Below are positions 1-64,000 of a DNA stretch of 64,000 nucleotides, in pieces (the stretch's first letter is position 1; every line of letters starts with the position of its first letter). Source of the DNA: a virus; IMG/VR virus record IMGVR_UViG_3300046817_000863, positions 1 to 64,000 of that record; one strand, given 5' to 3'. A program made the translations under genes and the position numbers. The notes beneath the pieces are model-generated. The model searched no databases, was not told the origin of the DNA, and worked only from the letters and a program-made list of their open reading frames with translations.

Positions 1-835
1 TAGCAGCGGCGGATGTCACGGTCCCGCTGATAAGGTACGCAGGAGGCGGGATCACGACAAGTTGATACGGGTCCGCGGTGACAGATGCCAACTCTGATTC
101 GCTGAGTGCTCGCGACCACACACCGGCAACGTCTGTCGCCCCAAACGGGCCAGCGTACGGTACGGTGCTCGCGTTGGCGAACAACGTGAACGGTTGAGGG
201 GACGAGCCCCACCCGATTGCGAAATCATCCGACATCCCTGAGCCGGTTCCGTACTGAACACCATCCCGGTAAAAATAGACAATATTCGCAACCTTGGTGA
301 AGGCGTATGTGTGGAAATTCCCGTCAAGGAGAAAGAACCCAGTGTCTCCTGGGTGGTATTCCAGGAAGGTAGGGAAGGACGACATCATCGCCGCTGGCGC
401 TGTCGTGTTGGAATGCCTCCGCAGTGCTAATGAGTACGATGGGCTCGCCAGTGTCGAGTTCTGCGGGATACCGGCAATAGTGGCGTAATCATCGTTCCAC
501 CCGGTGATTTTCGCGCGCACAAATATAGTCCAGTTGTGCGCTGCCGAGCCGTATATACCGGGGACCGGGAGAGGCCAGTACGCTCCATCTGAAGCGCCGG
601 AAGTGACGAGTGCAGAGCCACCGGCTGGACCAGCTCCAGCAGTCAATGCGGCCGAACCCATCAGGGTTCCATCGTTCCCGTTGACGATGTTTTTAAATGT
701 CGTGGTTCCCGGCATCACCAGCAACTTCAGGCTGTTGGCAATGGGATTCGCGGAGTTAACGACCAGATTACTGGACGGCGGATCAGCCAGAGCACTAAAC
801 GCCAGGCACACCACGAGTGATAGTATTCTTTTCAT
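1..835 (-). CDS. LamG-like secreted/tail appendage protein, 3' end cut by window edge
   Basis: The reading frame opens at an ATG at 835 and stays open to position 1, giving 278 codons with no stop. The N-terminus (MKRILSLVVCLAFSALADPP) looks like a Sec signal peptide. The body is rich in beta-type sequence, and a run ending WSRALSESELA is typical of concanavalin/LamG-fold domains. It lies 21 bp downstream of the SGNH gene, so it is probably the last visible member of the tail-appendage cassette. A LamG fold suggests glycan binding. The C-terminus is beyond the window. Confidence 0.75.
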   Translation of the reverse strand, partial: MKRILSLVVCLAFSALADPPSSNLVVNSANPIANSLKLLVMPGTTTFKNIVNGNDGTLMGSAALTAGAGPAGGSALVTSGASDGAYWPLPVPGIYGSAAHNWTIFVRAKITGWNDDYATIAGIPQNSTLASPSYSLALRRHSNTTAPAAMMSSFPTFLEYHPGDTGFFLLDGNFHTYAFTKVANIVYFYRDGVQYGTGSGMSDDFAIGWGSSPQPFTLFANASTVPYAGPFGATDVAGVWSRALSESELASVTADPYQLVVIPPPAYLISGTVTSAAA

Positions 836-856
836 TCTTTTCCTTCTTTGGGGTGC

Positions 857-2932
857 TTACTCGATACCGCGGGCGTTCAGAGAAGCCTTCACCTTCAGCG
901 CGAAGCGATAGCTTCCAACGCTGGTAAGGTGCGATATGTTGTCGAGGAACGAAAGCGTTGGTGCCGAGACTCCAGCACACGGAGGCTCATTGACCGCCCC
1001 GCCCACCGATGCACAATGATCGGATCCAAGTGCAGTGTCCGAATCCGTGTCGACAAGACTAACTGCGGTTGCACCCGGCCATCCGGGGCCAGGCAACTCA
1101 TCCCCACCGGTCCTGTGTGCGTTAACCTGCCGATAATTAGCCCTTATCCATGAGTTGAAGGTCACGCGATCGGCATTCTTCGCATCAGGAGGGGTCCCCC
1201 CTGATGTAGTCGGAAGAGATGCACCGATAGGAGTGCAGGTAGTCCAGAACACATCCCATCCGGCAATCTGATGCGACAGAGCCCACAGCATTTGAGTCAG
1301 CTCCATCTGGTCCGGAGTGCGGCTGCCGCCAATGGCATTGATACACTCGCCGCCGATGATGATCTTGCGGCCGTAGATCCCGGAATCGGTAAGAGCGTAC
1401 TTCGCAAACTGATCGGAGCCTTCGAACTTGCGGTAGTTTTGCTCTACCCCTGCACGCGACATCACCTGATCGTCAAAGAAACTGATCGCTCCATTCACAT
1501 ACGTGGCCGGGGTCTTCAGGATCCCGCGAAGCTGGGCAAGCCAAGCCGTCTGTACATACGCCCCGGTGCCGTGAGTAACGCCTGTGCCTGAACACACGCC
1601 GCCAACACACCCACGCTGCACAGTGCAGGACGTCGCGCTGGTTGCCGTGGTGCAAGACGTGATCCTGACTACCTCATTCCTGTCGATGCGGACAAACCCG
1701 CCAGTCGCGCCGCCAGGGAATCCCGCATCATAGGAAATCACATTGTTGGCATTGAAATGGATGTTTGTATCAACCCCGTCTATTGGCGCTGACAGCGTAG
1801 TGCCGTTCGGGCTGTTAAACCCAGTACATTGGTTAGCGCCGGGGCCGATATCGCTGAAACATTCATCGTTCACGGAATCACCGACGGCCACGACCAAGGT
1901 AGGCTTCTGCCGTGCATACTTCCTTTGCCGATACTTCAGCGCATATGTAGCCTGCAGGATTTCATTCTTCGTCAGGACCACCGAATGAAACGACATCCAC
2001 TGTACGGTTTTGTTCATTGGCTGGTTGAAGTTGAAATTCGGGCTGTTGTTGGTGTTATCTCTCCCGATGTACCCAATGCTTCCGGGGAACAGCCGCGGCA
2101 TATTGTTTAACTGAAGATTAGGGGCGGCAAGCACCCCTGCCGATATGGGAAGGAGTGCGACCGAACTGCCGAAATACACTACTTCCTGCCCATCGCAATA
2201 CATCCGCAGTCCATCTGAAGCTCGCGTCAGTACGATCACGCGGTCATCACCCTGGCAGTAGATGTGCTTGATTGGCGCACCATGGTCACTCCAGTAGTGA
2301 AGGTAATCGAGAACCCCCGAGGTGACTCCCCATAGAGACTGTTTCCCAAGCTGCGCAGCAGAGAACCCACCATAACCGGGGGCATAGAAACCGATCGGAT
2401 CATCGTTCTGGTTACCACCCATCAGCGGATGCTCAAACCCACCACCCATCTCGGTAGTGCCGTCACTGTCGTCGGCAAGAGCTTTAGTGATGAATATAGC
2501 CGTCATCACTTGCTGGCTGCATGCACTCGGCAGCACGATGTGATCGTTCTGCGGGTCAGACTCAGTGCGGGTCGCGTTGAACGTTCCTCCGAGGTGGAAA
2601 CCAACATCATTTAGAGCACGCCCTGTTCGCAGTGGCCTCCCCGCCAGATTGAACGGAGCAGGGTTCCACGCGAAAGGAATCGTCCCGCTGGAGTTGAATA
2701 TGGTCAGGTTGCCGCACCGCGGGATGCTTACCCCCTGATTCCTGTACCCAAGGAGAGGGGACCAGTCCCCGATGACAGTGCCGCTGCCTTCATTCGCGGG
2801 GTACGCCCCGATGAGCCCGCGAGAAGGATAGACGAAGCGCGAGTTGAGCACTCCACGCTTCGGTGCGGAATCAAGCGCAACCGCAACGCGAGGGGCCAGG
2901 AGAGACAGCAGTACGATTAGTGTCTTCATCAT
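857..2932 (-). CDS. LamG + SGNH/GDSL hydrolase-type tail appendage protein with signal peptide
   Basis: The 691-residue product starts MMKTLIVLLSLLAPRVAVA, a good signal peptide. Residues about 40-335 look like a LamG-type lectin domain. From about 345 the sequence reads VVAVGDSVNDE, matching block I of SGNH/GDSL esterases with Ser353 as nucleophile. Near the C-terminus FLDNISHLT offers the Asp/His pair of block V. The family deacetylates or de-esterifies polysaccharides, so a host-surface depolymerase role is likely. Paired cysteines (SCTVQRGCVGGVC) suggest an exported, disulfide-bonded protein. It starts 1 bp after the collagen-like gene stops, so translation is probably coupled. The second ATG at 2929 is an equally good start. 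Confidence 0.8.
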   Translation of the reverse strand: MMKTLIVLLSLLAPRVAVALDSAPKRGVLNSRFVYPSRGLIGAYPANEGSGTVIGDWSPLLGYRNQGVSIPRCGNLTIFNSSGTIPFAWNPAPFNLAGRPLRTGRALNDVGFHLGGTFNATRTESDPQNDHIVLPSACSQQVMTAIFITKALADDSDGTTEMGGGFEHPLMGGNQNDDPIGFYAPGYGGFSAAQLGKQSLWGVTSGVLDYLHYWSDHGAPIKHIYCQGDDRVIVLTRASDGLRMYCDGQEVVYFGSSVALLPISAGVLAAPNLQLNNMPRLFPGSIGYIGRDNTNNSPNFNFNQPMNKTVQWMSFHSVVLTKNEILQATYALKYRQRKYARQKPTLVVAVGDSVNDECFSDIGPGANQCTGFNSPNGTTLSAPIDGVDTNIHFNANNVISYDAGFPGGATGGFVRIDRNEVVRITSCTTATSATSCTVQRGCVGGVCSGTGVTHGTGAYVQTAWLAQLRGILKTPATYVNGAISFFDDQVMSRAGVEQNYRKFEGSDQFAKYALTDSGIYGRKIIIGGECINAIGGSRTPDQMELTQMLWALSHQIAGWDVFWTTCTPIGASLPTTSGGTPPDAKNADRVTFNSWIRANYRQVNAHRTGGDELPGPGWPGATAVSLVDTDSDTALGSDHCASVGGAVNEPPCAGVSAPTLSFLDNISHLTSVGSYRFALKVKASLNARGIE

Positions 2933-2933
2933 T

Positions 2934-4727
2934 TCAAAGCACCGTAGGGGCCGCGACTTTCGTCAATTCCTGATACAGGATGCAGGCGTCTACCTGCCCT
3001 GCAGTCAGCCCTGACAGCGCGGCATCGGCAGTGAATATCAGCAGCACTGGGCTACTTGCAACGGTGCTCGCACCAAGTCCAGTTTCAGCCTGAACATAGT
3101 CAGGCGCGACGGTTAACCCAAGCGCATACACGTTGGAATAGGCAGTATCAGAGACGGCGTTCCCCATGCTTACTCCGGGGTTAGCGACACCGGCAAACGC
3201 AGTATTTGATTTGATCCACGATCCGATCACCACCGTGTTAGCTGGCAGCGTGAGCCCCGTTGGCACAGAAACGCGAGTGGTGCCGGGTACAAGCAACGCC
3301 TGGTTGTAGTTCACCCGATAGCATTCCTGCGACACACCGGAGCCCGTTGTTGTCCCGCCACCAGTGATATTCACTGTCGTAATGCGGCCATCGGAGGTGA
3401 CTCCCTGCCCCGGGAACACATACTTCATTGGCTGAATATAGTGCGGGTCAACGAGACTAACTGATGTCACGCCGGTTCCCGACACGACCGCGGTAGCGAT
3501 GAGCAGCCTGTCTGCCTGGCACTGCGTTGCGCCGGGAATCAGGGTCAGCCCGCTTGAAGTCGTGATCGTTGTCCCGCTGTAGGACAACTCCATCGTTGGG
3601 CCATATTTGCAGAAGTATGCGGTATATGAGCCACCGGCCGCGGTGAATGAACCGTTATACCCTGCCCATGTATCGGGCGCATCGCCCTGCTGCCCAGAGC
3701 AATTACTCCCAGCGGGGCAGTGGAGAGAAGCCGTGGTAGCGGTTCGGTCTATGGTGAAGCTATTGGCTGCTCCGCTCCCTCCACCACTGCCGACCGGGAC
3801 GCAGCCTGTCGCGTCTCCATTGGCGAGAATACCCGTTCCCGATTGACCTATCGGGCATTGCACCGGAGTGCCGGCGAGCGCCGTAGCCAGCGCTGCCTGC
3901 CCCGTGGTGCTCGAATTAATAGTGCCTGGCAGATCAGCAGCCACGATCGCACGCAAGCTCATCGCGCCGCTGATCCCGTTGGGGGTCGCCATGACCCTGT
4001 TCGCGGGCTGTCCCCCAGCCGAAATGATCGTAAACGTTCCCGCACTCGTGATCGGTCCTCCCGATACGGCCAGATACGAAGGCACCGACATGTCGACGCT
4101 CGTCACGCTGCCTCCACCGCCTCCACCAGGTCCGGGAGGGCCTTGCGGTCCAGTCGGCCCGGTGGGTCCAGCCGGTCCCGGGACAGTGCTGGCAGCGCCA
4201 GCGGGCCCCGTCGGTCCAGCCGGTCCAGTGGTGCCTGTAGCGCCAGTAGGGCCTGTCGGTCCCGGAGGGCCTGATGCTCCAGCAACACCCGCGGGGCCAG
4301 CGGCTCCTGCAGGTCCAGCGGGGCCTGTGGCGCCACTCGCACCAGTGCTCCCAGCCGGCCCGGGGCTCCCAGCTGGGCCTCCCGGCCCAACACCGCCAGG
4401 TCCGTTTGCGATACACGTAACGTTGGCCGTGCTCGCGAAGTTGGCAGTGACAGCGGCAAGCGTCTTGCCGGTCAATTGCGTGATAGTAATGGGGGTCTGC
4501 GTAGCAGGTGCAGCCCCGGTATAGCAGGCAACGCTCACGTCGATCAGGTTCCAGTTATGCGTGATCGTCAAGCTGGTAACCGCTGGGCCACTGGTAGCCG
4601 ATGCAGGCGGCAATGATCCAAAACTACTGCCGCCGCCACCGGTGCCGCCGCCCCCGCCGCCCGCTGGCAACTGAGCAAACGCCTCAAGGCACAGCACGGC
4701 CAGGGCGAGCGAAATTCTCGTCTTCAT
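2934..4727 (-). CDS. Collagen-like tail fibre protein with signal peptide
   Basis: The 597-residue product begins [19 protein letters not shown], a signal peptide, followed by a glycine stretch. Residues about 114-200 are Gly-X-Y repeats rich in Pro, Ala and Thr, such as [11 protein letters not shown] beta-rich C-terminal half follows. Phage collagen-like segments form trimeric fibre shafts, and the C-terminus would be a receptor-binding or trimerising head. The gene sits between the small membrane/lysis genes and the SGNH gene. The GC-rich repeat creates long chance reading frames on both strands, which were ignored. Confidence 0.82.
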
Positions 4728-4753
4728 TAGTTCTCCTGTTTATGGGGTAGGGA

Positions 4754-5068
4754 TTAGCCTTTGGCGCGTTCTTTGAGGCCCAAAATGGCGTGGAAAGCTA
4801 TTGGTGCGATGGCGATTGCCAGGCCTACCAGCAGCGTGTTGTTTCTCTCTCCGATAGTCTCAAGCTTGACCAGTCTCTGATCAGCATGAACAGCCTCTAA
4901 CTGCTCCAGCCGTCGGCCATGATCGGTAATCTCCACTGCCTGTCTTATATCTGCAGGCAGGTGTAGCTCATTGGCGTGAGCGAATGAAATCAGGAGGCAT
5001 ACACCAAGCGCGACGAGCCCGAGCATTATCGCTGCCCGTCGCATTAATTTAACTGCCGGTGAACTCAT
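4754..5068 (-). CDS. Small membrane protein, two hydrophobic segments (lysis-region)
   Basis: The 104-residue protein has a hydrophobic segment at residues about 12-31 (AAIMLGLVALGVCLLISFAH), a charged, probably coiled middle, and a second hydrophobic segment near residues 78-96. It is next to a holin-like gene and the endolysin, so a holin or spanin role is possible. The topology (TM, periplasmic coil, TM) is not a standard spanin. Function is inferred only from position and hydrophobicity. Confidence 0.6.
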   Translation of the reverse strand: MSSPAVKLMRRAAIMLGLVALGVCLLISFAHANELHLPADIRQAVEITDHGRRLEQLEAVHADQRLVKLETIGERNNTLLVGLAIAIAPIAFHAILGLKERAKG

Positions 5069-5097
5069 TGCAGCCCCATTCTCCGGTTGGCGCTGAG

Positions 5098-5337
5098 CTA
5101 CTTTGCAGCATCGGACGGTGCCACTGGCGCCAGATCCTTATGCGATACGACAGGAGCAGGGGGCGAAATGGGGCTCTTTTTGAGCAACCCGCCGACACCG
5201 ATGATCGCCCCTGTGATAGCCAGTGGACCAATCTTGTTTTTATCGGTGACCGCCTGCGGGTCTGATGCCGCTACCGCTGCCATAGTCACAGCAGCCCCGG
5301 TAAACGCGGCTCCGATAATCTGCAAAAATATGTTCAT
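5098..5337 (-). CDS. Putative holin-like small membrane protein
   Basis: The 79-residue protein has an N-terminal hydrophobic segment (IIGAAFTGAAVTMAAVAA) and a second one (IGPLAITGAIIGVGGLL), then a Pro/Ala-rich polar tail. Small size, two membrane spans and a position 60 bp downstream of the endolysin fit a class II holin. No family-specific motif was recognised, so the role rests on context. Confidence 0.55.
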   Translation of the reverse strand: MNIFLQIIGAAFTGAAVTMAAVAASDPQAVTDKNKIGPLAITGAIIGVGGLLKKSPISPPAPVVSHKDLAPVAPSDAAK

Positions 5338-5397
5338 TTATTTCTTTCTCACTGAAGTCTGTTTGTGGTTCCGCCTCAAAAGGCCAGAGAAAGTGAG

Positions 5398-5775
5398 TCA
5401 CAGCTTATAGAAAATATGGTTACCGATTATTGCGGTAATCTTGTTCGGATCGGCCCAGTATGGCTGAACTGCGTCCGTATGATAGTGGTTCGCTCCAGCG
5501 GTCGGATCATTGCCTGGATCGCGTGCCATCTTCAAAATCGTTTCCCACGGCTCCGAACCGCGTACCGGCCACTTCGCGGCGCATGGGTCGCCTGCGTTGT
5601 AACAGGAGAACTGCTGCGGTTGTACGCACACCTCGTAGGATGTATCGGGCCAGCGGCTGTCGGCCGTTCGATTCAGCAGTACATGGATTACGGCGCGCTG
5701 CCCTTCGGTGGGTTCGCCCTGTGCTTCTCTCCATGCCGTGAGCGCGGTAAACACCAGATCAAGTTCATCTGACAT
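5398..5775 (-). CDS. Endolysin, SleB-type cell wall hydrolase (Hydrolase_2)
   Basis: The 125-residue product matches the SleB/CwlJ hydrolase domain. It starts with a helix, ALTAWREAQGEP, carrying the likely catalytic Glu, then QRAVIHVLLNR, then a QFSCYN segment. It ends in HYHTD and a PYWADPNKITAIIGNHIFYK block typical of the family C-terminus. These enzymes cleave peptidoglycan as lytic transglycosylases. It lacks a signal peptide, so release would depend on the adjacent small membrane proteins. It lies among the late structural genes. Confidence 0.85.
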   Translation of the reverse strand: MSDELDLVFTALTAWREAQGEPTEGQRAVIHVLLNRTADSRWPDTSYEVCVQPQQFSCYNAGDPCAAKWPVRGSEPWETILKMARDPGNDPTAGANHYHTDAVQPYWADPNKITAIIGNHIFYKL

Positions 5776-5795
5776 CTGACTGTCCCCCTTTTGGA

Positions 5796-6314
5796 TTAAA
5801 GCTGCTCGTAAAACGTAATGTAAATGCTGTAATTGCCGGTCACGGTGGTGGAGAACGAAACTCGCAACGTTCTCCCGGTAATTGGGCCGGATGCGAATTC
5901 ATCGTCTGAGGCATCGAACCCATAATCAGCACCTGTCCCTATCACGAAAGACTTTGTGTTTGTCGGAGATGCTGACGTTGCGCCGGAAAGCACGGTTGCC
6001 TTGGTCGCATAGGTGGTGTTCCTGCCACGAACCACAGCAGCCGTTCCGCCGGCTGGGGTTGCGCCTCCCCACTCGAAAACAACGTTTGCGGCCGTTGGCG
6101 TATTGACCAGAATCCGATCAAACCTGATAGGGGTCGCGGTTACGGTCGATGGCACATGCACAACGCAACTCGGGACGGTCCCGGAGGCGGTGCCAATGCA
6201 GGCGGCCTCGTATTTGCGCTTCGTATCCCTCTCGGGCTTGACGATGGTCTGTGCATGGCAAAACAGCGCAACAAGGCATACCGCAGCCATTGCGCGGGAA
6301 ATCGCACGGTACAT
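5796..6314 (-). CDS. Secreted beta-rich protein, unknown function
   Basis: The chosen ATG at 6314 follows AGGAGA at a good distance and gives 172 residues. It begins MYRAISRAMAAVCLVALFCH, a clear signal peptide ending near CHAQ. An in-frame ATG 54 bp upstream would bury the signal. The mature part has one Cys pair (AACIGT...PSCVV) and Thr/Ser/Gly-rich beta sequence. The gene lies between the large ejection-type protein and the endolysin. It may be a small appendage or host-envelope factor. No family was recognised. Confidence 0.65.
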   Translation of the reverse strand: MYRAISRAMAAVCLVALFCHAQTIVKPERDTKRKYEAACIGTASGTVPSCVVHVPSTVTATPIRFDRILVNTPTAANVVFEWGGATPAGGTAAVVRGRNTTYATKATVLSGATSASPTNTKSFVIGTGADYGFDASDDEFASGPITGRTLRVSFSTTVTGNYSIYITFYEQL

Positions 6315-6336
6315 TTGGGTTTCTCCTGAGGGTTGT

Positions 6337-8235
6337 TTATTGCTTGCGAGGTTTCGCCAGGAACTCATCCGGCAAATCGTCGGGTCCGCTCGATGCGAGT
6401 CTGGCTCGATCTATTAAAAAGTCATCCGGTAAATCGTCGGGCCGTTGTAATTTCGGAGGTTGCGTCAGTTTCTGCGCTGCGTACGTGCGGCCGATTGCGC
6501 TGGCAAGCGGGCTGAGCAATTTCGGCGGTTCCTTTACTGCCTCTCCCATGACTGCGCGAGACATCGGCCCAGTCCATGCCTTAGCTGCCAGCCTCGGGAT
6601 AACGACCCCCGCAGCCATGCCTCCCGCCGCATCCCTCAGTTTTTCGGCCGGGTCATCTCCGGTTGCCGCACCAATGATTGCTCCGGGAACCATGCCGCCG
6701 TACTTCAGCAGATTGCTGTAGCGTGCGGTTTCTGAGGTGTTGGTCAGGCTCGTCGGGCGAGTGATGGCCTTGCCGAGCTCTGAGGCGTCCCGTAACTGCT
6801 GATATGGACCCTCACCGAACAACGCATTGTAGGCATCCTTGTTGACGTCCAGCGCCTTTTCCATCCGGCGTGGGTTGATGAATCGTTCGTCCCCGATGAA
6901 TCGATTCTGGGTGAGACTATCATCGAGCATCGTGTCTGCGACATTACGCCGTAGCTTCGGCATCACCTGGTTGTCGGCAGCCTCATACATCGGGGAAACT
7001 GCACGTTCGGTGTTCGCGATAGCCGTTGGATGTTGCGCAAGTTGCGCCGGCAGCGCCTCAGGCTTCCCTGCGCTCTCTGCCCGCTCGATCATGCTCGTTA
7101 CAGGGTTCCCGGTCTTCCCCCCGTTGTATAGCTTCGATGAGGCATCGGCATACTCGCTATTCACCGCTCTCCAGTCTCCCAGTGCCTGCCGTGCAGCCGG
7201 GTCGGTGCTGTTTGTAAGCGAATCCTCGATGGAAGCGTCAACGGCCTTCCGGAGAGCAGGGATCGCACGGCGCTGGACTGCAGCGTCTCCCGTCTTCATG
7301 GCTCGCTCTGCTTCAAGCAGCCCAGTGCGTAGATGCTGCGCTTCCTCAAAGGTCATCTGAGGCAGACCGCTGTCAACGAGACTATTTGGCCTGACTAGCT
7401 GCCCGTCTGCCATACCTGCAACGGACTTGAGTTTCCGCATCACCCCACTGGGGAAATAGCTTTCCATCCCCTGTGGGAGTTCGCTGAGAAATGATCTGGC
7501 GTCGTCCCGCGCGATTGAGAAATCGATTGGTACGTTACCGGCGCGCGAGTTTATCCCGGCATACTGTGGCCTGAAATTCGAGGCGCTTGCGCCCCGGTTA
7601 GCCGCGAGCTGGTCAACGGCAGCATTCCCCGCTTCGGTTGCGGGAACCGGCTGGGGGTGAAACTGTGCTGGTATCTGACGAGTGTTTCCCTCCCACTTCT
7701 GAACCGCCTGCATCGTCTTGCTGCGGATCGGGCCAGTTCCGCCGATGGTCTTCTCCAGACCGCTTTCGATTATTGGCGCAAGCGGCCTGCCCCCTTCGGC
7801 CTTGGCGGATGCCGCCATGCCCGGGGTTAACTGAATGCCTGCCTGACGCGCGAGATTTACCACTTCAGGATCGGCATGAACCGCGCTCCTGATGGCGCGT
7901 GCTGTCAGATTCTTGGTTCCGCGATAGAGTGGCGCAACAGCGCGACCTGCACCCTCCCCAACGGCATTACCCAAAAACGTCATGCCTACGTCTTTGGCCG
8001 TCTCCTCCGGGGTCATCTGAATTGTCTTCAGCCCCAGAGCCTTCCCCAGCAGGTGCGCAGCGCTGTTCCCCGCTGTGGCGCCAGCCCCAGCCCCGAGAAT
8101 CGCCAGCGGCGTAGGTCCACCCGCAGCGGCACCGGCAGTTCCGCCGATAACCTCCCCGAGCATGTTAAGCGCATCCTGTTTTTCGGCATCGGACATCGAT
8201 GACCAATGCGCTTTGAGATCGTCAATTATCGACAT
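6337..8235 (-). CDS. Large internal virion/ejection-type protein
   Basis: The 632-residue protein begins with a short charged helix followed by a long Gly/Ala-rich hydrophobic region at residues about 28-60 (GGTAGAAAGG and similar), able to insert into membranes. A helical polar body follows, then a second Ala/Gly segment near residue 540. The C-terminus repeats PDDLPD(D/E)FL twice. This composition and its place downstream of two Gln-rich virion proteins resemble podovirus DNA-ejection proteins. The assignment rests on context and composition. Confidence 0.65.
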   Translation of the reverse strand: MSIIDDLKAHWSSMSDAEKQDALNMLGEVIGGTAGAAAGGPTPLAILGAGAGATAGNSAAHLLGKALGLKTIQMTPEETAKDVGMTFLGNAVGEGAGRAVAPLYRGTKNLTARAIRSAVHADPEVVNLARQAGIQLTPGMAASAKAEGGRPLAPIIESGLEKTIGGTGPIRSKTMQAVQKWEGNTRQIPAQFHPQPVPATEAGNAAVDQLAANRGASASNFRPQYAGINSRAGNVPIDFSIARDDARSFLSELPQGMESYFPSGVMRKLKSVAGMADGQLVRPNSLVDSGLPQMTFEEAQHLRTGLLEAERAMKTGDAAVQRRAIPALRKAVDASIEDSLTNSTDPAARQALGDWRAVNSEYADASSKLYNGGKTGNPVTSMIERAESAGKPEALPAQLAQHPTAIANTERAVSPMYEAADNQVMPKLRRNVADTMLDDSLTQNRFIGDERFINPRRMEKALDVNKDAYNALFGEGPYQQLRDASELGKAITRPTSLTNTSETARYSNLLKYGGMVPGAIIGAATGDDPAEKLRDAAGGMAAGVVIPRLAAKAWTGPMSRAVMGEAVKEPPKLLSPLASAIGRTYAAQKLTQPPKLQRPDDLPDDFLIDRARLASSGPDDLPDEFLAKPRKQ

Positions 8236-9848
8236 TATTGAGATACCACCCAGCCAAGGCTTTTCGCTCTGTCAGCGTAATCGACCTTGACCTTTTCCGT
8301 CTTTCCTGTCTTTGGATTCTTCATCACAACGAAACTGGTATTTCCGCCGCCAGCCGCCGGCCCACTTACGGATACTCCGTATTTGTCGCCTTCCTCAACA
8401 GCCGCATTTCGCCCATCGCTGATATTCGCCTCCATTCTCGAGAGTTTTTCGTAGGCGTTTTTAGGGCTATCCACCCAGACGTTCGGGGTGTGCTCCAACG
8501 CTCTGTTGAAAATTGCCTTCGCTCTGCTGGTTCCTTTGAGGATTCGCGCAGCGCCAGACACGCCAGCCATGCTCAGGTCTGCGATATCGCCGCCCATAGT
8601 CCCCGCTCTGCCGGCTGCGTACGCAACGCGGTCAGGGAGAAAATAACCGGGGGTGTCGTTATCCTTCAGAGGCTCCAGTTTGGCCTTAAGCCTCTGTATC
8701 TGCTTGAGCGTTGGGTCAATCTCAGAGACTACGCGCGCCGCTGTCGAAGAAAGCGGCCTTGGAGCTTCAACGCCCATCTCGCGCATGACCGAAGTCTTCA
8801 GTTCTTTTGGAACCTGCTCGATTTTGGCGCGACCAGCCTTGATGTTGTCGGCCCAGATCTTGGCCCCGTCATCCGCACCCGGCGATACGCCACCTCTGCC
8901 GCCAGAGTGAGCCATCGATCCCAATACACGGCGAGTCTCGTTGCTCTGTGAGGCCATCTCGCGCCGGGTCTGGTCGGACATGTCTCCCAGATACTTACGC
9001 AGCTCATTCGCCTCGCGAGCGCGACCGTTCGCCTCTGCAAAGCCAATCAGCTGTGTGACTCGCATGGGGTCGACCTTCTGCCCTGCTTTGAGGCCGAATT
9101 GCCCATATTGCTGCTCCATCTCCGGAGTAACCGTCACCCAGTCGCCCATCTTCGCCGCTTGCTTGTCGGCCGCAATTGCGGCCTGAGTCAGCCGCTTGCG
9201 CTGCTTCCCATCGGGCCCCTGAAAGTACTCGTAACGCTGGTCCGCAACCTCGCCGGGGCCGACAGGGGTAATCCCTCTTTCGAGCATCTGCGCTTCGAGC
9301 GAGTTGCCGCGATCCTGCGCCGCGATCTTGCGATCATCCGACTGGTTCTCGATGTTCTGGCGGTATGCCTGCTTCTGCAGCCCGTTCAACTCATCCTGCG
9401 TATCCTGATGCTGGATCTTCTGGCGATTCATCAGGCCAGCCTGATCCATCGCATACTGCTCACGCTGAGGAGCATCCTTGTCCAGCGCGGCTCCGATAAC
9501 CCCGAGCACCCCTCCAGTGCGCAGCGCATTGACGTACCGCGCAGGTCCGGATAGCGGCGGTGGCCGGCGCGACTGAAGCTGATCGTACGCTTCCAGCGTC
9601 TCCGACTTCTTAATCGGCTGCTGAGGTGCCGGCGCGCTCGTGTCGTACTGGAGTTGCGCGTCGGGTTCCACGGAGGGTCGCAGCAAAGGAGGAGGGGTCT
9701 GCTGCATCAGCTTCGGTGTCGGCAGCGGTGGGGGCTGAAATTGCCTCGGAGGAGGGGGCAGAGGCCCCCCGCCAGTACCGGAGCCGTCATCGTACATCGA
9801 CGGGTCGAAAGTAGGCTGAAAGTAAGGATTTCTGGGATAAGTTGGCAT
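8235..9848 (-). CDS. Putative internal virion protein, Pro-rich N-terminus
   Basis: The 537-residue product has a Pro/Gln-rich head (residues 1-85), an ALRTGGVLGVIGAALDKDAP segment, a long Gln/Asp-rich helical middle likely to form coiled coil, and a basic C-terminus with KNPKTGKTEKVKV. Its last stop overlaps the next start by one base and its own start overlaps the stop of the gene before it, so three large proteins are translated as one unit. The features fit an ejection or core protein. Confidence 0.65.
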   Translation of the reverse strand: MPTYPRNPYFQPTFDPSMYDDGSGTGGGPLPPPPRQFQPPPLPTPKLMQQTPPPLLRPSVEPDAQLQYDTSAPAPQQPIKKSETLEAYDQLQSRRPPPLSGPARYVNALRTGGVLGVIGAALDKDAPQREQYAMDQAGLMNRQKIQHQDTQDELNGLQKQAYRQNIENQSDDRKIAAQDRGNSLEAQMLERGITPVGPGEVADQRYEYFQGPDGKQRKRLTQAAIAADKQAAKMGDWVTVTPEMEQQYGQFGLKAGQKVDPMRVTQLIGFAEANGRAREANELRKYLGDMSDQTRREMASQSNETRRVLGSMAHSGGRGGVSPGADDGAKIWADNIKAGRAKIEQVPKELKTSVMREMGVEAPRPLSSTAARVVSEIDPTLKQIQRLKAKLEPLKDNDTPGYFLPDRVAYAAGRAGTMGGDIADLSMAGVSGAARILKGTSRAKAIFNRALEHTPNVWVDSPKNAYEKLSRMEANISDGRNAAVEEGDKYGVSVSGPAAGGGNTSFVVMKNPKTGKTEKVKVDYADRAKSLGWVVSQ

Positions 9849-12100
9849 TAGCCGCCTCCAAACAGACCACCAAGGGCACTACCCGCACCCTTCCCGAATG
9901 ACTGACCGAGTGTGCGGCCAAAGCTCGGGTTATTGGTCGCGTACCCAGCCGCATTACCCGTTGCCTGGTTCGCCGCTCCGGTCTGCGTCCCGTAAGCCTG
10001 TGTGCGGCCGGTGCGCGCCGCCTGGCCAGCCTGCTGTTGCTGCTGGGTCTGGTTCCCCAGCCATCCGCGATACTCCTGCCCGCCGCCGATACGTGCATTC
10101 GCTACCCCGGTAGCCCGCTGGCTGGTAGCGTTGTTGTTATTGAATCCCTGCCCATACTGGGTGTTCTGCCCGGTCTGTGCTACCTGCTGGCGGTTGTTGG
10201 CGATGTTCTGCGCACGCTGCGCATTCGCAGTATCGACGTTGCCGGCAATACCAATACCCGTGTTTTGGTTGTACTGGTTCGCCTGCTGTTGCATCTGGCC
10301 ACCCTGATAGGCGTTGTTGGCCCGCATACCGGCTACGTTGCCCTCAAGCCCAATCAGTGAGTTCCCAAGTGCCTGTTCATTACCCAGATCCGATTGCAGC
10401 CGGGTTCTCTCCGCTCCGGATCGGTTTGCTTCGCGCTCGCCAACGGCGCCGAGTTCCGTTCTCTCCTGACCTTGCGCAAGTCCAGCACGCTGCTGTGCGG
10501 CATTCAGCCCGAGATTCTTCGCTTGCACTTTCGCGTTCAGCGCCGCGTCCTCAGCGTTGATGTCACCCTGCCGCTGGAGGTCATTCATCCCGGCCGCAAG
10601 GGCAAGCGCTGACTGATTACCGCTCGCCGACGCTTCCCTTGCCACACGGTCACGCGCGGCTCGAGTCGCATTCCCGATCGACGTGGAGGCAGACTGCACC
10701 ATGTTCTGGGCATCCGCATCGCTGAAGTTCAGGGATGGGTCGTTAGTCGCTGCAGCACCGCGGCCCATCGACGCATCCTGCTGGTTCATGTAATTCTGCG
10801 ATGGCCCCAGATTGGCGTTATTGAGCGCGTTATGGGTGTTCGTTGCCATCCCAGACCACGCGCCTCGGCCAGCGTTGGAGTAATCGTCACTGATCCCGTT
10901 CAGCGCGCCGGCGGTGTCGTTGGCGATGCCAGTCGTCTGGTTGGGGTTGTAGTAGTCGAACTGCGAACCGGCGTTGCCCGCAATCGCGCTCTGCTCTTGC
11001 GGGGTGTACTGCCAGGAGTCAATCTGACCCTGCGACAGTGCACTGGGCATCGAGCCCTGCCCCATGATGGCCTGCTGTTCTTCCTGCGTATACCCCGGAG
11101 TCTGGTACAGGCCGGAATATGCCGAATTCATCGGTTGCCGGTAATTGTTCTCCTGCTGGTAGGCATCCTGCGCAGCCTGCTGATAAGAGGAATCGATTCG
11201 ATTACCTCGGTCGTAGGCAGACGTGCGGTCCTGCACTGCCATACGCGCCGGGTCTTCGGTCGTCAGGTCGGGATTGAAGGTCTGCGGACCACCGGCACTG
11301 TAGTCAGGGTTGTAATTCTGCCAGGCGTAATTGCCGCTACCGATATCCGAGGCAGGGTTGTAGGGCGTACCGGAGAAGTAATCCCGGTTCTGTGACTGCG
11401 TTGCGGCCGGATTCATTTGAATCGACGGAGCATCGCCGTAGCTCGCCCCCTGATCGGAATAGGGGTTACTCGCCGGTCCTGCGTCAGCGCCGGTCAGATC
11501 CCCACCGTAAGCCGCACGCGACGACATCTGAGGCGATGCACCGTATGCGCGGGATCTCATGCCTGCGCCTCTGGGAGGAGCTTCTGGCGGTACAGGGGAG
11601 TCAGGCGGTACCTGGATTGGCTGAGGCTCGTTGCGGTTGGGATTCCCGCGGCCGGGGGATGGCGGGTAACTGCCGCGTGGTCCAGAATAGCCACCGCCGC
11701 GAGGAGGCGCACCCGGGGAGGCGTCACCTTCACCAGGAGGGGGGATCGGCGGCTGAGGCTCCCGGGGGTTAGGAAGTCCGCGGCCGGGTGGAAGGTGGAA
11801 CGGGGGAGGCTCGTACCGGTTCGGATTGCCGCGGCCCGGAGATGGGGGGATAGCCCCGCGAGGGTCCGAAGGATCCGACCCGCGAGGGCCGCTATAAGGC
11901 GGGACAGGGGTATCCGGTGGAAGCTGAAACGGGGGTGGATCAGCGCGCTCAGGGTCACCCCGGCCAGGCGAAGGATCGGCACCGCGAGGGCCGGAGGGAT
12001 ATGCCCCGCGCGGGGGCGCTACCGGATTAGTGTCATCCCCCGGAGGTAGCTGTATCGGCGGGTATTCCCGGTAATTCCTCGGTCCTCTGTCTCTGGTCAT
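9848..12100 (-). CDS. Putative virion protein with Pro/Arg/Gly repeats and Asn/Gln-rich body
   Basis: The 750-residue product opens with about 175 residues of tandem units built on GPRG...PPSPGRGNPNR...PPFHLPPG, repeated three or four times. A low-complexity Asn/Gln/Gly region follows, then a helical segment (residues about 440-560) rich in Ala, Gln and Arg. It ends in a Gly tail, SALGGLFGGG. The ATG at 12100 has an upstream GGAG, but the first 68 bp overlap the preceding small gene in another frame. Position between fibre and ejection-type genes suggests an internal or tail-tip component. Confidence 0.62.
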   Translation of the reverse strand: MTRDRGPRNYREYPPIQLPPGDDTNPVAPPRGAYPSGPRGADPSPGRGDPERADPPPFQLPPDTPVPPYSGPRGSDPSDPRGAIPPSPGRGNPNRYEPPPFHLPPGRGLPNPREPQPPIPPPGEGDASPGAPPRGGGYSGPRGSYPPSPGRGNPNRNEPQPIQVPPDSPVPPEAPPRGAGMRSRAYGASPQMSSRAAYGGDLTGADAGPASNPYSDQGASYGDAPSIQMNPAATQSQNRDYFSGTPYNPASDIGSGNYAWQNYNPDYSAGGPQTFNPDLTTEDPARMAVQDRTSAYDRGNRIDSSYQQAAQDAYQQENNYRQPMNSAYSGLYQTPGYTQEEQQAIMGQGSMPSALSQGQIDSWQYTPQEQSAIAGNAGSQFDYYNPNQTTGIANDTAGALNGISDDYSNAGRGAWSGMATNTHNALNNANLGPSQNYMNQQDASMGRGAAATNDPSLNFSDADAQNMVQSASTSIGNATRAARDRVAREASASGNQSALALAAGMNDLQRQGDINAEDAALNAKVQAKNLGLNAAQQRAGLAQGQERTELGAVGEREANRSGAERTRLQSDLGNEQALGNSLIGLEGNVAGMRANNAYQGGQMQQQANQYNQNTGIGIAGNVDTANAQRAQNIANNRQQVAQTGQNTQYGQGFNNNNATSQRATGVANARIGGGQEYRGWLGNQTQQQQQAGQAARTGRTQAYGTQTGAANQATGNAAGYATNNPSFGRTLGQSFGKGAGSALGGLFGGG

Positions 12101-12254
12101 CCTGTGTCTGCTCCTTTTCGACTGCTCCCAACCTTTTGGCGAGCGACGTCAGCGCTGCGTCCCATCCGGCCGCGTAGGCAGCTTGCGCCGTTTTCGCGTC
12201 GTTCATTAGGGAAAGAAATAAATCTGAATGCTGTCTGGGGATTACGATTTTCAT
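12033..12254 (-). CDS. Small helical protein, function unknown
   Basis: The 73-residue product starts MKIVIPRQHSDLF and is predicted to be helical, with a polar low-complexity tail. Its start overlaps the stop of the fibre gene (12251-12254) in the ATGA style seen throughout this phage. Its 3' end overlaps the next gene by 68 bp, so that stretch would be read in two frames. It may be a small chaperone or virion component. Confidence 0.5.
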   Translation of the reverse strand: MKIVIPRQHSDLFLSLMNDAKTAQAAYAAGWDAALTSLAKRLGAVEKEQTQDDQRQRTEELPGIPADTATSGG

Positions 12255-13618
12255 GCCGTGCGAAGACCGCCAGTGAATATGTTCGAGGCGGATGAAAGGC
12301 TGATTGCGGTGACGACCGTCATCGACTGGTTCACCCCGGTCCAGTCTTTGTACTGAATCGTTGCCGTGGTCGGGATAACGTTCGTGAGAAAGGTGGAAGT
12401 CCCGCCTACACCCACCGCACCATTAACAACGAATCCGCCGTGCGCGTCGACCTGCCCGGAGTTACCGGAGAACACAATCGCCTGCACGCCCAGCGAGTTG
12501 TAAATGGCACCATTGCCGCCGATATTGGAGGCGTTGAATACAACCCCTCCGTCATGCGGCCCCGGACCATAATTCAGGTTGAACGATTGATACGTCAGCT
12601 GCACATGCCTTGACGCATCCGTTTTTAGCTGGATAAACAGCGTGTCGTCTCTGAGCTGCGACACAAAAGTGGGGCCGGTTATCTTGATGAAATTGGCCGA
12701 ATCGATCTGAATAGTCCCGGCGCCGCCGGCGAAGTCGAACGACAATGCAGCGTCGACCAGGGTAATATTTCCGGTCCCCGAATCAATCTCGATCCTTGGG
12801 CCTCCGGTGGTCCCGATCATGAGACTGCCGTCGGAGTCGACCTCCATGTGAGGCCCGCTCGCCAGGCCTATCCTCAGGTGTCCGTCTGCGTAAGCGCGGA
12901 ACAGAGAATCGGGGAAGCCGGTCCCGCCGATCGCAGCCGTCTCTGTGTGAATGCCTGCATAGTATGGGGTCAGGACACCGCCGCCTGTATACGAGCCACC
13001 CCACACCGAGGCGTTCAGATCGACGTGAGTCGCGTCGACAATCGTAACCGGCCATGATCCGGTAGCATTCGGCACCCCGCCGACATCGACCACCTTGGCG
13101 GTGTCGCCGCGCTCCATCCCGTGCGCTGTGGCCGTCTTCAGGCGAATCAGCCCGCTACCGTTGTTAACAGCCCCGGTTATGTTGATGGGGTCAAGCTCGA
13201 GTACCCCGAGGAACCCTTTCTCGTTGCCGTCAGCATCGAGAATGAATACCTGACCGTTTTGCCCGATGTAAACATGCTGGCCATCCGTGAAGAACGGAGA
13301 CGTGTGAACGGGATCGTTGACATCCCCGCCGACCCAAAGATTCTCGGTTGCAACTCCTGAAAGGAAGGAATCCACCCCGGGGAATGACCCCAGATGAGCG
13401 ATTGCGCGACCATCGTCTGCGCTGGTGATGACGAGATCATCAATGCGCCCTTCAGCCGCCGTAGCTACGTAGTTCGAGAGCGAGTTGAACGCATTCTCGA
13501 TATCGTTGAGCGCGCCGGCCATCCTCGGTTGCCCCGCGCTTCGCAGCATATTAGCGATATCGCTAACCGCCAGCGAAGGCAAATTGAGGACGTTCTGTGT
13601 GTTGTAGATTACTGGCAT
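12251..13618 (-). CDS. Tail fibre/tail spike-like protein
   Basis: The 455-residue protein has a short helical N-terminus (IANMLRSAGQPRMAGALNDI) followed by long beta-rich, Gly/Asn-rich sequence with repeated short strands (GSLMIGTTGGPRIEIDSGTG). This is typical of trimeric beta-structured tail fibres. It sits between the nozzle-like gene and the ejection-type genes. No chaperone autoprotease or catalytic motif was noticed. Confidence 0.65.
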   Translation of the reverse strand: MPVIYNTQNVLNLPSLAVSDIANMLRSAGQPRMAGALNDIENAFNSLSNYVATAAEGRIDDLVITSADDGRAIAHLGSFPGVDSFLSGVATENLWVGGDVNDPVHTSPFFTDGQHVYIGQNGQVFILDADGNEKGFLGVLELDPINITGAVNNGSGLIRLKTATAHGMERGDTAKVVDVGGVPNATGSWPVTIVDATHVDLNASVWGGSYTGGGVLTPYYAGIHTETAAIGGTGFPDSLFRAYADGHLRIGLASGPHMEVDSDGSLMIGTTGGPRIEIDSGTGNITLVDAALSFDFAGGAGTIQIDSANFIKITGPTFVSQLRDDTLFIQLKTDASRHVQLTYQSFNLNYGPGPHDGGVVFNASNIGGNGAIYNSLGVQAIVFSGNSGQVDAHGGFVVNGAVGVGGTSTFLTNVIPTTATIQYKDWTGVNQSMTVVTAISLSSASNIFTGGLRTA

Positions 13619-13730
13619 TCAGATTAATATTGGAGATGGCCGCGGACGAAGTACGAGAAACGCTTCGGCAAGAGTTTCGGTAGGTTAGTTGGGAGTCGGC
13701 ACCCCCTCAAGTCTGCGGCAAAACCTGCCT

Positions 13731-15689
13731 TCACCGCTGAGCGGCGTGGGTCGTCCACAGATGCTCAATCGCACTCAGACGCCAGTTAGTTCCTGGCGTG
13801 CCGTCGCTCGCTATCTTCAGCCGCACATCCTCGCAGAGCATGTAATAGCGGAGCAGCGGCCACTGATCCGGGTGCAGTGCCAGTGCCTGTGTTCGCAGAG
13901 GACCAGAAGAGTTTTCATCCAGCGTGAATGGGGTGACGTTCACCGACCCCAGCCCTGCTATACGTATCTGGTCCCCGTGATGCTGCGATAGCGTAGTAGG
14001 CCCCTTGCCTTGCAGCAACGGGGGAGTCTCGTACTGGTCGGCAATGGCAAGTCCAGGCCCGTCAGTAAATGGACTATCGTCCCCAACAGGGGCCTTTTGC
14101 CTGCGAAACGGCTGAGCTCCCGATGACGGAGCAAGCCAGCATTCCTGTATTTTCTTGGCGGTGTTGAGCACGATCAGAGACTGCGAACCCATGTTCGAGC
14201 CTGTGATAGAGTAAGTCGCGAAATTGACCGTTTCGGCCGTTACCCCGTTGGTGTAATCGAACACCAGTTCGCGATTCGACGTGTCGATCATCGTTGCGAT
14301 CACACGCACTTTCTTGCGGATCGGGTCGTCGCACACGAACAGGTTGTACGGTTTCGACCAGTCAATCAGCGACCACTCATACTGATATCTCGATACCGGG
14401 GTGACGTCGTAAGCCCCTCCGCTGAACCGGTACAGCCCGCTTTGATGTGCGACCCACGCCGTACCCTGCGATGTGTTCACTGCAACACCCCAGGGGGAGG
14501 GCGACCCGATACCGCTGTCAACCAGCCTCGGCGCCGCCCAGCTTACCGGCTCTTCGGCAGTGTCCTGGCTAGAGTACGTCCACGACGGGCCGAAGCAGTA
14601 ATAGACCCCGAATAACTCAAATCCACCGTGAACGTACTGAGGAAAGTACCGGATATTCTTCCCTACGTCGATGGCTTGCGGATTGTTCTTCCGGCTGAAA
14701 AACACGCATGCCGGATAGTTGGGATCGTTGACGCAGTACGCCATGCGCTCGCCAGCGCGGAACACACTGATAGGGGAAAACGGCGGGTTCCCCAGATTGT
14801 CCTGCGACACGAGTCCGAGGTATGGCGTAGCCTCATCCCCGTTGCGCACCAGATCATCGTCGGAGATCGTGACCGTGAAGAACGCAAGCCCCGGGGATCC
14901 GCCAACTACCGCTGCAGTGGCACCTGGGACAAACAGATATCGCGACCTGTTCGCGCTCGTAGTCATCAGCAGGTGAATCTTGACTGCGTCCGCGGGCCAT
15001 GCCACCGTCGGCGAAATGCTGATAGTCGCTATCTTCTCGGTCGTGACGTTGAATGTCCCAGGAACCAAAGTCAGAGACGGGGTAGACACTGGGCCGGGTG
15101 CCCCAATATAACCGCTGCGCCTTTCGAGGATGAATGCGACGTTTTTCGTGCCGGGGGTAAGGTCGCCAATGCCCGGGGAAAGCGTTATCGAGATACTGAC
15201 TTCGCTCGTCAGCATCGGCCGGGGGAATAGCTTGTCTACGCTCCCAGTCGGCTGACCTGCGAATGAGATCACGTGAGCGTGATCCTTGCCAAGCATATCC
15301 GTCCCGAAATGCGCTATGTACAGTCGCGCCCCGTGCGGAGCGAAGGTAGCGCCATAAGCTCCACCCGCTGCAGTGTAGGCGGCAGTGATAACAGAAGCCA
15401 GGGATGTCGCCGGCGCATATGCGATAGCACCCGCCACGGTCGACCAGACCAGATAAGTAGCCTGCCCCGCCTGCGCATTCAGAAAAATCCAGTTATACGC
15501 GCCGCTCGTTGCGGCACCTGGGGTAATAGCGGTGTCCGCAAATCCGGTGCGGTTCCCTACACTATCGTTCCCAAATTCGACATTTACTGCGCTGGTTGCG
15601 CTATTCGGGGCAAGCGTGATCGCGTCAGGCGCAGTCATCGCTCCTCGAAACTTGCGCACTACGGCACGGCGGAAGGCGGCAATACTCAT
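13731..15689 (-). CDS. Tail nozzle/hub-like beta-propeller virion protein
   Basis: The 652-residue product starts MSIAAFRRAVVRKFRGAMTA and continues with repeated beta-strand units (YLVWSTVAGAIAYAP, RLYIAHFGTD, WVAHQSGLYRFSGGAYDVTP) like the propeller of podovirus nozzle proteins. Length and position just after the connector fit a tail nozzle or hub. Its start lies 27 bp from the start of the divergent plus-strand gene. Confidence 0.62.
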   Translation of the reverse strand: MSIAAFRRAVVRKFRGAMTAPDAITLAPNSATSAVNVEFGNDSVGNRTGFADTAITPGAATSGAYNWIFLNAQAGQATYLVWSTVAGAIAYAPATSLASVITAAYTAAGGAYGATFAPHGARLYIAHFGTDMLGKDHAHVISFAGQPTGSVDKLFPRPMLTSEVSISITLSPGIGDLTPGTKNVAFILERRSGYIGAPGPVSTPSLTLVPGTFNVTTEKIATISISPTVAWPADAVKIHLLMTTSANRSRYLFVPGATAAVVGGSPGLAFFTVTISDDDLVRNGDEATPYLGLVSQDNLGNPPFSPISVFRAGERMAYCVNDPNYPACVFFSRKNNPQAIDVGKNIRYFPQYVHGGFELFGVYYCFGPSWTYSSQDTAEEPVSWAAPRLVDSGIGSPSPWGVAVNTSQGTAWVAHQSGLYRFSGGAYDVTPVSRYQYEWSLIDWSKPYNLFVCDDPIRKKVRVIATMIDTSNRELVFDYTNGVTAETVNFATYSITGSNMGSQSLIVLNTAKKIQECWLAPSSGAQPFRRQKAPVGDDSPFTDGPGLAIADQYETPPLLQGKGPTTLSQHHGDQIRIAGLGSVNVTPFTLDENSSGPLRTQALALHPDQWPLLRYYMLCEDVRLKIASDGTPGTNWRLSAIEHLWTTHAAQR

Positions 15690-15716
15690 GCTGGTTTTCG
15701 GGGTAAAATCGGGCTA

Positions 15717-16052
15717 ATGTTTAACGAAATCTGGTTGGAAGTTACGATTCCGCTGGCTGCAATTATCAGCATGATCCTGCTGAGGCGCGGCGCGAGGGAT
15801 GGTGCTGAGCTTGCCTTCTATAAGGGCTACTACGAAGAAACCAAGAAAATCAACGCGACGCAGCTAGAAGGGCAAGCAGCGCAACCGAAGACAACCCGCG
15901 CTGTCGCCCCGAAATCCAAGGGCTTATATATGGGGAACCCCATTGAAAGTTACAGCAAGGAGGAGCTGGTCGACATCGTCTGCGGTTTAGCCGAGAAGAT
16001 GCGGGGCGAATCTCGCGAGCATATCAGGCAGCTTAAGATTATCGGCTGCTGA
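15717..16052 (+). CDS. Single-pass membrane protein on the opposite strand inside the late cluster
   Basis: The 111-residue protein starts at the ATG at 15717. It has one N-terminal hydrophobic helix (IWLEVTIPLAAIISMILLRR), then a charged, helical region with YSKEELVDIVCGLAEKM. A possible -10 box, TAAAAT, lies at 15704-15709, 7 nt before the ATG, with no clear -35. It is the only plus-strand gene between 1 and 33 kb and is flanked by late minus-strand genes. A moron or a membrane-acting exclusion protein is possible. No family was recognised. Confidence 0.55.
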   Translation: MFNEIWLEVTIPLAAIISMILLRRGARDGAELAFYKGYYEETKKINATQLEGQAAQPKTTRAVAPKSKGLYMGNPIESYSKEELVDIVCGLAEKMRGESREHIRQLKIIGC

Positions 16053-16097
16053 CCCTGCTAGCGGCGCAACCGAAGCTACGCCGCCAGCAGGAAATGC

Positions 16098-16457
16098 TTA
16101 GTGCATCGCGGATGCGCCGTGAATGAAGGCAACCCCGCGGACAGTCAGAGTCACCGACCCGGACAGTTCAGCGCCGGTCGCGGTGAATAACTTCAGCGTC
16201 CCGAGATTGGCGAAGGTCGGAGTTGCGGAATGCAGGTAGCTCACCATGTATGCCGCGGCTGGTGATCCGGCCTCGAAGAAAATCGCCTTCACCATATCTG
16301 CCGTTACCATAGGCGGCCACCTGACGGCGCTGAGGTTCAGATTCCCGCCTCCGTACGCCGCGGCGGCAAGGTTAATCGTAAATATCAGTTCACCTGGGTG
16401 CCCGCCAAACGGCGCATAACCCGAAACCGCAACCGCGGTTCCTGCAAAATCAGCCAT
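16098..16457 (-). CDS. Small beta-rich structural protein (decoration/tail candidate)
   Basis: The 119-residue protein is compact, Gly/Ala-rich and beta-strand rich (LFTATGAELSGSVTLTVRGVAF). It lies between the connector gene and the nozzle-like gene, after a well-placed purine-rich ribosome site (AGGAGA). Such small proteins in this position are often head decoration or head-tail joining proteins. No specific family was recognised. Confidence 0.55.
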   Translation of the reverse strand: MADFAGTAVAVSGYAPFGGHPGELIFTINLAAAAYGGGNLNLSAVRWPPMVTADMVKAIFFEAGSPAAAYMVSYLHSATPTFANLGTLKLFTATGAELSGSVTLTVRGVAFIHGASAMH

Positions 16458-16499
16458 GTTCTATCTCCTTTTCCTGGAAAACTCCCCGAAGGGACGAGA

Positions 16500-17174
16500 T
16501 TAATAATGCGGTCTTCGTGTACGCCAGCGCGGAGGCAGCACTGGCAGAATAGCTTTGACTTCGGGATTCAGAAACTGCCGAAGCAGGCCCCCCGATCCAT
16601 CTGGCTCCATGCGGTTACCGAGAGCACGAACAGTCAATTCCTGCTTCCGGTCCTGCATCCCGAATGTCGCCGCGGCCAGTGCAGCAGTCCTGACCTTCAG
16701 GAAGTCATACGAGCCATCGATACCGATCGGCCCGGTAGTCGGTGGCGCCGACGATGCCCGGTACTCAATCTTCAGTTGCTGCGGTCCCGTAGCACCGATG
16801 AAACGGAAGACATCGCCTTCCCATCTCCACCATCGCAATCTGTCGGTTTGATCATACTGCGGTAGCACAGGCACCCGCACCATTTCGGAGAACTTATCCG
16901 TGCTCGATGCGTTGCGCTCCCACAGACGATACGGTTCCCCCATGTTCGGGATACCCGCAGCAGCCGGCGTCAGCGATGTCGTGTTTGCCGGGAGGGGGTA
17001 CAGCTGCTCCTTCTCCACCATCTGCACCCCGTGACTGAGTGCGCATCCCCACAGTTCGCTGTGCGCACTCCTGAAGAAAGGAGTGAGGATAGGTATCGTG
17101 TAGACGACCTGGGCGAAGTCGCCGAGCTCCGCTGCTGCATCGGCGAGTACCTGTTCTACGGTGGAATCGGACAT
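16500..17174 (-). CDS. Head-tail connector/adaptor-like protein
   Basis: The 224-residue product has a helical N-terminus (EQVLADAAAELGDFAQVVYT), a beta-rich middle with GEPYRLWERN and DVFRFIGATGPQQLKIEYR, and a C-terminal helical region. This pattern of helical bundle plus beta sheet at about 220 residues between capsid and nozzle genes is that of podovirus head-completion proteins. No diagnostic motif is certain. Confidence 0.6.
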   Translation of the reverse strand: MSDSTVEQVLADAAAELGDFAQVVYTIPILTPFFRSAHSELWGCALSHGVQMVEKEQLYPLPANTTSLTPAAAGIPNMGEPYRLWERNASSTDKFSEMVRVPVLPQYDQTDRLRWWRWEGDVFRFIGATGPQQLKIEYRASSAPPTTGPIGIDGSYDFLKVRTAALAAATFGMQDRKQELTVRALGNRMEPDGSGGLLRQFLNPEVKAILPVLPPRWRTRRPHY

Positions 17175-17180
17175 AAGCGG

Positions 17181-17924
17181 CTACTTTGTAGCTATGTTTC
17201 TCGGAATCGGCGGCACTGGAGGTAGCGGCCTGGCTTGCGTAGCGGGGTCAGGCATGCTCAAGTTGTTCGCTTTGAGTTCCTTCACCCTGGCCTCGATTTC
17301 CGCCTGCTTCTGCTGGCGCTGCAGGTAGCGGTCGAAATCCACCACGTTGCGGCACTCGCGGCACACGATCGACGCCGAGTCGATGCGCGCGGCACACATC
17401 GGGCAGGATATCAGCGATGTTGGCGCAAGGTTGTACACCCACTCTGCGGACTCGCGCCCGATATGGATGGCGCAGTCGCGGTGAAGCTGTAGAATCCCTG
17501 ACTTTTTCCCGTTGGCGTTCATGTCCTCCGCTTCGATGCAGAAAGCTTCGCACCATGCGTCCTGCCAGCGGTGCATTGTCTCCAGTTCTTCCGGAGTCGG
17601 AGTAGTGCCGGCAATAACCATGATCCCCGGCCTGCCCATCTCGAGAAACTGCCTCTGGTCGCGCCAGTTGGTTACCAGATCCTTCGCCAGTTCATCCGCG
17701 AAGACAGGAGACGTGAAGCGCTGCTCTGATCCATTGCGCTGGTCCTGCCAGTGAGTCGTTACCAACAACAACTCATAGCTGTCCCGCGACTTTACCGCGG
17801 GCATCCTGAATGTGCGAAGAAAGCCGGGGCGTCCGGTCGGGCTGTAGTCTCTCTGTGCCTCCAGCGCCTGGAAAAAGACACTGCAAATCGTGAATTGCTC
17901 ATTACTGAAAAGTTGCTGATCCAT
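17181..17924 (-). CDS. Virion-region protein with C4 zinc ribbon
   Basis: The 247-residue product contains CPMCAARIDSASIVCREC near residue 180, a C4 zinc ribbon, followed by a charged helix (RQQKQAEIEARVKELKANN) and a Pro-rich tail. Its N-terminal 160 residues are mixed alpha/beta with two Cys (WCEAFCIE). It lies 7 bp from the connector gene, so it is co-translated with structural genes. The role is unknown. Confidence 0.55.
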   Translation of the reverse strand: MDQQLFSNEQFTICSVFFQALEAQRDYSPTGRPGFLRTFRMPAVKSRDSYELLLVTTHWQDQRNGSEQRFTSPVFADELAKDLVTNWRDQRQFLEMGRPGIMVIAGTTPTPEELETMHRWQDAWCEAFCIEAEDMNANGKKSGILQLHRDCAIHIGRESAEWVYNLAPTSLISCPMCAARIDSASIVCRECRNVVDFDRYLQRQQKQAEIEARVKELKANNLSMPDPATQARPLPPVPPIPRNIATK

Positions 17925-17960
17925 ATACCGTTCCTAATTGTTCTAGTGCAGGGTTTTTGT

Positions 17961-18524
17961 TTACTGTCCGGTTAATCCGACAGAAGGGAAAGAGGTCGAC
18001 CCGTTGCGCGATCCCGGAACTTCGCCAAACGCAGTCAGCTTGTCGGAGATAAGGTCATGCATCATGTTGTCGTTATCCCGCGTAGCCTTCGCAGCGGCCG
18101 ACTTCATGTGCTCATCGAAGTCTGCAGCGCTCATGCTCTTGACCTTCTTTATCGCTCCCATCACTCTGCGCGTGATGCCCTCGGCGGGGTTTTTCCCGAG
18201 AGGCAGGATAACGTCTGTCGGCATGTAGAAGCCGCGCTCAGGATACCCCGCTTCGGTGCCGTACATGCTTCTCCACTGAGGCATCGATGGAGGCATCAGC
18301 CACATTGCGATTACCGACTGCATGCGGTCGCACATCGGCAGCTGTGGGCGTACTTCGAACTGCGGAACATACGTAAAGATGCCGTTACGCTCCACCCATT
18401 TATCGTCAGCCCTGACAGGAAAAGTCAGTTCTCCAGCGAGAACCCACTTATAATTCGGCTCACCATAGCGGTTGAGCCCGAGATTGTCGCCCAACAACTT
18501 GTTGAGCCGTTCGATGTTTTTCAT
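17961..18524 (-). CDS. Conserved-type capsid-region protein, unknown function
   Basis: The 187-residue protein begins MKNIERLNKLLGDNLGLNRY, has an aromatic central segment (AMWLMPPSMPQWRSMYGTE) and a lysine-rich helical region (RRVMGAIKKVKSMSAADFDEHM). It sits directly after the major capsid gene. No enzymatic motif was seen. A minor head protein is a reasonable guess from position. Confidence 0.55.
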   Translation of the reverse strand: MKNIERLNKLLGDNLGLNRYGEPNYKWVLAGELTFPVRADDKWVERNGIFTYVPQFEVRPQLPMCDRMQSVIAMWLMPPSMPQWRSMYGTEAGYPERGFYMPTDVILPLGKNPAEGITRRVMGAIKKVKSMSAADFDEHMKSAAAKATRDNDNMMHDLISDKLTAFGEVPGSRNGSTSFPSVGLTGQ

Positions 18525-18590
18525 TGGTTTTCGGATTGAAACTGAATTGAGGGCACCGGGAGATTACCGATACCCTCAATGGCCCAGCTC

Positions 18591-19877
18591 TCAGGCGCCG
18601 GGAGGAATTGAGGCGTTCAGAACGACGCCCTCTTTACCGGGGTCAGCGCAGTAAACGTTGGACCAGTCAACCATGAAGACTTTCCAGTTCGCCGTTACCG
18701 CACCGGCCGCATTGCGACCTTCGAACCATCTCTGTTTGCCGTCGGGATCGGTGTAGAAATCCAGATCCTGAATATAGACACGGCCCCAGTTGGTCATGTT
18801 GAACCAGTCGACACGTTTCTTGGACTGGTGCGCACTCTTAAGGTGAGTGGTGCCGCCGATAACGATAGTCGTGTTGTTGCTCTTCGGGATGATGTCGATC
18901 ATTTCATCCTTTGAACCGCGCATCCACTCTGAGATTGCAATGCCGACCTGGTAAATCTGCATTGCCTGGGCCGGGTTGATGCAACCAAGCACTTCAGGGG
19001 GAACTGCGTTGAAGCGGTTATAAATCTTCGTGCTGAGCAGCAGGAAGTGGGTCGGAGTCAACGCGCCCGATGCATCCACCGAATTAACGATCAACTCGGG
19101 GTATGTCGTGCGGCTAAGTCCAAGGATATTTCCGGAAGTCGCCGTGTTGTGGAAATACAGCTCCCCGTTCATGGCAGCGGGGATATCCCCAACACCGCGG
19201 AGAGCATAATAGTCCGTCGCCTGCGGGACGATAGCTCCGAGATTGCCCAGCGTGAAGCTGGTGCGATCTGGAGCAATGCTCAGTACCTTCGGCAGGTTGC
19301 CGCCGGCAGCCGCCGTACGGCGAGTAACGAGGTCGTTGGAGAAGATCTCTACAGGCAGGCCAACCTGAAGCAGGCTTGCTCCCCATTCCGGATCGCAAGT
19401 GACGACGCCACCGGAGAAGCCGGTGCTGAGCGCCAGCAGGCCCTGTGCGCCGGATCCCTGGGAAAAGAATTCGACGTCCTGCATTCTCTTGAAGGACTGC
19501 ATCCCCTTCCTGAGGTTATTCTCGAGAGTGTTTACGGTCGACTTGCCTTTTGCTTCGGTCGCCTTGATAGCGCCATAGTTCAAATCAATGGCAATACTGT
19601 GCGCCAGAGCAGTCTGATAGAGCTGCTGGTTGATGCTGGCGTTGCCCGTACCGAGCGTGCCGCCATCAACATTGAACAAGCCGTAATCGGAAGGGGGCTG
19701 AACTTCCAGCGGAACGCGGAAATCAGTACCGTTCGGGGTTTTCGTGATGCGTGTGCTGTCTGCCTTTTGGATTCTGGAAAAGAATAAATTCTTCTCTTCC
19801 ATCTCGTAAAGCGTTGGGAGTTCTTCGCGGAGAGTTTCGTAATTAACCGCGTTAACTTCTGCTACCGTCTGTCCCAT
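18591..19877 (-). CDS. Major capsid protein (HK97-type fold likely)
   Basis: The 428-residue product lies between the scaffold-like gene and head-completion genes. The N-terminal part is a helix-rich arm (NYETLREELPTLYEMEEKN). The sequence TDFRVPLEVQPPSDYG and NLRKGMQSFKRMQDVEFFSQ resembles the E-loop and spine-helix region of HK97-fold capsid proteins. A C-terminal beta region with NTTIVIGGTTHLKSAH follows. Length is typical. The assignment rests on order, size and fold-like pattern. Confidence 0.78.
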   Translation of the reverse strand: MGQTVAEVNAVNYETLREELPTLYEMEEKNLFFSRIQKADSTRITKTPNGTDFRVPLEVQPPSDYGLFNVDGGTLGTGNASINQQLYQTALAHSIAIDLNYGAIKATEAKGKSTVNTLENNLRKGMQSFKRMQDVEFFSQGSGAQGLLALSTGFSGGVVTCDPEWGASLLQVGLPVEIFSNDLVTRRTAAAGGNLPKVLSIAPDRTSFTLGNLGAIVPQATDYYALRGVGDIPAAMNGELYFHNTATSGNILGLSRTTYPELIVNSVDASGALTPTHFLLLSTKIYNRFNAVPPEVLGCINPAQAMQIYQVGIAISEWMRGSKDEMIDIIPKSNNTTIVIGGTTHLKSAHQSKKRVDWFNMTNWGRVYIQDLDFYTDPDGKQRWFEGRNAAGAVTANWKVFMVDWSNVYCADPGKEGVVLNASIPPGA

Positions 19878-19961
19878 TTATGGGCTCCTGATGTCGTGAA
19901 TTAGCTGAGTCGCGACGAATGCCGGGGTCGCGCGGCCCCGGGCCTGCATTACGGGATTCGG

Positions 19962-21308
19962 TCAGCGTCGGGACGCTGTGAGCCTTGATCGCTCTTTGAT
20001 GTTTTCCCAGAGTGCTTCCGGGTTCCCCGACTTGATGGCTTCCTGCCTTTTCGCATCGAGCGCACCTCTCTGTACCGGAGCACCCGTTGCTGCGGGCTCC
20101 CGTCTTGCTGCCTGCTGCCTGGCCCTGGAGTGCACATCGGCAGAAGCGTTGAGTACTGTTCCTGTGGCAGCGTTGATGATCGACTTACTACTGCGTCTTG
20201 CGATCGGCTCGATGAAATTCTTCACCATCTGCGACAGAGCCTCAGTGGATTTCCCACTGGGATCATTGGCCGCACGCTCACGCGCCAGAACATAAGACTG
20301 CTGCCACGCAGTATTACTTTTTATGGCTTCGTCCACTGCCTCGCTAAGGTCACGCACCATGTGCTTCCACTGTGGCGTAGACTTTAGCGATGCTTCAGCG
20401 GGTTTCAGCGCGGCTTCAATTTCCGAAGCGCGCAGCGTTTTAACCTGCTGGTCGATTTGCTGCATACGAGAGTGCATTACGCGTTGCGCGGCCTGCTCCT
20501 GCTCGCCGTAAAATCTCTGTCGTTCCTGTTCGAAGCGTTGCCTCTCTTCGAGGTACGGATCCCGCTGCTGGAAGTCCCCGGATTCGAGGAAGGTGCCACG
20601 CTTGCGAAAATCCAGATTCTGCGCAATCTTGAGCAACGTGTCGTCACCACGCTGGTGCGCCTGCTCATAGAGGCTCTGAATCAATCTCTGCTCCGCGGTT
20701 CGCTGGAACTGCTGCGCAGCCTGAGGTGCGGCATGTGGAAGCATCTCTATCACCTTAGCCGCAAACGTTTCGCGGGCATGCGGAGGAGCTTCGTTACTCA
20801 TCCAGTAACTGGTGAAATTGGATATACGCTCAGGGTCGCCGCTGTCGAAATCGGCGGCCATCTGCTCGAACCGCACAGACGTATCGAAATAATTCTGTAT
20901 CGATTCCGGGGTCGCATTCGGGACCGCAGTCGTGATGCGATCAAGGGTATCCCTCGCCGCCATCAGACCTCTGGCCTTGGACTCGCGGAAGAAATACTGC
21001 TTGCCCTTCGGCCCTTCCCTGATGCTGTCAGGCTGGTAGTCGTCGGGATCTACGTCGTCGGCAACAGGAGCCTTCGCCCCCTCGGGACCATCGGTAACCT
21101 CCGGTGTCTCCTCAACAGGAGTATCAGGTTCCGGCTCCGGTTCGGGGTCGACATCTTCTGCCGGGTTAGAATCACTGCGACCGCTCGTAGCCCTGTCAAG
21201 AACCGCACTCCATGCAGCATCTGCACTCGTTGCCGCCCCCGTGTCTATTGATGGTGAGTCTGTGGGTACACTGCCGCCAGTGTCCGCTGTAAGCGTTGTT
21301 TCGTCCAT
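19962..21308 (-). CDS. Scaffolding-like protein
   Basis: The 448-residue protein has an acidic, disordered N-terminus rich in Asp, Pro and Glu (residues 1-95), then a mostly helical Gln/Arg/Glu-rich body (EERQRFEQERQRFYGEQEQA) and a basic C-terminal end. This organisation, between portal and capsid genes, is what internal scaffolds look like, with the basic end binding capsid protein. No protease motif was seen. Confidence 0.68.
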   Translation of the reverse strand: MDETTLTADTGGSVPTDSPSIDTGAATSADAAWSAVLDRATSGRSDSNPAEDVDPEPEPEPDTPVEETPEVTDGPEGAKAPVADDVDPDDYQPDSIREGPKGKQYFFRESKARGLMAARDTLDRITTAVPNATPESIQNYFDTSVRFEQMAADFDSGDPERISNFTSYWMSNEAPPHARETFAAKVIEMLPHAAPQAAQQFQRTAEQRLIQSLYEQAHQRGDDTLLKIAQNLDFRKRGTFLESGDFQQRDPYLEERQRFEQERQRFYGEQEQAAQRVMHSRMQQIDQQVKTLRASEIEAALKPAEASLKSTPQWKHMVRDLSEAVDEAIKSNTAWQQSYVLARERAANDPSGKSTEALSQMVKNFIEPIARRSSKSIINAATGTVLNASADVHSRARQQAARREPAATGAPVQRGALDAKRQEAIKSGNPEALWENIKERSRLTASRR

Positions 21309-21434
21309 TCACTTTTCCTAATTGTTCTAGGGTTTTACTGCTGAAATTGGGTTTCCGGCCGACGCAGACCCAATGCGCCTCATGGCCGGAAATAATCGCA
21401 CGACGGTAATAAATCGCCTTCGCGGGGTCAAAAC

Positions 21435-23777
21435 TTATTGCGGTGGTGGTGGAGCCCCTTGCTGCGGTCCTGGTGGAGGCGGGGGAGGAGGCCCGCCGTT
21501 ACCTTGCGGTGGACCGTCCGGAGGAGGTTCCCCGGGCGCGCCAGGCGGCGGAGCCTGCATCTGCATCCCCATCTGCTTCATGTCCTGAAGGTACAGGTAA
21601 ACATGCTGCCATCCCTGCGGGTTCTGCTCCTGCTCCTTCATGCCTGCATCGATCAGCCACTGACGGATAATCTCGCCGTCGGTCTGCGGATCGTCGAGCA
21701 GCGGATCGGGCTGGATAGCGGAGTGCTGCTGCCCGTCGGGCCCGGTATTCGGCGGCTGCTGGAGCAATTGCCGGATGATCTTCATCTGCCGGTTGCGCTG
21801 GTTCTCTCCGGGGATCTCAAGATCGTTCATGCCGGGGATAATGTAATCGCGCATTGCGGCCGAATTGGTTGCAGAATCGAGGCCGAGGCTGGTAGCCATC
21901 TGCGGATTCTGCCCGATGACCAACTCGAGCCGTGACTGCCTCTCAGCCCACGACATCGGCATCCCTGGCTCACTCTTGAAGTACCAGTTCCCGCCGCGCA
22001 ACACATCGAAATCGAGTGTTTCGCCGGCACGCTGCATCGGTTCAGTAGCGTACTTCTCCCATAGCCTCAGCGCCTTTTCTTTCGTGTCGACCCACGCTGC
22101 AGCCGCAAACTCTCCATGAACCGATAACTGCATGAGCGATTGCTTCAGGTCGGCATCGGCCTGTTGCGCAGTCTTGTTCCCGCTCTGGCCGCCCCATGCA
22201 GGCGGTAACAGGCCGGTATGGTGCTGGATGATCATGTCGAAGTTATCCAGCAGAGGCATGGCGCCGGTCGGGAAATCGGCACTGCGGATCGACGCGATCC
22301 CATCCGAAATATTCCGCCCTGCGCCGGCTTTCGACCAGACAACTTCAAGCTGGCGGTTCTCCGACCGCATCTGCTCCGGATCAATAATGTCAGGGTCCAT
22401 CGCATGCGCAGGCATCCCGCGTTCAAGCGTGGCAACCATCAGGTTGTACGTATCGTTAATGATGTCCTGTATCTCCAGAATCCCCCAGCACATCGGGTCG
22501 CGATACAGATACTCTCCAGGCTCCGGAGTGAACGGGGTTGGCCAGTGTTCAGCCTTCGATTCATTCTCGATCGCTATCGTCAATCCGCTGACCTGAGAAA
22601 CCTTCATCCCGTCAGGGAATTGTTGTTTCAGGATGTCTCTGGTTGCCTTTTTCGAGATGTGCTCGTAATAGGCTGGCGGAATCCAGTAACGCGAGAAAGT
22701 CCAGCTCGTTTTCTTGACCTTCGCGCGCACCCCGCGGAGACTTGCAGCAACGTCACGGGCGAGCGTTGAACTTTGGTGAAGCGGACCTGTCCCCTCTGCT
22801 GTTTTCAGCTCCCCATCGTCGTTCATGTGCTTGCGGAGCTTGTCGCCGTAATACTCGAGTAAGCGACCCTTCGGGCACTCGAACTCATATATCACCGGGA
22901 CATCGTCCCAGTCCTGATAGGTCGCGTCGAACGGGGCGGTAACCGTAAACCCGGAGCAGAGCGTCAGCTTCGGGCCGGAATGCGGGTAGGTGACGTTACC
23001 GGTATACTCAGGCACCTCGGCTGTTTCAGCTTCCTGAAAGTGGGTGTCTGAAACCTCAGCACCGCACTGGGGGCATTGCGCGACTTCCTGAGTTCCCCCC
23101 ATATCGTCGCCGGGAACCTGTGTGATCGCCGGCTGCTCGAACTTCGCCCCACACTGGGGGCAGGTATATCCTGCGGGGGATACCCGCACAGTCTTCGGGT
23201 CGTACTGGGGCTTGTCGAATGTTCCGAATGTCTTCGCGTCGGCAGTATAGGACAGGTACGGATACACATTCCCGCACTCCCACTGCCTCGAAAAAACCTC
23301 GATGTTGCGGACGTGCGTGCACCAGATCTCGTCCAGCAGTTCGGCTCCGATATCGGCCATGCGCGCGGCGTGCCGGTCAGCTTCACTCCCGGGATCCTTG
23401 GCCGTTCCCTTCACATAATAGAAGGGCCTCGTCCCCAGAACGGCCGTGTATTTGCGGCCGTACGCATGGGTTTTGTCGATGTTGTAGTCGTATACCCCGC
23501 TGGACTCCTTCTCCTTCTCGGAGGCGGTACCGAGGCTAACCCCGGACCATGTCACCAGCCCGGTTGAGCCCTGCAAGCTGGGGGCGATGTATGTCTGCCC
23601 CTTGTTGTACGAATTCGACTTCCCTAAACGAAAAAGCTGCCGCTGCTTTTCCGGCAACAACTCTGCGTCGATATCGTCTCGCAGAAAATCGGCGACGTCG
23701 GTTTTGACGAGCGCAAAAACCTGCTCTTCAGAAACCTGTTGCGAATCGGCCGGGGGTGCCTGTGAGTTCGGGTTCAT
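21435..23777 (-). CDS. Portal protein with embedded zinc ribbon
   Basis: The 780-residue product carries a portal-like C-terminal half. TGLLPPAWGGQSGNKTAQQA leads into a long helix, then DTKEKALRLWEKYATEPMQ. It lies immediately after the terminase and adaptor genes. Unusually, residues about 205-250 contain two CPQC/CPQCGA pairs, forming a C4 zinc ribbon. The C-terminal 60 residues are Pro/Gly/Gln-rich and disordered. Portals form the dodecameric DNA gate of the head. The P22-like class has similar length. Confidence 0.82.
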   Translation of the reverse strand: MNPNSQAPPADSQQVSEEQVFALVKTDVADFLRDDIDAELLPEKQRQLFRLGKSNSYNKGQTYIAPSLQGSTGLVTWSGVSLGTASEKEKESSGVYDYNIDKTHAYGRKYTAVLGTRPFYYVKGTAKDPGSEADRHAARMADIGAELLDEIWCTHVRNIEVFSRQWECGNVYPYLSYTADAKTFGTFDKPQYDPKTVRVSPAGYTCPQCGAKFEQPAITQVPGDDMGGTQEVAQCPQCGAEVSDTHFQEAETAEVPEYTGNVTYPHSGPKLTLCSGFTVTAPFDATYQDWDDVPVIYEFECPKGRLLEYYGDKLRKHMNDDGELKTAEGTGPLHQSSTLARDVAASLRGVRAKVKKTSWTFSRYWIPPAYYEHISKKATRDILKQQFPDGMKVSQVSGLTIAIENESKAEHWPTPFTPEPGEYLYRDPMCWGILEIQDIINDTYNLMVATLERGMPAHAMDPDIIDPEQMRSENRQLEVVWSKAGAGRNISDGIASIRSADFPTGAMPLLDNFDMIIQHHTGLLPPAWGGQSGNKTAQQADADLKQSLMQLSVHGEFAAAAWVDTKEKALRLWEKYATEPMQRAGETLDFDVLRGGNWYFKSEPGMPMSWAERQSRLELVIGQNPQMATSLGLDSATNSAAMRDYIIPGMNDLEIPGENQRNRQMKIIRQLLQQPPNTGPDGQQHSAIQPDPLLDDPQTDGEIIRQWLIDAGMKEQEQNPQGWQHVYLYLQDMKQMGMQMQAPPPGAPGEPPPDGPPQGNGGPPPPPPPGPQQGAPPPPQ

Positions 23778-24163
23778 TCAGCCTGTTTCGTTGTCCCAGC
23801 TTCTGCTTGCTCTCGATACAACTCGGCCATCTGTGCCTCGAAATTACGCTCTTGCTCTCGCACTACATCCCGTCCGAGCCTTCGGGCAGGAACAGCCGGC
23901 GGTGTCGGCTGAGGCGGGGGAACGGGTGCTTCGGCTTGCGAGAACACGTATCTCCGATCGCAGCGAATCGAATAGGCGTCGACCATACGCTTCAGATCCT
24001 CCACCCTTTCGGCCGCATGTTTTGAAATGGCCTCACGCGAACTCGCCGCATCGTCGGAAGTCTCCAGCTGCGTCACCAGAGATTCATTCTCGGAGCGCAG
24101 CCGAATCACCTCTAGCTCCAGTTCAATGAACGTGTGAAACAGCCGCAGGAATCGGAGTATCAC
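23774..24163 (-). CDS. Coiled-coil protein upstream of portal
   Basis: The 129-residue product begins with a hydrophobic helix (MILRFLRLFHTFIELELEVI), continues with a heptad-like region (RLRSENESLVTQLET), then a Pro-rich linker and a Gln/Glu-rich helix. Its stop overlaps the portal start by 4 bp. It may be a small head protein. Function is not recognised. Confidence 0.5.
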   Translation of the reverse strand: MILRFLRLFHTFIELELEVIRLRSENESLVTQLETSDDAASSREAISKHAAERVEDLKRMVDAYSIRCDRRYVFSQAEAPVPPPQPTPPAVPARRLGRDVVREQERNFEAQMAELYREQAEAGTTKQAE

Positions 24164-24486
24164 GCTGGCTGCATCTCCTCTGTTCCCCCGCCGCCGCCAT
24201 TGTCCGCAAACGCCTCGCAGGAATCCTTATCGCCTATGGGCATATCGAGTACAGTGCAGTGTCCGTTCTCGTTGTTCGAGCAGTTCGAACAAACCTGATC
24301 CGCGGTCCTGTAGCACACCATATAAGGCTGGATCTTCGAGCTCGATTCCTTCGCCTCTACTTCCGGTGCCTCCGGAGCCTCGGCCTGCTCTCCGGGGTCT
24401 GGCTCCGCGGTGACAACTACGGCGGATTTACCGGGACTTCCAAGCGCCGGCGGTTTCCTGCCGAACTGAAATTTAGAGGTTGCCAT
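24160..24486 (-). CDS. Small protein with four-cysteine metal-binding-like motif
   Basis: The 108-residue protein has a disordered acidic N-terminal half and a compact Cys cluster: MVCYRTADQVCSNC...GHCTVLDMPI...DSCEAF. Phage head regions often encode small proteins with this C-x-x-C...C...C pattern, possibly binding iron or zinc. Both ends overlap neighbouring genes by 1-4 bp. The role is unknown. Confidence 0.55.
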   Translation of the reverse strand: MATSKFQFGRKPPALGSPGKSAVVVTAEPDPGEQAEAPEAPEVEAKESSSKIQPYMVCYRTADQVCSNCSNNENGHCTVLDMPIGDKDSCEAFADNGGGGGTEEMQPA

Positions 24487-24785
24487 TATTTTTTATCCTC
24501 CGCTTTCGTGCGGCACACCAGTTCATTCGAGGCGTTGGCTGCTATTTCACCGCCGCATGCCGCCTGCTGGTTCTTGATTTCAGCCAGATTATCGTCGCGA
24601 TACTTGATAATTTCTTCCTGCAAGTGCAGTATCTGCTTCTCACGCGCAGCAATCTCCAGCGACCGCTTCACCAGCCGGTAGCGAACGTCCAGCGGTAGCA
24701 GAGATTCGGTCGACTTTGCTGCCGAATCGGTCGCCGGCACCGCAGCGACAGCAAACAAAATACTCAGAGCTAAAACTTTTTGCAT
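24486..24785 (-). CDS. Exported coiled-coil protein
   Basis: The 99-residue product begins MQKVLALSILFAVAAVPAT, a signal peptide or N-terminal anchor. A charged helix follows (RLVKRSLEIAAREKQILHLQ, then EEIIKYRDDN), and two Cys near the C-terminus could pair. The topology, anchor plus periplasmic coil, is compatible with an i-spanin. However, the gene lies in the head cluster, not beside the endolysin. Confidence 0.5.
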   Translation of the reverse strand: MQKVLALSILFAVAAVPATDSAAKSTESLLPLDVRYRLVKRSLEIAAREKQILHLQEEIIKYRDDNLAEIKNQQAACGGEIAANASNELVCRTKAEDKK

Positions 24786-24787
24786 TA

Positions 24788-26311
24788 CTAATTACAGATC
24801 CATGCCGCATTGAGACGTTTCGCAAACGAGCCAGTACCCCCAGCGGTACACGACGATGCAATGCTGCAGTTCGAGCAGTACAGTATCGACCCGTCCGGCG
24901 AAGGCGTAGCGGCCAGTTGCGCCGCCGTTCTCGATAGCAGCGTCAGCCCGAATATGGAGAATTTGCCCACATCCGTCACTGCGTCGTCAACCCTTGCCTG
25001 CACGCTCACATACCCGTTTGCGAAGGAACTGGGGGTCACTGCGTCCGACACGATCCCGCCCACCTGTTTCGGGATGGTAGCCCCGCGCGCGAAGTGAATC
25101 TGCGACGTGTACCCGATAGCGCCTGACGGGTATGCATTCCAGTACAAGCTGACATTATCGGTGCTCTGACCGCTGATCAGTTCCAGCATATTGTCGAATT
25201 TGCCCATCTGCTCAGCGATGCGCACCCCGAATTCGTGCTCCCCGCCACCGCTGCGGAAGTAGCCGGCCCCACCCGGGTTTACGCCTCCGGATGGGAACGT
25301 CACTGAAGCATTCAGCGCCCAGGCCGTCCAGGAAGTGCCAACGGAAACCGTCCCTATATTGGCGTTCAACCCGATAATCAGCCCCGGGGTGTCGACCAGT
25401 TGATCGGCCTCTGCATTGACCCCCGCGCAAGGCCCCCCGGTTGAGGAATTACAGGTCCCATGCACCCCAAAAGCTATCCCTGTCGCCGTGCCGGTCTTGG
25501 TCGTATACGCAACCACGGCGCCAACTCCCGAGTTGCCGGTGAGCTTGTCCAGATTCAACTGCGATGTGATCGTCCACGGGACTCCTGTCACTCCATGAAA
25601 GTCCTGCTGTACCGCAATCACCGACTGGGTACTCGAGTTGCCGATATCCTCCGAATTGCACCTGCCGAACACGATTCCGGCATCATAAGGCAACCAGTTA
25701 ACGGGGCATGTTCCCTGTGGCATGAACGCGACGACATTCGCCATATCCTGAGAGGTGTACTTCTCGGAGCTGACCCCGTACGGCTTCTTTTTCAGCAGCA
25801 TTTTCCCGCCGGCGATCGTCACCCCCGCCGTCTTCTCGATCAGCACAGCGACCTTACCGCATACCGATACATCGGCCCTCAGCGTGATATTGCTGCGTAC
25901 CACCGCCTCGCCCCCGGTCGACGGCAGAGCGCACACCGCTTCCTGCAGCCCTTCCGACGCGCTGGATATCGTCCACGCCCCCGTATGATTGTTTGCGGGC
26001 GTGAATGCGACCGTTCCCGTCGATGCTCCCGTCGTGCAACTCCCGCCAGTTATCAGCACCGTCTCAGCCGTTCCGGTACCGCCGCTGATGTACATGTAGT
26101 AAGCGATGTTGCTCCCATTGACACCCTTCGGGCAGGGTTTCAGCGTCACGTTGTCGGGCGAACCCGCCGTCAGCGTCCCGCCTGGCTGCTGCGGGGGGAA
26201 CGTATAGTCCTTCGCCTCAAGTAGCGGCTTGTTCTTAATCTGCGACCAGTCGACACCCTGTGCGCACACTACGGCCGCCGCGGCCAGAGCCGCCAAAAAG
26301 AGTTTTTTCAT
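24788..26311 (-). CDS. Secreted tail-fibre-like protein
   Basis: The 507-residue protein begins MKKLFLAALAAAAVVCAQG, a clear signal peptide, followed by VDWSQIKNKPLLEAKDY, a 'W-x-x-I-x-x-K-P' segment common at the N-terminus of phage fibre domains. The rest is Gly/Thr/Ser-rich beta sequence with paired cysteines. It sits between the large terminase and the portal, a strange place for a fibre. The combination of a fibre-like body and an export signal is notable. Confidence 0.62.
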   Translation of the reverse strand: MKKLFLAALAAAAVVCAQGVDWSQIKNKPLLEAKDYTFPPQQPGGTLTAGSPDNVTLKPCPKGVNGSNIAYYMYISGGTGTAETVLITGGSCTTGASTGTVAFTPANNHTGAWTISSASEGLQEAVCALPSTGGEAVVRSNITLRADVSVCGKVAVLIEKTAGVTIAGGKMLLKKKPYGVSSEKYTSQDMANVVAFMPQGTCPVNWLPYDAGIVFGRCNSEDIGNSSTQSVIAVQQDFHGVTGVPWTITSQLNLDKLTGNSGVGAVVAYTTKTGTATGIAFGVHGTCNSSTGGPCAGVNAEADQLVDTPGLIIGLNANIGTVSVGTSWTAWALNASVTFPSGGVNPGGAGYFRSGGGEHEFGVRIAEQMGKFDNMLELISGQSTDNVSLYWNAYPSGAIGYTSQIHFARGATIPKQVGGIVSDAVTPSSFANGYVSVQARVDDAVTDVGKFSIFGLTLLSRTAAQLAATPSPDGSILYCSNCSIASSCTAGGTGSFAKRLNAAWICN

Positions 26312-26322
26312 GGGAAGGGCCT

Positions 26323-26643
26323 TTAGTAGATAGCGCGAATATGAGCGCCGGCTTCAGGCGCCACAACTATGCCGATTTCATCGAGAAAAGAAATCGCCGG
26401 CCCAGCGAGATGAACGAATCCCTCCGGAGTCCAGTAAGCTACCCCATTCCAGAACACAACCTTGGGGGGCAGATCGAAGGTGAACACCGTGCGTACACCG
26501 TCGGCCGTTTCGTGCGCAACGGCGAAAAAAGTAGTGGACGGCGCGTCCATGATCCACGACAGATCGACGCTGGGTGAAAAGACGCCTGCCGCCACGTAGA
26601 ACGGCTTCCGCCACATCGCCAGAAGATTGGCCATCTGTCCCAT
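26323..26643 (-). CDS. Small beta-rich structural protein
   Basis: The 106-residue protein contains the run TVFTFDLPPKVVFWNGVAYW, resembling small fibre or baseplate domains in which a modified product is described by 'PP..VFWNGV'. It follows the terminase gene by 2 bp and precedes the secreted fibre-like gene by 11 bp. It has no signal peptide. The role is uncertain. Confidence 0.5.
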   Translation of the reverse strand: MGQMANLLAMWRKPFYVAAGVFSPSVDLSWIMDAPSTTFFAVAHETADGVRTVFTFDLPPKVVFWNGVAYWTPEGFVHLAGPAISFLDEIGIVVAPEAGAHIRAIY

Positions 26644-26645
26644 GA

Positions 26646-28625
26646 TTAGTTCATCCTCTCATCTCGGGATCGCCTGCCTGTAGGCCCTGCCATGCGCGGG
26701 ATAAAGAAGCCCTTGCCGACCTTCTTTTGCGCATCGAACTTATGCTCATGGAAGCGCGCCGCCATCACCAGCCCATCAGTCTCCACCCCGCGAGAAGCCA
26801 GAATCTGCAGCTTGCTCGCTATGTAAACATCGCGAGGGATAACCGCTTCCCTGAACTTGAAACTGCTGATCAGGTACTGCAGCGAGTCGCACTCGTCGTC
26901 CCCCAGCTGACTCATGATCTTGTCAGGGTTATTCGGGTCGCGCTGAGAATTCTTGATGCTCTCGATAAGCCGCTCGCAGCACGCCCAGATCCGCAGCTGC
27001 GGTAACACTTCAGCCCTCGCGCCCTCGAACGAATCGATGTACTGCTTGTACGCCAGCGCTCCCTGCTCGAGATGAATCCGCTTCGCCAGCGCCTCATCCA
27101 CCTCCAGCAACGCCTTAGCCAAAGGCCACCACCGCAGCAACTCTCTCATCAACAATGCCGATGCTTCAGTATTCTTCGGTGCGCGCACGATCGTTATGTT
27201 GGTCGACGCCATCACCTGCTGCCGGCGTCTCTCCATCGCGGCCCACTTCTCCGCATCCGGCAACCGCTCTTCGTCTGCATTAGGCGCATAAACGAACGCC
27301 GCATGCTTCCCCAGCACCTTCCCGATCCCCTGGGCTATCAATTCCGCCTTCGTGGGCGCCAAATCGTCCCGCGAGAACGCATCGTGTGAGATAGCCAGAG
27401 CCAGGTGAGCATCCGGCATCGTCTCCAGATCCGGGATACTCTTCAGCGCCACCTCATACCCGAGCTCCACCATCCCGACACGCGAAACGGAGTACTCCCG
27501 GTACACATGAAGCTGCCTTTTAGGATCCCAGCATCCCCAGTGAAACGCAGACCTGTGATCGTAGCCGATATCGCCAGAAATACTGCGCGCCCACCAGTTC
27601 TCGAGTTCCGCCTTCCCCTCAGCGACGACGTGATTCGCTTCCTTCGGCTCCATTTTCCCGTTACGAGCCATTTTCGGCCCATCCGGTCGAAATTCCGGGA
27701 AAAATGCCCCTTCGACTACGTCAAAATCGCCTTCCAGCCACCTTTCGCGCTCCCCAGGCGGGAGTGCTTCGAGGTCAGCCACATACGCAGGATCGTTCGC
27801 AAGCAGGTAAGGGTTGTCGTAAATGGTCGAAGGGATGTAAATCCGGCTCAGCTTCGGCCCCAGCCCCTCCCACTTCTCCCGTTTCTTCAGCGGGCGGCCG
27901 TCGGCATGATTGATATTGATGTATCGAGCCTTGAACCACCTCAACCCCGGCCCATCGGGGTTCGCCGTGAGCATCAGTTGCGGCCGAAGCTTCTTATTCT
28001 TCGAGCGCAGCGACAGCAGGAACCGAATGAGCAGCTTTTCGGAGGGGATTTGCGTCGCCTCCTCGATGATCATCCTGTGCTTTTCTTTGCCCTGATGCTT
28101 CCTGTAGCTCTTCTCGTCCTGCAGATGCCCGCAGACGCCCCACGCACCCGAAGGGAACACGATCGACCAGTCGGAGCTGTTTAACTGAGCTCCCAGAGGC
28201 TCGAAGATGTCGCGTGCGCGCCCAAACCAGTCGTCCAGATCGATAGCAGTCTGCCTGACAACGAGAAACTTGTAATCCGGCGCATTGATGTACGAAACAT
28301 CGACAGGATCGGTCGGATTTTCGACATCCGGGTTCCCTTTGAGGATGAACCCATACTCAATCTCGGTCTTTCCCGACCCTCTGCCGCCTCCGAGCGCAAT
28401 CTCACGCGCATCGGTGACCATCGCTATAATCTGCGGTCCAGGGGGGCACCCGCACCGGCTCCCCTTGCCCAGAAAGTGATGATATTCGCGCTCCTTAGTT
28501 ACCGGGTCAGTATCGTACCCGCCGCACCAGATCGGGGCCCAGTGCACCTGATCCGGGCGCAAGCCCGCAGAAAGTCCTACGACCCCGGTTTGCGCCGGCG
28601 CGTTTCTCGTTCTTGCACTCGCCAT
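26646..28625 (-). CDS. terL: Terminase large subunit
   Basis: The 659-residue product has a packaging ATPase domain. Walker A GGGRGSGKT is at residues 79-87 and Walker B MIIEEATQ at about 185-192, followed by LTANPDGPG as the coupling motif. A C-terminal RNase H-like nuclease begins around ISGDIGYDHRSA, with Asp352 as likely metal ligand. The enzyme pumps DNA into the head and cuts the concatemer. It heads the structural cluster and is separated from the small subunit by about 3.3 kb, including a serine recombinase. Confidence 0.93.
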   Translation of the reverse strand: MASARTRNAPAQTGVVGLSAGLRPDQVHWAPIWCGGYDTDPVTKEREYHHFLGKGSRCGCPPGPQIIAMVTDAREIALGGGRGSGKTEIEYGFILKGNPDVENPTDPVDVSYINAPDYKFLVVRQTAIDLDDWFGRARDIFEPLGAQLNSSDWSIVFPSGAWGVCGHLQDEKSYRKHQGKEKHRMIIEEATQIPSEKLLIRFLLSLRSKNKKLRPQLMLTANPDGPGLRWFKARYININHADGRPLKKREKWEGLGPKLSRIYIPSTIYDNPYLLANDPAYVADLEALPPGERERWLEGDFDVVEGAFFPEFRPDGPKMARNGKMEPKEANHVVAEGKAELENWWARSISGDIGYDHRSAFHWGCWDPKRQLHVYREYSVSRVGMVELGYEVALKSIPDLETMPDAHLALAISHDAFSRDDLAPTKAELIAQGIGKVLGKHAAFVYAPNADEERLPDAEKWAAMERRRQQVMASTNITIVRAPKNTEASALLMRELLRWWPLAKALLEVDEALAKRIHLEQGALAYKQYIDSFEGARAEVLPQLRIWACCERLIESIKNSQRDPNNPDKIMSQLGDDECDSLQYLISSFKFREAVIPRDVYIASKLQILASRGVETDGLVMAARFHEHKFDAQKKVGKGFFIPRMAGPTGRRSRDERMN

Positions 28626-28634
28626 TTAGGGGGA

Positions 28635-28853
28635 TTACTTCGACTTGCGACCACCGCCGATCGGGAGAACGCGAGTGATTGCGTCCCGCCCGACAGCATC
28701 TACGACCCAGCAACACTTTTTCACCCAGTCAGCCATCCCGAGATTTTCGAAAGCCTGCATCCAGGCGAAAACTTCCACCAAATTGATGCGATCGTACCTC
28801 TTAGCGAAAGCCAGGAGAACCGCTCGCTCCGTCCATTCGCACTCAGGCAGCAT
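28635..28853 (-). CDS. Small hypothetical protein upstream of terminase
   Basis: The 72-residue product begins MLPECEWTERAVLLAFAKRY and continues with aromatic helices and a basic C-terminus (GGGRKSK). It lies 9 bp before the terminase start, so it is likely co-translated. No motif was recognised. Confidence 0.5.
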   Translation of the reverse strand: MLPECEWTERAVLLAFAKRYDRINLVEVFAWMQAFENLGMADWVKKCCWVVDAVGRDAITRVLPIGGGRKSK

Positions 28854-28865
28854 CCAAACTACGCT

Positions 28866-29153
28866 TTACTTCCCTGTAAGATGCGCGTATCTCAGAGCTT
28901 CCGCTTCGTCATGCCGCTTGTTCACTTCGAGCGCCCGAATCGCCGCACGAACTACTTCCTCCTCGATATCGTCCCCATTCACCCACGCGATTACCTTGAC
29001 CGCAGTCCCATCCGACCGCTTCGCGTGCGACAGCGTAACCTTATTACCCCCATTCGGATGCTCCACTTTCGGAGCCTCCTTTGAAGCACCACCATCGTCT
29101 GCCGGCCGATTGAACATCCGGCCCATAACGCCACCTTTACCCGTGTCTTCCAT
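28866..29153 (-). CDS. Small hypothetical protein
   Basis: The 95-residue product has a Gly/Pro-rich N-terminal third, a short beta hairpin (TAVKVIAWVNG) and a C-terminal helix (EVVRAAIRALEVNKRHDEAE). A possible ribosome site, AGGAGG, lies upstream near 29161. No family was recognised. Confidence 0.5.
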   Translation of the reverse strand: MEDTGKGGVMGRMFNRPADDGGASKEAPKVEHPNGGNKVTLSHAKRSDGTAVKVIAWVNGDDIEEEVVRAAIRALEVNKRHDEAEALRYAHLTGK

Positions 29154-29183
29154 AACCCCTCCTATCCTTATATACAGGGACTG

Positions 29184-29405
29184 CTACTCAGAGAACTCAA
29201 AAGGTAACCGAAAAGACTCTTTATCGGGTACCCCCGTCGCCATCCCTATGACGCCGTTTACCTCGCGAAACCGAGCCGCGCGATACTCCTCGTACCGCTT
29301 GTTAGACTCCGTTGCCGACCCATTCCGTACCCGAATCACCAGTTCCTCGTCGCTCGACAGCAACGCTCCAACCACCACCGAGTGCGCCAATCTCAGAAAC
29401 AGCAT
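29184..29405 (-). CDS. Small hypothetical protein
   Basis: The 73-residue product starts at the ATG at 29405, which overlaps the TGA of the preceding gene. A GTG one codon upstream is also in frame. It has a hydrophobic N-terminus (LFLRLAHSVVVGALL) and an Arg/Glu-rich middle. No motif was recognised. Confidence 0.45.
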   Translation of the reverse strand: MLFLRLAHSVVVGALLSSDEELVIRVRNGSATESNKRYEEYRAARFREVNGVIGMATGVPDKESFRLPFEFSE

Positions 29406-29575
29406 CACTCCCCGTACTTCCTGCGAGCCTTCGGCGCCGCCGGCAGCTTCGCTTCCCCGTACTTCCGCTTCTCAGCCAGCGCAATCGCGATGCTTTGCTT
29501 CAACGGTCGTTTGCCGTAAAGCTCCCGAATATTCTCCGATACCACCTCGTTCGAAGTCCCAGGCTTTAAAGGCAC
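29405..29575 (-). CDS. Tiny basic phage protein (DUF6496-like)
   Basis: A GTG start at 29575 gives 56 residues containing LYGKRPLKQSIAIALAEKRK. The 'K-Q-A-I-A-I-A-L-s-E' core is typical of small DUF6496-type phage proteins. The stop shares a base with the next ATG. Membership in that family is from memory of the motif. Confidence 0.55.
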   Translation of the reverse strand: MPLKPGTSNEVVSENIRELYGKRPLKQSIAIALAEKRKYGEAKLPAAPKARRKYGE

Positions 29576-29579
29576 AACG

Positions 29580-29717
29580 TCACCTCACCAGCATTGCCGT
29601 CGCCAGCAGTGCCAGCCCTAACCCTTCGAAATTCACCCGCGACTGAACGCCTACAGCCGCCAGCACAAAGCACACAATCGCCAGCACCAGACACACAGTA
29701 GAAAAAGTAATCGTCAT
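29580..29717 (-). CDS. Tiny membrane protein
   Basis: The 45-residue protein (MTITFSTVCLVLAIVCFVLA...) has two hydrophobic stretches separated by a short polar turn (VGVQSRVNFEG). Its ATG overlaps the stop of the upstream gene in ATGA fashion and its stop lies 4 bp before the next GTG. It may be a holin-like or envelope peptide. Confidence 0.5.
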   Translation of the reverse strand: MTITFSTVCLVLAIVCFVLAAVGVQSRVNFEGLGLALLATAMLVR

Positions 29718-29980
29718 ACTCCCCTCCCTTTCCTTGCGTCCTCCACCAGTTTCCTCCATCCCTCAGGTCCAGCCGGCCATGCCAGCCAGTGACTCACCAT
29801 CCGCCATACAAGAGGGTCACCGCCTTCATCCAGTTTCAACTGCTTATATCCATATCTCGAGTCGAAACTTCCCGACAGCGACCCATACCGCGCAGGCACG
29901 AAAGCGATAATCCTCTGCTTGTGCTCCGGTTCGCCATCCTCCACCTTCACCCACCCACAACCGGCAGTCTTCAAAGACAT
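29714..29980 (-). CDS. DUF551-like small protein
   Basis: The 88-residue product contains GWVKVEDGEPEHKQRIIAFV near the N-terminus and VSHWLAWPAGPEGWRK near the C-terminus. That is the 'W-i-x-v...P...r-V-i-a...v-t-H-W-m-p-l-P' layout of DUF551 phage proteins, whose function is unknown. A related copy lies two genes upstream. Confidence 0.6.
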   Translation of the reverse strand: MSLKTAGCGWVKVEDGEPEHKQRIIAFVPARYGSLSGSFDSRYGYKQLKLDEGGDPLVWRMVSHWLAWPAGPEGWRKLVEDARKGRGV

Positions 29981-29989
29981 AGTGGCTCG

Positions 29990-30163
29990 CTAATCACTTC
30001 CAGTTCCATCGTTTCGCGCCGTCAATAACTCCAGAATCTGCCTCGCAATGTCGCGACAAAGATCAATCGGGTAGTGAGCCACGCCAATCTGAATCATCTT
30101 CTTGCCGTCCCTGTCCGTGTACTCAGACCACCGAACATAGTTCATGCCCTCGTGGAGTTTCAT
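29990..30163 (-). CDS. Tiny hypothetical protein
   Basis: The 57-residue ORF begins MKLHEGMNYVRWSEYTDRDG and ends in a helix (CRDIARQILELLTARN). Its ATG overlaps the TGA of the upstream DUF551-like gene by ATGA and it ends 9 bp before the next gene. The tight spacing supports translation. No motif was recognised. Confidence 0.5.
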   Translation of the reverse strand: MKLHEGMNYVRWSEYTDRDGKKMIQIGVAHYPIDLCRDIARQILELLTARNDGTGSD

Positions 30164-30555
30164 TCGCCATCCTCAGGAGGGTCGGGCCAGTGCATCCAGT
30201 GCGTTACGAGATCCCAGGAGTACGTTGTCCCCAGTTCGTCGTCGAGGCAAAGCTCTTTCCGCCCACCCCTGACACTGAACCAGCCACACTCCACCGCCCC
30301 GCTACCGACGGGCATCCAGACAATGATGAACAGATCATGCAAAGGTTCCGCCTCCGATACCTTAATCCAGCCGCTCATGCTTTCGACCTGCACAGGCTCA
30401 AGCCACGGGTGATGCTGTCCGTGAAGAAATGCGTTCATTGCCCTCGCACCCTCAAGATTCACCCGATCGAACACTTCTTTCAACTCAGGCGTCATCCCGA
30501 ACCCGAGGTCAACGTCCCTAACCTCAATCAGGGGCGACTTGATCCATCCGCTCAT
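30160..30555 (-). CDS. DUF551-like protein with duplicated MSGWIK segment
   Basis: The 131-residue product has a DUF551-type C-terminal half (WIKVSEAEPLHDLFIIVWMP...THWMHWPDPPE). The N-terminus starts MSGWIKSP, and MSGWIKVS recurs at residue 60, so the gene may be a fusion or partial duplication. Its start overlaps the recombinase stop by ATGA. Confidence 0.6.
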   Translation of the reverse strand: MSGWIKSPLIEVRDVDLGFGMTPELKEVFDRVNLEGARAMNAFLHGQHHPWLEPVQVESMSGWIKVSEAEPLHDLFIIVWMPVGSGAVECGWFSVRGGRKELCLDDELGTTYSWDLVTHWMHWPDPPEDGE

Positions 30556-31241
30556 GCTTTCATCCTGCGCACGATCCGATGAATGTACTGCCTTACGAAA
30601 GGCCCACCTTCGCGCGTCCTGAATCCGGCCTCGTTCAGCGCACCAGCTATCCCTTCGAGCGTCATCTCCGACCCCCGAGCCTCAAGCACGTACCGAATCA
30701 CCGCCTGCTCATGCTCATCCTCAATCAGCCGCTTCTTGCCGTTGCCCCCAACCTCGACACGACACCCGTAAGGTACCTTGCCCCCAAGCTTCTCCCCATT
30801 AACCCGCTTATGCTCCAGCGCCGCCTTCGTCCGATAACTGATCTCTTCCCGCTCCAGTTCCGCCAGCGACCCGAAAAGCTTAATCACAAACCGGCCCTGC
30901 GGGGTCGACGTATCCAGAGACTCGTCAATACTGAGAAAAGCAATGCGCCTCTTCTCCGCATCGTCCACCGTGTCCAGCAGATCCCTGAGGCTGCGCGTCC
31001 ATCGATTGAGCTTCGTTACAACAAGCCCATCAATCCCCTTAGTCCGGAACAACTCCAATACCCGCTGCGCTCCCGCACGCTCGAAATCCTTGCCGCTGAA
31101 CCCAGCATCCACCTCAATCCCGGCCAACTCGTGCCCGTGAAGACCACAGTACATCTGAATCCGACGCCGCTGATCCTCCAGCGATACCCCATCAAGCGCC
31201 TGCTCCTCCGTACTCACCCTCGCATATCCTATTACTCTCAT
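30552..31241 (-). CDS. Serine recombinase (resolvase/invertase family)
   Basis: The catalytic domain starts MRVIGYARVSTEEQ, with Ser10 as nucleophile and Arg8 beside it. DFERAGAQRVLELFRTKGID and VVTKLNRWTRSLRDLL carry further conserved Arg and Asp residues, and GSLAELEREEISYRTKAALE forms the long E helix. The C-terminal part (EMTLEGIAGALNEAGFRTR) is a short DNA-binding domain. At 229 residues it is longer than a classic resolvase and shorter than large serine integrases. An in-frame ATG six codons upstream is possible. Its neighbours are small late genes and the terminase genes. A 637-bp non-coding region with repeats lies just upstream. Confidence 0.88.
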   Translation of the reverse strand: MRVIGYARVSTEEQALDGVSLEDQRRRIQMYCGLHGHELAGIEVDAGFSGKDFERAGAQRVLELFRTKGIDGLVVTKLNRWTRSLRDLLDTVDDAEKRRIAFLSIDESLDTSTPQGRFVIKLFGSLAELEREEISYRTKAALEHKRVNGEKLGGKVPYGCRVEVGGNGKKRLIEDEHEQAVIRYVLEARGSEMTLEGIAGALNEAGFRTREGGPFVRQYIHRIVRRMKA

Positions 31242-31374
31242 GTCATGATTATGCATCATGACGGGCTAGAGTGACAAGAGCATTCCACCCTAACATCGAG
31301 CAATTCTTATTGCGAGAAGTTAGCCTTACTGCTCCTTCTGCCTCTTCCCAACCTTCAACCTGCCTGCGTAGCAA

Positions 31375-31402
31375 AGCGCAAGCGTAGCGAGCGCATTGCG
31401 CT
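31375..31402. repeat. GC-rich inverted repeat
   Basis: AGCGCAA at 31375-31381 and TTGCGCT at 31396-31402 form a perfect 7-bp stem with an inner GCG/CGC pairing. No T-run follows. It looks like a REP-type palindrome or an mRNA hairpin. Confidence 0.5.
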
Positions 31403-31458
31403 GGACTTACTTAAGCCTTTAAAGCTTTTACCAAACTGTCTTTTAGGAAACGATGGAA

Positions 31459-31522
31459 CTGGAGAAAGGCGTTCCCTGTCTTTCACAGAACATTGGAGAG
31501 GCGTTCCCCCTTCTTTCACAGA
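31459..31522. repeat. Tandem imperfect direct repeats upstream of serine recombinase
   Basis: Two units of about 31 bp, at 31459-31489 and 31492-31522, share the pattern TTGGAGA-GGCGTTCCC...TTTCACAGA with few mismatches. Period is 33 bp. The spacing and location could suit recombinase subsites, but the units are not inverted repeats. Confidence 0.55.
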
Positions 31523-31789
31523 TTTGACCCTTGGTGGCGATGGTGGGGCCCCAACCCCGAAAAGGACGATGGGGGAGTAAACTGCTGCGGGCCTATCTAT
31601 TCATGTAGCCAGAAGTTAACCGAGGCTAACAAGAACATCGAAACATACCAAATAAGATGCAGAAAATAATAAGTCACACATTCGAGCGTTTACGCACGCT
31701 ATTTCTTCAGGCTCAAAGCACTCAGCAATCTACATAAGTTTGCTGTAGCAGACGCCGTGTGGTTGCCTGCCCCTGGTATGCTTCGCACT

Positions 31790-31886
31790 CCTCGCGCTTG
31801 CGCGCTTGGCATTAGTCGCAACCCAAGCACCGAAGGTGCGAGGGTACTACCGCAACAAGCGCCAGCGAAGCGAGCGCGAGTGAAGG
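31790..31886. repeat. Long imperfect inverted repeat with inner hairpin
   Basis: The left arm, around TTCGCACTCCTCGCGCTTGC, is loosely complementary to the right arm, around AGCGAAGCGAGCGCGAGTGA. A small inner hairpin GCACC-GAA-GGTGC lies at about 31827-31839. It could be a structured RNA, a REP-like element or a terminator for terS. No T-run is visible. Confidence 0.4.
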
Positions 31887-31896
31887 GCTAACTTCT

Positions 31897-32355
31897 TTAT
31901 TCTTCAGGCTCAACAATCTCTGCCTCTATAGCAGGAGCCTGCAGCAGGCGAGCCTTGGTTGCCTCCCCTGTGGTGGGCATCACTACCATGAGCTGCTGCC
32001 TGTTGTCTACGAGCACTGCAGGTACGTCTCCGTACTTCTTAGGCTTGATCTTTGAAGCTGCCCAGATACGAGCGTTGATACGCACCTGCCGGCTCTTGGC
32101 ATCTTCGCTCTGATTGTCTGCAATCTCAACCATTTCATCGACATACGCCTCTACCTGATCTTCACGCGCGTGGCGATATTGCTCCTGGAAGGTAGGATAC
32201 ATTTGAAGCCATCGCATGACCTTTGACATAGGTATATCGAGGGTGATGCATACGCTTCGCAGCGAATCGCCTGCTGCGAGTCTGGTACAGATATCGTCTG
32301 CGATTTGATCGGTATAGGTTGATGGTCGGCCGATTTTAGGTTGAGCTGAAGGCAC
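31897..32355 (-). CDS. terS: Terminase small subunit
   Basis: The 152-residue product starts with GRPSTYTDQIADDICTRLAA, followed by SLRSVCITLDIPMSKVMRWL, a helix-turn-helix typical of small terminases that recognise the packaging site. FQEQYRHAREDQVEAYVDEM is the family's oligomerisation helix, and RIWAASKIKPKKYGD is a common C-terminal signature. It lies upstream of, but not adjacent to, the large subunit. Confidence 0.88.
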   Translation of the reverse strand: MPSAQPKIGRPSTYTDQIADDICTRLAAGDSLRSVCITLDIPMSKVMRWLQMYPTFQEQYRHAREDQVEAYVDEMVEIADNQSEDAKSRQVRINARIWAASKIKPKKYGDVPAVLVDNRQQLMVVMPTTGEATKARLLQAPAIEAEIVEPEE

Positions 32356-32358
32356 GTG

Positions 32359-32502
32359 TTATTCGTCGTTATCGTTATAAGGCGGCAGGTTACGATTTCT
32401 GAGCCAGAGGGTGAAACAGAAGGTGACGACCCAGGCCAGTGAGATTTCGGTAAATCTGATGAGTTCGTGTGTGAACCAGGCTGTGATTGCGGGGGAGTTC
32501 AT
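32359..32502 (-). CDS. Tiny membrane protein
   Basis: The 47-residue ORF (MNSPAITAWFTHELIRFTEI...) has one hydrophobic helix (ISLAWVVTFCFTLWL) and an acidic tail (YNDNDE). The ATG overlaps the upstream TGA by ATGA, and it ends 3 bp before terS. The close packing supports it. Function is unknown. Confidence 0.5.
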   Translation of the reverse strand: MNSPAITAWFTHELIRFTEISLAWVVTFCFTLWLRNRNLPPYNDNDE

Positions 32503-32711
32503 GGTTGTTTAAGAGATATGCGTTCGAGTACTGCCCAGTTTGTTCTTACCTTATCTGGGGCTATTGTAACGAGTCTCCAGCCTTGAGAGGCGAGGATGTT
32601 TAGTTGGGCGAGATCGCCGAAATCGAGGGGAATCTTTGAATACTCGTAGAGCGGGGGTATTTGAGGGGGCGGGATGATATCGCGCTGAAAGAGTGAAGAG
32701 AAGATTTTCAT
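32499..32711 (-). CDS. Small DUF4177-like protein
   Basis: The 70-residue product contains YEYSKIPLDFGDLAQLNILA followed by SQGWRLVTIAP. This fits the 'y-e-Y...l-N...g-a-e-G-W-e-l-v' layout of short DUF4177-type proteins. The role is unknown. Confidence 0.5.
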   Translation of the reverse strand: MKIFSSLFQRDIIPPPQIPPLYEYSKIPLDFGDLAQLNILASQGWRLVTIAPDKVRTNWAVLERISLKQP

Positions 32712-32714
32712 GGG

Positions 32715-32870
32715 TTAGGGGAGTGTATCTTCTTCGCATGTTAATGCGCGATTCCAGCGTTTCTCATCGATTTGCATGTAGAGGCGCGAGAGCAGGAAAT
32801 CATCGCTGTTTTCGGGAAGCACTTCACTCTTGAAGTAGTTCTTATCTTTAGTGTCGACAGCAACCGACAC
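32715..32870 (-). CDS. Small hypothetical protein, GTG start
   Basis: The chosen GTG at 32870 overlaps the TAG of the preceding gene (TAGTG), giving 51 residues (MSVAVDTKDKNYFKSEVLPE...). An ATG 36 bp upstream would overlap that gene more. The start lies inside a cluster of GTGTCG...CGACAC palindromes that could serve as protein-binding sites. No motif was recognised. Confidence 0.5.
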   Translation of the reverse strand: MSVAVDTKDKNYFKSEVLPENSDDFLLSRLYMQIDEKRWNRALTCEEDTLP

Positions 32871-32940
32871 TAAACGGCCTTCTCGTGTCGGAAGGAACCG
32901 ACACATTGCTCAGTTTCTTCGTGTCGGAGGGCTCCGACAC
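32851..32940. promoter_or_regulatory. Three GTGTCG-N8-CGACAC inverted repeats (operator or origin candidate)
   Basis: Three 20-bp sites lie at 32851-32870, 32885-32904 and 32921-32940. Each has outer arms GTGTCG and CGACAC with an 8-bp centre, and centres are 34 and 36 bp apart. They sit in the 3' end of a replication-type wHTH gene. Regular spacing argues for a cooperative binding site. Confidence 0.65.
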
Positions 32941-33358
32941 AGGGAGGGGTGAGAATTTCGTACTTTGACACCCTCTTCATTGCTCTGGAAACCTTCAGTA
33001 GCCCGCACTTTTCGAGCTTCAGCACGTTGCCGGAAATCGTATCGCGGCAGAGCCCTGTGAGGCGCTGGAGTTCGGACATTGGGATCGTCGCAGCGAACTT
33101 CTTAAACTGCAGCGTGTGTGTCCCTATCGCCATGTAAATCTTGATCTCGTTACCGCTGAGATACGGCAGCCAGGTGAAGAACGTCTTCGGAACCGGGAGG
33201 AATGTATACGGAACCTCGAAGCGTTTCTTCCTGCTTACGCGCTCTTGCGGATGCTCGCTACGTTCGCTTGCCCCAGCTTGCGGTTCACGAAATCCTTTGC
33301 CGCTTCGTATGTCGCGAACCGAACGCGGGCGAATTTCGGCGGATGGCACATCTGGCAT
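32870..33358 (-). CDS. Winged-helix replication-initiation-like protein
   Basis: The core YTFLPVPKTFFTWLPYLSGN, then EIKIYMAIGTHT and LQRLTGLCRDTISGNVLKLE with KCGLLKV, is a winged-helix domain as found at the N-terminus of phage replication proteins. The C-terminus repeats CVG(A/S)xRHE because it is encoded by palindromic repeats. Starts available are ATG 33358 or GTG 33349, both inside the upstream zinc-ribbon gene (overlap over 110 bp). No Shine-Dalgarno was seen, so the N-terminus is uncertain. Confidence 0.6.
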   Translation of the reverse strand: MPDVPSAEIRPRSVRDIRSGKGFREPQAGASERSEHPQERVSRKKRFEVPYTFLPVPKTFFTWLPYLSGNEIKIYMAIGTHTLQFKKFAATIPMSELQRLTGLCRDTISGNVLKLEKCGLLKVSRAMKRVSKYEILTPPCVGALRHEETEQCVGSFRHEKAV

Positions 33359-33462
33359 GGCTGGGTCAGCTCATCCTCACGAATCGCATAACAACTGGGA
33401 CACACAGCATAAACCGGCTCCTTCGCACGCTTACTCCTCGAACTCACAAGGGAAACCGACAT
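33235..33462 (-). CDS. Small zinc-ribbon protein at the head of the late operon
   Basis: The 75-residue protein has CPSCYAIREDELTQPCQMC, a C4 zinc ribbon, then RVRFATYEAAKDFVNRKLGQ. It is the first gene leftwards of a divergent control region with a 16-bp palindrome, so it may begin the leftward transcription unit. Its 3' half overlaps the next gene in another frame. Confidence 0.55.
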   Translation of the reverse strand: MSVSLVSSRSKRAKEPVYAVCPSCYAIREDELTQPCQMCHPPKFARVRFATYEAAKDFVNRKLGQANVASIRKSA

Positions 33463-33474
33463 TCAAAACTCTGC

Positions 33475-33509
33475 TTGACATAAACATCTAGATGTTTTAT
33501 TATCAACTC
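33475..33509 (+). promoter_or_regulatory. Sigma70-type leaderless promoter with 16-bp operator palindrome
   Basis: TTGACA lies at 33475-33480, a 17-bp spacer follows, then TATTAT at 33498-33503 and six bases to the ATG at 33510. The start of transcription would fall at or next to the ATG, so the mRNA should be leaderless. The spacer contains the perfect palindrome AAACATCTAGATGTTT (33482-33497), a likely repressor operator. Confidence 0.85.
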
Positions 33510-33971
33510 ATGAAGAACAGCACAATGCAAGACGGAATCGCGACGCAGGTGGCGAGACATCAGGTGAAAGAGCTTTCGAAGCGTTACGCGCACAACAAGC
33601 GCATCGAAGTGGAGGTTCGCTTCGACGATCGCTGCGGGAACGGGCACAACACGTTCGGCATTACGGCGTCAACGTACATCGGGAAACAGGAAGACATGGG
33701 CGGTTGCCTGCATGAACTCGTTGCAGAGCAATTCCCGGAACTCGCACCCTATATCAAATGGCATCTGATGAGCACCGACGGCCCTCTGCACTACATCGCT
33801 AACACGACGTATCATGCGCGGAACGGCAACCTCGGGTACGCGCGGTCAACGGCTGTATGGCCTGAGGCGACACTGGAGCAACTGCAGGATGAGGACACAC
33901 TGAAAGCAAGACTTTCGCAGCTGCTCGCCGACTTCAGGCAGGACATGGAAACACTCGGATTCACCTGGTAA
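33510..33971 (+). CDS. Early protein of unknown function
   Basis: The ATG at 33510 is chosen because the promoter -10 box ends 6 bp before it. The 153-residue product (MKNSTMQDGIATQVARHQVK...) has a mixed alpha/beta pattern, with EVEVRFDDRCGNGHNTFGIT and DGPLHYIANTTYHAR. The C-terminus is an acidic helix (LKARLSQLLADFRQDMETLG). No family was recognised. Being first in the early unit, it may act against host functions. Confidence 0.65.
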   Translation: MKNSTMQDGIATQVARHQVKELSKRYAHNKRIEVEVRFDDRCGNGHNTFGITASTYIGKQEDMGGCLHELVAEQFPELAPYIKWHLMSTDGPLHYIANTTYHARNGNLGYARSTAVWPEATLEQLQDEDTLKARLSQLLADFRQDMETLGFTW

Positions 33972-33990
33972 AAACCATCGGAGAGTTGAA

Positions 33991-34455
33991 ATGAATCAGG
34001 CAAAAGAGATCAGATCGGCGCCGAAGCGCGCGCTGTACCGGACGTATCAGGCGACAGTGGCTGTGCCAGTCGCAAATCTCACAGAGGCAAAGAAAAGGGC
34101 TCGCAAAGCCTATGTCTATGAGTTCGAATATCAGCAACTGACGGGCATCGAATGGCAAACGATCAAAGTCGTTGAACGTCCGGAGTTTCACTGCTCATTC
34201 TGCAAAGCGCGTATCTACGGTTCAAACAAGGACGCGCAAACGTACTGCGGACACGTGATGTGCTCACGCGAGTGCGTGCAGCGGTATCGCGGCGAGTGGC
34301 CTGTACTGCTCGCTTCGACCTTTCGTGCAGAAGCGCGGGAGTACGCAGATGGACACGTAACGATCACGATTGACGAGGAGGATGAATACAACTTTGCGTC
34401 TGTCGCAGATGCGAAAGCTTCAGCATACTGGCCCTTGCAGGAGGTAGCGAAATGA
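33991..34455 (+). CDS. Early protein with Cys-rich zinc-binding segment
   Basis: The 154-residue product has a basic N-terminus and FHCSFCKARIYGSN, then YCGHVMCSRECVQRY, forming a C4- or C5-type zinc site near residues 70-105. An acidic stretch (TIDEEDEYNF) follows. A GAGAG purine tract precedes the ATG. It is in an operon with two downstream genes overlapping by ATGA. A DNA- or protein-binding role is likely, but not identified. Confidence 0.6.
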   Translation: MNQAKEIRSAPKRALYRTYQATVAVPVANLTEAKKRARKAYVYEFEYQQLTGIEWQTIKVVERPEFHCSFCKARIYGSNKDAQTYCGHVMCSRECVQRYRGEWPVLLASTFRAEAREYADGHVTITIDEEDEYNFASVADAKASAYWPLQEVAK

Positions 34456-34652
34456 TATGGGCCAGCTTCGAGCACCGACGTTTTTCGCTCGATGCGTTCG
34501 CACCAACCGAGGCCGATGCACTGGCACTGTTGAAGAAAGCGCTAAAGAAGTTCAATCGGAGCGGCGAATCCTTCGGAATGAATGAAGACGAAGTGCAGTA
34601 TCGCACCGTCGCGTCCGGTACCGTGCTCCTCGATGGGGAGGAATATCGGTGA
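34452..34652 (+). CDS. Small early protein
   Basis: The 66-residue product (MIWASFEHRRFSLDAFAPTE...) is helical in the middle (ADALALLKKALKKFNRSG) with a short beta-like end. Start and stop each overlap neighbouring genes by 4 bp. No motif was recognised. Confidence 0.55.
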   Translation: MIWASFEHRRFSLDAFAPTEADALALLKKALKKFNRSGESFGMNEDEVQYRTVASGTVLLDGEEYR

Positions 34653-35050
34653 AATGCCCAAACTGCTATCGGAAAGACCCGAGCGCGGCACACTTCAGGG
34701 AACACCCTGAATGCCTCACAGCTGCTCAGTCGATCGCTGGCATGGTCGCCGTACTTAAGCGGAAGAACAACAAGGCGGGCCCGGGACGGCCGCGGAAAGC
34801 TGCATCAGTCAGCACAGCAGAGAACCTGCCTGAAAAAGTAATCGCCAGATGGGGTGCAGAGGACTGGGCCGATGATCGCATGACCGCAATAAGGTACCGC
34901 TACGAAACCATCGATGGCGAATTGGTGGAGCTTTCGGAAAAAGATATCGTTGAACGCTACGCATGGGGGCAGGTCGAAGACAACACGGCAGGCGGTTCGC
35001 AGACAGGAGTGCTTCTCACTTCACTCGTCGCGGCAGACCCAATGCGGTAG
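34649..35050 (+). CDS. Early protein with N-terminal zinc-finger-like motif
   Basis: The 133-residue product begins MKCPNCYRKDPSAAHFREHP, continuing ECL, a C2-H-C-type finger. AGPGRPRKA resembles an AT-hook. The C-terminal half is acidic. These features suggest nucleic-acid binding. It ends the first early unit, followed by convergent minus-strand genes. Confidence 0.6.
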   Translation: MKCPNCYRKDPSAAHFREHPECLTAAQSIAGMVAVLKRKNNKAGPGRPRKAASVSTAENLPEKVIARWGAEDWADDRMTAIRYRYETIDGELVELSEKDIVERYAWGQVEDNTAGGSQTGVLLTSLVAADPMR

Positions 35051-35132
35051 CTCTATCTCAGATGCTGTGCGTGGGCGAAAACGCGTCAGGGAGTCCGCGC
35101 TTATCGGATGGCCTATTCACCCACACACAATT

Positions 35133-35168
35133 ACAGGGGCCGCAACCTCGGGAAAGGGCGACCCCTGT
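35133..35168. terminator. Weak hairpin between convergent genes
   Basis: ACAGGGG at 35133-35139 pairs with CCCCTGT at 35162-35168 between the converging genes ending at 35050 and 35181. No T-run is present on either strand, so it is at most a weak terminator. Confidence 0.35.
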
Positions 35169-35180
35169 CAAGGAGAATTA

Positions 35181-35744
35181 CTAACCTACCGGAACCGGAA
35201 CCGGTGTTGGATCGGTGATGTCGGTAATCTCGGGAGTAGTTACCGGGGGAGGCGGAACATCGACTGGGGGAGGCGGAACAACGGCGTCGGGCACGATGTC
35301 GTCCAGAGCCTGCGACGCAACCTGCACCTTGCCCAGCTTCTCGCTGATGGCGGCAAAAGCGGCGTCAACGGCAACGCCAAACCCTGCTTCATCCTCCGTC
35401 TTCTGTGCGGCCTTCGCAGCCGTTACGGCCGCGGCCAGCTCGTCAGGGGTAACCTGAACTGCAAGCGCCGCATCAAGCGCCGCACGGATCTCGGCCAGAG
35501 CTTTAGTGTTCTGGGCCTCAATCGCATCGAGTCGTGCGTTCACCTGGGCGGAATTTTCCTGAATTGTTGCCATTACTAGTCTTTCTAACCTTTCTATTTT
35601 CAGAATTATCGTCTCTGCGTCATCTGCCGTATCCCGGCAGCACGTCAGAGATTCGGCCAGCTCGCGTGCTGCACATTCCAGCACCCTGGCCTTCTCCAAC
35701 ACATCTTTTATTCTCATTGCGTTCGGAAATCGGTTGTTCGTCAC
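35181..35744 (-). CDS. Coiled-coil protein with Pro-rich tail
   Basis: GTG at 35744 overlaps the upstream TGA as GTGA and gives 187 residues. The first 57 residues are a charged helix with a Cys pair (LTCC). From MATIQENSAQVNARLDAIEA onward it is a long Ala-rich coiled coil, ending in repeated Pro-Pro-Val units (PPPPVDVPPPPV). An internal ATG at 35574 could yield the coiled-coil part alone. The layout recalls small phage tail or head-associated coils. Confidence 0.6.
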   Translation of the reverse strand: MTNNRFPNAMRIKDVLEKARVLECAARELAESLTCCRDTADDAETIILKIERLERLVMATIQENSAQVNARLDAIEAQNTKALAEIRAALDAALAVQVTPDELAAAVTAAKAAQKTEDEAGFGVAVDAAFAAISEKLGKVQVASQALDDIVPDAVVPPPPVDVPPPPVTTPEITDITDPTPVPVPVG

Positions 35745-35899
35745 TCGGGGCAGACTTCGCCTCTGAGTAACGCTGTCATGCGCACCCGTTCGGCTTCAGG
35801 AAGACCATCGAAGATACGCTTAAGCTCCTGCCCCGGATCGTCGCCGCGCTTGTCGCAGGACTCCCGCTGTGGCGGTGTCGCGGAAGCGTTCAACAGCAT
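35741..35899 (-). CDS. Small protein overlapping its upstream neighbour
   Basis: Translation from ATG 35899 gives 52 residues ending RIFDGLPEAERVRMTALLRG, a plausible helical fold. It overlaps the 104-residue gene upstream by 80 bp in another frame. Its TGA overlaps the next GTG. The start is uncertain because no ribosome site is visible. Confidence 0.4.
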   Translation of the reverse strand: MLLNASATPPQRESCDKRGDDPGQELKRIFDGLPEAERVRMTALLRGEVCPE

Positions 35900-36134
35900 C
35901 GGTACGGGACGGTGCCGCCGTGGTGGTTTCAGTCTGGGGGGTGAGGGTGAGGGTAGCAAGGGCTTGTTCGGGCTCGATGGGTTCGAGATGCAATCGATGC
36001 AGGGCAAGAAGGGTTTCGGCCTGATCGGGGTGAAGGCGAAGCGCAACACCAGCCCCGCAATAACACACACAAGCGGCGCCCAACTCGATGCAGTCAAGAG
36101 ATAACCTCGCTCCGTCCAGATGTATCAGCCCCAC
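35820..36134 (-). CDS. Small hypothetical protein
   Basis: The 104-residue product (MGLIHLDGARLSLDCIELGA...) contains three nearby cysteines (CIELGAACVCYC) and a C-terminal basic helix (LRQARRRSGAGA). It lies 6 bp after the preceding gene. No family was recognised. Confidence 0.45.
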   Translation of the reverse strand: MGLIHLDGARLSLDCIELGAACVCYCGAGVALRLHPDQAETLLALHRLHLEPIEPEQALATLTLTPQTETTTAAPSRTDAVERFRDTATAGVLRQARRRSGAGA

Positions 36135-36140
36135 GACCTT

Positions 36141-36341
36141 TTACGGCTTGATTATCTTGCCGTGGATGTCGCATTCAGCGAGCCGGCGGCCCGTCGACAT
36201 ATCGACGCGCGTACCGGACGCAGGTAAATCCTTGAGTACGTCACGCCAGTTGCTCTCGCGCTGAGGCAGGACCGATGCCCTCTGCGGGTCGTCGACTTGC
36301 GCCCACGGGACACGCGTTTCAGTGTCCGCTGGCAAAACCAT
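36141..36341 (-). CDS. Small hypothetical protein
   Basis: The 66-residue product contains NWRDVLKDLPASGTRVDMST and ends DIHGKIIKP. It is in the same minus-strand unit as its neighbours, 17 bp after the 112-residue gene. No motif was recognised. Confidence 0.5.
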   Translation of the reverse strand: MVLPADTETRVPWAQVDDPQRASVLPQRESNWRDVLKDLPASGTRVDMSTGRRLAECDIHGKIIKP

Positions 36342-36358
36342 GCGATGCGTAACAGGCT

Positions 36359-36697
36359 TCAGACTACTTCCCTCCGGCGAAATTCGGTGAATGTCCCGGG
36401 AACTACTTCGCGCACGACAGGACCATTCGGGATGGACAGGGTTTTTGCTGCACGCACGACGTCGACGCGTCCTGCATCCCCGTGCGATGAATCGGCACGG
36501 CGCGCTTTCGTTACTTCAACGCGCGGAGTCAGATACATCTCCGGGGTGGTGCGAACGGCACAGGTGAGGCGTATCAAACGCGGGCTTTCGTAAACGGCGC
36601 TGCCTTCGAGCAGCATACCTTCGGCATGGGCACGGTGCGTAGCAAACGTGAACCGGCCATGCGGAGTCAGCACCTTGACCCGGGAGTTTAATTGCAT
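36359..36697 (-). CDS. First gene of short minus-strand early unit, beta-rich
   Basis: The 112-residue protein is beta-rich and basic (MQLNSRVKVLTPHGRFTFAT, YLTPRVEVTKARRADS). It begins the minus-strand unit that diverges from the second early plus-strand unit. No family was recognised. Confidence 0.5.
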   Translation of the reverse strand: MQLNSRVKVLTPHGRFTFATHRAHAEGMLLEGSAVYESPRLIRLTCAVRTTPEMYLTPRVEVTKARRADSSHGDAGRVDVVRAAKTLSIPNGPVVREVVPGTFTEFRRREVV

Positions 36698-36975
36698 CGT
36701 TTATTTGCGTGCGGGGGCAATACGGAAAGCAGGTTGATTTGTGAGAGTACCTACGCTCTCATAAAAATACTGGCCTGTGCTGCTGTTCGTCAGCCCAGAC
36801 CAGGAAAGCTGTCACTTCTCGGACGTTTTAAAGCTAAACCAATATCGAAACAGTACTCCACAATTATGTTTTTAGTCAACGCATTTAAAACTTAAATGGG
36901 TTAAACTTTCAGCTCTGAGTAGACGTTGATAGAAATAAACAGAAATGAGGTATTGCCGAAAATAATCTTCACTTT
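36698..36975. other. Divergent intergenic region
   Basis: This AT-richer stretch separates divergent genes. It has a hairpin TGAGAG-N8-CTCTCA at about 36740-36759 that could be an operator or attenuator for the minus-strand unit. No ORF stands out. Confidence 0.45.
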
Positions 36976-36979
36976 CCTG

Positions 36980-37014
36980 TTGACACCAGCTAGCTGTACA
37001 TGTATCATCAGGAC
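36980..37014 (+). promoter_or_regulatory. Sigma70-type leaderless promoter P2
   Basis: TTGACA at 36980-36985, a 17-bp spacer and TATCAT at 37003-37008 are followed by six bases and the ATG at 37015. The core CCTGTTGACACCAGCTAGC (36976-36994) is repeated 18/19 at the next promoter, so both probably share a regulator. Confidence 0.85.
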
Positions 37015-37173
37015 ATGAAGACGCTGCTTGAAAACATCACACCGAAGATGACGACCACGATCAACGGTCACGTAGTCACGCGATGGTCCGAGACTGCCTA
37101 CGAGGTCGATACTTGGGGCAAAAAGACTGTCGATATCGAGACTGCGCTGGCTTTGGTAATGGACAGGTGTTAG
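37015..37173 (+). CDS. Small early protein, probably from leaderless mRNA
   Basis: The 52-residue product (MKTLLENITPKMTTTINGHV...) is polar with a short C-terminal helix (VDIETALALVMDRC). It starts exactly where P2 would begin its transcript. The next gene starts 2 bp after its stop. No family was recognised. Confidence 0.65.
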   Translation: MKTLLENITPKMTTTINGHVVTRWSETAYEVDTWGKKTVDIETALALVMDRC

Positions 37174-37175
37174 AA

Positions 37176-37469
37176 ATGATCCCCTGTCCTAATTGTGGTG
37201 ACCCAGACTACGATGGCGAGTGCGAGGCGTGTTTTGTTGAGCGTCGGATGAAGTTGCTAAGCCTGATGGCGGAAGCGCTGGATCGAGGGTTTGCCGTATG
37301 CTTGAAGCCGCTTGAAAATGGTGACTACTGGGCGTCTTTTGGCCACGTTGAGACCCCGCGCGATGAGTGGACCGGGTTTGACAGAAGCAATTGGCATGAT
37401 TTCTGCGACGACCTGACTATACTGATCCGCGACACGCTGCACCCAGTGACAGATGTAGACCCGTTTTGA
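37176..37469 (+). CDS. Small early protein with zinc-ribbon N-terminus
   Basis: ATG at 37176 gives 97 residues beginning MIPCPNCGDPDYDGECEACF, a C4 zinc knuckle, then a helix (RRMKLLSLMAEALDRGFAVC) and an acidic aromatic C-terminus. The upstream in-frame ATG at 37083 lies within the previous gene and is not needed. The role is unknown. Confidence 0.6.
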   Translation: MIPCPNCGDPDYDGECEACFVERRMKLLSLMAEALDRGFAVCLKPLENGDYWASFGHVETPRDEWTGFDRSNWHDFCDDLTILIRDTLHPVTDVDPF

Positions 37470-37495
37470 GTAAACGCAAATCTTTGAAATACCTG

Positions 37496-37530
37496 TTGAC
37501 AACAGCTAGCAAGTAGGACATAATCAACTC
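37496..37530 (+). promoter_or_regulatory. Sigma70-type leaderless promoter P3
   Basis: TTGACA at 37496-37501, a 17-bp spacer and CATAAT at 37519-37524 are followed by six bases and the ATG at 37531. The -35 sits inside a perfect 13-bp palindrome, CTGTTGACAACAG. TCAACTCATGAA around the start matches the first promoter's end, suggesting duplication. Confidence 0.85.
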
Positions 37531-37677
37531 ATGAACAACGACATGAAACGCGAACGGATGCTGAAGGAACTGATGAGCGACTTGGCCGACATGGTCGAAG
37601 CTGGCGAGATGACCGACATGGAGGCCAACGAGTGGTACAACATGAAGGCCGACCAGTGGAACGGAGGGCTGGGCTAA
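37531..37677 (+). CDS. Small acidic early protein, probably leaderless
   Basis: The 48-residue product has nine Met and is acidic and helical (MNNDMKRERMLKELMSDLAD...). The ATG lies at the expected P3 start. Its TAA shares a base with the next ATG (TAATG). Small acidic early proteins often bind host factors, but nothing specific is recognisable here. Confidence 0.65.
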   Translation: MNNDMKRERMLKELMSDLADMVEAGEMTDMEANEWYNMKADQWNGGLG

Positions 37678-37850
37678 TGTTCTCCTGGAAGGTCCAGACC
37701 ATCAAAGACCGTGGAGCCGATCAGTGGTATCGGTTCCACATCACAGGGCTGATACTCGACGAAGGCCGCGAGCCAGTGCCGTTTTCGTGGTCAGTCCGCG
37801 ACATGGATAATCCCACCTACGATCTGTCGGGTGCGGTTCACCTAACTTGA
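37677..37850 (+). CDS. Small early protein
   Basis: The 57-residue product (MFSWKVQTIKDRGADQWYRF...) is beta-rich with several Trp. Its start and stop overlap neighbouring genes by one base each. No motif was recognised. Confidence 0.55.
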   Translation: MFSWKVQTIKDRGADQWYRFHITGLILDEGREPVPFSWSVRDMDNPTYDLSGAVHLT

Positions 37851-38065
37851 TGAGTATCACTATCGAACTCCCGCAAGACGCAAAGGCTTCGCGCGGCGAA
37901 CTCACGATGTCCGAGCCGGACGCGCGAACCGTGCGGGCTCGCATCAGCAGCGCATTGCGGGGCACGCGATCGGGAGGCGTGGCAAAGCTTAAGTGCGAGT
38001 GCGGCAAGTGTCGTACCTGCTACCAGCGAGAGTACAGGCGACGAAAGCGAAGGGAGGAGAAATGA
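37850..38065 (+). CDS. Small basic early protein with Cys cluster
   Basis: The 71-residue product has an acidic N-terminus, then KLKCECGKCRTCYQREYRRR, a C4 cluster with a strongly basic end. This suggests nucleic-acid binding or a zinc finger. The start shares a base with the upstream TGA. Confidence 0.55.
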   Translation: MSITIELPQDAKASRGELTMSEPDARTVRARISSALRGTRSGGVAKLKCECGKCRTCYQREYRRRKRREEK

Positions 38066-38283
38066 GCGCGGACGAGACTCGTAAGTCTTCGGCGTTCGAT
38101 TGGCTTGACAACCAGTGCGTGAACTACGGCATGGGCATTCGACCTTACAGGAAGGGCATAGGGCTTGTTGCTCTCCGGTACATGAGCACCAGGGGTGAGT
38201 ACGTCCATACAAAGTCTCACGATTCACTGCTGGAGTGCTGTGAGGCTGCGATGTTCGGCGAAGAGTCAGAGGAGGAGAAATGA
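38062..38283 (+). CDS. Small early protein
   Basis: The 73-residue product (MSADETRKSSAFDWLDNQCV...) has one helix-rich C-terminus (LLECCEAAMFGEESEEEK). An AGGAGA ribosome site precedes the ATG, which overlaps the upstream stop. No motif was recognised. Confidence 0.55.
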   Translation: MSADETRKSSAFDWLDNQCVNYGMGIRPYRKGIGLVALRYMSTRGEYVHTKSHDSLLECCEAAMFGEESEEEK

Positions 38284-38471
38284 GTCAAGAAATAGCGATA
38301 CCGCAGGAAATCGAACGAGACATGTTTCGTGCAGCCGTAGACGCACTCGGAAGAGGCTGCGTCCGCGAGTACTACGACCAGATGATCGTTTCTGACCTAC
38401 GCTGGGCGTATCGGCTCGGATACGAAGCTGGTCAGAATGCGCCAAAGAAGCGCACTGAGGCGACGAAATGA
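38280..38471 (+). CDS. Small early protein
   Basis: The 63-residue product (MSQEIAIPQEIERDMFRAAV...) is helical, with YYDQMIVSDLRWAYRLGYEA. A GAGGAG site precedes the ATG. Start and stop overlap neighbours by ATGA. No family was recognised. Confidence 0.55.
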   Translation: MSQEIAIPQEIERDMFRAAVDALGRGCVREYYDQMIVSDLRWAYRLGYEAGQNAPKKRTEATK

Positions 38472-38917
38472 ACACAACAAAGCAAGTGAAACCCACGGCG
38501 GCAGAGCCTTGCTCACATGAATCGTGGTATCACGACGGCCCTGTAGGAAAATGCTGCCATTGCCACCGAGTGATGGAGTGTAACGTATGCGTCATGTTGG
38601 ACGACAAGCATGAGGCCGAATGCGCCTTAAGCAAACCCGAGCCTAAGCAACCAACGGCGGCAGCGATGAGGGCTGCAGTGCGGATTATCAAGAATATCCG
38701 CGAGTACAACGAACTGGGCGGGTTGAGTCCGATAATGCCACCATCCGACACAACCGCAGAACTTATCGACACCGAAACCGGACTGCCGGAATTGATTGAG
38801 GCAATGAAATCAGCACAGTCATTTCTTAAGCACCGCGAAGACGTGAGCGAAGTCTGTTATGAGTGGTGCCCGCTCTGTAAAGTAATCGCCGCGCTCGCCC
38901 GCTACGAGGAGAAATGA
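38468..38917 (+). CDS. Early protein with Cys/His clusters
   Basis: The 149-residue product has CCHCHRVMECNVCVMLDD near residues 29-46, plus CYEWCPLC near the C-terminus, so two metal-binding clusters are possible. The middle is helical (AMRAAVRIIKNIREYNELGG). Function is unknown. It overlaps both neighbours by 4 bp. Confidence 0.6.
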   Translation: MNTTKQVKPTAAEPCSHESWYHDGPVGKCCHCHRVMECNVCVMLDDKHEAECALSKPEPKQPTAAAMRAAVRIIKNIREYNELGGLSPIMPPSDTTAELIDTETGLPELIEAMKSAQSFLKHREDVSEVCYEWCPLCKVIAALARYEEK

Positions 38918-39195
38918 CAATGACGAGCGATGACGACTGGTGCCCAGACTGCAGCGAGAGTCACCCCTGTCCTTGCGATGCAATGTACGAGGAAGACGAG
39001 CCTGAAGAGTGGAGCGACGAACTCTTAACACGTGCTCACCCGCCAGCACTGTGCCACTATACGCACTGGAGGTTTTACAAACACCATGTCCGTAGTGCCA
39101 TGCTTCCTTTACATGCCCGAGGGCAGCAGCAACCCCGGCGAGCCCAGTCACCCAATCGTTCCTCCGAGCCCTGGGGTGCCCGCTCACCCCATTGA
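38914..39195 (+). CDS. Small acidic Cys-rich protein; 3' end overlaps next gene
   Basis: ATG 38914 overlaps the upstream TGA. The N-terminal part WCPDCSESHPCPCDAMYEED is a Cys-rich acidic motif. After residue 57 the frame runs through the start of the Pro-rich gene, so the C-terminus is basic and may be incidental. It could end as a real 93-residue protein, but the overlap of 110 bp lowers confidence. Confidence 0.45.
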   Translation: MTMTSDDDWCPDCSESHPCPCDAMYEEDEPEEWSDELLTRAHPPALCHYTHWRFYKHHVRSAMLPLHARGQQQPRRAQSPNRSSEPWGARSPH

Positions 39196-39475
39196 GATTC
39201 CACCGTTGCCACCGGGAACCCCATCGCACCCGATCGCCCTTCCTCCCAGTGGAGGAACCCCATCGCACCCGATCGTGCTTCCTGGAACCCCAGAGCACCC
39301 TATCGCTGTACCTCCAGGCACCATCTGGCCCCCGCTCCCGCCATCAAGCGGGATCTCAGGCAAGACATACGTCCTCATCCTCGTGGTGGGCGTAGGCTAT
39401 CGCTGGCTGGTAGTCGACGGCCCAGCTATCTGGCCACCTCCTCCGCCTCCTCCTGTCATCAATCCCCAGAAGTAA
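39086..39475 (+). CDS. Pro-rich protein with repeated (P/E)xHPI units and C-terminal hydrophobic segment
   Basis: ATG at 39086 follows GGAGG at somewhat long spacing. The 129-residue product has six 'HPI' units such as GTPSHPIALPP and GTPEHPIAVPP. A hydrophobic stretch follows (TYVLILVVGVGYRWLVVDG), then a Pro-rich end. The layout suggests an extended stalk with a membrane-inserted end. It closes the plus-strand early block. Confidence 0.6.
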   Translation: MSVVPCFLYMPEGSSNPGEPSHPIVPPSPGVPAHPIEIPPLPPGTPSHPIALPPSGGTPSHPIVLPGTPEHPIAVPPGTIWPPLPPSSGISGKTYVLILVVGVGYRWLVVDGPAIWPPPPPPPVINPQK

Positions 39476-39490
39476 AAACCTCCGATACAA

Positions 39491-39523
39491 GAGCCCCCGT
39501 CAACAAGGCGGGGGGTTCTCTTT
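39491..39523 (+). terminator. Terminator after early plus-strand block
   Basis: GAGCCCCCG at 39491-39499 pairs with CGGGGG-GTT-CTC at 39509-39520, with a small bulge, and is followed by TTT. It lies 15 bp after the last plus-strand stop and before the convergent integrase gene. Confidence 0.65.
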
Positions 39524-39551
39524 GCGTACCTCCCGTGTACCGAATAACCCG

Positions 39552-39582
39552 CCGCGCATCCCTTTACGCTCGTTATGCGCGG
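39552..39582. repeat. Inverted repeat downstream of integrase
   Basis: CCGCGCAT at 39552-39559 and ATGCGCGG at 39575-39582 form a perfect 8-bp inverted repeat with a 15-bp loop, just past the integrase stop. It may be part of attP or a terminator. No T-run follows on the minus strand. Confidence 0.4.
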
Positions 39583-39600
39583 AAGGGCCCGCATCTGGAT

Positions 39601-40797
39601 TCAATGTTTTATGGGTTTCTCGTTCAATGACAGCGGTTCGACCTTATCCCCCGGGGCCACACTAAGCCCTTCTGTTATCAAAGCATTGCGCCCATCTCTG
39701 TCGGCCCTGTACTTGTCGTGTACCTCGTCCAGCAGCGCCATTAGTCTGGTTTGGCGTGCCGGAATCAGGTGAGCGTAGTGCTGCCGGATGGTGTTCGGGG
39801 CATCCCCCAGCATCAACGCGACGTCCTCGATGGTCGCCCCGGCCGCGAGAAGTTCGGATGCGAGCGTGTGCCGGAACCGGTGGGTGTGGGCATTCGGCAC
39901 GCCAGAGAGGCGGTACACGGATGCAAGGGTCTGGCCGAATGTGTTTACGTGCCCCATCTGCGTACCGCGGCCCGTCCAGAAGTAGTACTCTCCGTCAGGC
40001 TGGCCTCCAGCAGGCACCGGGACACGATCCAATGCTTCCCTGACCTCGGGATAGAGCCTAAGAGACAGATACTCTCCGTTTTTGATTGCCCTGATTCGCA
40101 CAGAATTGCCCTGTATGGCGTCGCGTCGCAGGCAGGCGATGTCAGATACCCTCAAACCGTACCGGCGCGCCAGCAGGACCGCAGCACGTGCACGAAGCCG
40201 TTCGTATGCGGACTGGCCTATCCGGTCGCAGGCGGCAATGATCGCAGTGACCTCCTCTGCGGTGTACGGGGTTCGCTGGCGTGCGCTCGCGGCACGGGGC
40301 GGTTTCATGTGTGCGGCCGGATTGTCGTCGGTCCATCCGCGGGCCTGGCACCAGCGGAAGAACTGGCGTAAGAACTGGAGCTCCTTCGTCCACGCCAGAG
40401 CCTCAAGTGATTCACGGCGCCATCCGCGGTATCCGTCCAGTGCTTCGAGGTTCCAGTCTGCTACGCAGGGCAACTTGTGCCGGTCGGAGTATTCACATAA
40501 CAGCCGAAGCCGGCGCTTGTTTTTTCTGGCAGTCGAATCCTTCACTTCAGCCTGCTGCAGAAACGCGGCGCACGCATCGGCAATCAGTTTTGGCGTGGGC
40601 CCGCCTTCGTGCTCGAATACTGCCAGCTTCGCCTGTGCCGCGGCCCAGCTGCGCGTATCCAGCGATGCGCGAACGGGCTCCCGGTCGGCCGTGCCCTGAA
40701 TCCAGATAGGGCACTCGCATTTGATGTAACGACGGCCCTTAGCCTTATGGGGGCACTTCGAGGTATGACGACGGTAGATAGTGAGCACGGAAGGCAT
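39601..40797 (-). CDS. int: Tyrosine integrase
   Basis: The 398-residue product has an N-terminal Cys knuckle (RRHTSKCPHKAKGRRYIKC, then EC), a SAM-like core-binding region (residues about 68-165) and a catalytic domain. Arg216 lies in GLRVSDIACLR, the HxxR box is HRFRH (His306, Arg309), and Tyr341 in IRQHYAHL is the nucleophile. It mediates site-specific integration. The Cys-rich N-terminus is, from memory, common in acidobacterial integrases. It is the last gene of the long minus-strand operon, beside a small HTH protein that could be its directionality factor. Confidence 0.92.
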   Translation of the reverse strand: MPSVLTIYRRHTSKCPHKAKGRRYIKCECPIWIQGTADREPVRASLDTRSWAAAQAKLAVFEHEGGPTPKLIADACAAFLQQAEVKDSTARKNKRRLRLLCEYSDRHKLPCVADWNLEALDGYRGWRRESLEALAWTKELQFLRQFFRWCQARGWTDDNPAAHMKPPRAASARQRTPYTAEEVTAIIAACDRIGQSAYERLRARAAVLLARRYGLRVSDIACLRRDAIQGNSVRIRAIKNGEYLSLRLYPEVREALDRVPVPAGGQPDGEYYFWTGRGTQMGHVNTFGQTLASVYRLSGVPNAHTHRFRHTLASELLAAGATIEDVALMLGDAPNTIRQHYAHLIPARQTRLMALLDEVHDKYRADRDGRNALITEGLSVAPGDKVEPLSLNEKPIKH

Positions 40798-40804
40798 CAG
40801 ATTA

Positions 40805-41071
40805 TCACCCGCCCGTCGTCGGCTTCTCGTTCGGCTTCCACTTACGCCTGACAGAAAACTGCAGCGTTGCGATATCGTAACCTCGCTCCTCCAGTTCCTG
40901 CACCAGCGTTTTCCCCTGCGTTACTTCGGAGTAGCACAGTGCTCCGTAAAGCAAATGCCCGTCCGGTCGACATGGTGACCCAAAGATTAAATCTTTCTTG
41001 CTCCCACGCTGCTCCCTGCCCCAATATGCAGTGAGCCACCCATCGTTCCAGTTTTTGCCTCTCAGCATCAA
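40805..41071 (-). CDS. Small hypothetical protein beside integrase
   Basis: The 88-residue product (MMLRGKNWNDGWLTAYWGRE...) is aromatic, with a short helix (QGKTLVQELEERGYDIATLQ) and a basic end. Its start overlaps the upstream stop, and it ends 7 bp before the integrase. No motif was recognised. Confidence 0.5.
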   Translation of the reverse strand: MMLRGKNWNDGWLTAYWGREQRGSKKDLIFGSPCRPDGHLLYGALCYSEVTQGKTLVQELEERGYDIATLQFSVRRKWKPNEKPTTGG

Positions 41072-41310
41072 ACCACCAACATTCCCGAGTACTTACGTTC
41101 TGCTACTGATTTGGGGATACGCAGCGCACGCTTAAGCCTGACGACGCCAGGCTCCCTCGCGAACATGCGGCGTATCGTGCTCTCATCGAGATTCCAGCGC
41201 TTCGCCAGTTGCTCTGCGGTGTAGTGCTCTTCGTCCAGCGTTGCGGCTGATGGGTGTATGGCCTCGCGTGTCTTAGCAGCACGAAGCAGCGATGCGACGC
41301 GGGCTGTCAT
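41068..41310 (-). CDS. Small HTH protein, excisionase/DNA-binding candidate
   Basis: The 80-residue product contains YTAEQLAKRWNLDESTIRRM followed by FAREPGVVRLKR and LRIPKSVAERK. This is the winged HTH layout of phage excisionase-type (HTH_17-like) proteins. Two genes from the integrase, it may control recombination direction. Confidence 0.65.
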   Translation of the reverse strand: MTARVASLLRAAKTREAIHPSAATLDEEHYTAEQLAKRWNLDESTIRRMFAREPGVVRLKRALRIPKSVAERKYSGMLVV

Positions 41311-41371
41311 TTATGCCCCCCTCCCCTGCCGTACATGTTTCGTGGCAAGTGCGCACCTTTCCCTTTCAGGG

Positions 41372-42400
41372 TCAGCATAGAACCTCGAATAAGGGTTGGT
41401 CGATAACCCGTACTTTCTCCGGTCTATACTTCGCCCCGGCGAATACCTCCCACGGGATATGATTTTCGTTCTGCGTTTTGTCGTATGCTCCGACTACCCA
41501 TCGCTGGAAACCAACAAGTTCAGGAGTCCGCTTGTACGGCATCGGGTAAGGACGTGCTCCAAACTCTCGGAGCTGGGCACGACGGAAGTCTCTGTCTTCG
41601 TGAGTCTCACCGGGCCAGTACCCGATGAGCATGTAAACCATGATGTGATCGGGTTTAACGCCGTACTTTACGAGCCGCTCGAGCCCTGCAAATAGCCGGT
41701 GCTCATCTTTCCGGTTGTCCCATGCGGTGTAGATCCGCTTCGTGCTCATCTTGTTGTCGCGGTAGTCGATGCTAGCGATTGCCTCGGCCGATTCGTCGGT
41801 AAGAAACCTAGCGTTGATGCCCTGAGAGAATGAGACCTTGAACCCGCCGTCTCTGATCTCTGCTATCCGGGATTGCCAGTTACTCTGACCAAAGAAATCA
41901 TTGTCGAGGAGAAGCAATTCTCGAGGGTGCGGCTCCCCTCTCCAGATTTCCGCTATGGTTTGCTCCTCTCGTACCGCGCCCTCTTTCTCAGGAACGACAC
42001 AGAACTTACAGCGGAGCCGGCATCCTCGTTGCGTGAAACCGATACTCTGACGAAACTCGGGGTAGATACTGTAATCCTGACGGGTTGTCGTAATGCCGTG
42101 ACCCTCGAGCGAGTCCGAAACACTCCACCCAGTACCGCCGACGATTGCACCTGAATACGCTCTGAGTAGCCTTTCCGCTATCGGCCGGGACTTCTCGAAG
42201 ATTACGGAGCCGTAAACACGGTCGGGTATCTCTCCCTCGAACAGTGTCCGCTCTGGCTGCCCCGTGCGACGAAAGAGAACCTCGTCTCCGCTGTCGCGGT
42301 GATGAGCCGCTATTCGCATCAGAGCAATGTTCGGGAGAGCTCCGTCGAGATGGAAGAGCATAACCCTCATAGCCGGAGCCGTGTCCTCTGTGTCGCTCAT
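41372..42400 (-). CDS. Radical SAM protein with B12-binding-like N-terminus
   Basis: The 342-residue product begins with MRVMLFHLDGALPNIALMRI, then AAHHRDSGDEV, similar to cobalamin-binding-type N-domains. SIGFTQRGCRLRCKFCVVPE carries the CxxxCxxC radical SAM cluster motif. YMLIGYWPGETHEDRDFRRA fits the later barrel. The substrate is unknown. Its start overlaps the upstream stop. It shares an operon with a cytosine methyltransferase and an ASCH protein, which raises the possibility of nucleic-acid modification. Confidence 0.8.
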   Translation of the reverse strand: MSDTEDTAPAMRVMLFHLDGALPNIALMRIAAHHRDSGDEVLFRRTGQPERTLFEGEIPDRVYGSVIFEKSRPIAERLLRAYSGAIVGGTGWSVSDSLEGHGITTTRQDYSIYPEFRQSIGFTQRGCRLRCKFCVVPEKEGAVREEQTIAEIWRGEPHPRELLLLDNDFFGQSNWQSRIAEIRDGGFKVSFSQGINARFLTDESAEAIASIDYRDNKMSTKRIYTAWDNRKDEHRLFAGLERLVKYGVKPDHIMVYMLIGYWPGETHEDRDFRRAQLREFGARPYPMPYKRTPELVGFQRWVVGAYDKTQNENHIPWEVFAGAKYRPEKVRVIDQPLFEVLC

Positions 42401-42576
42401 CGTGCTATCCCCAGAATCGCGCCCCTGCGCTTGCCGATGTATTCTCTGTAAAACAATTCAGAGCAGATGAATGTACTCCCTGCAGGCAGAATCCACGGCC
42501 TCAACAGCAGGATAATCACGTCGCCGGGTAATGGCTTTTCCCACCCCGCGAAGCACTGCCCGTCGTTCGACATCAT
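42397..42576 (-). CDS. Small hypothetical protein
   Basis: ATG 42576 overlaps the upstream TGA and gives 59 residues (MMSNDGQCFAGWEKPLPGDV...). A hydrophobic segment (VIILLLRPWILPAGSTFICS) precedes a basic tail. The ATG 57 bp further upstream lies inside the previous gene. No motif was recognised. Confidence 0.5.
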   Translation of the reverse strand: MMSNDGQCFAGWEKPLPGDVIILLLRPWILPAGSTFICSELFYREYIGKRRGAILGIAR

Positions 42577-42761
42577 GATGTAGTCCCCCCGCAATGCCTC
42601 ACGATAGAGCGAAAGAATCTGACACGATCCCACAATTCGGGGGAGGAATCACCCGCTAACGGCAACTCGATGCGGATCGTGCCTTCGTTGGTCAGGACTG
42701 CAATTTCGTACAGAAATTCAAGCATGTCCTTTCTGCTCATTCCCACGTAGTCGCCCTTCAT
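42573..42761 (-). CDS. Small hypothetical protein
   Basis: The 62-residue product (MKGDYVGMSRKDMLEFLYEI...) is helical at the start and ends FFRSIVRHCGGTTS. Both ends overlap neighbours by ATGA. No motif was recognised. Confidence 0.5.
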   Translation of the reverse strand: MKGDYVGMSRKDMLEFLYEIAVLTNEGTIRIELPLAGDSSPELWDRVRFFRSIVRHCGGTTS

Positions 42762-43051
42762 ACAGGCACCCTCTTTTCCAGGTCAGAGACTCGCTTAAAC
42801 AGATCACCTACTATCGACCTGAGATTGCCGCCCAGCTTTACCGTGTTCACCTCACCCGTTGGCTGGTACGCCATCTTGAACCCATCCTCGGATTCTTTTT
42901 CCGAAACACGATCCTTCAAGTACTTGGCAGTCTCGGCAGCGAGATGCGACAGATACTTGTCGTAGATCTCGGTACGCTCCCCTTTCTGCAGGTACTCGGC
43001 TATCTGGAGAAGAGCCTCAGCAACATCCCAGTCAGTCAGATCTTTCTTCAT
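42758..43051 (-). CDS. Small hypothetical protein
   Basis: The 97-residue product is charged and helical (MKKDLTDWDVAEALLQIAEY, AAETAKYLKDRVSEKE) and ends in a possible coil (VGDLFKRVSDLEKRV). It is overlapped by ATGA on both sides. No family was recognised. Confidence 0.5.
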   Translation of the reverse strand: MKKDLTDWDVAEALLQIAEYLQKGERTEIYDKYLSHLAAETAKYLKDRVSEKESEDGFKMAYQPTGEVNTVKLGGNLRSIVGDLFKRVSDLEKRVPV

Positions 43052-43551
43052 TCCTGCCCTTCAATTGCCGCGTTAGTGTCTCGTTGTTCCTTAATCGAAT
43101 CGGCAAGCTCCTTCAAAGACCGCTTGCCGCGCCATTCAGCTGGTAATGGGTAGCGTGCTGCCCTAAGCTCCCGCTCCATTACGAGTGCTCGCTCAGACAG
43201 TTCCGCTACCGTCTTCCTGAGTTCGGTCAGCTGGGCGTTGAAGAACATAATCTGGCTGTCGTAAGAGATCTCTCCTGACGTGTTCTGGCACTTGGCTCCT
43301 CCTGCCCTAACCTCATGCTCCAGGTCAAGCATTCGCTTTTCGAGAGAAAAATAGCGTGTGTCGTTTATCCGCTTCTCCGCATTTTTGGGAGAGAATACCT
43401 CGCTGGGTGGCTTTTCGGGAATCTCGAGCAATGTCAGAAGTTCCTCATAAGCCCAACCGCCAGGCCCGAAATAACCCTGATGACTCTTTCCGGATTCTGC
43501 TTTGAGGAAATTCAGGGTTTCATTGAGAGCGTCACGTTGAGATTTTGTCAT
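43048..43551 (-). CDS. Coiled-coil protein downstream of methyltransferase locus
   Basis: The 167-residue product has an N-terminal helix (MTKSQRDALNETLNFLKAES) and a long coiled coil (ALVMERELRAARYPLP after TELRKTVAELSER). Its ATG shares a base with the TAA of the alternative-frame ORF in the methyltransferase locus (TAATG), so that ORF, not the methyltransferase frame, is its coupled partner. Confidence 0.55.
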   Translation of the reverse strand: MTKSQRDALNETLNFLKAESGKSHQGYFGPGGWAYEELLTLLEIPEKPPSEVFSPKNAEKRINDTRYFSLEKRMLDLEHEVRAGGAKCQNTSGEISYDSQIMFFNAQLTELRKTVAELSERALVMERELRAARYPLPAEWRGKRSLKELADSIKEQRDTNAAIEGQE

Positions 43552-44900
43552 TATGCTTTCTTGCCTCCTTCAGTCACGACCTGGAATCTGTTATCGATTT
43601 GAGAGTGAATCTCAGAGCCTGATACCTGCTCTCCGAGCAAGCAGGACAAGTGCATACGCTGCCTGGAGAGGTACAACTCCGTTTCCGAGCATCCGGAGGG
43701 AATCGGTTCTCGTATCACCCAGTGAATAGGCCACCCCATCAACCATGAAACGAACGCCGGGTTCAGTCGCCGGCGCGAGGTCGGGACGGTCGGAGATGAT
43801 TGATCGCCATGCATCGACGTCTCCGGGTCCGGGAGGAAAGATACTTGCCGGATTGCATCTGTGAGAGAAGCAATCGCCAGAGGCATCCCCGCACCATTGC
43901 CGTTGTAGCGCTTCTCCTTCAAGACCGCTTGCCGCGCTTTCCGGGATGTTGCACTCTCGCCATCGTTCATGACACTTGCATCCGGAGTCGGCCAGTTCGA
44001 TTTCCGTGCTTGCTGATCTAGTCCCATCTCGTCTTTCCGCGCCCCCCCCCTGCTCCGAAACGAGTCCGTCGCTGGTGTCTGCCAGTTGCGGGCTTGGGTG
44101 TTGATGTCCATCCCCGCTTTCAAATCCGCTGCGCACAACCGAGAGCGGTCCCCTCTCTCCGGGTCCGATGCCGACGGGGTCGCCCAATTCCGCAGCACCT
44201 GACGCCCCAGCAATCCGTTCGTCTCCACGTCCGCATCCACACATGCGCCGTCTTTGTAATCCCGGCTCGTCGGTGTACCCCATTGTTCGGCTTGTTCCGC
44301 GATAGTCACTTGGCGCCCGTTCCCAATCGTGGTTCGATGGTTCCGGGGTCCACCCGATCCCGGAGCATCCGGGGTTCTCCATTGGACGGTAGGCCAGGAT
44401 GAACGCTCGTTTCCGCTGGTGCGGGGCTCCGACGTCCGATGCTCGTAAAGATACCCATTCCGCATCGAACCCGAGCCTGGCAAGTTCTCCGAGTACGATT
44501 CCTCCAGAGGGATTAGCGATAACTGCGGGGACGTTCTCAACAAAGATCCATCGTGGTTGCACCTCGCGAATGACTCGGATGTATTCAAAGAACAGTCCGC
44601 TGCGCTCTCCGCGGATGCCGGCGCGCTTCCCTGCATAGCTGAGGTCCTGACAGGGGAACCCGCCGATGATTCCATCCACACGCTTACGCCAAGGTCTGCC
44701 GTTAAAGGTTCGTATGTCGCTCCAGACAGGCGCCGGATGGATGGATCCTTCCGCCATGCGAGCCGCCAGAGTCGCGACCGCCGGAGCTTCGATCTCCACA
44801 TAGCAGACTGTTCGAGCCGTTGGGACTGCGATTCTGATAGCGAGGTCCAATCCTCCCCCACCTGAGAACAAGGAAATGATTCTGGGACTATTAGCCACAT
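43551..44900 (-). CDS. Alternative-frame protein fully overlapping the cytosine methyltransferase (W-x-T-P repeat family)
   Basis: The 449-residue ORF is +1 to the methyltransferase frame. It has five W-x-T-P units: WRTP 174, WGTP 207, WATP 239, WQTP 273 and WPTP 303, each followed by an Asp-containing segment. Near the C-terminus is LNPAFVSWLMGWPIHW (379-394). I remember similar phage proteins with 'SPxRTS', repeated WPTP and a terminal LNPxFVxWLMGxP. ATG 44900 overlaps the TGA of the upstream gene (TGATG), lies 5 nt after GGGAGG, and the TAA overlaps the next ATG (TAATG). These junctions match the rest of the operon and argue that it is translated. Biochemical function is unknown. Confidence 0.72.
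   Translation of the reverse strand: MWLIVPESFPCSQVGEDWTSLSESQSQRLEQSAMWRSKLRRSRLWRLAWRKDPSIRRLSGATYEPLTADLGVSVWMESSAGSPVRTSAMQGSAPASAESAADCSLNTSESFARCNHDGSLLRTSPQLSLIPLEESYSENLPGSGSMRNGYLYEHRTSEPRTSGNERSSWPTVQWRTPDAPGSGGPRNHRTTIGNGRQVTIAEQAEQWGTPTSRDYKDGACVDADVETNGLLGRQVLRNWATPSASDPERGDRSRLCAADLKAGMDINTQARNWQTPATDSFRSRGGARKDEMGLDQQARKSNWPTPDASVMNDGESATSRKARQAVLKEKRYNGNGAGMPLAIASLTDAIRQVSFLPDPETSMHGDQSSPTVPTSRRRLNPAFVSWLMGWPIHWVIREPIPSGCSETELYLSRQRMHLSCLLGEQVSGSEIHSQIDNRFQVVTEGGKKA
43612..44898 (-). CDS. DNA (cytosine-5) methyltransferase, GTG start inside AUGUG
   Basis: Read from GTG 44898, the 428-residue enzyme has motif I IISLFSGGGGLDLA (residues 7-20) and motif IV GGFPCQDLSYAG, with the catalytic Cys at about 83. 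Motif VI is FVENV (about 120-123), motif VIII is QRKRAFILAY (about 161), and motif X is LGNGVVPLQAAYAL near the C-terminus. The region between VIII and IX, the target-recognition part, repeats LADT/LADS/LGDP. It methylates cytosine C5, which could protect phage DNA from host restriction. The GTG lies 7 nt after GGGAGG and 2 nt after the other frame's ATG. A GTG ten codons upstream is possible but lacks the ribosome site. Confidence 0.92.
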   Translation of the reverse strand: MANSPRIISLFSGGGGLDLAIRIAVPTARTVCYVEIEAPAVATLAARMAEGSIHPAPVWSDIRTFNGRPWRKRVDGIIGGFPCQDLSYAGKRAGIRGERSGLFFEYIRVIREVQPRWIFVENVPAVIANPSGGIVLGELARLGFDAEWVSLRASDVGAPHQRKRAFILAYRPMENPGCSGIGWTPEPSNHDWERAPSDYRGTSRTMGYTDEPGLQRRRMCGCGRGDERIAGASGAAELGDPVGIGPGERGPLSVVRSGFESGDGHQHPSPQLADTSDGLVSEQGGGAERRDGTRSASTEIELADSGCKCHERWRECNIPESAASGLEGEALQRQWCGDASGDCFSHRCNPASIFPPGPGDVDAWRSIISDRPDLAPATEPGVRFMVDGVAYSLGDTRTDSLRMLGNGVVPLQAAYALVLLARRAGIRL

Positions 44901-45109
44901 CAAGACCTCCCATGGATATCGTGGTCACTCATAGCTTCCCCGCTACTGCACCCTTCCTCATCATCCTCACCACAGACCTGCAGGAAATGGTCGATCGCAT
45001 AACATTTCGGACAGCCCCAGATATTAGCCCCTTGAGGGTCAAAGGGATTGGAAGCTATCATTGGCGATTCCGTGATCTCCCCGCACTCGCTGCACTTCCA
45101 TCTGGTCAT
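44900..45109 (-). CDS. Small zinc-ribbon protein
   Basis: The 69-residue product has WKCSECGEITESPM then WGCPKCYAIDHFL, a C4 zinc ribbon. The C-terminus is acidic. The gene's last codons encode the GGGAGG ribosome site for the two overlapping ORFs that follow. Its own start overlaps the upstream stop. Confidence 0.6.
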   Translation of the reverse strand: MTRWKCSECGEITESPMIASNPFDPQGANIWGCPKCYAIDHFLQVCGEDDEEGCSSGEAMSDHDIHGRS

Positions 45110-45375
45110 TCCGCGCCCCCATCCATCGCTGCATCAATCGCGTCGCGCAGGCTCCACTGCCCCTCACACTCAGCCTCTATCCGCCACATTGGGGCATTGG
45201 TGCCCTTCACCGTATGGATGCACTCAGCCTGCATATAATCGAGGCGACCAGTATCAGCCCGTAACCGCTCAATCTCATCGCACAAGTCGGGCACCTCGTA
45301 ACTACTGGCGTCCAGCGAGTCGGATCGCTCCAGATACATCTGCTTGATTTCCGCGGCCGATCTTACGAGACTCAT
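45106..45375 (-). CDS. Small phage protein of unknown function
   Basis: The 89-residue product contains DEIERLRADTGRLDYMQAEC and ends EGQWSLRDAIDAAMDGGAE. The 'R-x-D-x-a-R-L-d-y-L' and 'l-R-e-A-I-D-a-A-m' pair is common in short hypothetical phage proteins. It is overlapped by ATGA on both sides. Confidence 0.55.
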   Translation of the reverse strand: MSLVRSAAEIKQMYLERSDSLDASSYEVPDLCDEIERLRADTGRLDYMQAECIHTVKGTNAPMWRIEAECEGQWSLRDAIDAAMDGGAE

Positions 45376-45542
45376 TTCGCTGCCACCTCTGATCGCTGCA
45401 AATACTCATCGATGACCGACTGGCGAAAGAAGATCTTGCGGCCTATGAGCACAAACCCAAGCTGGTACTTGTGCTCGTATACCCACTTTTCGCAGTGCCC
45501 CAGCTGCGGAGCAACCTGCGCGACGGTAAGCAGCGTACTCAT
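45372..45542 (-). CDS. Excisionase-like HTH protein
   Basis: ATG 45542 overlaps the upstream TGA and gives 56 residues. LLTVAQVAPQLGHCEKWVYE, then GRKIFFRQSVIDEYLQR, is the MerR/Xis-type winged HTH (HTH_17). It may bind attachment or regulatory sites. A second HTH gene of this kind lies next to the integrase. Confidence 0.65.
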   Translation of the reverse strand: MSTLLTVAQVAPQLGHCEKWVYEHKYQLGFVLIGRKIFFRQSVIDEYLQRSEVAAK

Positions 45543-45802
45543 GCGCCACCACCTAAGGCATGAGTGAGTGCCCTTAGCGCTTTCCGGCATTTCGGCTCGT
45601 GACCAAACCTGGTCTTATCCCAGCTAGACTCACACCAGCACCGTCCCCGCTCACGATGGTCTGGTGTGACGGCTATTAGCGCCTCAGTGAGTGGCCGAAT
45701 CTCTCCGTCGGCCGATTCCAGGAGATAGCCGTACCGCGTCAGTCCAGCCTCTACGCTTGCGATTCGCAGAGCGGCCGCGCTTGGTTTCTTCTGTTCGCTC
45801 AT
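45539..45802 (-). CDS. Small hypothetical protein
   Basis: ATG 45802 overlaps the upstream TGA, giving 87 residues (MSEQKKPSAAALRIASVEAG...). It carries CWCESSWDKTRFGHEPKCRK, a possible metal site. The C-terminus is Gly-rich. No family was recognised. Confidence 0.5.
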   Translation of the reverse strand: MSEQKKPSAAALRIASVEAGLTRYGYLLESADGEIRPLTEALIAVTPDHRERGRCWCESSWDKTRFGHEPKCRKALRALTHALGGGA

Positions 45803-46005
45803 GCGTCCCCCCTCAGTGCCTTTTGCGCTATCTGCCACGTCTCGGATAAGCGCACTGAGTTGCCTGCCAGCATGCGCTCCTGATGCCGCTTGACCGCCTC
45901 CAGCGCATTACGGAGACGCGCGTTTTCTTCCACCAATAGCCGTGCTGTAGTCTGCTCTGCGCGGTCTTCGTTGTCGCCCTGAAGTTTCGCGTAATTATGC
46001 GGCAT
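45799..46005 (-). CDS. Small coiled-coil protein
   Basis: The 68-residue product (MPHNYAKLQGDNEDRAEQTT...) is mainly one helix (LLVEENARLRNALEAVKRHQ), probably a short coiled coil. It starts right after the upstream stop and ends with an ATGA overlap. Function is unknown. Confidence 0.5.
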   Translation of the reverse strand: MPHNYAKLQGDNEDRAEQTTARLLVEENARLRNALEAVKRHQERMLAGNSVRLSETWQIAQKALRGDA

Positions 46006-46158
46006 CTATCGCAGCCTCCTTGCCTTCCAGTAGTCAAGGCATTTTGCCTTCATGGGGTGTTTCTTCCGATCCCACACCTTGCGTCTGACTGCGACAGGGG
46101 AGGCCCACCACGGGTTTGCGACCAGTACCGCGACCCGCCTGCTCATGTGATGGTTCAT
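46006..46158 (-). CDS. Tiny basic protein
   Basis: ATG 46158 overlaps the upstream stop, giving 50 residues with strong positive charge (VRRKVWDRKKHPMKAKCLDY). It may bind nucleic acid. The evidence is position and charge only. Confidence 0.45.
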   Translation of the reverse strand: MNHHMSRRVAVLVANPWWASPVAVRRKVWDRKKHPMKAKCLDYWKARRLR

Positions 46159-46367
46159 TTCGAAGCGCCTCCTATCTCCATAAGCTCTGCCTTCTTTGTC
46201 CAGCCCCGCCAAGTAGCTATCCCCCAGAACCTGTCAACGCCAAATCCGCCGGCGCTGACCTTGTTGCGAAAGCAAACGCTATTCCCTTCCCGGTGGCAGA
46301 CCAATCGAACCAGCTCTCCCTTTCGGAAAACATCCCCCGCCTGCGGATCGACCTTTGGATCTCTCAT
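46155..46367 (-). CDS. Small hypothetical protein
   Basis: ATG 46367 overlaps the upstream TGA and gives 70 residues (MRDPKVDPQAGDVFRKGELV...). The start 'D-P-x-x-G-D-x-(v/l)' followed by a short beta-rich body resembles small phage proteins with an SH3-like fold. No firm family. Confidence 0.5.
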   Translation of the reverse strand: MRDPKVDPQAGDVFRKGELVRLVCHREGNSVCFRNKVSAGGFGVDRFWGIATWRGWTKKAELMEIGGASK

Positions 46368-46774
46368 GCTGAAGCACCCTCCGACATCTCCTGCGGTTCC
46401 TGGTGGCTTAGCTTCCATCCCCGCAGTTCGGCATCAGCTATTGCCTCTCTGTCTCTGTCCATCGCTCTCCGCGGGTCGATATTGCACGGCAACCCGGGCC
46501 GCGGCGGTGGATTAAACCCGTCGTCCCTTATCTGCTGCCGAACGATAAGCTCACTCTTTCGAGCGGCTATTTCTTCCTCGCTCATTTGAGCTATCACCCT
46601 GCGATTCTGTGCGTAACGGAGGCGTCGCCTGCATTCCCCGGCGCACGATATCGCGTTGTTCGCGTGCGCGTCGACCTGAACAATCGGCGCTGCGCAGATA
46701 ATGCACGCCCCCGGCTGATGCCTTGCCCGAAGGTCTTCTATAGGGGGCGTATCGGCATAGGGTGAACGCCTCAT
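46364..46774 (-). CDS. Zinc-binding hypothetical protein
   Basis: The 136-residue product has GACIICAAPIVQVDAHANNA, then SCAGECRRRLRYAQNRRVI, a C-x-x-C...C-x-x-x-C arrangement typical of HNH-like or treble-clef fingers, but no HNH catalytic triad was found. A charged helix follows (MSEEEIAARKSELIVRQQIR). Confidence 0.5.
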   Translation of the reverse strand: MRRSPYADTPPIEDLRARHQPGACIICAAPIVQVDAHANNAISCAGECRRRLRYAQNRRVIAQMSEEEIAARKSELIVRQQIRDDGFNPPPRPGLPCNIDPRRAMDRDREAIADAELRGWKLSHQEPQEMSEGASA

Positions 46775-47067
46775 CGCACTGCCTCCTCGAAATCACGGCA
46801 CGTACACCGCGGGTCCATCCATTCCTCCTGCGTCGGCTTGTGCTCACAGCGACAATCGAAAAGTGTGAACCGATGCTCTAATTGCGGGTGTCCGCACCGA
46901 CATAGCGGCCCCGGTTCGGGCACGACGCTCACAATTGCATCTCCAAGGCTCCTGGAGGCTTCCGCGGTCGCAGGACACCTGACGGTGCCGCCTGATGCCA
47001 GAGAATCGCGTACGGGCAAAGCATGCGACGGCACGGGCCATTCCAGTATCCGGCCACGGTTGCTCAT
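46771..47067 (-). CDS. Cys-rich small protein
   Basis: The 98-residue product has a disordered N-terminal half and a Cys cluster near the end (CRCGHPQLEHRFTLFDCRCE...CTCRDF). This may bind zinc. It is overlapped on both sides by ATGA. Function is unknown. Confidence 0.5.
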   Translation of the reverse strand: MSNRGRILEWPVPSHALPVRDSLASGGTVRCPATAEASRSLGDAIVSVVPEPGPLCRCGHPQLEHRFTLFDCRCEHKPTQEEWMDPRCTCRDFEEAVR

Positions 47068-47681
47068 ACGACCCTCCGAAAGCTAATTACTCTGACGGGC
47101 GGGTTCTGTGCCCACGAATCAGGGCCGTTGATGTCGCGCCAGATCCTGACGAACCCGGTGCGGTACGTTTTCACGGGGCCATCCTCGGACGTGCCTGCTG
47201 TGCAAGCCTCAACGCCTTCGGCCTTCGCATCGGCTTCGCTGATGTCCTGCAGCTGCTCTACACGAACGTCAGTGATTTCGAGCGTGATGCGCGAATCCCT
47301 GCGAGACATGAAGATTGACGGCTTCCACCGGTAGTCACGGTCGAAAAAGAGATCATCGGCCCGGTAGAAGATTTCCTTGTATTCCGGGTCTATCTTCCAT
47401 TCGCGGGACCACGTCTCTTTCACCCAGAGCCGATCTCCCGGCTTGCCGTATGGACATTCCTGCAAGCAACCGACGCGCTCTGTTTCTGCGGAGTGCCACC
47501 ATACCGACCCGGGATCGGCAGCGTATGGCATGCCGTACTTCGGAATGCTGTGGTGCTCGAACCCGCGGACAGGCTTCACGCTGCGACGTGTTTTCGTCTT
47601 CCGTCCGTCCATGATCGCTTGCACCATTGCGGCGCGAAACAGGATCGGCCGTTCTCTTACCGCTACCGCTGTCGCGCTCAT
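47064..47681 (-). CDS. ASCH/PUA-like phage protein
   Basis: The 205-residue product starts with ERPILFRAAMVQAIMDGRKT then KTRRSVKP, the signature opening of ASCH-domain phage proteins. It goes on with PYGKPGDRLWVKETW and SRITLEITDVRVEQLQDISE, a PUA-like beta fold. ASCH domains bind RNA, and some remove modified bases. It sits in an operon with a cytosine methyltransferase and a radical SAM protein. Confidence 0.8.
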   Translation of the reverse strand: MSATAVAVRERPILFRAAMVQAIMDGRKTKTRRSVKPVRGFEHHSIPKYGMPYAADPGSVWWHSAETERVGCLQECPYGKPGDRLWVKETWSREWKIDPEYKEIFYRADDLFFDRDYRWKPSIFMSRRDSRITLEITDVRVEQLQDISEADAKAEGVEACTAGTSEDGPVKTYRTGFVRIWRDINGPDSWAQNPPVRVISFRRVV

Positions 47682-47851
47682 CGCTGGGACTCCAGGTCAA
47701 GCAGCTGCTGCACCGCATCGCGCAGTTCTCTGCTATACGCGCTATCCCCTGCAAACCATCGCTTCGCAGCACGTACAACCGTGCGCTCAACTTCTCTCAG
47801 CACCCGCTCCTTCGCGATGCACTCTTCAAGCCCCGGAAGATCTATTCGCAT
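47678..47851 (-). CDS. Tiny helical protein
   Basis: The 57-residue ORF (MRIDLPGLEECIAKERVLRE...) is helical and charged, ending LRDAVQQLLDLESQR. Its TGA overlaps the ASCH gene's ATG and its start overlaps the preceding gene by 10 bp. No family was recognised. Confidence 0.5.
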   Translation of the reverse strand: MRIDLPGLEECIAKERVLREVERTVVRAAKRWFAGDSAYSRELRDAVQQLLDLESQR

Positions 47852-48060
47852 TTTCTGTGTCGCCTCTCTGCATAGAATTTCTCTCTCAACTCCTCACGTA
47901 ATTCCTCGGTTGGCGATTCCTGCTTGCACCCGACCAACGCAATAATCTGCAGGTAGGCAGACTCGACTTGCTGCAAGTGGTGCAATAAAGCTTCGAAATC
48001 GCAAGGCTCGATTGACTCCCGAGTTTCCGCCTTGACCCGCAGCCGCTCGATGATGCTCAT
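47842..48060 (-). CDS. Small helical protein
   Basis: ATG 48060 overlaps the primase stop (ATGA), giving 72 residues (MSIIERLRVKAETRESIEPC...) with several helices. An earlier in-frame start would lie inside the primase gene. No motif was recognised. Confidence 0.5.
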   Translation of the reverse strand: MSIIERLRVKAETRESIEPCDFEALLHHLQQVESAYLQIIALVGCKQESPTEELREELREKFYAERRHRKCE

Positions 48061-49859
48061 GCATCGCCCCCTGTGTTTTCGTTCTGATATATCGGCCCAA
48101 TTCGATATGCCCCGCTCGTCAACTTCGCCACCAGCCCTCGTTGCTCCATCGACAGCAGGCATGACCTCACGAGGTTCACGTTCATGCGCAGCGCTGAGGC
48201 CAACCTGGCAGGGATCATCTGCCCGTCCGTCTGCAGGCAGGTCATGATTTCGCGCTCGTCTTTCATCGCACGAACCTCTTGCCCCGTCCCGATCATTTCC
48301 CAGCCGAACGCAGCGCTATCGCGGTTGAAGCGGAGCCCGAAGGTCTGCTCTTCAACCTCACGCCCAACAATCTCCAGCGAGCACAATCCGGTTTGCCTGT
48401 CTTCGCGAGTAAGTGACCAGATCGCATCCGCGGCCGCCGTTATCCCGGTCGTGCCTGCTACCGCATCGATCCCGCTTTCTCCAGGCACACTCTTGCGCTG
48501 GTGGTGAACCAGCACCATAGCCGTTTCGTGCTTCGCGCCGATCTTGCGTATGGTGTCGATTTCGCTGTACTCCGCACGCATCACGTCTTTGGTCTTCCCG
48601 GATCCCCCTACCAGCGCAAGAAACGTGTCGATAATCACCACCGTCGGTCGACGTTCAGCAATGATCTTGTCCAGTTGCTCAGCACCACCATGCCCCAGCG
48701 GGTCAAGGGAGTAAACCATCGAGATGTTCTGGAGGAACACCGATTCGGATTCCTTCAGCTTTCGCATTCGCGATGCTGTTCTGGCTTGCGATTCTTCGAG
48801 TGCGACGTACAGCACCACACCGGGCGAATGAACGCTCTGGCCTATGACCTGGCGCCCCTCTGCGATGGCAAGAGCAAGTTGCAGCGTGAGCCACGACTTT
48901 CCTGTTTTCGGCCGACCAGCGAATATCGTCAGCCCGTTGTAGAGCATCCCTGGGATGATGCATCGCATATCCAGCCCCGAAGATCTATACACCGTCAGGC
49001 CGTCGACGGTAGCTACTCCAATGCGCTCCTCGCGCTCTTGTGCTTCGTGCTCTTTTGCCTTGGTGAGGCGATACAGTTTCGTGGCAGTGCGGAACAGATC
49101 GTTATCGGCAGGCTGGTACTTCATCACGCTTGCCGCGATTTGCTGGACGTTCCTGGCATCCCCCGGGATCGTGCAGCGCCTGCTGTTTACTTCCTGCATC
49201 GTGGGCAGCATCTCGGCATCTGTGAGCCCCATCTTGCGCAGCGCGCCGGCCAGCGCCAGCAGCGTGTAGTGCTGCACCCCGTGCGGTATGCGATCGGGTA
49301 CAGGAAAATGTGAACTGCCGTGATGGCTTTCCTTGTGCCCAAGGATCTCCAGCAACCAAAGCGGAGCCTCCGCAAGCTTTACGCGCTCGATCTCATCCAG
49401 CCCATCCCAGACGTACTCGTCTCCGGTAACGGGGTGAATGCTTGGAGGCGCTACGACCTGTCCCCCATCTCCCCGGATGTCGATCCCAGGCATAAGCCCC
49501 GCGGCATTCGACACGGGGAATGTGGGATAGCGGAAAAACAGGTGCATCCCCTTGCTGCCTGTAATCTGCTGCCAGGTGTCAGGGAACTGCCCGTGCTTCG
49601 TCAGCAGCGTTTCGTAGCTCTCGTACCCTCCGTTCTTCGGGTCGACATCGACCACGAAGACTCCGCTTCGCTTGCCGGTGGCGATGCCAACGTTGGCGGT
49701 TGGATTTTGCTGCCACCAGCGGGAGATTATGGCCTTGTCGTTAGTCGCCACTTCCGGCCAGTTAGCGAACATCGGCTTTTTCTCCCGAGGCTTCAGCGGG
49801 ATCACACACAAACCGAGTTGCGCGTATCGCAGAGCAGCCTGGCCTAAATCGCTCAGCAT
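48057..49859 (-). CDS. Prim-Pol/AAA primase-helicase
   Basis: The 600-residue product joins a primase-polymerase domain to a RecA/RepA-like ATPase. The first domain (residues about 1-170) has VVDVDPKNGG (Asp71/Asp73), SKGMHLFF (His106) and GGQVVAPPSIHP. The second has Walker A GRPKTGKS (315-322) and Walker B VVIIDTF (407-413). The C-terminal 60 residues form a winged helix (RLASALRMNVNLVRSCLLSM). It would prime and unwind at the phage fork. It directly follows the replisome-organiser gene, 2 bp apart. Confidence 0.9.
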   Translation of the reverse strand: MLSDLGQAALRYAQLGLCVIPLKPREKKPMFANWPEVATNDKAIISRWWQQNPTANVGIATGKRSGVFVVDVDPKNGGYESYETLLTKHGQFPDTWQQITGSKGMHLFFRYPTFPVSNAAGLMPGIDIRGDGGQVVAPPSIHPVTGDEYVWDGLDEIERVKLAEAPLWLLEILGHKESHHGSSHFPVPDRIPHGVQHYTLLALAGALRKMGLTDAEMLPTMQEVNSRRCTIPGDARNVQQIAASVMKYQPADNDLFRTATKLYRLTKAKEHEAQEREERIGVATVDGLTVYRSSGLDMRCIIPGMLYNGLTIFAGRPKTGKSWLTLQLALAIAEGRQVIGQSVHSPGVVLYVALEESQARTASRMRKLKESESVFLQNISMVYSLDPLGHGGAEQLDKIIAERRPTVVIIDTFLALVGGSGKTKDVMRAEYSEIDTIRKIGAKHETAMVLVHHQRKSVPGESGIDAVAGTTGITAAADAIWSLTREDRQTGLCSLEIVGREVEEQTFGLRFNRDSAAFGWEMIGTGQEVRAMKDEREIMTCLQTDGQMIPARLASALRMNVNLVRSCLLSMEQRGLVAKLTSGAYRIGPIYQNENTGGDA

Positions 49860-49861
49860 GG

Positions 49862-50806
49862 CTAGTCGTCATCTTCCCGGCCAACCATGGCCTCGGTCGT
49901 GTCGTCCCAGCGCTCAGCGCGAATCCACGTAGCTCCGTGGGGACGCTTTTCCTCCGAGCGCGTAAGCATCACCGGGGATTGGGCCTCTACCGCAGCCACG
50001 ATTTGTTCGTGCAGTGCCAGCGTAGTCACGCGTTCGAAGTACGCGACGCGTGCCTCTTTTTTGCAGGCTTTGCGCCAGTAGCCCATCCAGAACTCTTCAA
50101 ACCAGCCCAGCCGTGCGTAGATCCAATACAGCGAATCCGGCGCTTTATCCTCGGGAATGTCTCGCCCCTTCAGGTCGTAGATTTTGTCGATTACCGCAGT
50201 CGGAGTTTTTCTGATGCCTTGCCACCCCACCGACGTGAGGTAGGCAGCCCCGTCAGCGGGTGAAGGCTCAGCGTCTTCGCTGCGGTCAAACAGAAGCGCT
50301 TCGTCAGCCGCGGCATTCCCCCTGGAGGGAACCGGCTTTGAGGCGTTGCTCTTGCCTGGTTTTTGCGAGACACCCGCACCGTCCCCTTGGGGGACTATAG
50401 GGGGTTCTGTATCTGTATCTGTATCTGTATCTAGTTCTTTGCTTCGGACACTCTCCGGACACTCTCCGGACACTCTCCCGACACGAAGGGTGTATTCATC
50501 CCTATATTTCAACAACTTAGGAATTGAAACTTTAAGGCTTTCTCCGCAGAGTTCATACGAAACCAACCGAAACTTTGCTAAAAGTTCCAACAATCTTAGA
50601 AGTTTCTGACGATTTGTGTATAAGTTTGCTCTCCAAAACGAGAGCGGATGGACGGCTTCTGAGGTGACGTCACCCCCACCAATTCGCTCTGCTATGACCT
50701 CACAAAGGAGCCAGTAGAACCCATACGCTTCAGGTCCCGCTTCGGACAGAACGGGGGTCATGTTTTCGTCAACGTGAGCCCTCGTGAGGTGCTTAAACCA
50801 CCTCAT
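49862..50806 (-). CDS. Replisome-organiser-like replication initiation protein
   Basis: The 314-residue product begins MRWFKHLTRAHVDENMTPVL then GFYWLLCEVIAERIGG, typical of phage replication initiator N-domains with a winged helix (LRLLELLAKFRLVSYELCGE). A low-complexity linker, DTDTDTDT, follows, and a C-terminal helical part (YWIYARLGWFEEFWMGYWRK) may load the helicase. The central DNA holds 11-bp iterons, as in lambda gene O, so the gene may contain the origin. Confidence 0.8.
   Translation of the reverse strand: MRWFKHLTRAHVDENMTPVLSEAGPEAYGFYWLLCEVIAERIGGGDVTSEAVHPLSFWRANLYTNRQKLLRLLELLAKFRLVSYELCGESLKVSIPKLLKYRDEYTLRVGRVSGECPESVRSKELDTDTDTDTEPPIVPQGDGAGVSQKPGKSNASKPVPSRGNAAADEALLFDRSEDAEPSPADGAAYLTSVGWQGIRKTPTAVIDKIYDLKGRDIPEDKAPDSLYWIYARLGWFEEFWMGYWRKACKKEARVAYFERVTTLALHEQIVAAVEAQSPVMLTRSEEKRPHGATWIRAERWDDTTEAMVGREDDD
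50407..50488. other. Candidate replication origin: 11-bp iterons and hexamer tract
   Basis: Three exact tandem copies of CGGACACTCTC lie at 50445-50455, 50456-50466 and 50467-50477, then a degenerate CCGACACGAAG. Next to them, CTGTAT is repeated four times (50407-50430). An AT-richer stretch follows (about 50505-50640). The 11-bp period is near one helical turn. Position inside an initiator gene matches the lambda-type origin layout. Confidence 0.6.
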
Positions 50807-50980
50807 TCAGGTGTTACTCTCCCACTCCGCACGCAACTCGTCGTCTGTGAGGTTGAAGGGCTCGTTGCCTGGTTCTGGGAGAGGACTAGTACCGTGACCC
50901 TCAAAATGAGCCGTACTAATACTGTTTTCAGGTGTTTCGGAGGATGCCGGAATGGGGTAGGATAATATCTGAACAGGCAT
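50807..50980 (-). CDS. Tiny hypothetical protein
   Basis: The 57-residue ORF (MPVQILSYPIPASSETPENS...) is polar and Pro-rich and ends LTDDELRAEWESNT. It lies just upstream of the initiator gene, ending 1 bp before it. An AAGGAGAG site precedes its ATG. No motif was recognised. Confidence 0.5.
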   Translation of the reverse strand: MPVQILSYPIPASSETPENSISTAHFEGHGTSPLPEPGNEPFNLTDDELRAEWESNT

Positions 50981-50991
50981 TTTCGCTCTCC

Positions 50992-51300
50992 TTAGCGAAT
51001 CTTGCTTAGGGGGCTTCGATGGTTCACCGCCATCGGGGTCCCCGTTTCGTTTTTAAGGGTATCAGAAAACCCCGTAAAGTCAAACACGCATATTCCTGCT
51101 TTTACGGGTTTACCTGAGTGTTCGAGAATCATCTCCTCGCAGAAACTATCCAGAAGCCATTGCTCCACCGTCGCCGGCGTGCATTGCACGTCTAAGCACT
51201 TGTGGTCGGGCTTCATGTGCTCCAGAGCAGCAAGCTGCTGTTCGCGGCACCATGCGGTTTCTTTTGTTGGAATAGCACTAGTTTCAGGAAATTCACTCAT
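50992..51300 (-). CDS. Small hypothetical protein
   Basis: The 102-residue product (MSEFPETSAIPTKETAWCRE...) has helices around TPATVEQWLLDSFCEEMILE. The DNA carries an inverted pair of CCCGTAAA (51071-51078) and TTTACGGG (51101-51108). No family was recognised. Confidence 0.5.
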   Translation of the reverse strand: MSEFPETSAIPTKETAWCREQQLAALEHMKPDHKCLDVQCTPATVEQWLLDSFCEEMILEHSGKPVKAGICVFDFTGFSDTLKNETGTPMAVNHRSPLSKIR

Positions 51301-51365
51301 AGCGATACGCCTTCAGCGAATAACGAGTAGTGCCGGTTGAGCCTGTTTTTAGCGATGTCGCTCAT
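51297..51365 (-). CDS. Possible 22-residue peptide between coupled genes
   Basis: ATG 51365 to TGA 51297 encodes MSDIAKNRLNRHYSLFAEGV plus SL. Its stop overlaps the next ATG (ATGA) and it begins 10 bp after the DUF5131 stop. Size alone is weak evidence, and the junction is the main support. Confidence 0.35.
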   Translation of the reverse strand: MSDIAKNRLNRHYSLFAEGVSL

Positions 51366-51375
51366 ACTTGCCTTG

Positions 51376-52182
51376 TCATGCGGTCGCCGCGTGGGACTCG
51401 CGCACTTGCAAGTCGGCAGGAAACTTGTCGAATTCTTTGAACTGTCTGGTGTTCGCCTGAGACAGTTGCTTCATGAAGAATGCAACCCCGGTACGCTGGC
51501 ACTGATCACGCAGCGAGCGCGCCCACTCAACCGGCATTGGGCGAGCACCAGGACCGCTCTCCCCTCCGCAGATAACCTGGTGTATTCCGCCCCTGGCTAA
51601 CTGGTGCTCGATATCTAATTCCCCAAGCAACGGTTCGCAGCTGAGTGCACGGGAAGCGAATGGAGTGCACTGCAAGGCGTCGACACGCCAGAGGTAATCT
51701 CTGGACTCAACGGTCGTCATTCCGCAGACGTTAGGCTGTGGATTCTCTACCCACCGTGACGGCAGGAATCGCTTGAAGTTCTGCGGGCGCTTAGTAAGCA
51801 ACAGCCAGTCAAGGTTAGGTGTCCAGCCGATCAGCCTGTAGAGCCATTCGCGTGACTCTAGTATGTTCTCCGAGACAAGATGCGCGGTTCCTGCGTACTC
51901 TTCCATGACGTCGCACATCGAACCGCAGAATACCCGCGCTCGCCGGCCAGACTTTGCTGCTGCCTTATCCCATTTCACTGGCGCTGACCAGTACTTGTCT
52001 CCGAAGAATCTACGCTCAGCGTCCTTGCCCCAGATCGGGAACTTAGACCCTGTTTCGCTGAATCCGACGCGCTTCGCGAACCCTTCCGCGTAGCAGTGGT
52101 CGCAGGCAGGACTTACTGCGGTACAACCCCACCAGGGGTTGAATGTGTGGTCGGTCCATTCGATCCTTGAATTTGTGCTCAT
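51376..52182 (-). CDS. DUF5131 (Gp37/Gp68) family phage protein
   Basis: ATG 52182 gives 268 residues. IEWTDHTFNPWWGCTAVSPA then CDHCYAE is the family's hallmark, with a C-x6-C-x2-C iron-sulfur-like motif. VFCGSMCDVMEE, WLLLTKRP, and ICGGESGPGARPM then AFFMKQL are further signatures. These proteins are thought to be radical-SAM-like, and their reaction is unknown. An extended upstream frame overlaps the previous gene and is rejected. Confidence 0.88.
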   Translation of the reverse strand: MSTNSRIEWTDHTFNPWWGCTAVSPACDHCYAEGFAKRVGFSETGSKFPIWGKDAERRFFGDKYWSAPVKWDKAAAKSGRRARVFCGSMCDVMEEYAGTAHLVSENILESREWLYRLIGWTPNLDWLLLTKRPQNFKRFLPSRWVENPQPNVCGMTTVESRDYLWRVDALQCTPFASRALSCEPLLGELDIEHQLARGGIHQVICGGESGPGARPMPVEWARSLRDQCQRTGVAFFMKQLSQANTRQFKEFDKFPADLQVRESHAATA

Positions 52183-52184
52183 CG

Positions 52185-52463
52185 CTACCCCTTCAGCGCG
52201 GCAACAGCATCCAGCAATCGAGGCAGCGCATTCACGGCAGCGGCGATTAGATCCATCTCTTCCGGGTAAAGAGAGCATGTACCGTAGTAACGGCCGCTGC
52301 TCGAATACAGCGCCAATGTCCCACCGTGTGGCTCAGTGTCGGCCTGGTGTAGTGCACAGTAAGCGCCTCGGCTTGTCTCGACGCGCCACGGGAACCGCTG
52401 CGGTACGGCTGCAAGTAGCCTGCGAAGTTCCGCAACCTCCTCGCTGGTGATGTGGTCACTCAC
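52185..52463 (-). CDS. Small hypothetical protein
   Basis: The 92-residue product (MSDHITSEEVAELRRLLAAV...) has two helices, with a beta-like centre and MDLIAAAVNALPRLLDAVAA at the end. That tail is common in short phage proteins. It is overlapped upstream by ATGA. The role is unknown. Confidence 0.55.
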   Translation of the reverse strand: MSDHITSEEVAELRRLLAAVPQRFPWRVETSRGAYCALHQADTEPHGGTLALYSSSGRYYGTCSLYPEEMDLIAAAVNALPRLLDAVAALKG

Positions 52464-52882
52464 AGAATCTTCTCCTCCCAGCCTCCACCCAAGCCAGGGA
52501 AAGCAATCTTAAACGTGAACGGGAACGTAGCGCCCGCGGCGACACCAAGCTTGCAGCGTGCATCGTCCTCCATCCGCGGGATGCGCTTCGTACTGCCAGT
52601 TTTCTTTAGCGCGTACTTCGTGTTAGTAGCTGCTTTAACTTCAACGCAAGTGAGTGTCCCATCGCGCTCGAAGACGAGGAAATCCGGTGTATACCGGACG
52701 TCCTTGCCAAGCTTCAGACTCACCAGCTCGAACCAGTAATTATGGATCTCACCTAAACGCTTTCGCGCCTCCAGAACGAGCGCATACGCAGCCTCGGTTT
52801 GGTTCATCTTCCCGTGCTTGTGTACTCCCCGGGCTTTACTCCGGGGTTGATTGCGGAACTGCGCTGGAGTGATTGTGTTCAT
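52460..52882 (-). CDS. DUF1064-type nuclease-fold protein
   Basis: The 140-residue product has MNQTEAAYALVLEARKRLGE, then YTPDFLVFERDGTLTCVEVK. This is the E...D...ExK arrangement of PD-(D/E)XK nucleases as in DUF1064 phage proteins, thought to replace RusA-type resolvases. It lies in the recombination cluster with SSB and Erf. Confidence 0.8.
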   Translation of the reverse strand: MNTITPAQFRNQPRSKARGVHKHGKMNQTEAAYALVLEARKRLGEIHNYWFELVSLKLGKDVRYTPDFLVFERDGTLTCVEVKAATNTKYALKKTGSTKRIPRMEDDARCKLGVAAGATFPFTFKIAFPGLGGGWEEKIL

Positions 52883-53250
52883 GCCTCTGCTGCTTCCTGG
52901 AAAAGGTTGTCCTGGAGTTCGTGCGGCTCCATTGCTGCCTCGCGCACCAGTTCCCCTGTATCAAGCCGAAATGTCGTCTTCTTGCCTTGCGTAGGGAAGT
53001 GGAAGTAGATCTCGCAATCTATGTCTCTGTACTCGTACCCGTTGGTGTACTTGCGAGACTCGCGCGAGATCGCCGATTCGGCCTCAGTGATCTGAGCTTT
53101 CAGATCCGCGTCGACCTGTTTCTTCTGGTCTTCCAGCATCACTTTCCGCTGGTTAGCGTTAGCCAGTTCGGTAGCGATTTCTTTCTTCTCGCGCTCCGAG
53201 AAGTCGTAGCGCAAATTTACTTTAATGTCTTTCTTTTGTCTCTCTGCCAT
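52879..53250 (-). CDS. Charged helical hypothetical protein
   Basis: ATG 53250, preceded by AAAGAG, gives 123 residues (MAERQKKDIKVNLRYDFSER...). A long helix (ATELANANQRKVMLEDQKKQ) precedes a beta-rich domain (YEYRDIDCEIYFHFPTQGKK). An earlier in-frame ATG would overlap the PEP-CTERM-like gene. No family was recognised. Confidence 0.6.
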   Translation of the reverse strand: MAERQKKDIKVNLRYDFSEREKKEIATELANANQRKVMLEDQKKQVDADLKAQITEAESAISRESRKYTNGYEYRDIDCEIYFHFPTQGKKTTFRLDTGELVREAAMEPHELQDNLFQEAAEA

Positions 53251-53261
53251 GGGTAGCTCTT

Positions 53262-53723
53262 TCAGACTCTTGTTTTCCGGCAATCCCAGCAAATCCCAGT
53301 ACCCTCGGTGCTGTCTTCAGCGCACACGCAACTCCCGCTGGGGACGGTGGCGGGCACCTTCCGCCGATACTGAAACCACAGCGCTATAAGCAGGCAGCCA
53401 AGCAACATCAACACGGCCGAGGATGGCTCCGGGACCTGGTTCACGCTTCCGCCGTCATCAACGTGAATCTCGGTGATGGGGGTAGCAGGCGGTGGGGTCA
53501 AGACAGGCGGTGGATCATAGTGAGTCACTGGCGGTGGATCGTAGTGAATCACAACCTCAGGACAGAAGTTATTCGGGCAGATAGGCACTGGCTCGAAAGG
53601 CAGACCGTCTACATGATTATCGACAACAGTGATTCCCGTCTGCGGATTCTGCCAGGTGTAGAGGTAGCCACCATCGCTACCTGACTGCTGATATACGTCT
53701 CCGTTATTGCCTACAAAACTCAT
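53262..53723 (-). CDS. PEP-CTERM-like anchored phage protein
   Basis: The 153-residue product has a Pro-rich stalk (HYDPPPVTHYDPPPVLTPPP). Then comes VPEPSSAVLMLLGCLLIALW followed by FQYRRK, the tripartite PEP-CTERM signal: Pro-Glu-Pro, hydrophobic span, basic cluster. A further 27 Cys-containing residues follow the cluster, unlike classic cases. No N-terminal signal peptide is visible. Exosortase systems sort such proteins in some Acidobacteriota and Proteobacteria. A phage-encoded substrate is unexpected. Confidence 0.7.
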   Translation of the reverse strand: MSFVGNNGDVYQQSGSDGGYLYTWQNPQTGITVVDNHVDGLPFEPVPICPNNFCPEVVIHYDPPPVTHYDPPPVLTPPPATPITEIHVDDGGSVNQVPEPSSAVLMLLGCLLIALWFQYRRKVPATVPSGSCVCAEDSTEGTGICWDCRKTRV

Positions 53724-53766
53724 TTCGTTTCTCCTCTTAACAAACTAAGATCAACTTCTCGCGGGG

Positions 53767-54075
53767 TTATCGGCACGCCACATTTACGATCAGCGCTCCC
53801 CAGCCAGCGCCTGCAAGCAGACCTGCAAAAACCAGCGACTTACGAAGGCTTGTATTGTGTCGGAGTTCTTTCCTGTAAGCTACGCGAGTGGCAGTGAGGC
53901 ACGTAACGCCAACCGTGTAGATAGTCTGCCCTTCGAACTGCATCGGGTACACCGGAACACCAAGTTCGTGTTCCATCCTCTCTGCCTTCTCTGCGGTGAT
54001 GCTCTTGAGTTCTTCTGTTGCTGAGTTAACCAGCTTCTTGATTTCAGCCAGGTTGTATTCGCGTGGATCGCTCAT
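53767..54075 (-). CDS. C-tail-anchored hypothetical protein
   Basis: The 102-residue product has a helical charged N-terminus (MSDPREYNLAEIKKLVNSAT) and a hydrophobic C-terminal segment (SLVFAGLLAGAGWGALIVNV). It is probably anchored in the inner membrane. The start overlaps the upstream stop. Confidence 0.55.
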   Translation of the reverse strand: MSDPREYNLAEIKKLVNSATEELKSITAEKAERMEHELGVPVYPMQFEGQTIYTVGVTCLTATRVAYRKELRHNTSLRKSLVFAGLLAGAGWGALIVNVACR

Positions 54076-54266
54076 TGCGCCATCACCTCGCGAGCAAGCG
54101 ATTCGCGCTGCCGGCCCTCAATAAGTGCCCTGCGCTGGCGTAACCTTCTGCTGGCACCAAGCAGCCTGATTGCAACAGCCTCCAGTGTGTTAGCGAGTCC
54201 TCTGTCAAGCAGGTAGACCACTATGCCGATAAGTGCCAACACGAGAACTGCAATCGCTACCGTCAT
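54072..54266 (-). CDS. Small membrane protein
   Basis: ATG 54266 gives 64 residues. MTVAIAVLVLALIGIVVYLL is a membrane span, and a basic helix follows (LLGASRRLRQRRALIEGRQR). The role is unknown. A 230-bp structured gap separates it from the SSB gene upstream. Confidence 0.55.
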   Translation of the reverse strand: MTVAIAVLVLALIGIVVYLLDRGLANTLEAVAIRLLGASRRLRQRRALIEGRQRESLAREVMAQ

Positions 54267-54289
54267 TTCTGCCTCCCCCCTCAAGCCAG

Positions 54290-54440
54290 ACGAATCCCGT
54301 CTGGATCATCCCCGGAAGGGGAGTCCAAATTGCAGGCCGTACAGTTGGATTTTCGGGATCCGTCTGGATAGACCGTGACACCCCGGTTTCACGATCTATC
54401 GAGACGGCCTCTCGCGAGGCTCGTCCCGAAGCTAGTCTTA
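54290..54440. ncRNA. Candidate structured RNA region
   Basis: Four stem-loops occur in about 150 bp. CCAGACG/CGTCTGG lies at about 54286-54304 and CCCC/GGGG just after it. GATAGA-C-CGTGA pairs with TCACG-A-TCTATC (about 54367-54397). GCCTC/GAGGC sits inside GACG/CGTC (about 54400-54424). The density of perfect stems is unlike the coding flanks. Strand is undecided. An RNA element controlling SSB or downstream genes is possible. Confidence 0.45.
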
Positions 54441-54514
54441 TTTCCTAAGGAGGACTGTTCATTTGCTGCAGGCTTTATTTACCCTGCCCATAAAGGACCA
54501 CCTTTCTTATAAAG

Positions 54515-54904
54515 TCAGGTTTGCCAGTCGTCATCTACCGGGACGGTCACTTCGCGAGGTTCGCGCGAGCCACCACCACCAAGCAGAATTACGTTGTCAG
54601 CGACAATTTCAGTAATATACTTTTTCGTGCCGTCATTGCCTTCGTAACTGCGCGTAGACAAGCGGCCCTCCACATATACCTGCTTGCCCTTCAGGAGGTA
54701 ATTGGAAAGACTCTCGCCATTCCACAAAATAATATTGGCCCACGTAGTTTCTTCCTTCCAATCGCCGGATGTCTTGTCTTTCCATTTATGGCCGAGTGCG
54801 AGGCTGAAGCTTGTCTTGCACGCGCCTGACGGCGTGAATTTGACTTCTGCATCCTTCCCAAGCGATCCAATGAAGATGCATTTATTGACCGAGCGTTGTG
54901 ACAT
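54515..54904 (-). CDS. ssb: Single-stranded DNA-binding protein
   Basis: The 129-residue product has the OB-fold SSB pattern: NKCIFIGSLGKDAEVKFTPS, FSLALGHKWKD, TTWANIILWNGESLSNYLLK then GKQVYVEGRLSTRSYEG. The acidic C-terminus ends DDDWQT instead of the usual DDDIPF tip. It protects ssDNA and would work with the Erf annealing protein encoded just upstream. Confidence 0.93.
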   Translation of the reverse strand: MSQRSVNKCIFIGSLGKDAEVKFTPSGACKTSFSLALGHKWKDKTSGDWKEETTWANIILWNGESLSNYLLKGKQVYVEGRLSTRSYEGNDGTKKYITEIVADNVILLGGGGSREPREVTVPVDDDWQT

Positions 54905-55755
54905 TAAGCAATCACCTGTGGCACCTGATGCAAGCTCTGGAGAAGCTGCAGGCGAGTCTGGAGGTCAGTCTTGATCTCTCGCGCTGCAGCGACCCCGGCC
55001 TTAACTACCTCGTTCGCGTGCTTGAACCCTCTATCTCCGAGAACCGAGTAGTATTCGTGCTCCATGTTGATCTCTACATACCCCGCTTTGATGTGCGCGA
55101 AAACGTCAATCATTTCCTGAAACGTTGGAACCTTCGACGGCTTCACTCGCTCTTTCGCCTGCGCGACACGATCCACAGGTGGGGGAGTGGGCTGAAACGT
55201 ACCGCCCAGATTTGCCGGGATGTCGCTATCATCGATAGCTGCTGGCTTTGCCTGTGCCTGAAGGTCTGCGATCTTCTGCTTCGCCACGGCCTGCGCAGCT
55301 TCCTTACTCCCGCTCCCGGATGCTGCGTTCCCGTCGTCATCCTCCGGAGCGATCCCGACCATTGACGCCAGCCCATACCGGCGACCGTAGGTAATCGCGC
55401 TGCCAACCGCCTGAGGCGTGTTCTGCACTGCCTCCAGCTCCAGGCTGCAATCGATCCACTGACCGCTTTTGTGCATCAGCAGCGTAGTCACCGAGACTTT
55501 CTTCCCGGTGGACCTCACTGGCTGCAGAACACTCAGCCCGTTATCGGTGAGTGGCTTTCTGCACGCTTCCCAGACTGAAGCAAGGTCCGCATATTTCCGG
55601 TTGAAGTGCGGATTGAGAGTGTCTTTCATCGCGCCCTCAATTTGCGCTTGCGCCTTGCATAAGGATTCAGCCAGCGCCTCTATATCGACGCTGCGCTGGT
55701 AATTCGCCTCTGCCGCAAGCAGCGGGATGTCGGTCATTCCCTCGTATTCGCTCAT
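54904..55755 (-). CDS. erf: Erf-family single-strand annealing protein
   Basis: The 283-residue product carries ERF-family signatures: AMKDTLNPHFNRKYADLASV, then KPLTDNGLSVLQ, and AVGSAITYGRRYGLASMVGI, then APEDDDGNAA. The C-terminal 130 residues are a Pro-rich linker and a helical end. It anneals complementary strands for phage recombination. Its TAA shares a base with the ssb ATG. Confidence 0.93.
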   Translation of the reverse strand: MSEYEGMTDIPLLAAEANYQRSVDIEALAESLCKAQAQIEGAMKDTLNPHFNRKYADLASVWEACRKPLTDNGLSVLQPVRSTGKKVSVTTLLMHKSGQWIDCSLELEAVQNTPQAVGSAITYGRRYGLASMVGIAPEDDDGNAASGSGSKEAAQAVAKQKIADLQAQAKPAAIDDSDIPANLGGTFQPTPPPVDRVAQAKERVKPSKVPTFQEMIDVFAHIKAGYVEINMEHEYYSVLGDRGFKHANEVVKAGVAAAREIKTDLQTRLQLLQSLHQVPQVIA

Positions 55756-56165
55756 GCTGTTTCCTCTAAATCCATTGGTTTCTCCGGGTACTCGCCCTGC
55801 TCAATCCGGTGCTGCAACTCTCCTACATTCCGCTCGTGCATATCGTTTGCGAGGTTATCCGCGCTGTGCATGATCTCTCCGGTGATTTTCAGCGTGTGGT
55901 CGGGCTGGAGGCTGATTGTGTCCGGGACCGAGATGTCAACGTATCCGTCTTCGAGCACTCCACGAAAGGCCATCGTTTCGTAGTGGCGATTGGCTCCAAT
56001 CGTTACCAGCTTGTACCCGTCGCTCTTGTCCCTTTGGTTGCCAACAGTGCTGACGATGTAATGTCTTCCGTCTTCGGTTGACAGCAATGTATTACGCCGG
56101 AACAGGCAGCTGGCAGCGCAGATGTAGTGCGCCGGCCAGCCTCGTTCCAGTCTGGTCACCTTCAC
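55752..56165 (-). CDS. Hypothetical protein
   Basis: The 137-residue product is beta-rich (TVGNQRDKSDGYKLVTIGAN, YVDISVPDTISLQPDH) with a polar C-terminus. It is overlapped by ATGA on both sides in the recombination cluster. No motif was recognised. Confidence 0.5.
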   Translation of the reverse strand: MKVTRLERGWPAHYICAASCLFRRNTLLSTEDGRHYIVSTVGNQRDKSDGYKLVTIGANRHYETMAFRGVLEDGYVDISVPDTISLQPDHTLKITGEIMHSADNLANDMHERNVGELQHRIEQGEYPEKPMDLEETA

Positions 56166-56365
56166 GCTGGCTCCTTCTGTTTTTGTTTCGCTGCCGAACG
56201 ATACTCATAAAGCCCGAATTCAATCATTCGGTGAACGTGCGTTGCTCGCATGCTAATAGCAAACGCGGCCGGCATAGGGCGCTTGGACCCGAACCACAGA
56301 ATTGACTTTCTGGCCAACGACAAGTCCATCAACTGCTTCAGAGTTTTCACCTTCTTGCCCTTCAC
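56162..56365 (-). CDS. Small basic protein
   Basis: The 67-residue product (MKGKKVKTLKQLMDLSLARK...) is strongly basic and helical, ending AAKQKQKEPA. It may bind DNA. Start and stop overlap neighbours by ATGA. Confidence 0.5.
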   Translation of the reverse strand: MKGKKVKTLKQLMDLSLARKSILWFGSKRPMPAAFAISMRATHVHRMIEFGLYEYRSAAKQKQKEPA

Positions 56366-56664
56366 GTCGGCTCCTTCTCATTCCTCGGGTTGTCTTTTTC
56401 GTACTCTGCGGGCATCGTCTTAAGACACTCACGACACAGCCAGAATTCCCCGTATGCGTACCAGGTGATGCACTTCTGACAGCACTTCCTGTCGCATACC
56501 TCGCACGCCATTTCATGCTCTGAGCAGATTCCCTTGTCACACCGATCGTCTGAGCATTTCTGCTCAACGCCCTCTCCGCACTCGCAATAGAAAGACATCT
56601 CGCGCGCCGGGTGATAGCAAGGTCCGCTGTAATCGCCGACATATCCGCGACATAAATGATTCAA
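56362..56664 (-). CDS. Cys-rich multi-zinc protein
   Basis: The 100-residue product has about 16 Cys in C-x-C, C-x2-C and C-x4-C pairs (FYCECGEGVEQKCSDDRCDK, CEVCDRKCCQKC, LCRECL). This looks like a RING/B-box-like or rubredoxin-like array binding two or more zinc ions. A protein-interaction role is likely. No exact family. Confidence 0.6.
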   Translation of the reverse strand: MNHLCRGYVGDYSGPCYHPAREMSFYCECGEGVEQKCSDDRCDKGICSEHEMACEVCDRKCCQKCITWYAYGEFWLCRECLKTMPAEYEKDNPRNEKEPT

Positions 56665-56846
56665 CTGAAATATCTCCTGATCACGATGCGTACGATCCCG
56701 ACCATGCCGAGCCCCATGAGAGGCAGAGCTATCAGCATGTAGATGAAATCTACCCCGTGCTCCTCCATGAGGACGGCAATGATCACAGCCCCCGCTATCT
56801 GAATAACGACGTCATACCAGGTGATAAGAAAGCGCTCTTTACTCAC
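56661..56846 (-). CDS. Small membrane protein, two spans
   Basis: GTG 56846 overlaps the upstream TGA as GTGA, giving 61 residues. Two hydrophobic spans are visible (VVIQIAGAVIIAVLM and FIYMLIALPLMGLGMVGIV) with a basic end (RIVIRRYFS). It could be a holin-like or anti-holin protein, although it is in the early cluster. Confidence 0.55.
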   Translation of the reverse strand: MSKERFLITWYDVVIQIAGAVIIAVLMEEHGVDFIYMLIALPLMGLGMVGIVRIVIRRYFS

Positions 56847-57046
56847 AGCCCACACTCACATTCGTACTGGTTGCAATTCGGGCACATGGCAGGCATGCAG
56901 TGGAGGCAATACCCTCGCTCCGCAATGTTGCGCTTACACCTGGCTTCACGTACCTCGCGCCGAGAATCACCGACAGTGCGGCCGGAATCGTCAGACTCTC
57001 CCACCGTGGCGCCGAATGCTTGCTCGTCGCTGATGACATCAGCCAT
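56843..57046 (-). CDS. Small protein with C-terminal zinc motif
   Basis: The 67-residue product is acidic at the start and ends with RGYCLHCMPAMCPNCNQYEC and ECGL, a C4-C6 metal cluster. Its stop overlaps the GTG of the next gene. Function is unknown. Confidence 0.5.
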   Translation of the reverse strand: MADVISDEQAFGATVGESDDSGRTVGDSRREVREARCKRNIAERGYCLHCMPAMCPNCNQYECECGL

Positions 57047-57049
57047 TAC

Positions 57050-57238
57050 TTACTTCTTTGCTCTTGATACTTCGAGCGAATAATCGCTAAGCGCAGCACG
57101 AAGCGTGAACTGAGTCCGCGCGTACAGCGGATGCGTCCACAGCCCGTCCGTATTCTGCTGCCAGCCGAAATCGCGCAGATTATGTTCCGGAACCTTGCTT
57201 GTTTCCAGTACTGCCGGTGCTCCAGGAGCAGGCTTCAT
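57050..57238 (-). CDS. Small hypothetical protein
   Basis: ATG 57238 shares a base with the upstream TAA, giving 62 residues (MKPAPGAPAVLETSKVPEHN...). The rest is mixed, with WTHPLYARTQFTLRAALSDY. No motif was recognised. Confidence 0.45.
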   Translation of the reverse strand: MKPAPGAPAVLETSKVPEHNLRDFGWQQNTDGLWTHPLYARTQFTLRAALSDYSLEVSRAKK

Positions 57239-57375
57239 TACTTCAAATCTCCCCATTCATCCCTTTCATCTCTCACCGCGCGAAGTACAGAGCTGATGAA
57301 TTCCCAGATGACGGCAATAGCCACCACCACGAGCACCAATCCGAACTCGAAGATTGCGGCACTGCCCCTGTTCAT
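57238..57375 (-). CDS. Tiny membrane protein
   Basis: The 45-residue ORF (MNRGSAAIFEFGLVLVVVAI...) has one hydrophobic span and a charged tail (VRDERDEWGDLK). Start and stop both overlap neighbouring ORFs, which supports it. The role is unknown. Confidence 0.5.
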   Translation of the reverse strand: MNRGSAAIFEFGLVLVVVAIAVIWEFISSVLRAVRDERDEWGDLK

Positions 57376-57419
57376 CGCATCGCCTTTCCTTCTGCACTTG
57401 GAACAACGTACTCAATCAT
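57372..57419 (-). CDS. Possible 15-residue peptide between coupled genes
   Basis: ATG 57419 to TGA 57372 encodes MIEYVVPSAEGKAMR. It overlaps the upstream stop and the downstream ATG in ATGA style at both ends. It may be a translational relay, not a functional peptide. Confidence 0.35.
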   Translation of the reverse strand: MIEYVVPSAEGKAMR

Positions 57420-57748
57420 TCTTCTCGCTCTCCGCAAATCGAACATTCCCACCATTCCTCGTGCCATCGTTCATAGGGCCCCCAATCCAGACCGTGAGTC
57501 TCCACGTGGTCAGCAGACTTGTGCTCCATGTGCTCCTCGCAGTCATGGTCAGGAACCTCGATTTCCCTGCCGTACATCTCTTCACAGTCACCGCGGTAAA
57601 TGACTTTCATTCGTCCCATCCGTGAGGGCTTAACTCCGAAGATCGCGAACAAAAACGCGAGCACTATAGCCGTAATCATCGCGGCCATTGCCAAACAGAA
57701 CTCAAGCACGGAGAGACATAATTCGATCACGGACATTCTCGTCCTCAT
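57416..57748 (-). CDS. Membrane-anchored acidic Cys-containing protein
   Basis: The 110-residue product has an N-terminal span (LAMAAMITAIVLAFLFAIF), then an acidic, His/Asp/Trp-rich domain (CEEHMEHKSADHVETHGLDW) ending ECSICGEREE. It may bind metal. ATG 57748 overlaps the upstream TGA. Function is unknown. Confidence 0.55.
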   Translation of the reverse strand: MRTRMSVIELCLSVLEFCLAMAAMITAIVLAFLFAIFGVKPSRMGRMKVIYRGDCEEMYGREIEVPDHDCEEHMEHKSADHVETHGLDWGPYERWHEEWWECSICGEREE

Positions 57749-57990
57749 CGGGTACTTGCCTCCGCGTCCTCCTCGGCTTTCCTAGCAAGCTTAAGCACGT
57801 CGGCCGGTGGCTTCTGGGGTACCATTCCGTTCTCGTGCAGCAACTGCCATTCGCGAGCAACTTGCTCTCCGCCTCGTTCTGGGTGGTCGCCTCCCCCGGT
57901 CGCATAGGGTACGGCTACAGCGGCGAGCACGGCTTTAGGAATCAGGTCGTAGAAGGAAAGCAAGTTTTTGTAATCATTGCCCGTTTTCAT
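57745..57990 (-). CDS. Small protein with Ala-rich segment
   Basis: ATG 57990 is preceded by GAGGT and gives 81 residues (MKTGNDYKNLLSFYDLIPKA...). VLAAVAVPYATGGGDHPERG is followed by a charged helix. A longer in-frame start runs through the hairpin region and is not used. No family was recognised. Confidence 0.5.
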   Translation of the reverse strand: MKTGNDYKNLLSFYDLIPKAVLAAVAVPYATGGGDHPERGGEQVAREWQLLHENGMVPQKPPADVLKLARKAEEDAEASTR

Positions 57991-58096
57991 GCTGCGCACC
58001 TCTGACTTTGTGTTACGCCAAAAATGGTCCTCGCCCGCAGTCGAGCGATAGTCTGGATTTTCAACGTCGGAAGGGAAAGCGGGGAAACAAAGAACA

Positions 58097-58127
58097 GGAC
58101 TCACGGATCGAAAAGCTACGTGAGCCC
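58097..58127 (-). terminator. Hairpin downstream of the 19-residue peptides
   Basis: GGACTCACG (58097-58105) pairs with CGTGAGCCC (58119-58127) over 9 bp with one G-T. On the minus strand it is followed by a T-rich tract (TCTTTGTTT). It could attenuate transcription between the peptide genes and the long operon. Confidence 0.5.
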
Positions 58128-58145
58128 TGCCCCCACTCATCCGGC

Positions 58146-58205
58146 CTAGGTTCCCCAGACCAGAACAAATTCGATTAGTTGGTAAACGAAATCGAAATCA
58201 AACAT
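58146..58205 (-). CDS. 19-residue hydrophobic peptide, second tandem copy
   Basis: MFDFDFVYQLIEFVLVWGT is encoded from ATG 58205, preceded by an excellent AAAAGGAGGA site. It is a paralogue of the peptide encoded just upstream (11 of 19 identical, the rest mostly conservative). An amphipathic or membrane-inserting peptide is likely. Type I toxin-like, signalling or leader roles are all possible. Confidence 0.65.
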   Translation of the reverse strand: MFDFDFVYQLIEFVLVWGT

Positions 58206-58262
58206 TCTGTTGCTCCTCCTTTTTTTTTCGGTAAAGCCTCAGGTACAACACCCGAGTCCAGG

Positions 58263-58322
58263 TTAGGAGCCCCAGATAATAACGAAATCGATCAAGCCAG
58301 CCAGAAAGCTAAAGTCAAACAT
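58263..58322 (-). CDS. 19-residue hydrophobic peptide, first tandem copy
   Basis: MFDFSFLAGLIDFVIIWGS is encoded from ATG 58322, which overlaps the end of the HTH gene and follows AAAGGAGA. It shares M-F-D-F-x-F-x3-L-I-x-F-V-x2-W-G with the second copy. Tandem duplication with conserved sequence and two strong ribosome sites is strong support for translation despite the size. Confidence 0.65.
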   Translation of the reverse strand: MFDFSFLAGLIDFVIIWGS

Positions 58323-58566
58323 TTGCTAAGTCTCCTTTCTTTTTTCTTCGTGCCGGCCTGAACTCCTCGAAACCAGGGCACTCGAGCGCCGCCAGTTCCT
58401 TCTCCACCCTCCTGCCCCTGCTGGCAGACTCGCGCTTCAGAATCAGCTCCACAAAAGTGCGTGAAACTTGACACTTCGCGGCGATAGTACTCACAGCAAG
58501 GCGATTACGATAGCGCCATAGCGCTATCGCCTCATCAGGTGTTAGTGTTTGGTGTGACAGTGTCAT
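58315..58566 (-). CDS. HTH regulator, first gene of the long minus-strand operon
   Basis: ATG 58566 gives 83 residues. LTPDEAIALWRYRNRLAVST then IAAKCQVSRTFVELILKR is an HTH with recognition helix. The end is basic (RPARRKKKGDLANV). It diverges from a ribbon-helix-helix gene across a 113-bp region with a 14-bp palindrome, so it may be a phage repressor or Cro-like switch protein. An in-frame GTG six codons upstream is possible. Confidence 0.65.
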   Translation of the reverse strand: MTLSHQTLTPDEAIALWRYRNRLAVSTIAAKCQVSRTFVELILKRESASRGRRVEKELAALECPGFEEFRPARRKKKGDLANV

Positions 58567-58679
58567 CCGGTAGTACGTGATCACAGGTTATAGGGATTTA
58601 GGGGTAAGGTCAATACCCAGGTGCCTGGGTTTACGGGTAAGTGTTTCACCCTAAAGGAAATATAAATATTTGGTGGTAT
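58567..58679. promoter_or_regulatory. Divergent control region with 14-bp palindrome
   Basis: The perfect palindrome CCCAGGTGCCTGGG lies at 58616-58629. On the minus strand, TTGACC (58608-58613) and TATAAC (58587-58592) with a 15-bp spacer could drive the HTH gene. On the plus strand, an A/T-rich TATAAAT near 58661 could serve the other gene. TTTACGGG (58630-58637) recurs at 59134-59141. This is a likely switch region. Confidence 0.5.
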
Positions 58680-59024
58680 ATGCCGACTGGACCAGGTAAA
58701 ACGAAGACATCGATTGAGATTGAGTCAGAGCTGTGGATTGAGGCCCAGATTGCGGCCATACGACGCAGGCGCAACGTCAGGACGATGGTAGAGGAGAGCT
58801 TACGGCTGTGGATGCAGGCAGGAGAGGTTGCCGGCGAGGTGGTGATCCCTGCGCATCACCCAGTGACGCACGCAACGCCAGAGGAGCTGGAAGTCGCAGC
58901 AGCGGCCATTGCACTGCTCAGAGAGGGTAATCAGACCGCAACGGAGATTCTGGACACGATGCTGAGGCGGTACAAGGGGAAGCTGGCGCTGAAGGCGGGG
59001 AAGGAATCGAGGAGGCGAGCCTAG
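58680..59024 (+). CDS. Ribbon-helix-helix-type regulator
   Basis: ATG 58680, five bases after GGTGG, gives 114 residues. TKTSIEIESELWIEAQIAAI then RRRRNVRTMVEESLRLWM is a ribbon-helix-helix DNA-binding domain, with the strand TKTSIEIE entering the major groove. A C-terminal helical part follows (PEELEVAAAAIALLREGN). It faces the HTH gene and probably participates in the same switch. An in-frame ATG 39 bp upstream is possible. Confidence 0.7.
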   Translation: MPTGPGKTKTSIEIESELWIEAQIAAIRRRRNVRTMVEESLRLWMQAGEVAGEVVIPAHHPVTHATPEELEVAAAAIALLREGNQTATEILDTMLRRYKGKLALKAGKESRRRA

Positions 59025-59026
59025 AA

Positions 59027-59074
59027 ACACGAAAGCCCCGAAGCGTTTTCTCTCGCCGCGGGGCCTTTACGTGT
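59027..59074 (+). terminator. Terminator of the RHH gene
   Basis: ACACGAAAGCCCCG (59027-59040) pairs with CGGGGC-CTTT-ACGTGT (59059-59074) with small bulges, then CTTTCTTTG. It begins 3 bp after the stop codon. Confidence 0.75.
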
Positions 59075-59160
59075 CTTTCTTTGACGGTGCTCAAACGCAT
59101 GGTACCCGATACCTGCGCTTCGCGTAATGGGGGTTTACGGGTTTAACGGTAATCCAAAAA

Positions 59161-59208
59161 CACTAAAGCCCGCAGTGACCTGAGGCGGGTCGCGGCGGGC
59201 TTTGAGTG
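59161..59208. repeat. Hairpin with CACTAAAGCCCGC stem
   Basis: CACTAAAGCCCGC (59161-59173) pairs with GCGGGCTTTGAGTG (59195-59208) with one bulge. It resembles the preceding terminator stem but lacks a T-run. It may be a second terminator or an RNA element. Confidence 0.5.
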
Positions 59209-59248
59209 AGGCACAATGCGAAGTTGAATCGAAGTTGCCATCAAGAAT

Positions 59249-59311
59249 AGCACAGAAACACGAAACCCCCATCGCAGTTCGGAGGTTCTGCAGGTGGGGG
59301 CTCGTGGTGCT
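59249..59311. repeat. Long compound hairpin
   Basis: AGCAC, CACGA and CCCCCA at 59249-59271 pair in order with TGGGGG, TCGTG and GTGCT at 59295-59311, leaving a 23-nt loop. It is the third of a row of hairpins sharing a CAC-GAAA-CCCC-like arm. Confidence 0.55.
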
Positions 59312-59458
59312 AAATGGTCGGTTCAGCTTTTTCAGGATACCCGCAAACCCCCGATCGGTGCAACATCAGAAATGTGGGTTCCGGTATTGACGGGTAAGGC
59401 CAGCATGGGTGACTATATCCGTAGCTTGCCGGAAGGTAAGCCGGTCGGTTTGACGTAG
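59294..59458 (+). CDS. Possible small protein inside the hairpin region
   Basis: GTG 59294 lies 7 nt after GGAGGT and opens a 54-residue frame ending MGDYIRSLPEGKPVGLT. The start falls in the arm of a strong hairpin, so its expression is uncertain. The composition looks protein-like, but no homologous motif is known to me. Confidence 0.25.
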   Translation: MGARGAKWSVQLFQDTRKPPIGATSEMWVPVLTGKASMGDYIRSLPEGKPVGLT

Positions 59459-59466
59459 CAGTCCAG

Positions 59467-59670
59467 GTGCTTTCGAGCTTAATTCCCTGGGGATCAGTTC
59501 CCGCCAGCAGCGATGCTGACGCGCCGTTTGCGATAAAGGAATTGGTTGAACGTGCGGAGAGATCGTTAGGCCCTAGTCCCAGAACGGGACTATACACCCA
59601 GTCACCGCGGACCTGTAAGGCGCTGCACGCCGAAGTTGAACACGCAAGTGTTCGAGCGAAGTGCAGGTGA
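59467..59670 (+). CDS. Possible small protein or gene remnant
   Basis: GTG 59467 opens 67 residues (MLSSLIPWGSVPASSDADAP...) with a helix (FAIKELVERAERSLGP). No ribosome site precedes it. It may be a remnant. An antisense frame over the same stretch has poor composition. Confidence 0.25.
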   Translation: MLSSLIPWGSVPASSDADAPFAIKELVERAERSLGPSPRTGLYTQSPRTCKALHAEVEHASVRAKCR

Positions 59671-59850
59671 CGACGCGAGGCGCTGGCTCCGGGGGAAATG
59701 TTCTCGAGCAGTAATCGTTGAGACACACGGCAAACTCCAAGGGGGTTTGTTCTACGTGTGCCTCGGCAAACACTCCACCAAAAGAAATATACGCTTCTGA
59801 AGTTTGTCTTAACTGAGCTTTCTATTGAAACTAGTAGGAGGAAATCAAAC

Positions 59851-60198
59851 TTGCCCCGAATCACGGAGATCGGTCAAGCTTGCAGACACTGCGATACCCC
59901 GGTCATCAAACGCGACCACGGGAATAAAATCCCGCAGAGGAACAAGGGCGGCTACTGGTTCGAATGGTGGCTGGCCTGCCCGAAGTGCAGTGCAGTCTAT
60001 TTCCTGGAATCAGCGAAGCGTTACTACGTCGATCGCCCCACATCCGACACCATCGACAACCCCCGGATTGTCAAATACATGCGCCTTATCGAAGAGAGGC
60101 AAAGCGAAATCGCCGCCATGGAAAAGAAAATCGAGGAAGAACTCGCCTTATTTCGCGCCGGTTTGACAAATAGGCGCAAGACAGGATTACACTGCTAG
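59851..60198 (+). CDS. Zinc-finger/coiled-coil protein, TTG start
   Basis: TTG 59851 follows AGGAGG by 9 nt and is preferred over an ATG 93 bp upstream without such a site. The 115-residue product has CRHCDTPVIKRDHGNKIPQR then WLACPKCSAVYFLE, a C4 zinc ribbon. It ends in a charged coil (IEERQSEIAAMEKKIEEELA). It may bind nucleic acid. Confidence 0.65.
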   Translation: MPRITEIGQACRHCDTPVIKRDHGNKIPQRNKGGYWFEWWLACPKCSAVYFLESAKRYYVDRPTSDTIDNPRIVKYMRLIEERQSEIAAMEKKIEEELALFRAGLTNRRKTGLHC

Positions 60199-60204
60199 GG
60201 GAAA

Positions 60205-60483
60205 ATGCCAGCCAACCTTTCCGTCATTGCGAAGCCGAAAGACACGATCACCCAAACTGAGCTGCGGTCACTGGCTGAATTAGAAGTAACTGTATGGAAA
60301 ATGATGCATGACGTGCATCGCGCGATTGCCAGAATCGGGGATCGGGTGGAGAATGGGGCCGAAGTGGAGTGTGGAGAGTTTGGATATTCGGGCGAAACAG
60401 GAATGATTTTGCCGAGAGGGAAAGCGATGATCTCTCTCGAGTTAGCGGCTACAGCCGTGCCACCAAAGCAAAACAGTGCCTGA
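60205..60483 (+). CDS. Small hypothetical protein
   Basis: The 92-residue product (MPANLSVIAKPKDTITQTEL...) has a helix (VTVWKMMHDVHRAIARIGDR) and a polar end. It starts 6 bp after the preceding gene and ends 21 bp before a strong terminator, so the two form one unit. No family was recognised. Confidence 0.55.
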   Translation: MPANLSVIAKPKDTITQTELRSLAELEVTVWKMMHDVHRAIARIGDRVENGAEVECGEFGYSGETGMILPRGKAMISLELAATAVPPKQNSA

Positions 60484-60504
60484 TTGCTTATAAAGGCAGA
60501 AAAA

Positions 60505-60553
60505 TAGCCCCAGAGATGCGCTTCCCGTCGCGGCTCTGGGGCTACCTTTTTTT
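60505..60553. terminator. Bidirectional rho-independent terminator
   Basis: TAGCCCCAGAG (60505-60515) and CTCTGGGGCTA (60534-60544) form a perfect 11-bp stem. On the plus strand it is followed by CC and TTTTTTT (60547-60553), and on the minus strand by TTTTT. It lies between convergent genes and would end both units. Confidence 0.92.
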
Positions 60554-60597
60554 ACTTCTTACTACTTTGCTTCTACTACTTTACTGCTACTACTTCA

Positions 60598-63500
60598 TCA
60601 ATGGACGCCTACAAATTGTGCAGGTTCCACCCCAATAACTGTTCCGGTCGAATTTGTGTGTTCAACCTGTACCACCGTCAGACGCCCCGGGATCCCGGAG
60701 ATGTGAAGCGTACAGCCGGTTGAGCACGGGGTAGGTGAAACCGCCTCCGCGAGCCATGAAAATGAATCGTACGGCGAAGTGTGAGCCTCATCGGTCACAC
60801 ATGCCTCGGAACTTTCAGTGCATTGGAAGGTCTTCGTTGTCCCCCATTTTGCTCTGGCGTGCGTTGCGCCGACGAGCGCAGGCACCTGAATCGATACGTT
60901 CGCGTTCCAAACTGAGCCCGTTTTCCCGCCTGGCAGGTTGGTCTTGCTCCAGTCGCGGATGTACGTGCTCCTGTCGGGCAAGTTCAGCGCCAGAGGCAGC
61001 GTAGAAACCCCGTTGGCGAAGTTTGCGCTGTGGGTGAGTACTTTGTTGCCGAAAGAGTTAACGGACGGCTCTGAGAAGCCCTGTGTGAGCCCGGGAGGTG
61101 CCGTATACCCCATGAAGCTGAACCAGCGGCCGTTTTCGTAATCGTCGGTCTGCCACATGTATTGTTCGAGGCCGCCCTCCATAGGCCCAAGCCATGATGC
61201 GAGAGGCTGCGACACGCCGTTGTTGGCGACGGGGATAGCGGCGTCGATGTCGATCCCGGGGCCCTTAAAGAACAACTCACCCAATGCGCTGCCTGCTACT
61301 CCGGAGGTGATCCCCGGGCGGTAGTTATAGCAGAGGGTGTAATTGGGGGCCGTTCCCATGTTGCAATCGGGGCCGCTGCGGTCTTTGTAGACCCTGAGCC
61401 CCGCCAGCATGTAAATGGGTGAGAATTGCTTATACTTCTGCGCACGGCAGGCAGCATTGCAGTCAGGGTCGGATGTGCCGTTGAAGTCCCCGTGCTGGTA
61501 CCGGTAAACGCTGGGCAGCGCCGCGACGGGAACAATCGTTCTGGCCTTGTCCTCGAAATTCAGCCCGCCTCCGGAATTGGCGAAATGATGCAAATCGATA
61601 CCGGATCCGCGGTTCACCGAATCGCTTCTCCACGATGCAGCTTGCAGGTATGACTGGGTGAACCCGTTCCCGCCATACACCCCGCCGTACGATGGCCTTG
61701 CGACCTGGTGATATGAGGGCAACTGCCCGGTGTAGTACAGGGCATTGAGATCGCTCATATTGTTGACGGTGATGGCCGACGTATATCCGATCAGATGCTT
61801 CGTCCCGTTGGTGTTTTGCCCAGAGGTGCTGTGACCGGCGAACTCCCCAACCTGGTTGATTATGTTGCTGGTAGTCCCACTGAGGTTCAGCTGCAGGCGT
61901 TTCGTGTACTCGTACCCATGGATGCCGGGGACCATGTTCCCCATCCACCCGTTCGTCAGCCAGAACTGGTTGTAGTAGTCGCCGGGGTTCGTATTTGCGG
62001 TATCGAGACAATTCGGGCCCAGCGGGGTGCCGAATGCCCCGTTGATTTGAATCTGATCCGCCCCGGGACATGAGTAGTATCGTGATCCGGAGCGAAGCGC
62101 CGTGAATTCAACATAGGCATCAGTGACCGCGTGAATCTTTACAATTGTGAGTTTTTCGCAATCGTTACGATCGCCATCGACGCAGAGCTTACCGGACGCC
62201 TGCGACCACGTGAAAGAATCTCCCTCGATAGGCTTCCATTTCGCAGGCAATGCATGCATGCTCGAGTCCCATCCGCAGACGGGGTAGCCCAACGCAGCCA
62301 TGTCGGTAGATCGGTTGCAGACCCAGTTTTTGCCTGCAGCATCGCCGGAACCGGCCGCACGGATACGGACGTACTGGTTAGGAGCGTAGATGTACTGCTG
62401 AAGGCGAGCCTTGAAGTCTGCCGACGGGGTACCATCCCAGCGGCTCTTGTACTGAGTACTCGAAGACCCGGCTGCTGGCGGGGGAGGCCATTTGATCGAA
62501 GTATCGCAGCCCGCGTAAGACGTACCGGCTTTGCAAGCTGCGTCACCGATCCAGGTTCCATCCTGTGCCATAACCGCGATCGGCTTAAACATCGCTGGAG
62601 TACCAAGGATCCCCGAAGCGAACCCTTTGACTCCTGGCGCATTGTTGCTGACGAGTACGGAGTTGGGGAATGTTGCATCCTGAAAGACTCCGTGACAGGC
62701 TCCCCACCGGAACTGTTCGATCCCACCCGCAGTCTCTGCCAGCATGTCTGAATCGCTCATGGTAGACAGGAACCGGATGAGTGTCGCCGATGGACGTGTT
62801 GTCATGTCGAAGGCAGCAATGAGGCATGGATTCGCGTCCTGCGTCCCTCCGTCATTTTTCAGGAATCCGATATTTCCCGACACTCCGACCCATTTCCAGC
62901 CGGATCCAGTATATTCGGGGTAATTGGCTGCGTAACTGGGATATGCACGATTGACCTGCGAGAACACATCCATTGCGGGGGTGGAGCTCGCCGGGGTCAT
63001 GTTTGTCCAGAGCACGTGTCCTGTCTGCCATGAAATCGCATTCCCGTTGTAGGTCTGAGCCCATACTGTTCTGCAGGTGAACGCAGGCGCCCCGGTAGTG
63101 ACACAAGCGGTTGGGTCAGAGACAGGGCTCGCGTCAAGCTCTCCCCTGAGGATGGCGAAACTGCCGCCGGCCGTCTTCGCATACGTGTACAGGACATTCG
63201 GATTAGAGTTGTCCCAGAATGCGTCCTGGTCGAACGGATCCTCACCTACCGGCCTGTCATTGGCGTTAGGGATACTCGTGTTGAACGAGTTGAACTGATC
63301 CCAGCTGAGCGATGTACGATAGATCGGTTTGACGTCGCGATCATCCGCAATCCAGGTAACCGTGCGCGGGGAGTTCTTCATGGTAAACAGGCAGTTGCTG
63401 CCTTTTTTGCCATTGAGCACCAGCGGTACTGGCGAGCATGTAGCGGTCCCGGCCGTGCCTGGTGCCTGTCCGACCCTGCCAGCTACGGTGTACCTGCTGC

Positions 63501-64000
63501 CGATGCTGATCGTGCCAGTTGTCGTAGCCTTCCATATCCGGATGCCGTACTGATAAGCGACAGCGCCCGTTATCGTTCCTGCTCTGGTGAGGGTATTTGC
63601 GGGTGCAGCCAGCTTGACCTGCCCATTGGGGAGAAGAGCGCCAACAGGGCAAAAATCACCAGGGCAGGAGACGTCGGCTACGCCGGGGATAAACAGATAG
63701 TTTCCTGCCAGACCTTCAGGGAGAAAGTTGGTGTCACCCCAGCCCTTCGCTGCCGTAACGACACCACCGGAAATGTCATAGATGGTGATGTCTTTGACGG
63801 GAAGCCGGTCGCTGGGAACGAACGTGTTCCACCCGATGTATGCAGGCATTGGGTACTCTACCGGCCAGGGCGTGTTGCTCCGCGTCGACATCGTCGCGGC
63901 AAGAGTAGTCGAATTAGCAACGGGCGAATTGGACCCGGTTGGCAGCGGTATCTGAATGTAGGGGGTAGCGCTGTATTTCGGATCGCTGTTTGTGCCGCAT
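60598..64000 (-). CDS. Giant secreted/surface-type virion or envelope protein, 5' end beyond window
   Basis: An in-frame ATG at 63891 would give 1097 residues, but 36 further codons upstream are open to the window edge (CGTNSDPKYSATPYIQIPLP...), so the true start is probably outside. The sequence is Gly/Asn/Ser/Thr-rich with many aromatic residues and paired Cys (CSPVPLVLNGKKGSNC, CNMGTAPNYTLC), typical of large exported beta-structured proteins. The C-terminus ends VEHTNSTGTVIGVEPAQFVG. It shares style with the left-edge appendage proteins and ends at a strong terminator. The role is unknown. Confidence 0.7.
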   Translation of the reverse strand, partial: CGTNSDPKYSATPYIQIPLPTGSNSPVANSTTLAATMSTRSNTPWPVEYPMPAYIGWNTFVPSDRLPVKDITIYDISGGVVTAAKGWGDTNFLPEGLAGNYLFIPGVADVSCPGDFCPVGALLPNGQVKLAAPANTLTRAGTITGAVAYQYGIRIWKATTTGTISIGSRYTVAGRVGQAPGTAGTATCSPVPLVLNGKKGSNCLFTMKNSPRTVTWIADDRDVKPIYRTSLSWDQFNSFNTSIPNANDRPVGEDPFDQDAFWDNSNPNVLYTYAKTAGGSFAILRGELDASPVSDPTACVTTGAPAFTCRTVWAQTYNGNAISWQTGHVLWTNMTPASSTPAMDVFSQVNRAYPSYAANYPEYTGSGWKWVGVSGNIGFLKNDGGTQDANPCLIAAFDMTTRPSATLIRFLSTMSDSDMLAETAGGIEQFRWGACHGVFQDATFPNSVLVSNNAPGVKGFASGILGTPAMFKPIAVMAQDGTWIGDAACKAGTSYAGCDTSIKWPPPPAAGSSSTQYKSRWDGTPSADFKARLQQYIYAPNQYVRIRAAGSGDAAGKNWVCNRSTDMAALGYPVCGWDSSMHALPAKWKPIEGDSFTWSQASGKLCVDGDRNDCEKLTIVKIHAVTDAYVEFTALRSGSRYYSCPGADQIQINGAFGTPLGPNCLDTANTNPGDYYNQFWLTNGWMGNMVPGIHGYEYTKRLQLNLSGTTSNIINQVGEFAGHSTSGQNTNGTKHLIGYTSAITVNNMSDLNALYYTGQLPSYHQVARPSYGGVYGGNGFTQSYLQAASWRSDSVNRGSGIDLHHFANSGGGLNFEDKARTIVPVAALPSVYRYQHGDFNGTSDPDCNAACRAQKYKQFSPIYMLAGLRVYKDRSGPDCNMGTAPNYTLCYNYRPGITSGVAGSALGELFFKGPGIDIDAAIPVANNGVSQPLASWLGPMEGGLEQYMWQTDDYENGRWFSFMGYTAPPGLTQGFSEPSVNSFGNKVLTHSANFANGVSTLPLALNLPDRSTYIRDWSKTNLPGGKTGSVWNANVSIQVPALVGATHARAKWGTTKTFQCTESSEACVTDEAHTSPYDSFSWLAEAVSPTPCSTGCTLHISGIPGRLTVVQVEHTNSTGTVIGVEPAQFVGVH

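What the first reader, a model, noticed from the sequence alone, without database searches (positions are those of the whole stretch)
43551..44911. Two recognisable proteins read from one 1.3-kb stretch, launched from a single AUGUG
The cytosine methyltransferase (GTG 44898, 428 aa) and a W-x-T-P-repeat protein (ATG 44900, 449 aa) overlap along nearly all their length in two same-strand frames. One GGGAGG (44906-44911) sits 5 nt from the ATG and 7 nt from the GTG, so one ribosome site serves two starts in the string ATGTG. The alternative ORF shares bases with the upstream TGA (TGATG) and the downstream ATG (TAATG), like other genes of this operon. Each W-x-T-P unit is the shifted reading of an L-(A/G)-D-(T/S/P) unit of the methyltransferase: CTGGCCGACTCCGG gives LADSG or WPTPD. 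The 'PVRTSA' of the second protein is the shifted reading of the catalytic PCQDLS box. I recall free-standing phage proteins with xPxRTS, WPTP repeats and LNPxFVxWLMGxP, which suggests a widespread dual-coded family.
Basis: partly seen in the sequence, partly recalled or inferred. Interest (0 to 1): 0.95.

Follow-up and report, generated by a model that had tools for sequence, protein, structure and literature searches.

The report
Methyltransferase split across two overlapping frames
One 1.3-kb stretch of this phage genome is read in two frames from a single start site, and the two proteins appear to be the catalytic and the target-recognition halves of one DNA cytosine methyltransferase, an arrangement found here in phages of many bacterial phyla but usually annotated as only one gene.

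Summary
F1 (43612-44898, -, 428 aa) carries C5-methyltransferase motifs I-VIII and X. F2 (43551-44900, -, 449 aa) lies one frame further on, starting in the same ATGTG behind one GGGAGG. With F1 fixed, codon permutation keeps F2 open in 3/5000 trials; with F2 fixed, F1 stays open in 0/5000.

Every F2 relative found (162 full-length pairs, 125 distinct, plus phages of Actinobacteria, Firmicutes, Proteobacteria and Cyanobacteria and a Leptospira plasmid) lies over a methyltransferase in the same phase. Substitution periodicity follows F1 over motifs I-VIII, switches to F2 between motif VIII and LNPxFVxWLMG, then returns to F1 at motif X. LNPxFVxWLMG sits where motif IX belongs, and single-chain relatives carry it in frame between I-VIII and X. 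F1 lacks it.

Best reading: a two-subunit C5-methyltransferase of the M.EcoHK31I kind. F1 gives catalysis plus motif X; F2 gives the W-x-T-P recognition cassettes plus motif IX. New here are the breadth, near-total overlap, recurrent paired start and reshuffled cassettes. GenBank already marks an 'internal gene' in Paenibacillus phages, and PHROGs already holds F2 (phrog_1008). Activity, dimerisation and expression are untested.

The parts
43612..44898 (-). F1: C5 cytosine methyltransferase, catalytic subunit (motifs I-VIII and X), GTG start, 428 aa
   Evidence: Pfam PF00145 E 6e-38 over residues 6-175 only; AF2 confident at 1-172 and 397-424, disordered at 178-350; Foldseek best hits M.HaeIII and M.HhaI
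43551..44900 (-). F2: overlapping WxTP / motif IX protein, ATG start, 449 aa
   Evidence: phrog_1008 E 2e-28; all 50 aligned members (window protein and 49 relatives) match phrog_1008
44896..44900 (-). Paired start ATGTG: F2 ATG 44900-44898, F1 GTG 44898-44896
   Evidence: the same -2 spacing in 23 distinct loci
44906..44911 (-). GGGAGG, shared Shine-Dalgarno-like site
   Evidence: spacing 5 nt and 7 nt
44638..44655 (-). F1 catalytic motif IV PCQDLS; in F2 the same bases read PVRTSA. From here to motif VIII F2 is open in all 27 divergent sequences tested
43769..44396 (-). F2 WxTP cassette region (about 5 cassettes), inferred target-recognition region; the F1 reading is a disordered linker
   Evidence: substitution periodicity follows F2 in relatives; cassette families reshuffled between phages
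43728..43766 (-). F2 motif IX, LNPAFVSWLMGWP
   Evidence: profile of this motif falls in frame between I-VIII and X in single-chain relatives (E about 1e-9 to 1e-11) and lands on RRLTPRECARLMGF of Dcm, not significant alone; F2 residues 380-425 pLDDT about 87-90
43669..43689 (-). F1 motif X, LGNGVVP
   Evidence: AF2 helix 397-424 confident
44900..45109 (-). Upstream ORF whose TGA overlaps the F2 ATG (TGATG)
43048..43551 (-). Downstream ORF whose ATG overlaps the F2 TAA (TAATG)

Best explanation
The stretch encodes one DNA (cytosine-5) methyltransferase as two separately started polypeptides in overlapping frames. A ribosome site at GGGAGG serves both ATG (F2) and GTG (F1). F1 supplies the SAM-binding and catalytic domain (motifs I-VIII) and motif X, joined by a disordered stretch. 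F2 supplies the W-x-T-P cassettes, inferred to be DNA target recognition, and motif IX. The two would assemble into an active enzyme, as M.EcoHK31I does, and methylate phage DNA, probably against host restriction. Evolutionarily it equals a single-chain enzyme whose recognition segment was moved into the +1 frame by two compensating frameshifts and is now supplied in trans. Shown: overlap, conservation, frame-specific selection, motif distribution, paired start. Inferred: translation of both, association, recognition role, anti-restriction role.
For: All F2 relatives overlap an F1 methyltransferase, those with both frames full-span always in the same phase. Codon-position rates (0.05-0.10 divergence, 670 pairs, 77 sequences): over motifs I-VIII F1 position 3 changes fastest (0.149 against 0.043 at position 1); between VIII and IX F1 position 1 = F2 position 3 changes fastest (0.209 against 0.048 at F1 position 3 = F2 position 2); sliding windows place the switch just after motif VIII and the return at motif X. 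F2 stops from PCQ to motif VIII: 0 against 27.1 expected in 27 divergent sequences, with the third frame as control showing no such loss. F2 profile scores in phages outside the training set: 65-221 bits real against 11-41 mean for F1-preserving permutations. Motif IX in F2, motif X in F1; single-chain relatives carry I-VIII, IX and X together. AF2 of F1: large domain and motif X ordered, middle disordered. Paired starts ATGTG or ATGxATG. Precedent: M.EcoHK31I has I-VIII and X in the large and only IX in the small polypeptide, and C5-MTase fragments complement in trans (PMC3404938).
Against: No expression, binding or methylation data. AF2 of F2 is poor outside its C-terminus, and Foldseek found nothing for it. 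F2 upstream of PCQ (residues 1-80) is less constrained, and F2 could start further in. The motif IX match to Dcm alone is not significant. PMC3404938 places the predicted TRD of M.EcoHK31I in the large subunit, whereas selection here puts that region in F2. In the window's own nearest pairs the periodicity is only suggestive.
Confidence: 0.82

Rival explanations
1. F2 is a shadow ORF: F1 alone is the gene and its codon bias keeps the other frame open.
For: Genomes here are moderately GC-rich and some F1-preserving permutations give long F2 ORFs in GC-rich relatives (22/100 for phiKX1, 29/100 for Samy).
Against: Frame switch of selection; F2 similarity exceeds F1-preserving nulls by more than the third frame does; holds in a phage locus at 48% GC and in loci at 44% GC; Dcm control.
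Confidence: 0.03
2. Programmed +1 frameshifting joins F1's catalytic part to F2's WxTP/motif IX part in one chain, instead of two separately started proteins.
For: The constrained frame switches at one place, just after motif VIII; a fusion would restore I-VIII, recognition region and IX in one chain.
Against: F2 is free of stops from PCQ onward, which a shift after motif VIII would not need; F2 has its own start at a recurrent paired site; a frameshift fusion would lack motif X, which stays in F1. No conserved slippery site was systematically sought.
Confidence: 0.08
3. F2 is a separate protein with its own role (regulator, inhibitor, other DNA-binding protein), merely overprinted on the methyltransferase.
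For: F2 has no Pfam or NCBIfam match and no fold match.
Against: F2 carries the motif IX that F1 lacks, always overlaps the partner, and in single-chain relatives this motif sits inside the methyltransferase.
Confidence: 0.07

Closest known systems
M.EcoHK31I (E. coli, YGGCCR), two-polypeptide C5-methyltransferase; overlap of its two ORFs recalled from Lee et al. 1995, paper not held
   Same: Large polypeptide with motifs I-VIII and X, motif IX on a second polypeptide, two proteins required for methylation in vitro (PMC3404938)
   Different: F2 is, from memory of the M.EcoHK31I sizes, far longer, begins at the same site as F1 and overlaps nearly all of it; the region between VIII and IX is under selection in F2; multiple WxTP cassettes. 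Sequence kinship to M.EcoHK31I could not be tested
M.AquI, split C5-methyltransferase
   Same: Enzyme split after motif VIII into two polypeptides (PMC3404938)
   Different: M.AquI's small subunit holds both IX and X; here X stays with F1. Streptomyces phage Samy, a relative, has the AquI-like division, with F2 carrying IX and X
phrog_1008 (PHROGs, 'DNA methyltransferase')
   Same: This is the F2 family; all 50 aligned F2 proteins match it
   Different: The entry as seen here does not say that members lie over another methyltransferase frame
Paenibacillus larvae phage Diva gp49/gp50 ('g49 internal gene')
   Same: Same nested arrangement and phase, already annotated in GenBank
   Different: F2 begins inside F1 rather than at a paired start; no function was assigned beyond 'DNA methyltransferase'
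ShiLan domain, out-of-frame HNH endonuclease hidden in a phage methylase (PMC11855218)
   Same: A second protein read out of frame inside a phage methylase gene
   Different: That is an inserted homing element; here the second frame carries parts of the methyltransferase itself

Membership tests
M.EcoHK31I-type two-polypeptide C5-methyltransferase | Large polypeptide has motifs I-VIII and X but no motif IX | tested here: met
   Pfam match ends after motif VIII, motif X present, shifted sequence where IX belongs
M.EcoHK31I-type two-polypeptide C5-methyltransferase | Motif IX on a second polypeptide | tested here: met
   LNPxFVxWLMGxP in F2; equivalent motif in frame with I-VIII and X in single-chain relatives
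M.EcoHK31I-type two-polypeptide C5-methyltransferase | Second polypeptide encoded in an overlapping alternative frame (recalled) | tested here: met
   for this family; the M.EcoHK31I side rests on memory
M.EcoHK31I-type two-polypeptide C5-methyltransferase | Predicted TRD lies in the large polypeptide (as PMC3404938 states for M.EcoHK31I) | tested here: inconclusive
   the region between VIII and IX is selected in F2, not F1; whether it is a TRD is not shown
M.EcoHK31I-type two-polypeptide C5-methyltransferase | Sequence homology to M.EcoHK31I | not tested
M.EcoHK31I-type two-polypeptide C5-methyltransferase | Both polypeptides required for methylation | not testable with these tools
   needs an in vitro or in vivo assay
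Single-chain C5-methyltransferase (PF00145) | All motifs I-X in one reading frame | tested here: not met
   motif IX is in F2 only
M.AquI-type split enzyme | Motifs IX and X together on the small subunit | tested here: not met
   X is in F1; met by the relative in phage Samy
phrog_1008 | Profile match | tested here: met
   E 2e-28 for F2
Multispecific C5-methyltransferases with exchangeable TRD cassettes (SPbeta type, from knowledge) | Each cassette specifies its own target sequence | not testable with these tools
   only the modular exchange was seen

The most novel reading that the evidence does not exclude
F2 is an exchangeable, multi-specificity recognition subunit: each WxTP cassette is a target-recognition unit that phages swap by recombination, and the whole subunit is overprinted on its own catalytic partner, so one short locus makes a reprogrammable methyltransferase. 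The family would have arisen by pairs of compensating frameshifts kept functional through subunit complementation.
Probability: 0.45. Interest if true: 0.88.

Novelty: new variant of a known kind. Interest (0 to 1): 0.76.

Why it matters
A widespread phage enzyme is being annotated as one gene when it is two. Two Synechococcus phages with the same arrangement and the same ORF coordinates were annotated in different frames, and 'DNA methyltransferase' or 'hypothetical protein' is attached to either frame. If the second frame carries target recognition, cloning F1 alone would give an inactive enzyme, which may explain silent orphan phage methyltransferases. It is also an unusually large set of long same-strand overlapping genes with clear, region-by-region selection in each frame, so it makes the origin and upkeep of overlapping genes directly testable.

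Tried and rejected
Shadow-ORF explanation: rejected on the frame switch and on permutation tests. Simple similarity of F2 against an F1-preserving null gave large z-scores, but shared ancestry inflates them, so the third frame and reverse frames were added as controls; the claim now rests on the difference. First count of F2 stops was biased because F2 was already chosen as open and F1 as full-span; redone without that bias for F2. First region definitions were too strict and were redone. AF2 plus Foldseek for F2: uninformative. PDB profile search with F2: no match. Literature searches found no paper describing this family as dual-coded; the 1995 M.EcoHK31I paper is not held. E. coli genomes were searched with enterobacterial members, but M.EcoHK31I itself was not identified.

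Full report
OBSERVATION. On the minus strand, F1 (44898-43612) and F2 (44900-43551) overlap over nearly their whole length, F2 being one frame further on. The string GGGAGGTCTTGATGTGG holds one Shine-Dalgarno-like site and two starts. F2, not F1, is joined to its neighbours by TGATG and TAATG; neighbouring genes of the operon overlap by 4 bases. With F1's protein and codon set fixed, F2 stays open over 427 codons in 3 of 5000 permutations; resampling by base composition gives 0 of 3000; with F2 fixed, F1 stays open in 0 of 5000.

WHAT THE TWO FRAMES ARE. F1 matches PF00145 at 6e-38, but only over motifs I-VIII; motif X (LGNGVVP) is at its C-terminus. F2 has no Pfam or NCBIfam match but matches phrog_1008, 'DNA methyltransferase', at 2e-28. 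phrog_1008 also matches F1's motif X end, and phrog_116 contains F1's catalytic part and, weakly, F2's LNPxFV part, a first sign that the two frames are parts of one enzyme.

RELATIVES. A first scan of viral contigs gave 31 F2 relatives, each over an F1-like methyltransferase. Profile scans of viral contigs and of bacterial genomes (mostly Rhodobacterales and other alphaproteobacteria) gave 80 loci each. Across all, 162 loci (125 distinct sequences) have both frames full-span in the same phase; 33 have F1 interrupted or cut by a contig end; none has F2 without F1. These scans selected for one conserved cassette (RKDEMGLD), so its ubiquity in them means nothing. Annotated phages and plasmids found by tblastn widen the range: Mycobacterium SG4, Gordonia JKSyngboy, Streptomyces Samy, Lacticaseibacillus R9.1, Paenibacillus larvae phages, Acinetobacter ABMM1, Salmonella S9-5, Stenotrophomonas S72, Acidovorax, Komagataeibacter, Synechococcus, and a Leptospira plasmid, all with F2 in the +1 frame of F1.

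WHICH FRAME IS UNDER SELECTION. F1 position 1 is F2 position 3, F1 position 2 is F2 position 1, and F1 position 3 is F2 position 2. At 5-10% divergence (670 pairs, 77 sequences; pairs are not independent) the rates at F1 positions 1, 2 and 3 are 0.043, 0.027, 0.149 over motifs I-VIII; 0.209, 0.054, 0.048 between VIII and IX; and 0.072, 0.024, 0.098 over IX-X. In 15-codon windows over 76 related sequences, the pattern turns from F1-like to F2-like just after motif VIII and back at motif X. So each frame is the selected one where it carries methyltransferase function. In the other frame's territory each reading mainly has to stay open, and it does: F2 shows 0 stops against 27.1 expected from PCQ to motif VIII in 27 divergent sequences, and 26 against 39.9 upstream of PCQ. 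F2 similarity over motifs IV-VIII also exceeds its null by more than the third frame does (0.60 against 0.32), so F2 is mildly constrained there too. In phages outside the training set, F2's profile score is 65-221 bits against 11-41 on average for F1-preserving permutations. For the window itself the nearest relatives are distant (L036, about 74% over the aligned parts) and the periodicity is only suggestive; the argument rests on the family.

MOTIF IX. LNPxFVxWLMGxP stands just upstream of motif X in DNA order, but in F2. In the Streptomyces violaceusniger plasmid pSTRVI02 and in Gordonia JKSyngboy the same motif lies in one frame with I-VIII and X; in phage Samy F2 holds both IX and X. A profile of the F2 motif hits these at 4e-9 to 6e-12, and its best place in E. 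coli Dcm is 400-413, RRLTPRECARLMGF, upstream of Dcm's motif X (E 0.13, so the position is informative, the score is not). Dcm has no F2 (14 stops).

STRUCTURE. AF2 of F1: residues 1-172 and 397-424 confident, 178-350 disordered; Foldseek: M.HaeIII and M.HhaI over about 170 columns, i.e. the large domain. AF2 of F2: only the motif IX helix and the following helix (380-425) confident; no fold match. This fits F1 lacking the small recognition domain, but does not show what F2's cassettes look like.

START SITE. The -2 spacing (A/G)TGTG recurs in 23 distinct loci, and a +4 spacing in 14 and in ABMM1, S9-5 and the Leptospira plasmid, where (A/G/T)TGAATGAG is the start region. In 67 loci no close pair was found, either because F2 starts later or because the F1 start lies elsewhere. 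So paired initiation is common in the family but not universal.

CASSETTES. F2 middles consist of units beginning W-x-T-P. Clustering 746 units shows families that recur in different orders and combinations between divergent phages. This resembles exchange of recognition units in multispecific C5-methyltransferases (general knowledge); no target is known.

VARIANTS. In some viral contigs (L004, L007, L015, L019) the WxTP part, IX and X are distributed over frames differently. Some may be pseudogenes or sequencing errors, but the cassettes stay recognisable as WxTP sequence whatever frame they share.

KNOWN OR NEW. Two-polypeptide C5-methyltransferases with motif IX apart are known (M.EcoHK31I; PMC3404938); overlap of its genes is recalled, not read. 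GenBank marks an internal gene in Paenibacillus phage Diva. I found no report of the family as a whole in the library searched. Hence: new variant of a known kind.

Noticed in passing
L002 (PP438429.1) 1865-2980 and L003 (OM868082.1) 1858-2997: Matching stretches in two Synechococcus phages are annotated in different frames: one record lists F2 as hypothetical protein, the other F1 as methyltransferase.
   Followed up: yes
window 30552-31259 and 39601-40797: Two putative site-specific recombinases of different kinds, serine-recombinase-like and tyrosine-integrase-like, in one phage record (read from the sequence; not searched).
   Followed up: no
window 2934-4727: Protein with a collagen-like G-x-x repeat stretch, possibly virion-associated.
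   Followed up: no
window 41372-42400: Putative radical-SAM-like protein (CRLRCKFCVVPE) just downstream on the same strand.
   Followed up: no
L004, L007, L015, L019: Relatives in which recognition cassettes, motif IX and motif X are distributed over the frames differently, a natural series of frame swaps.
   Followed up: partly
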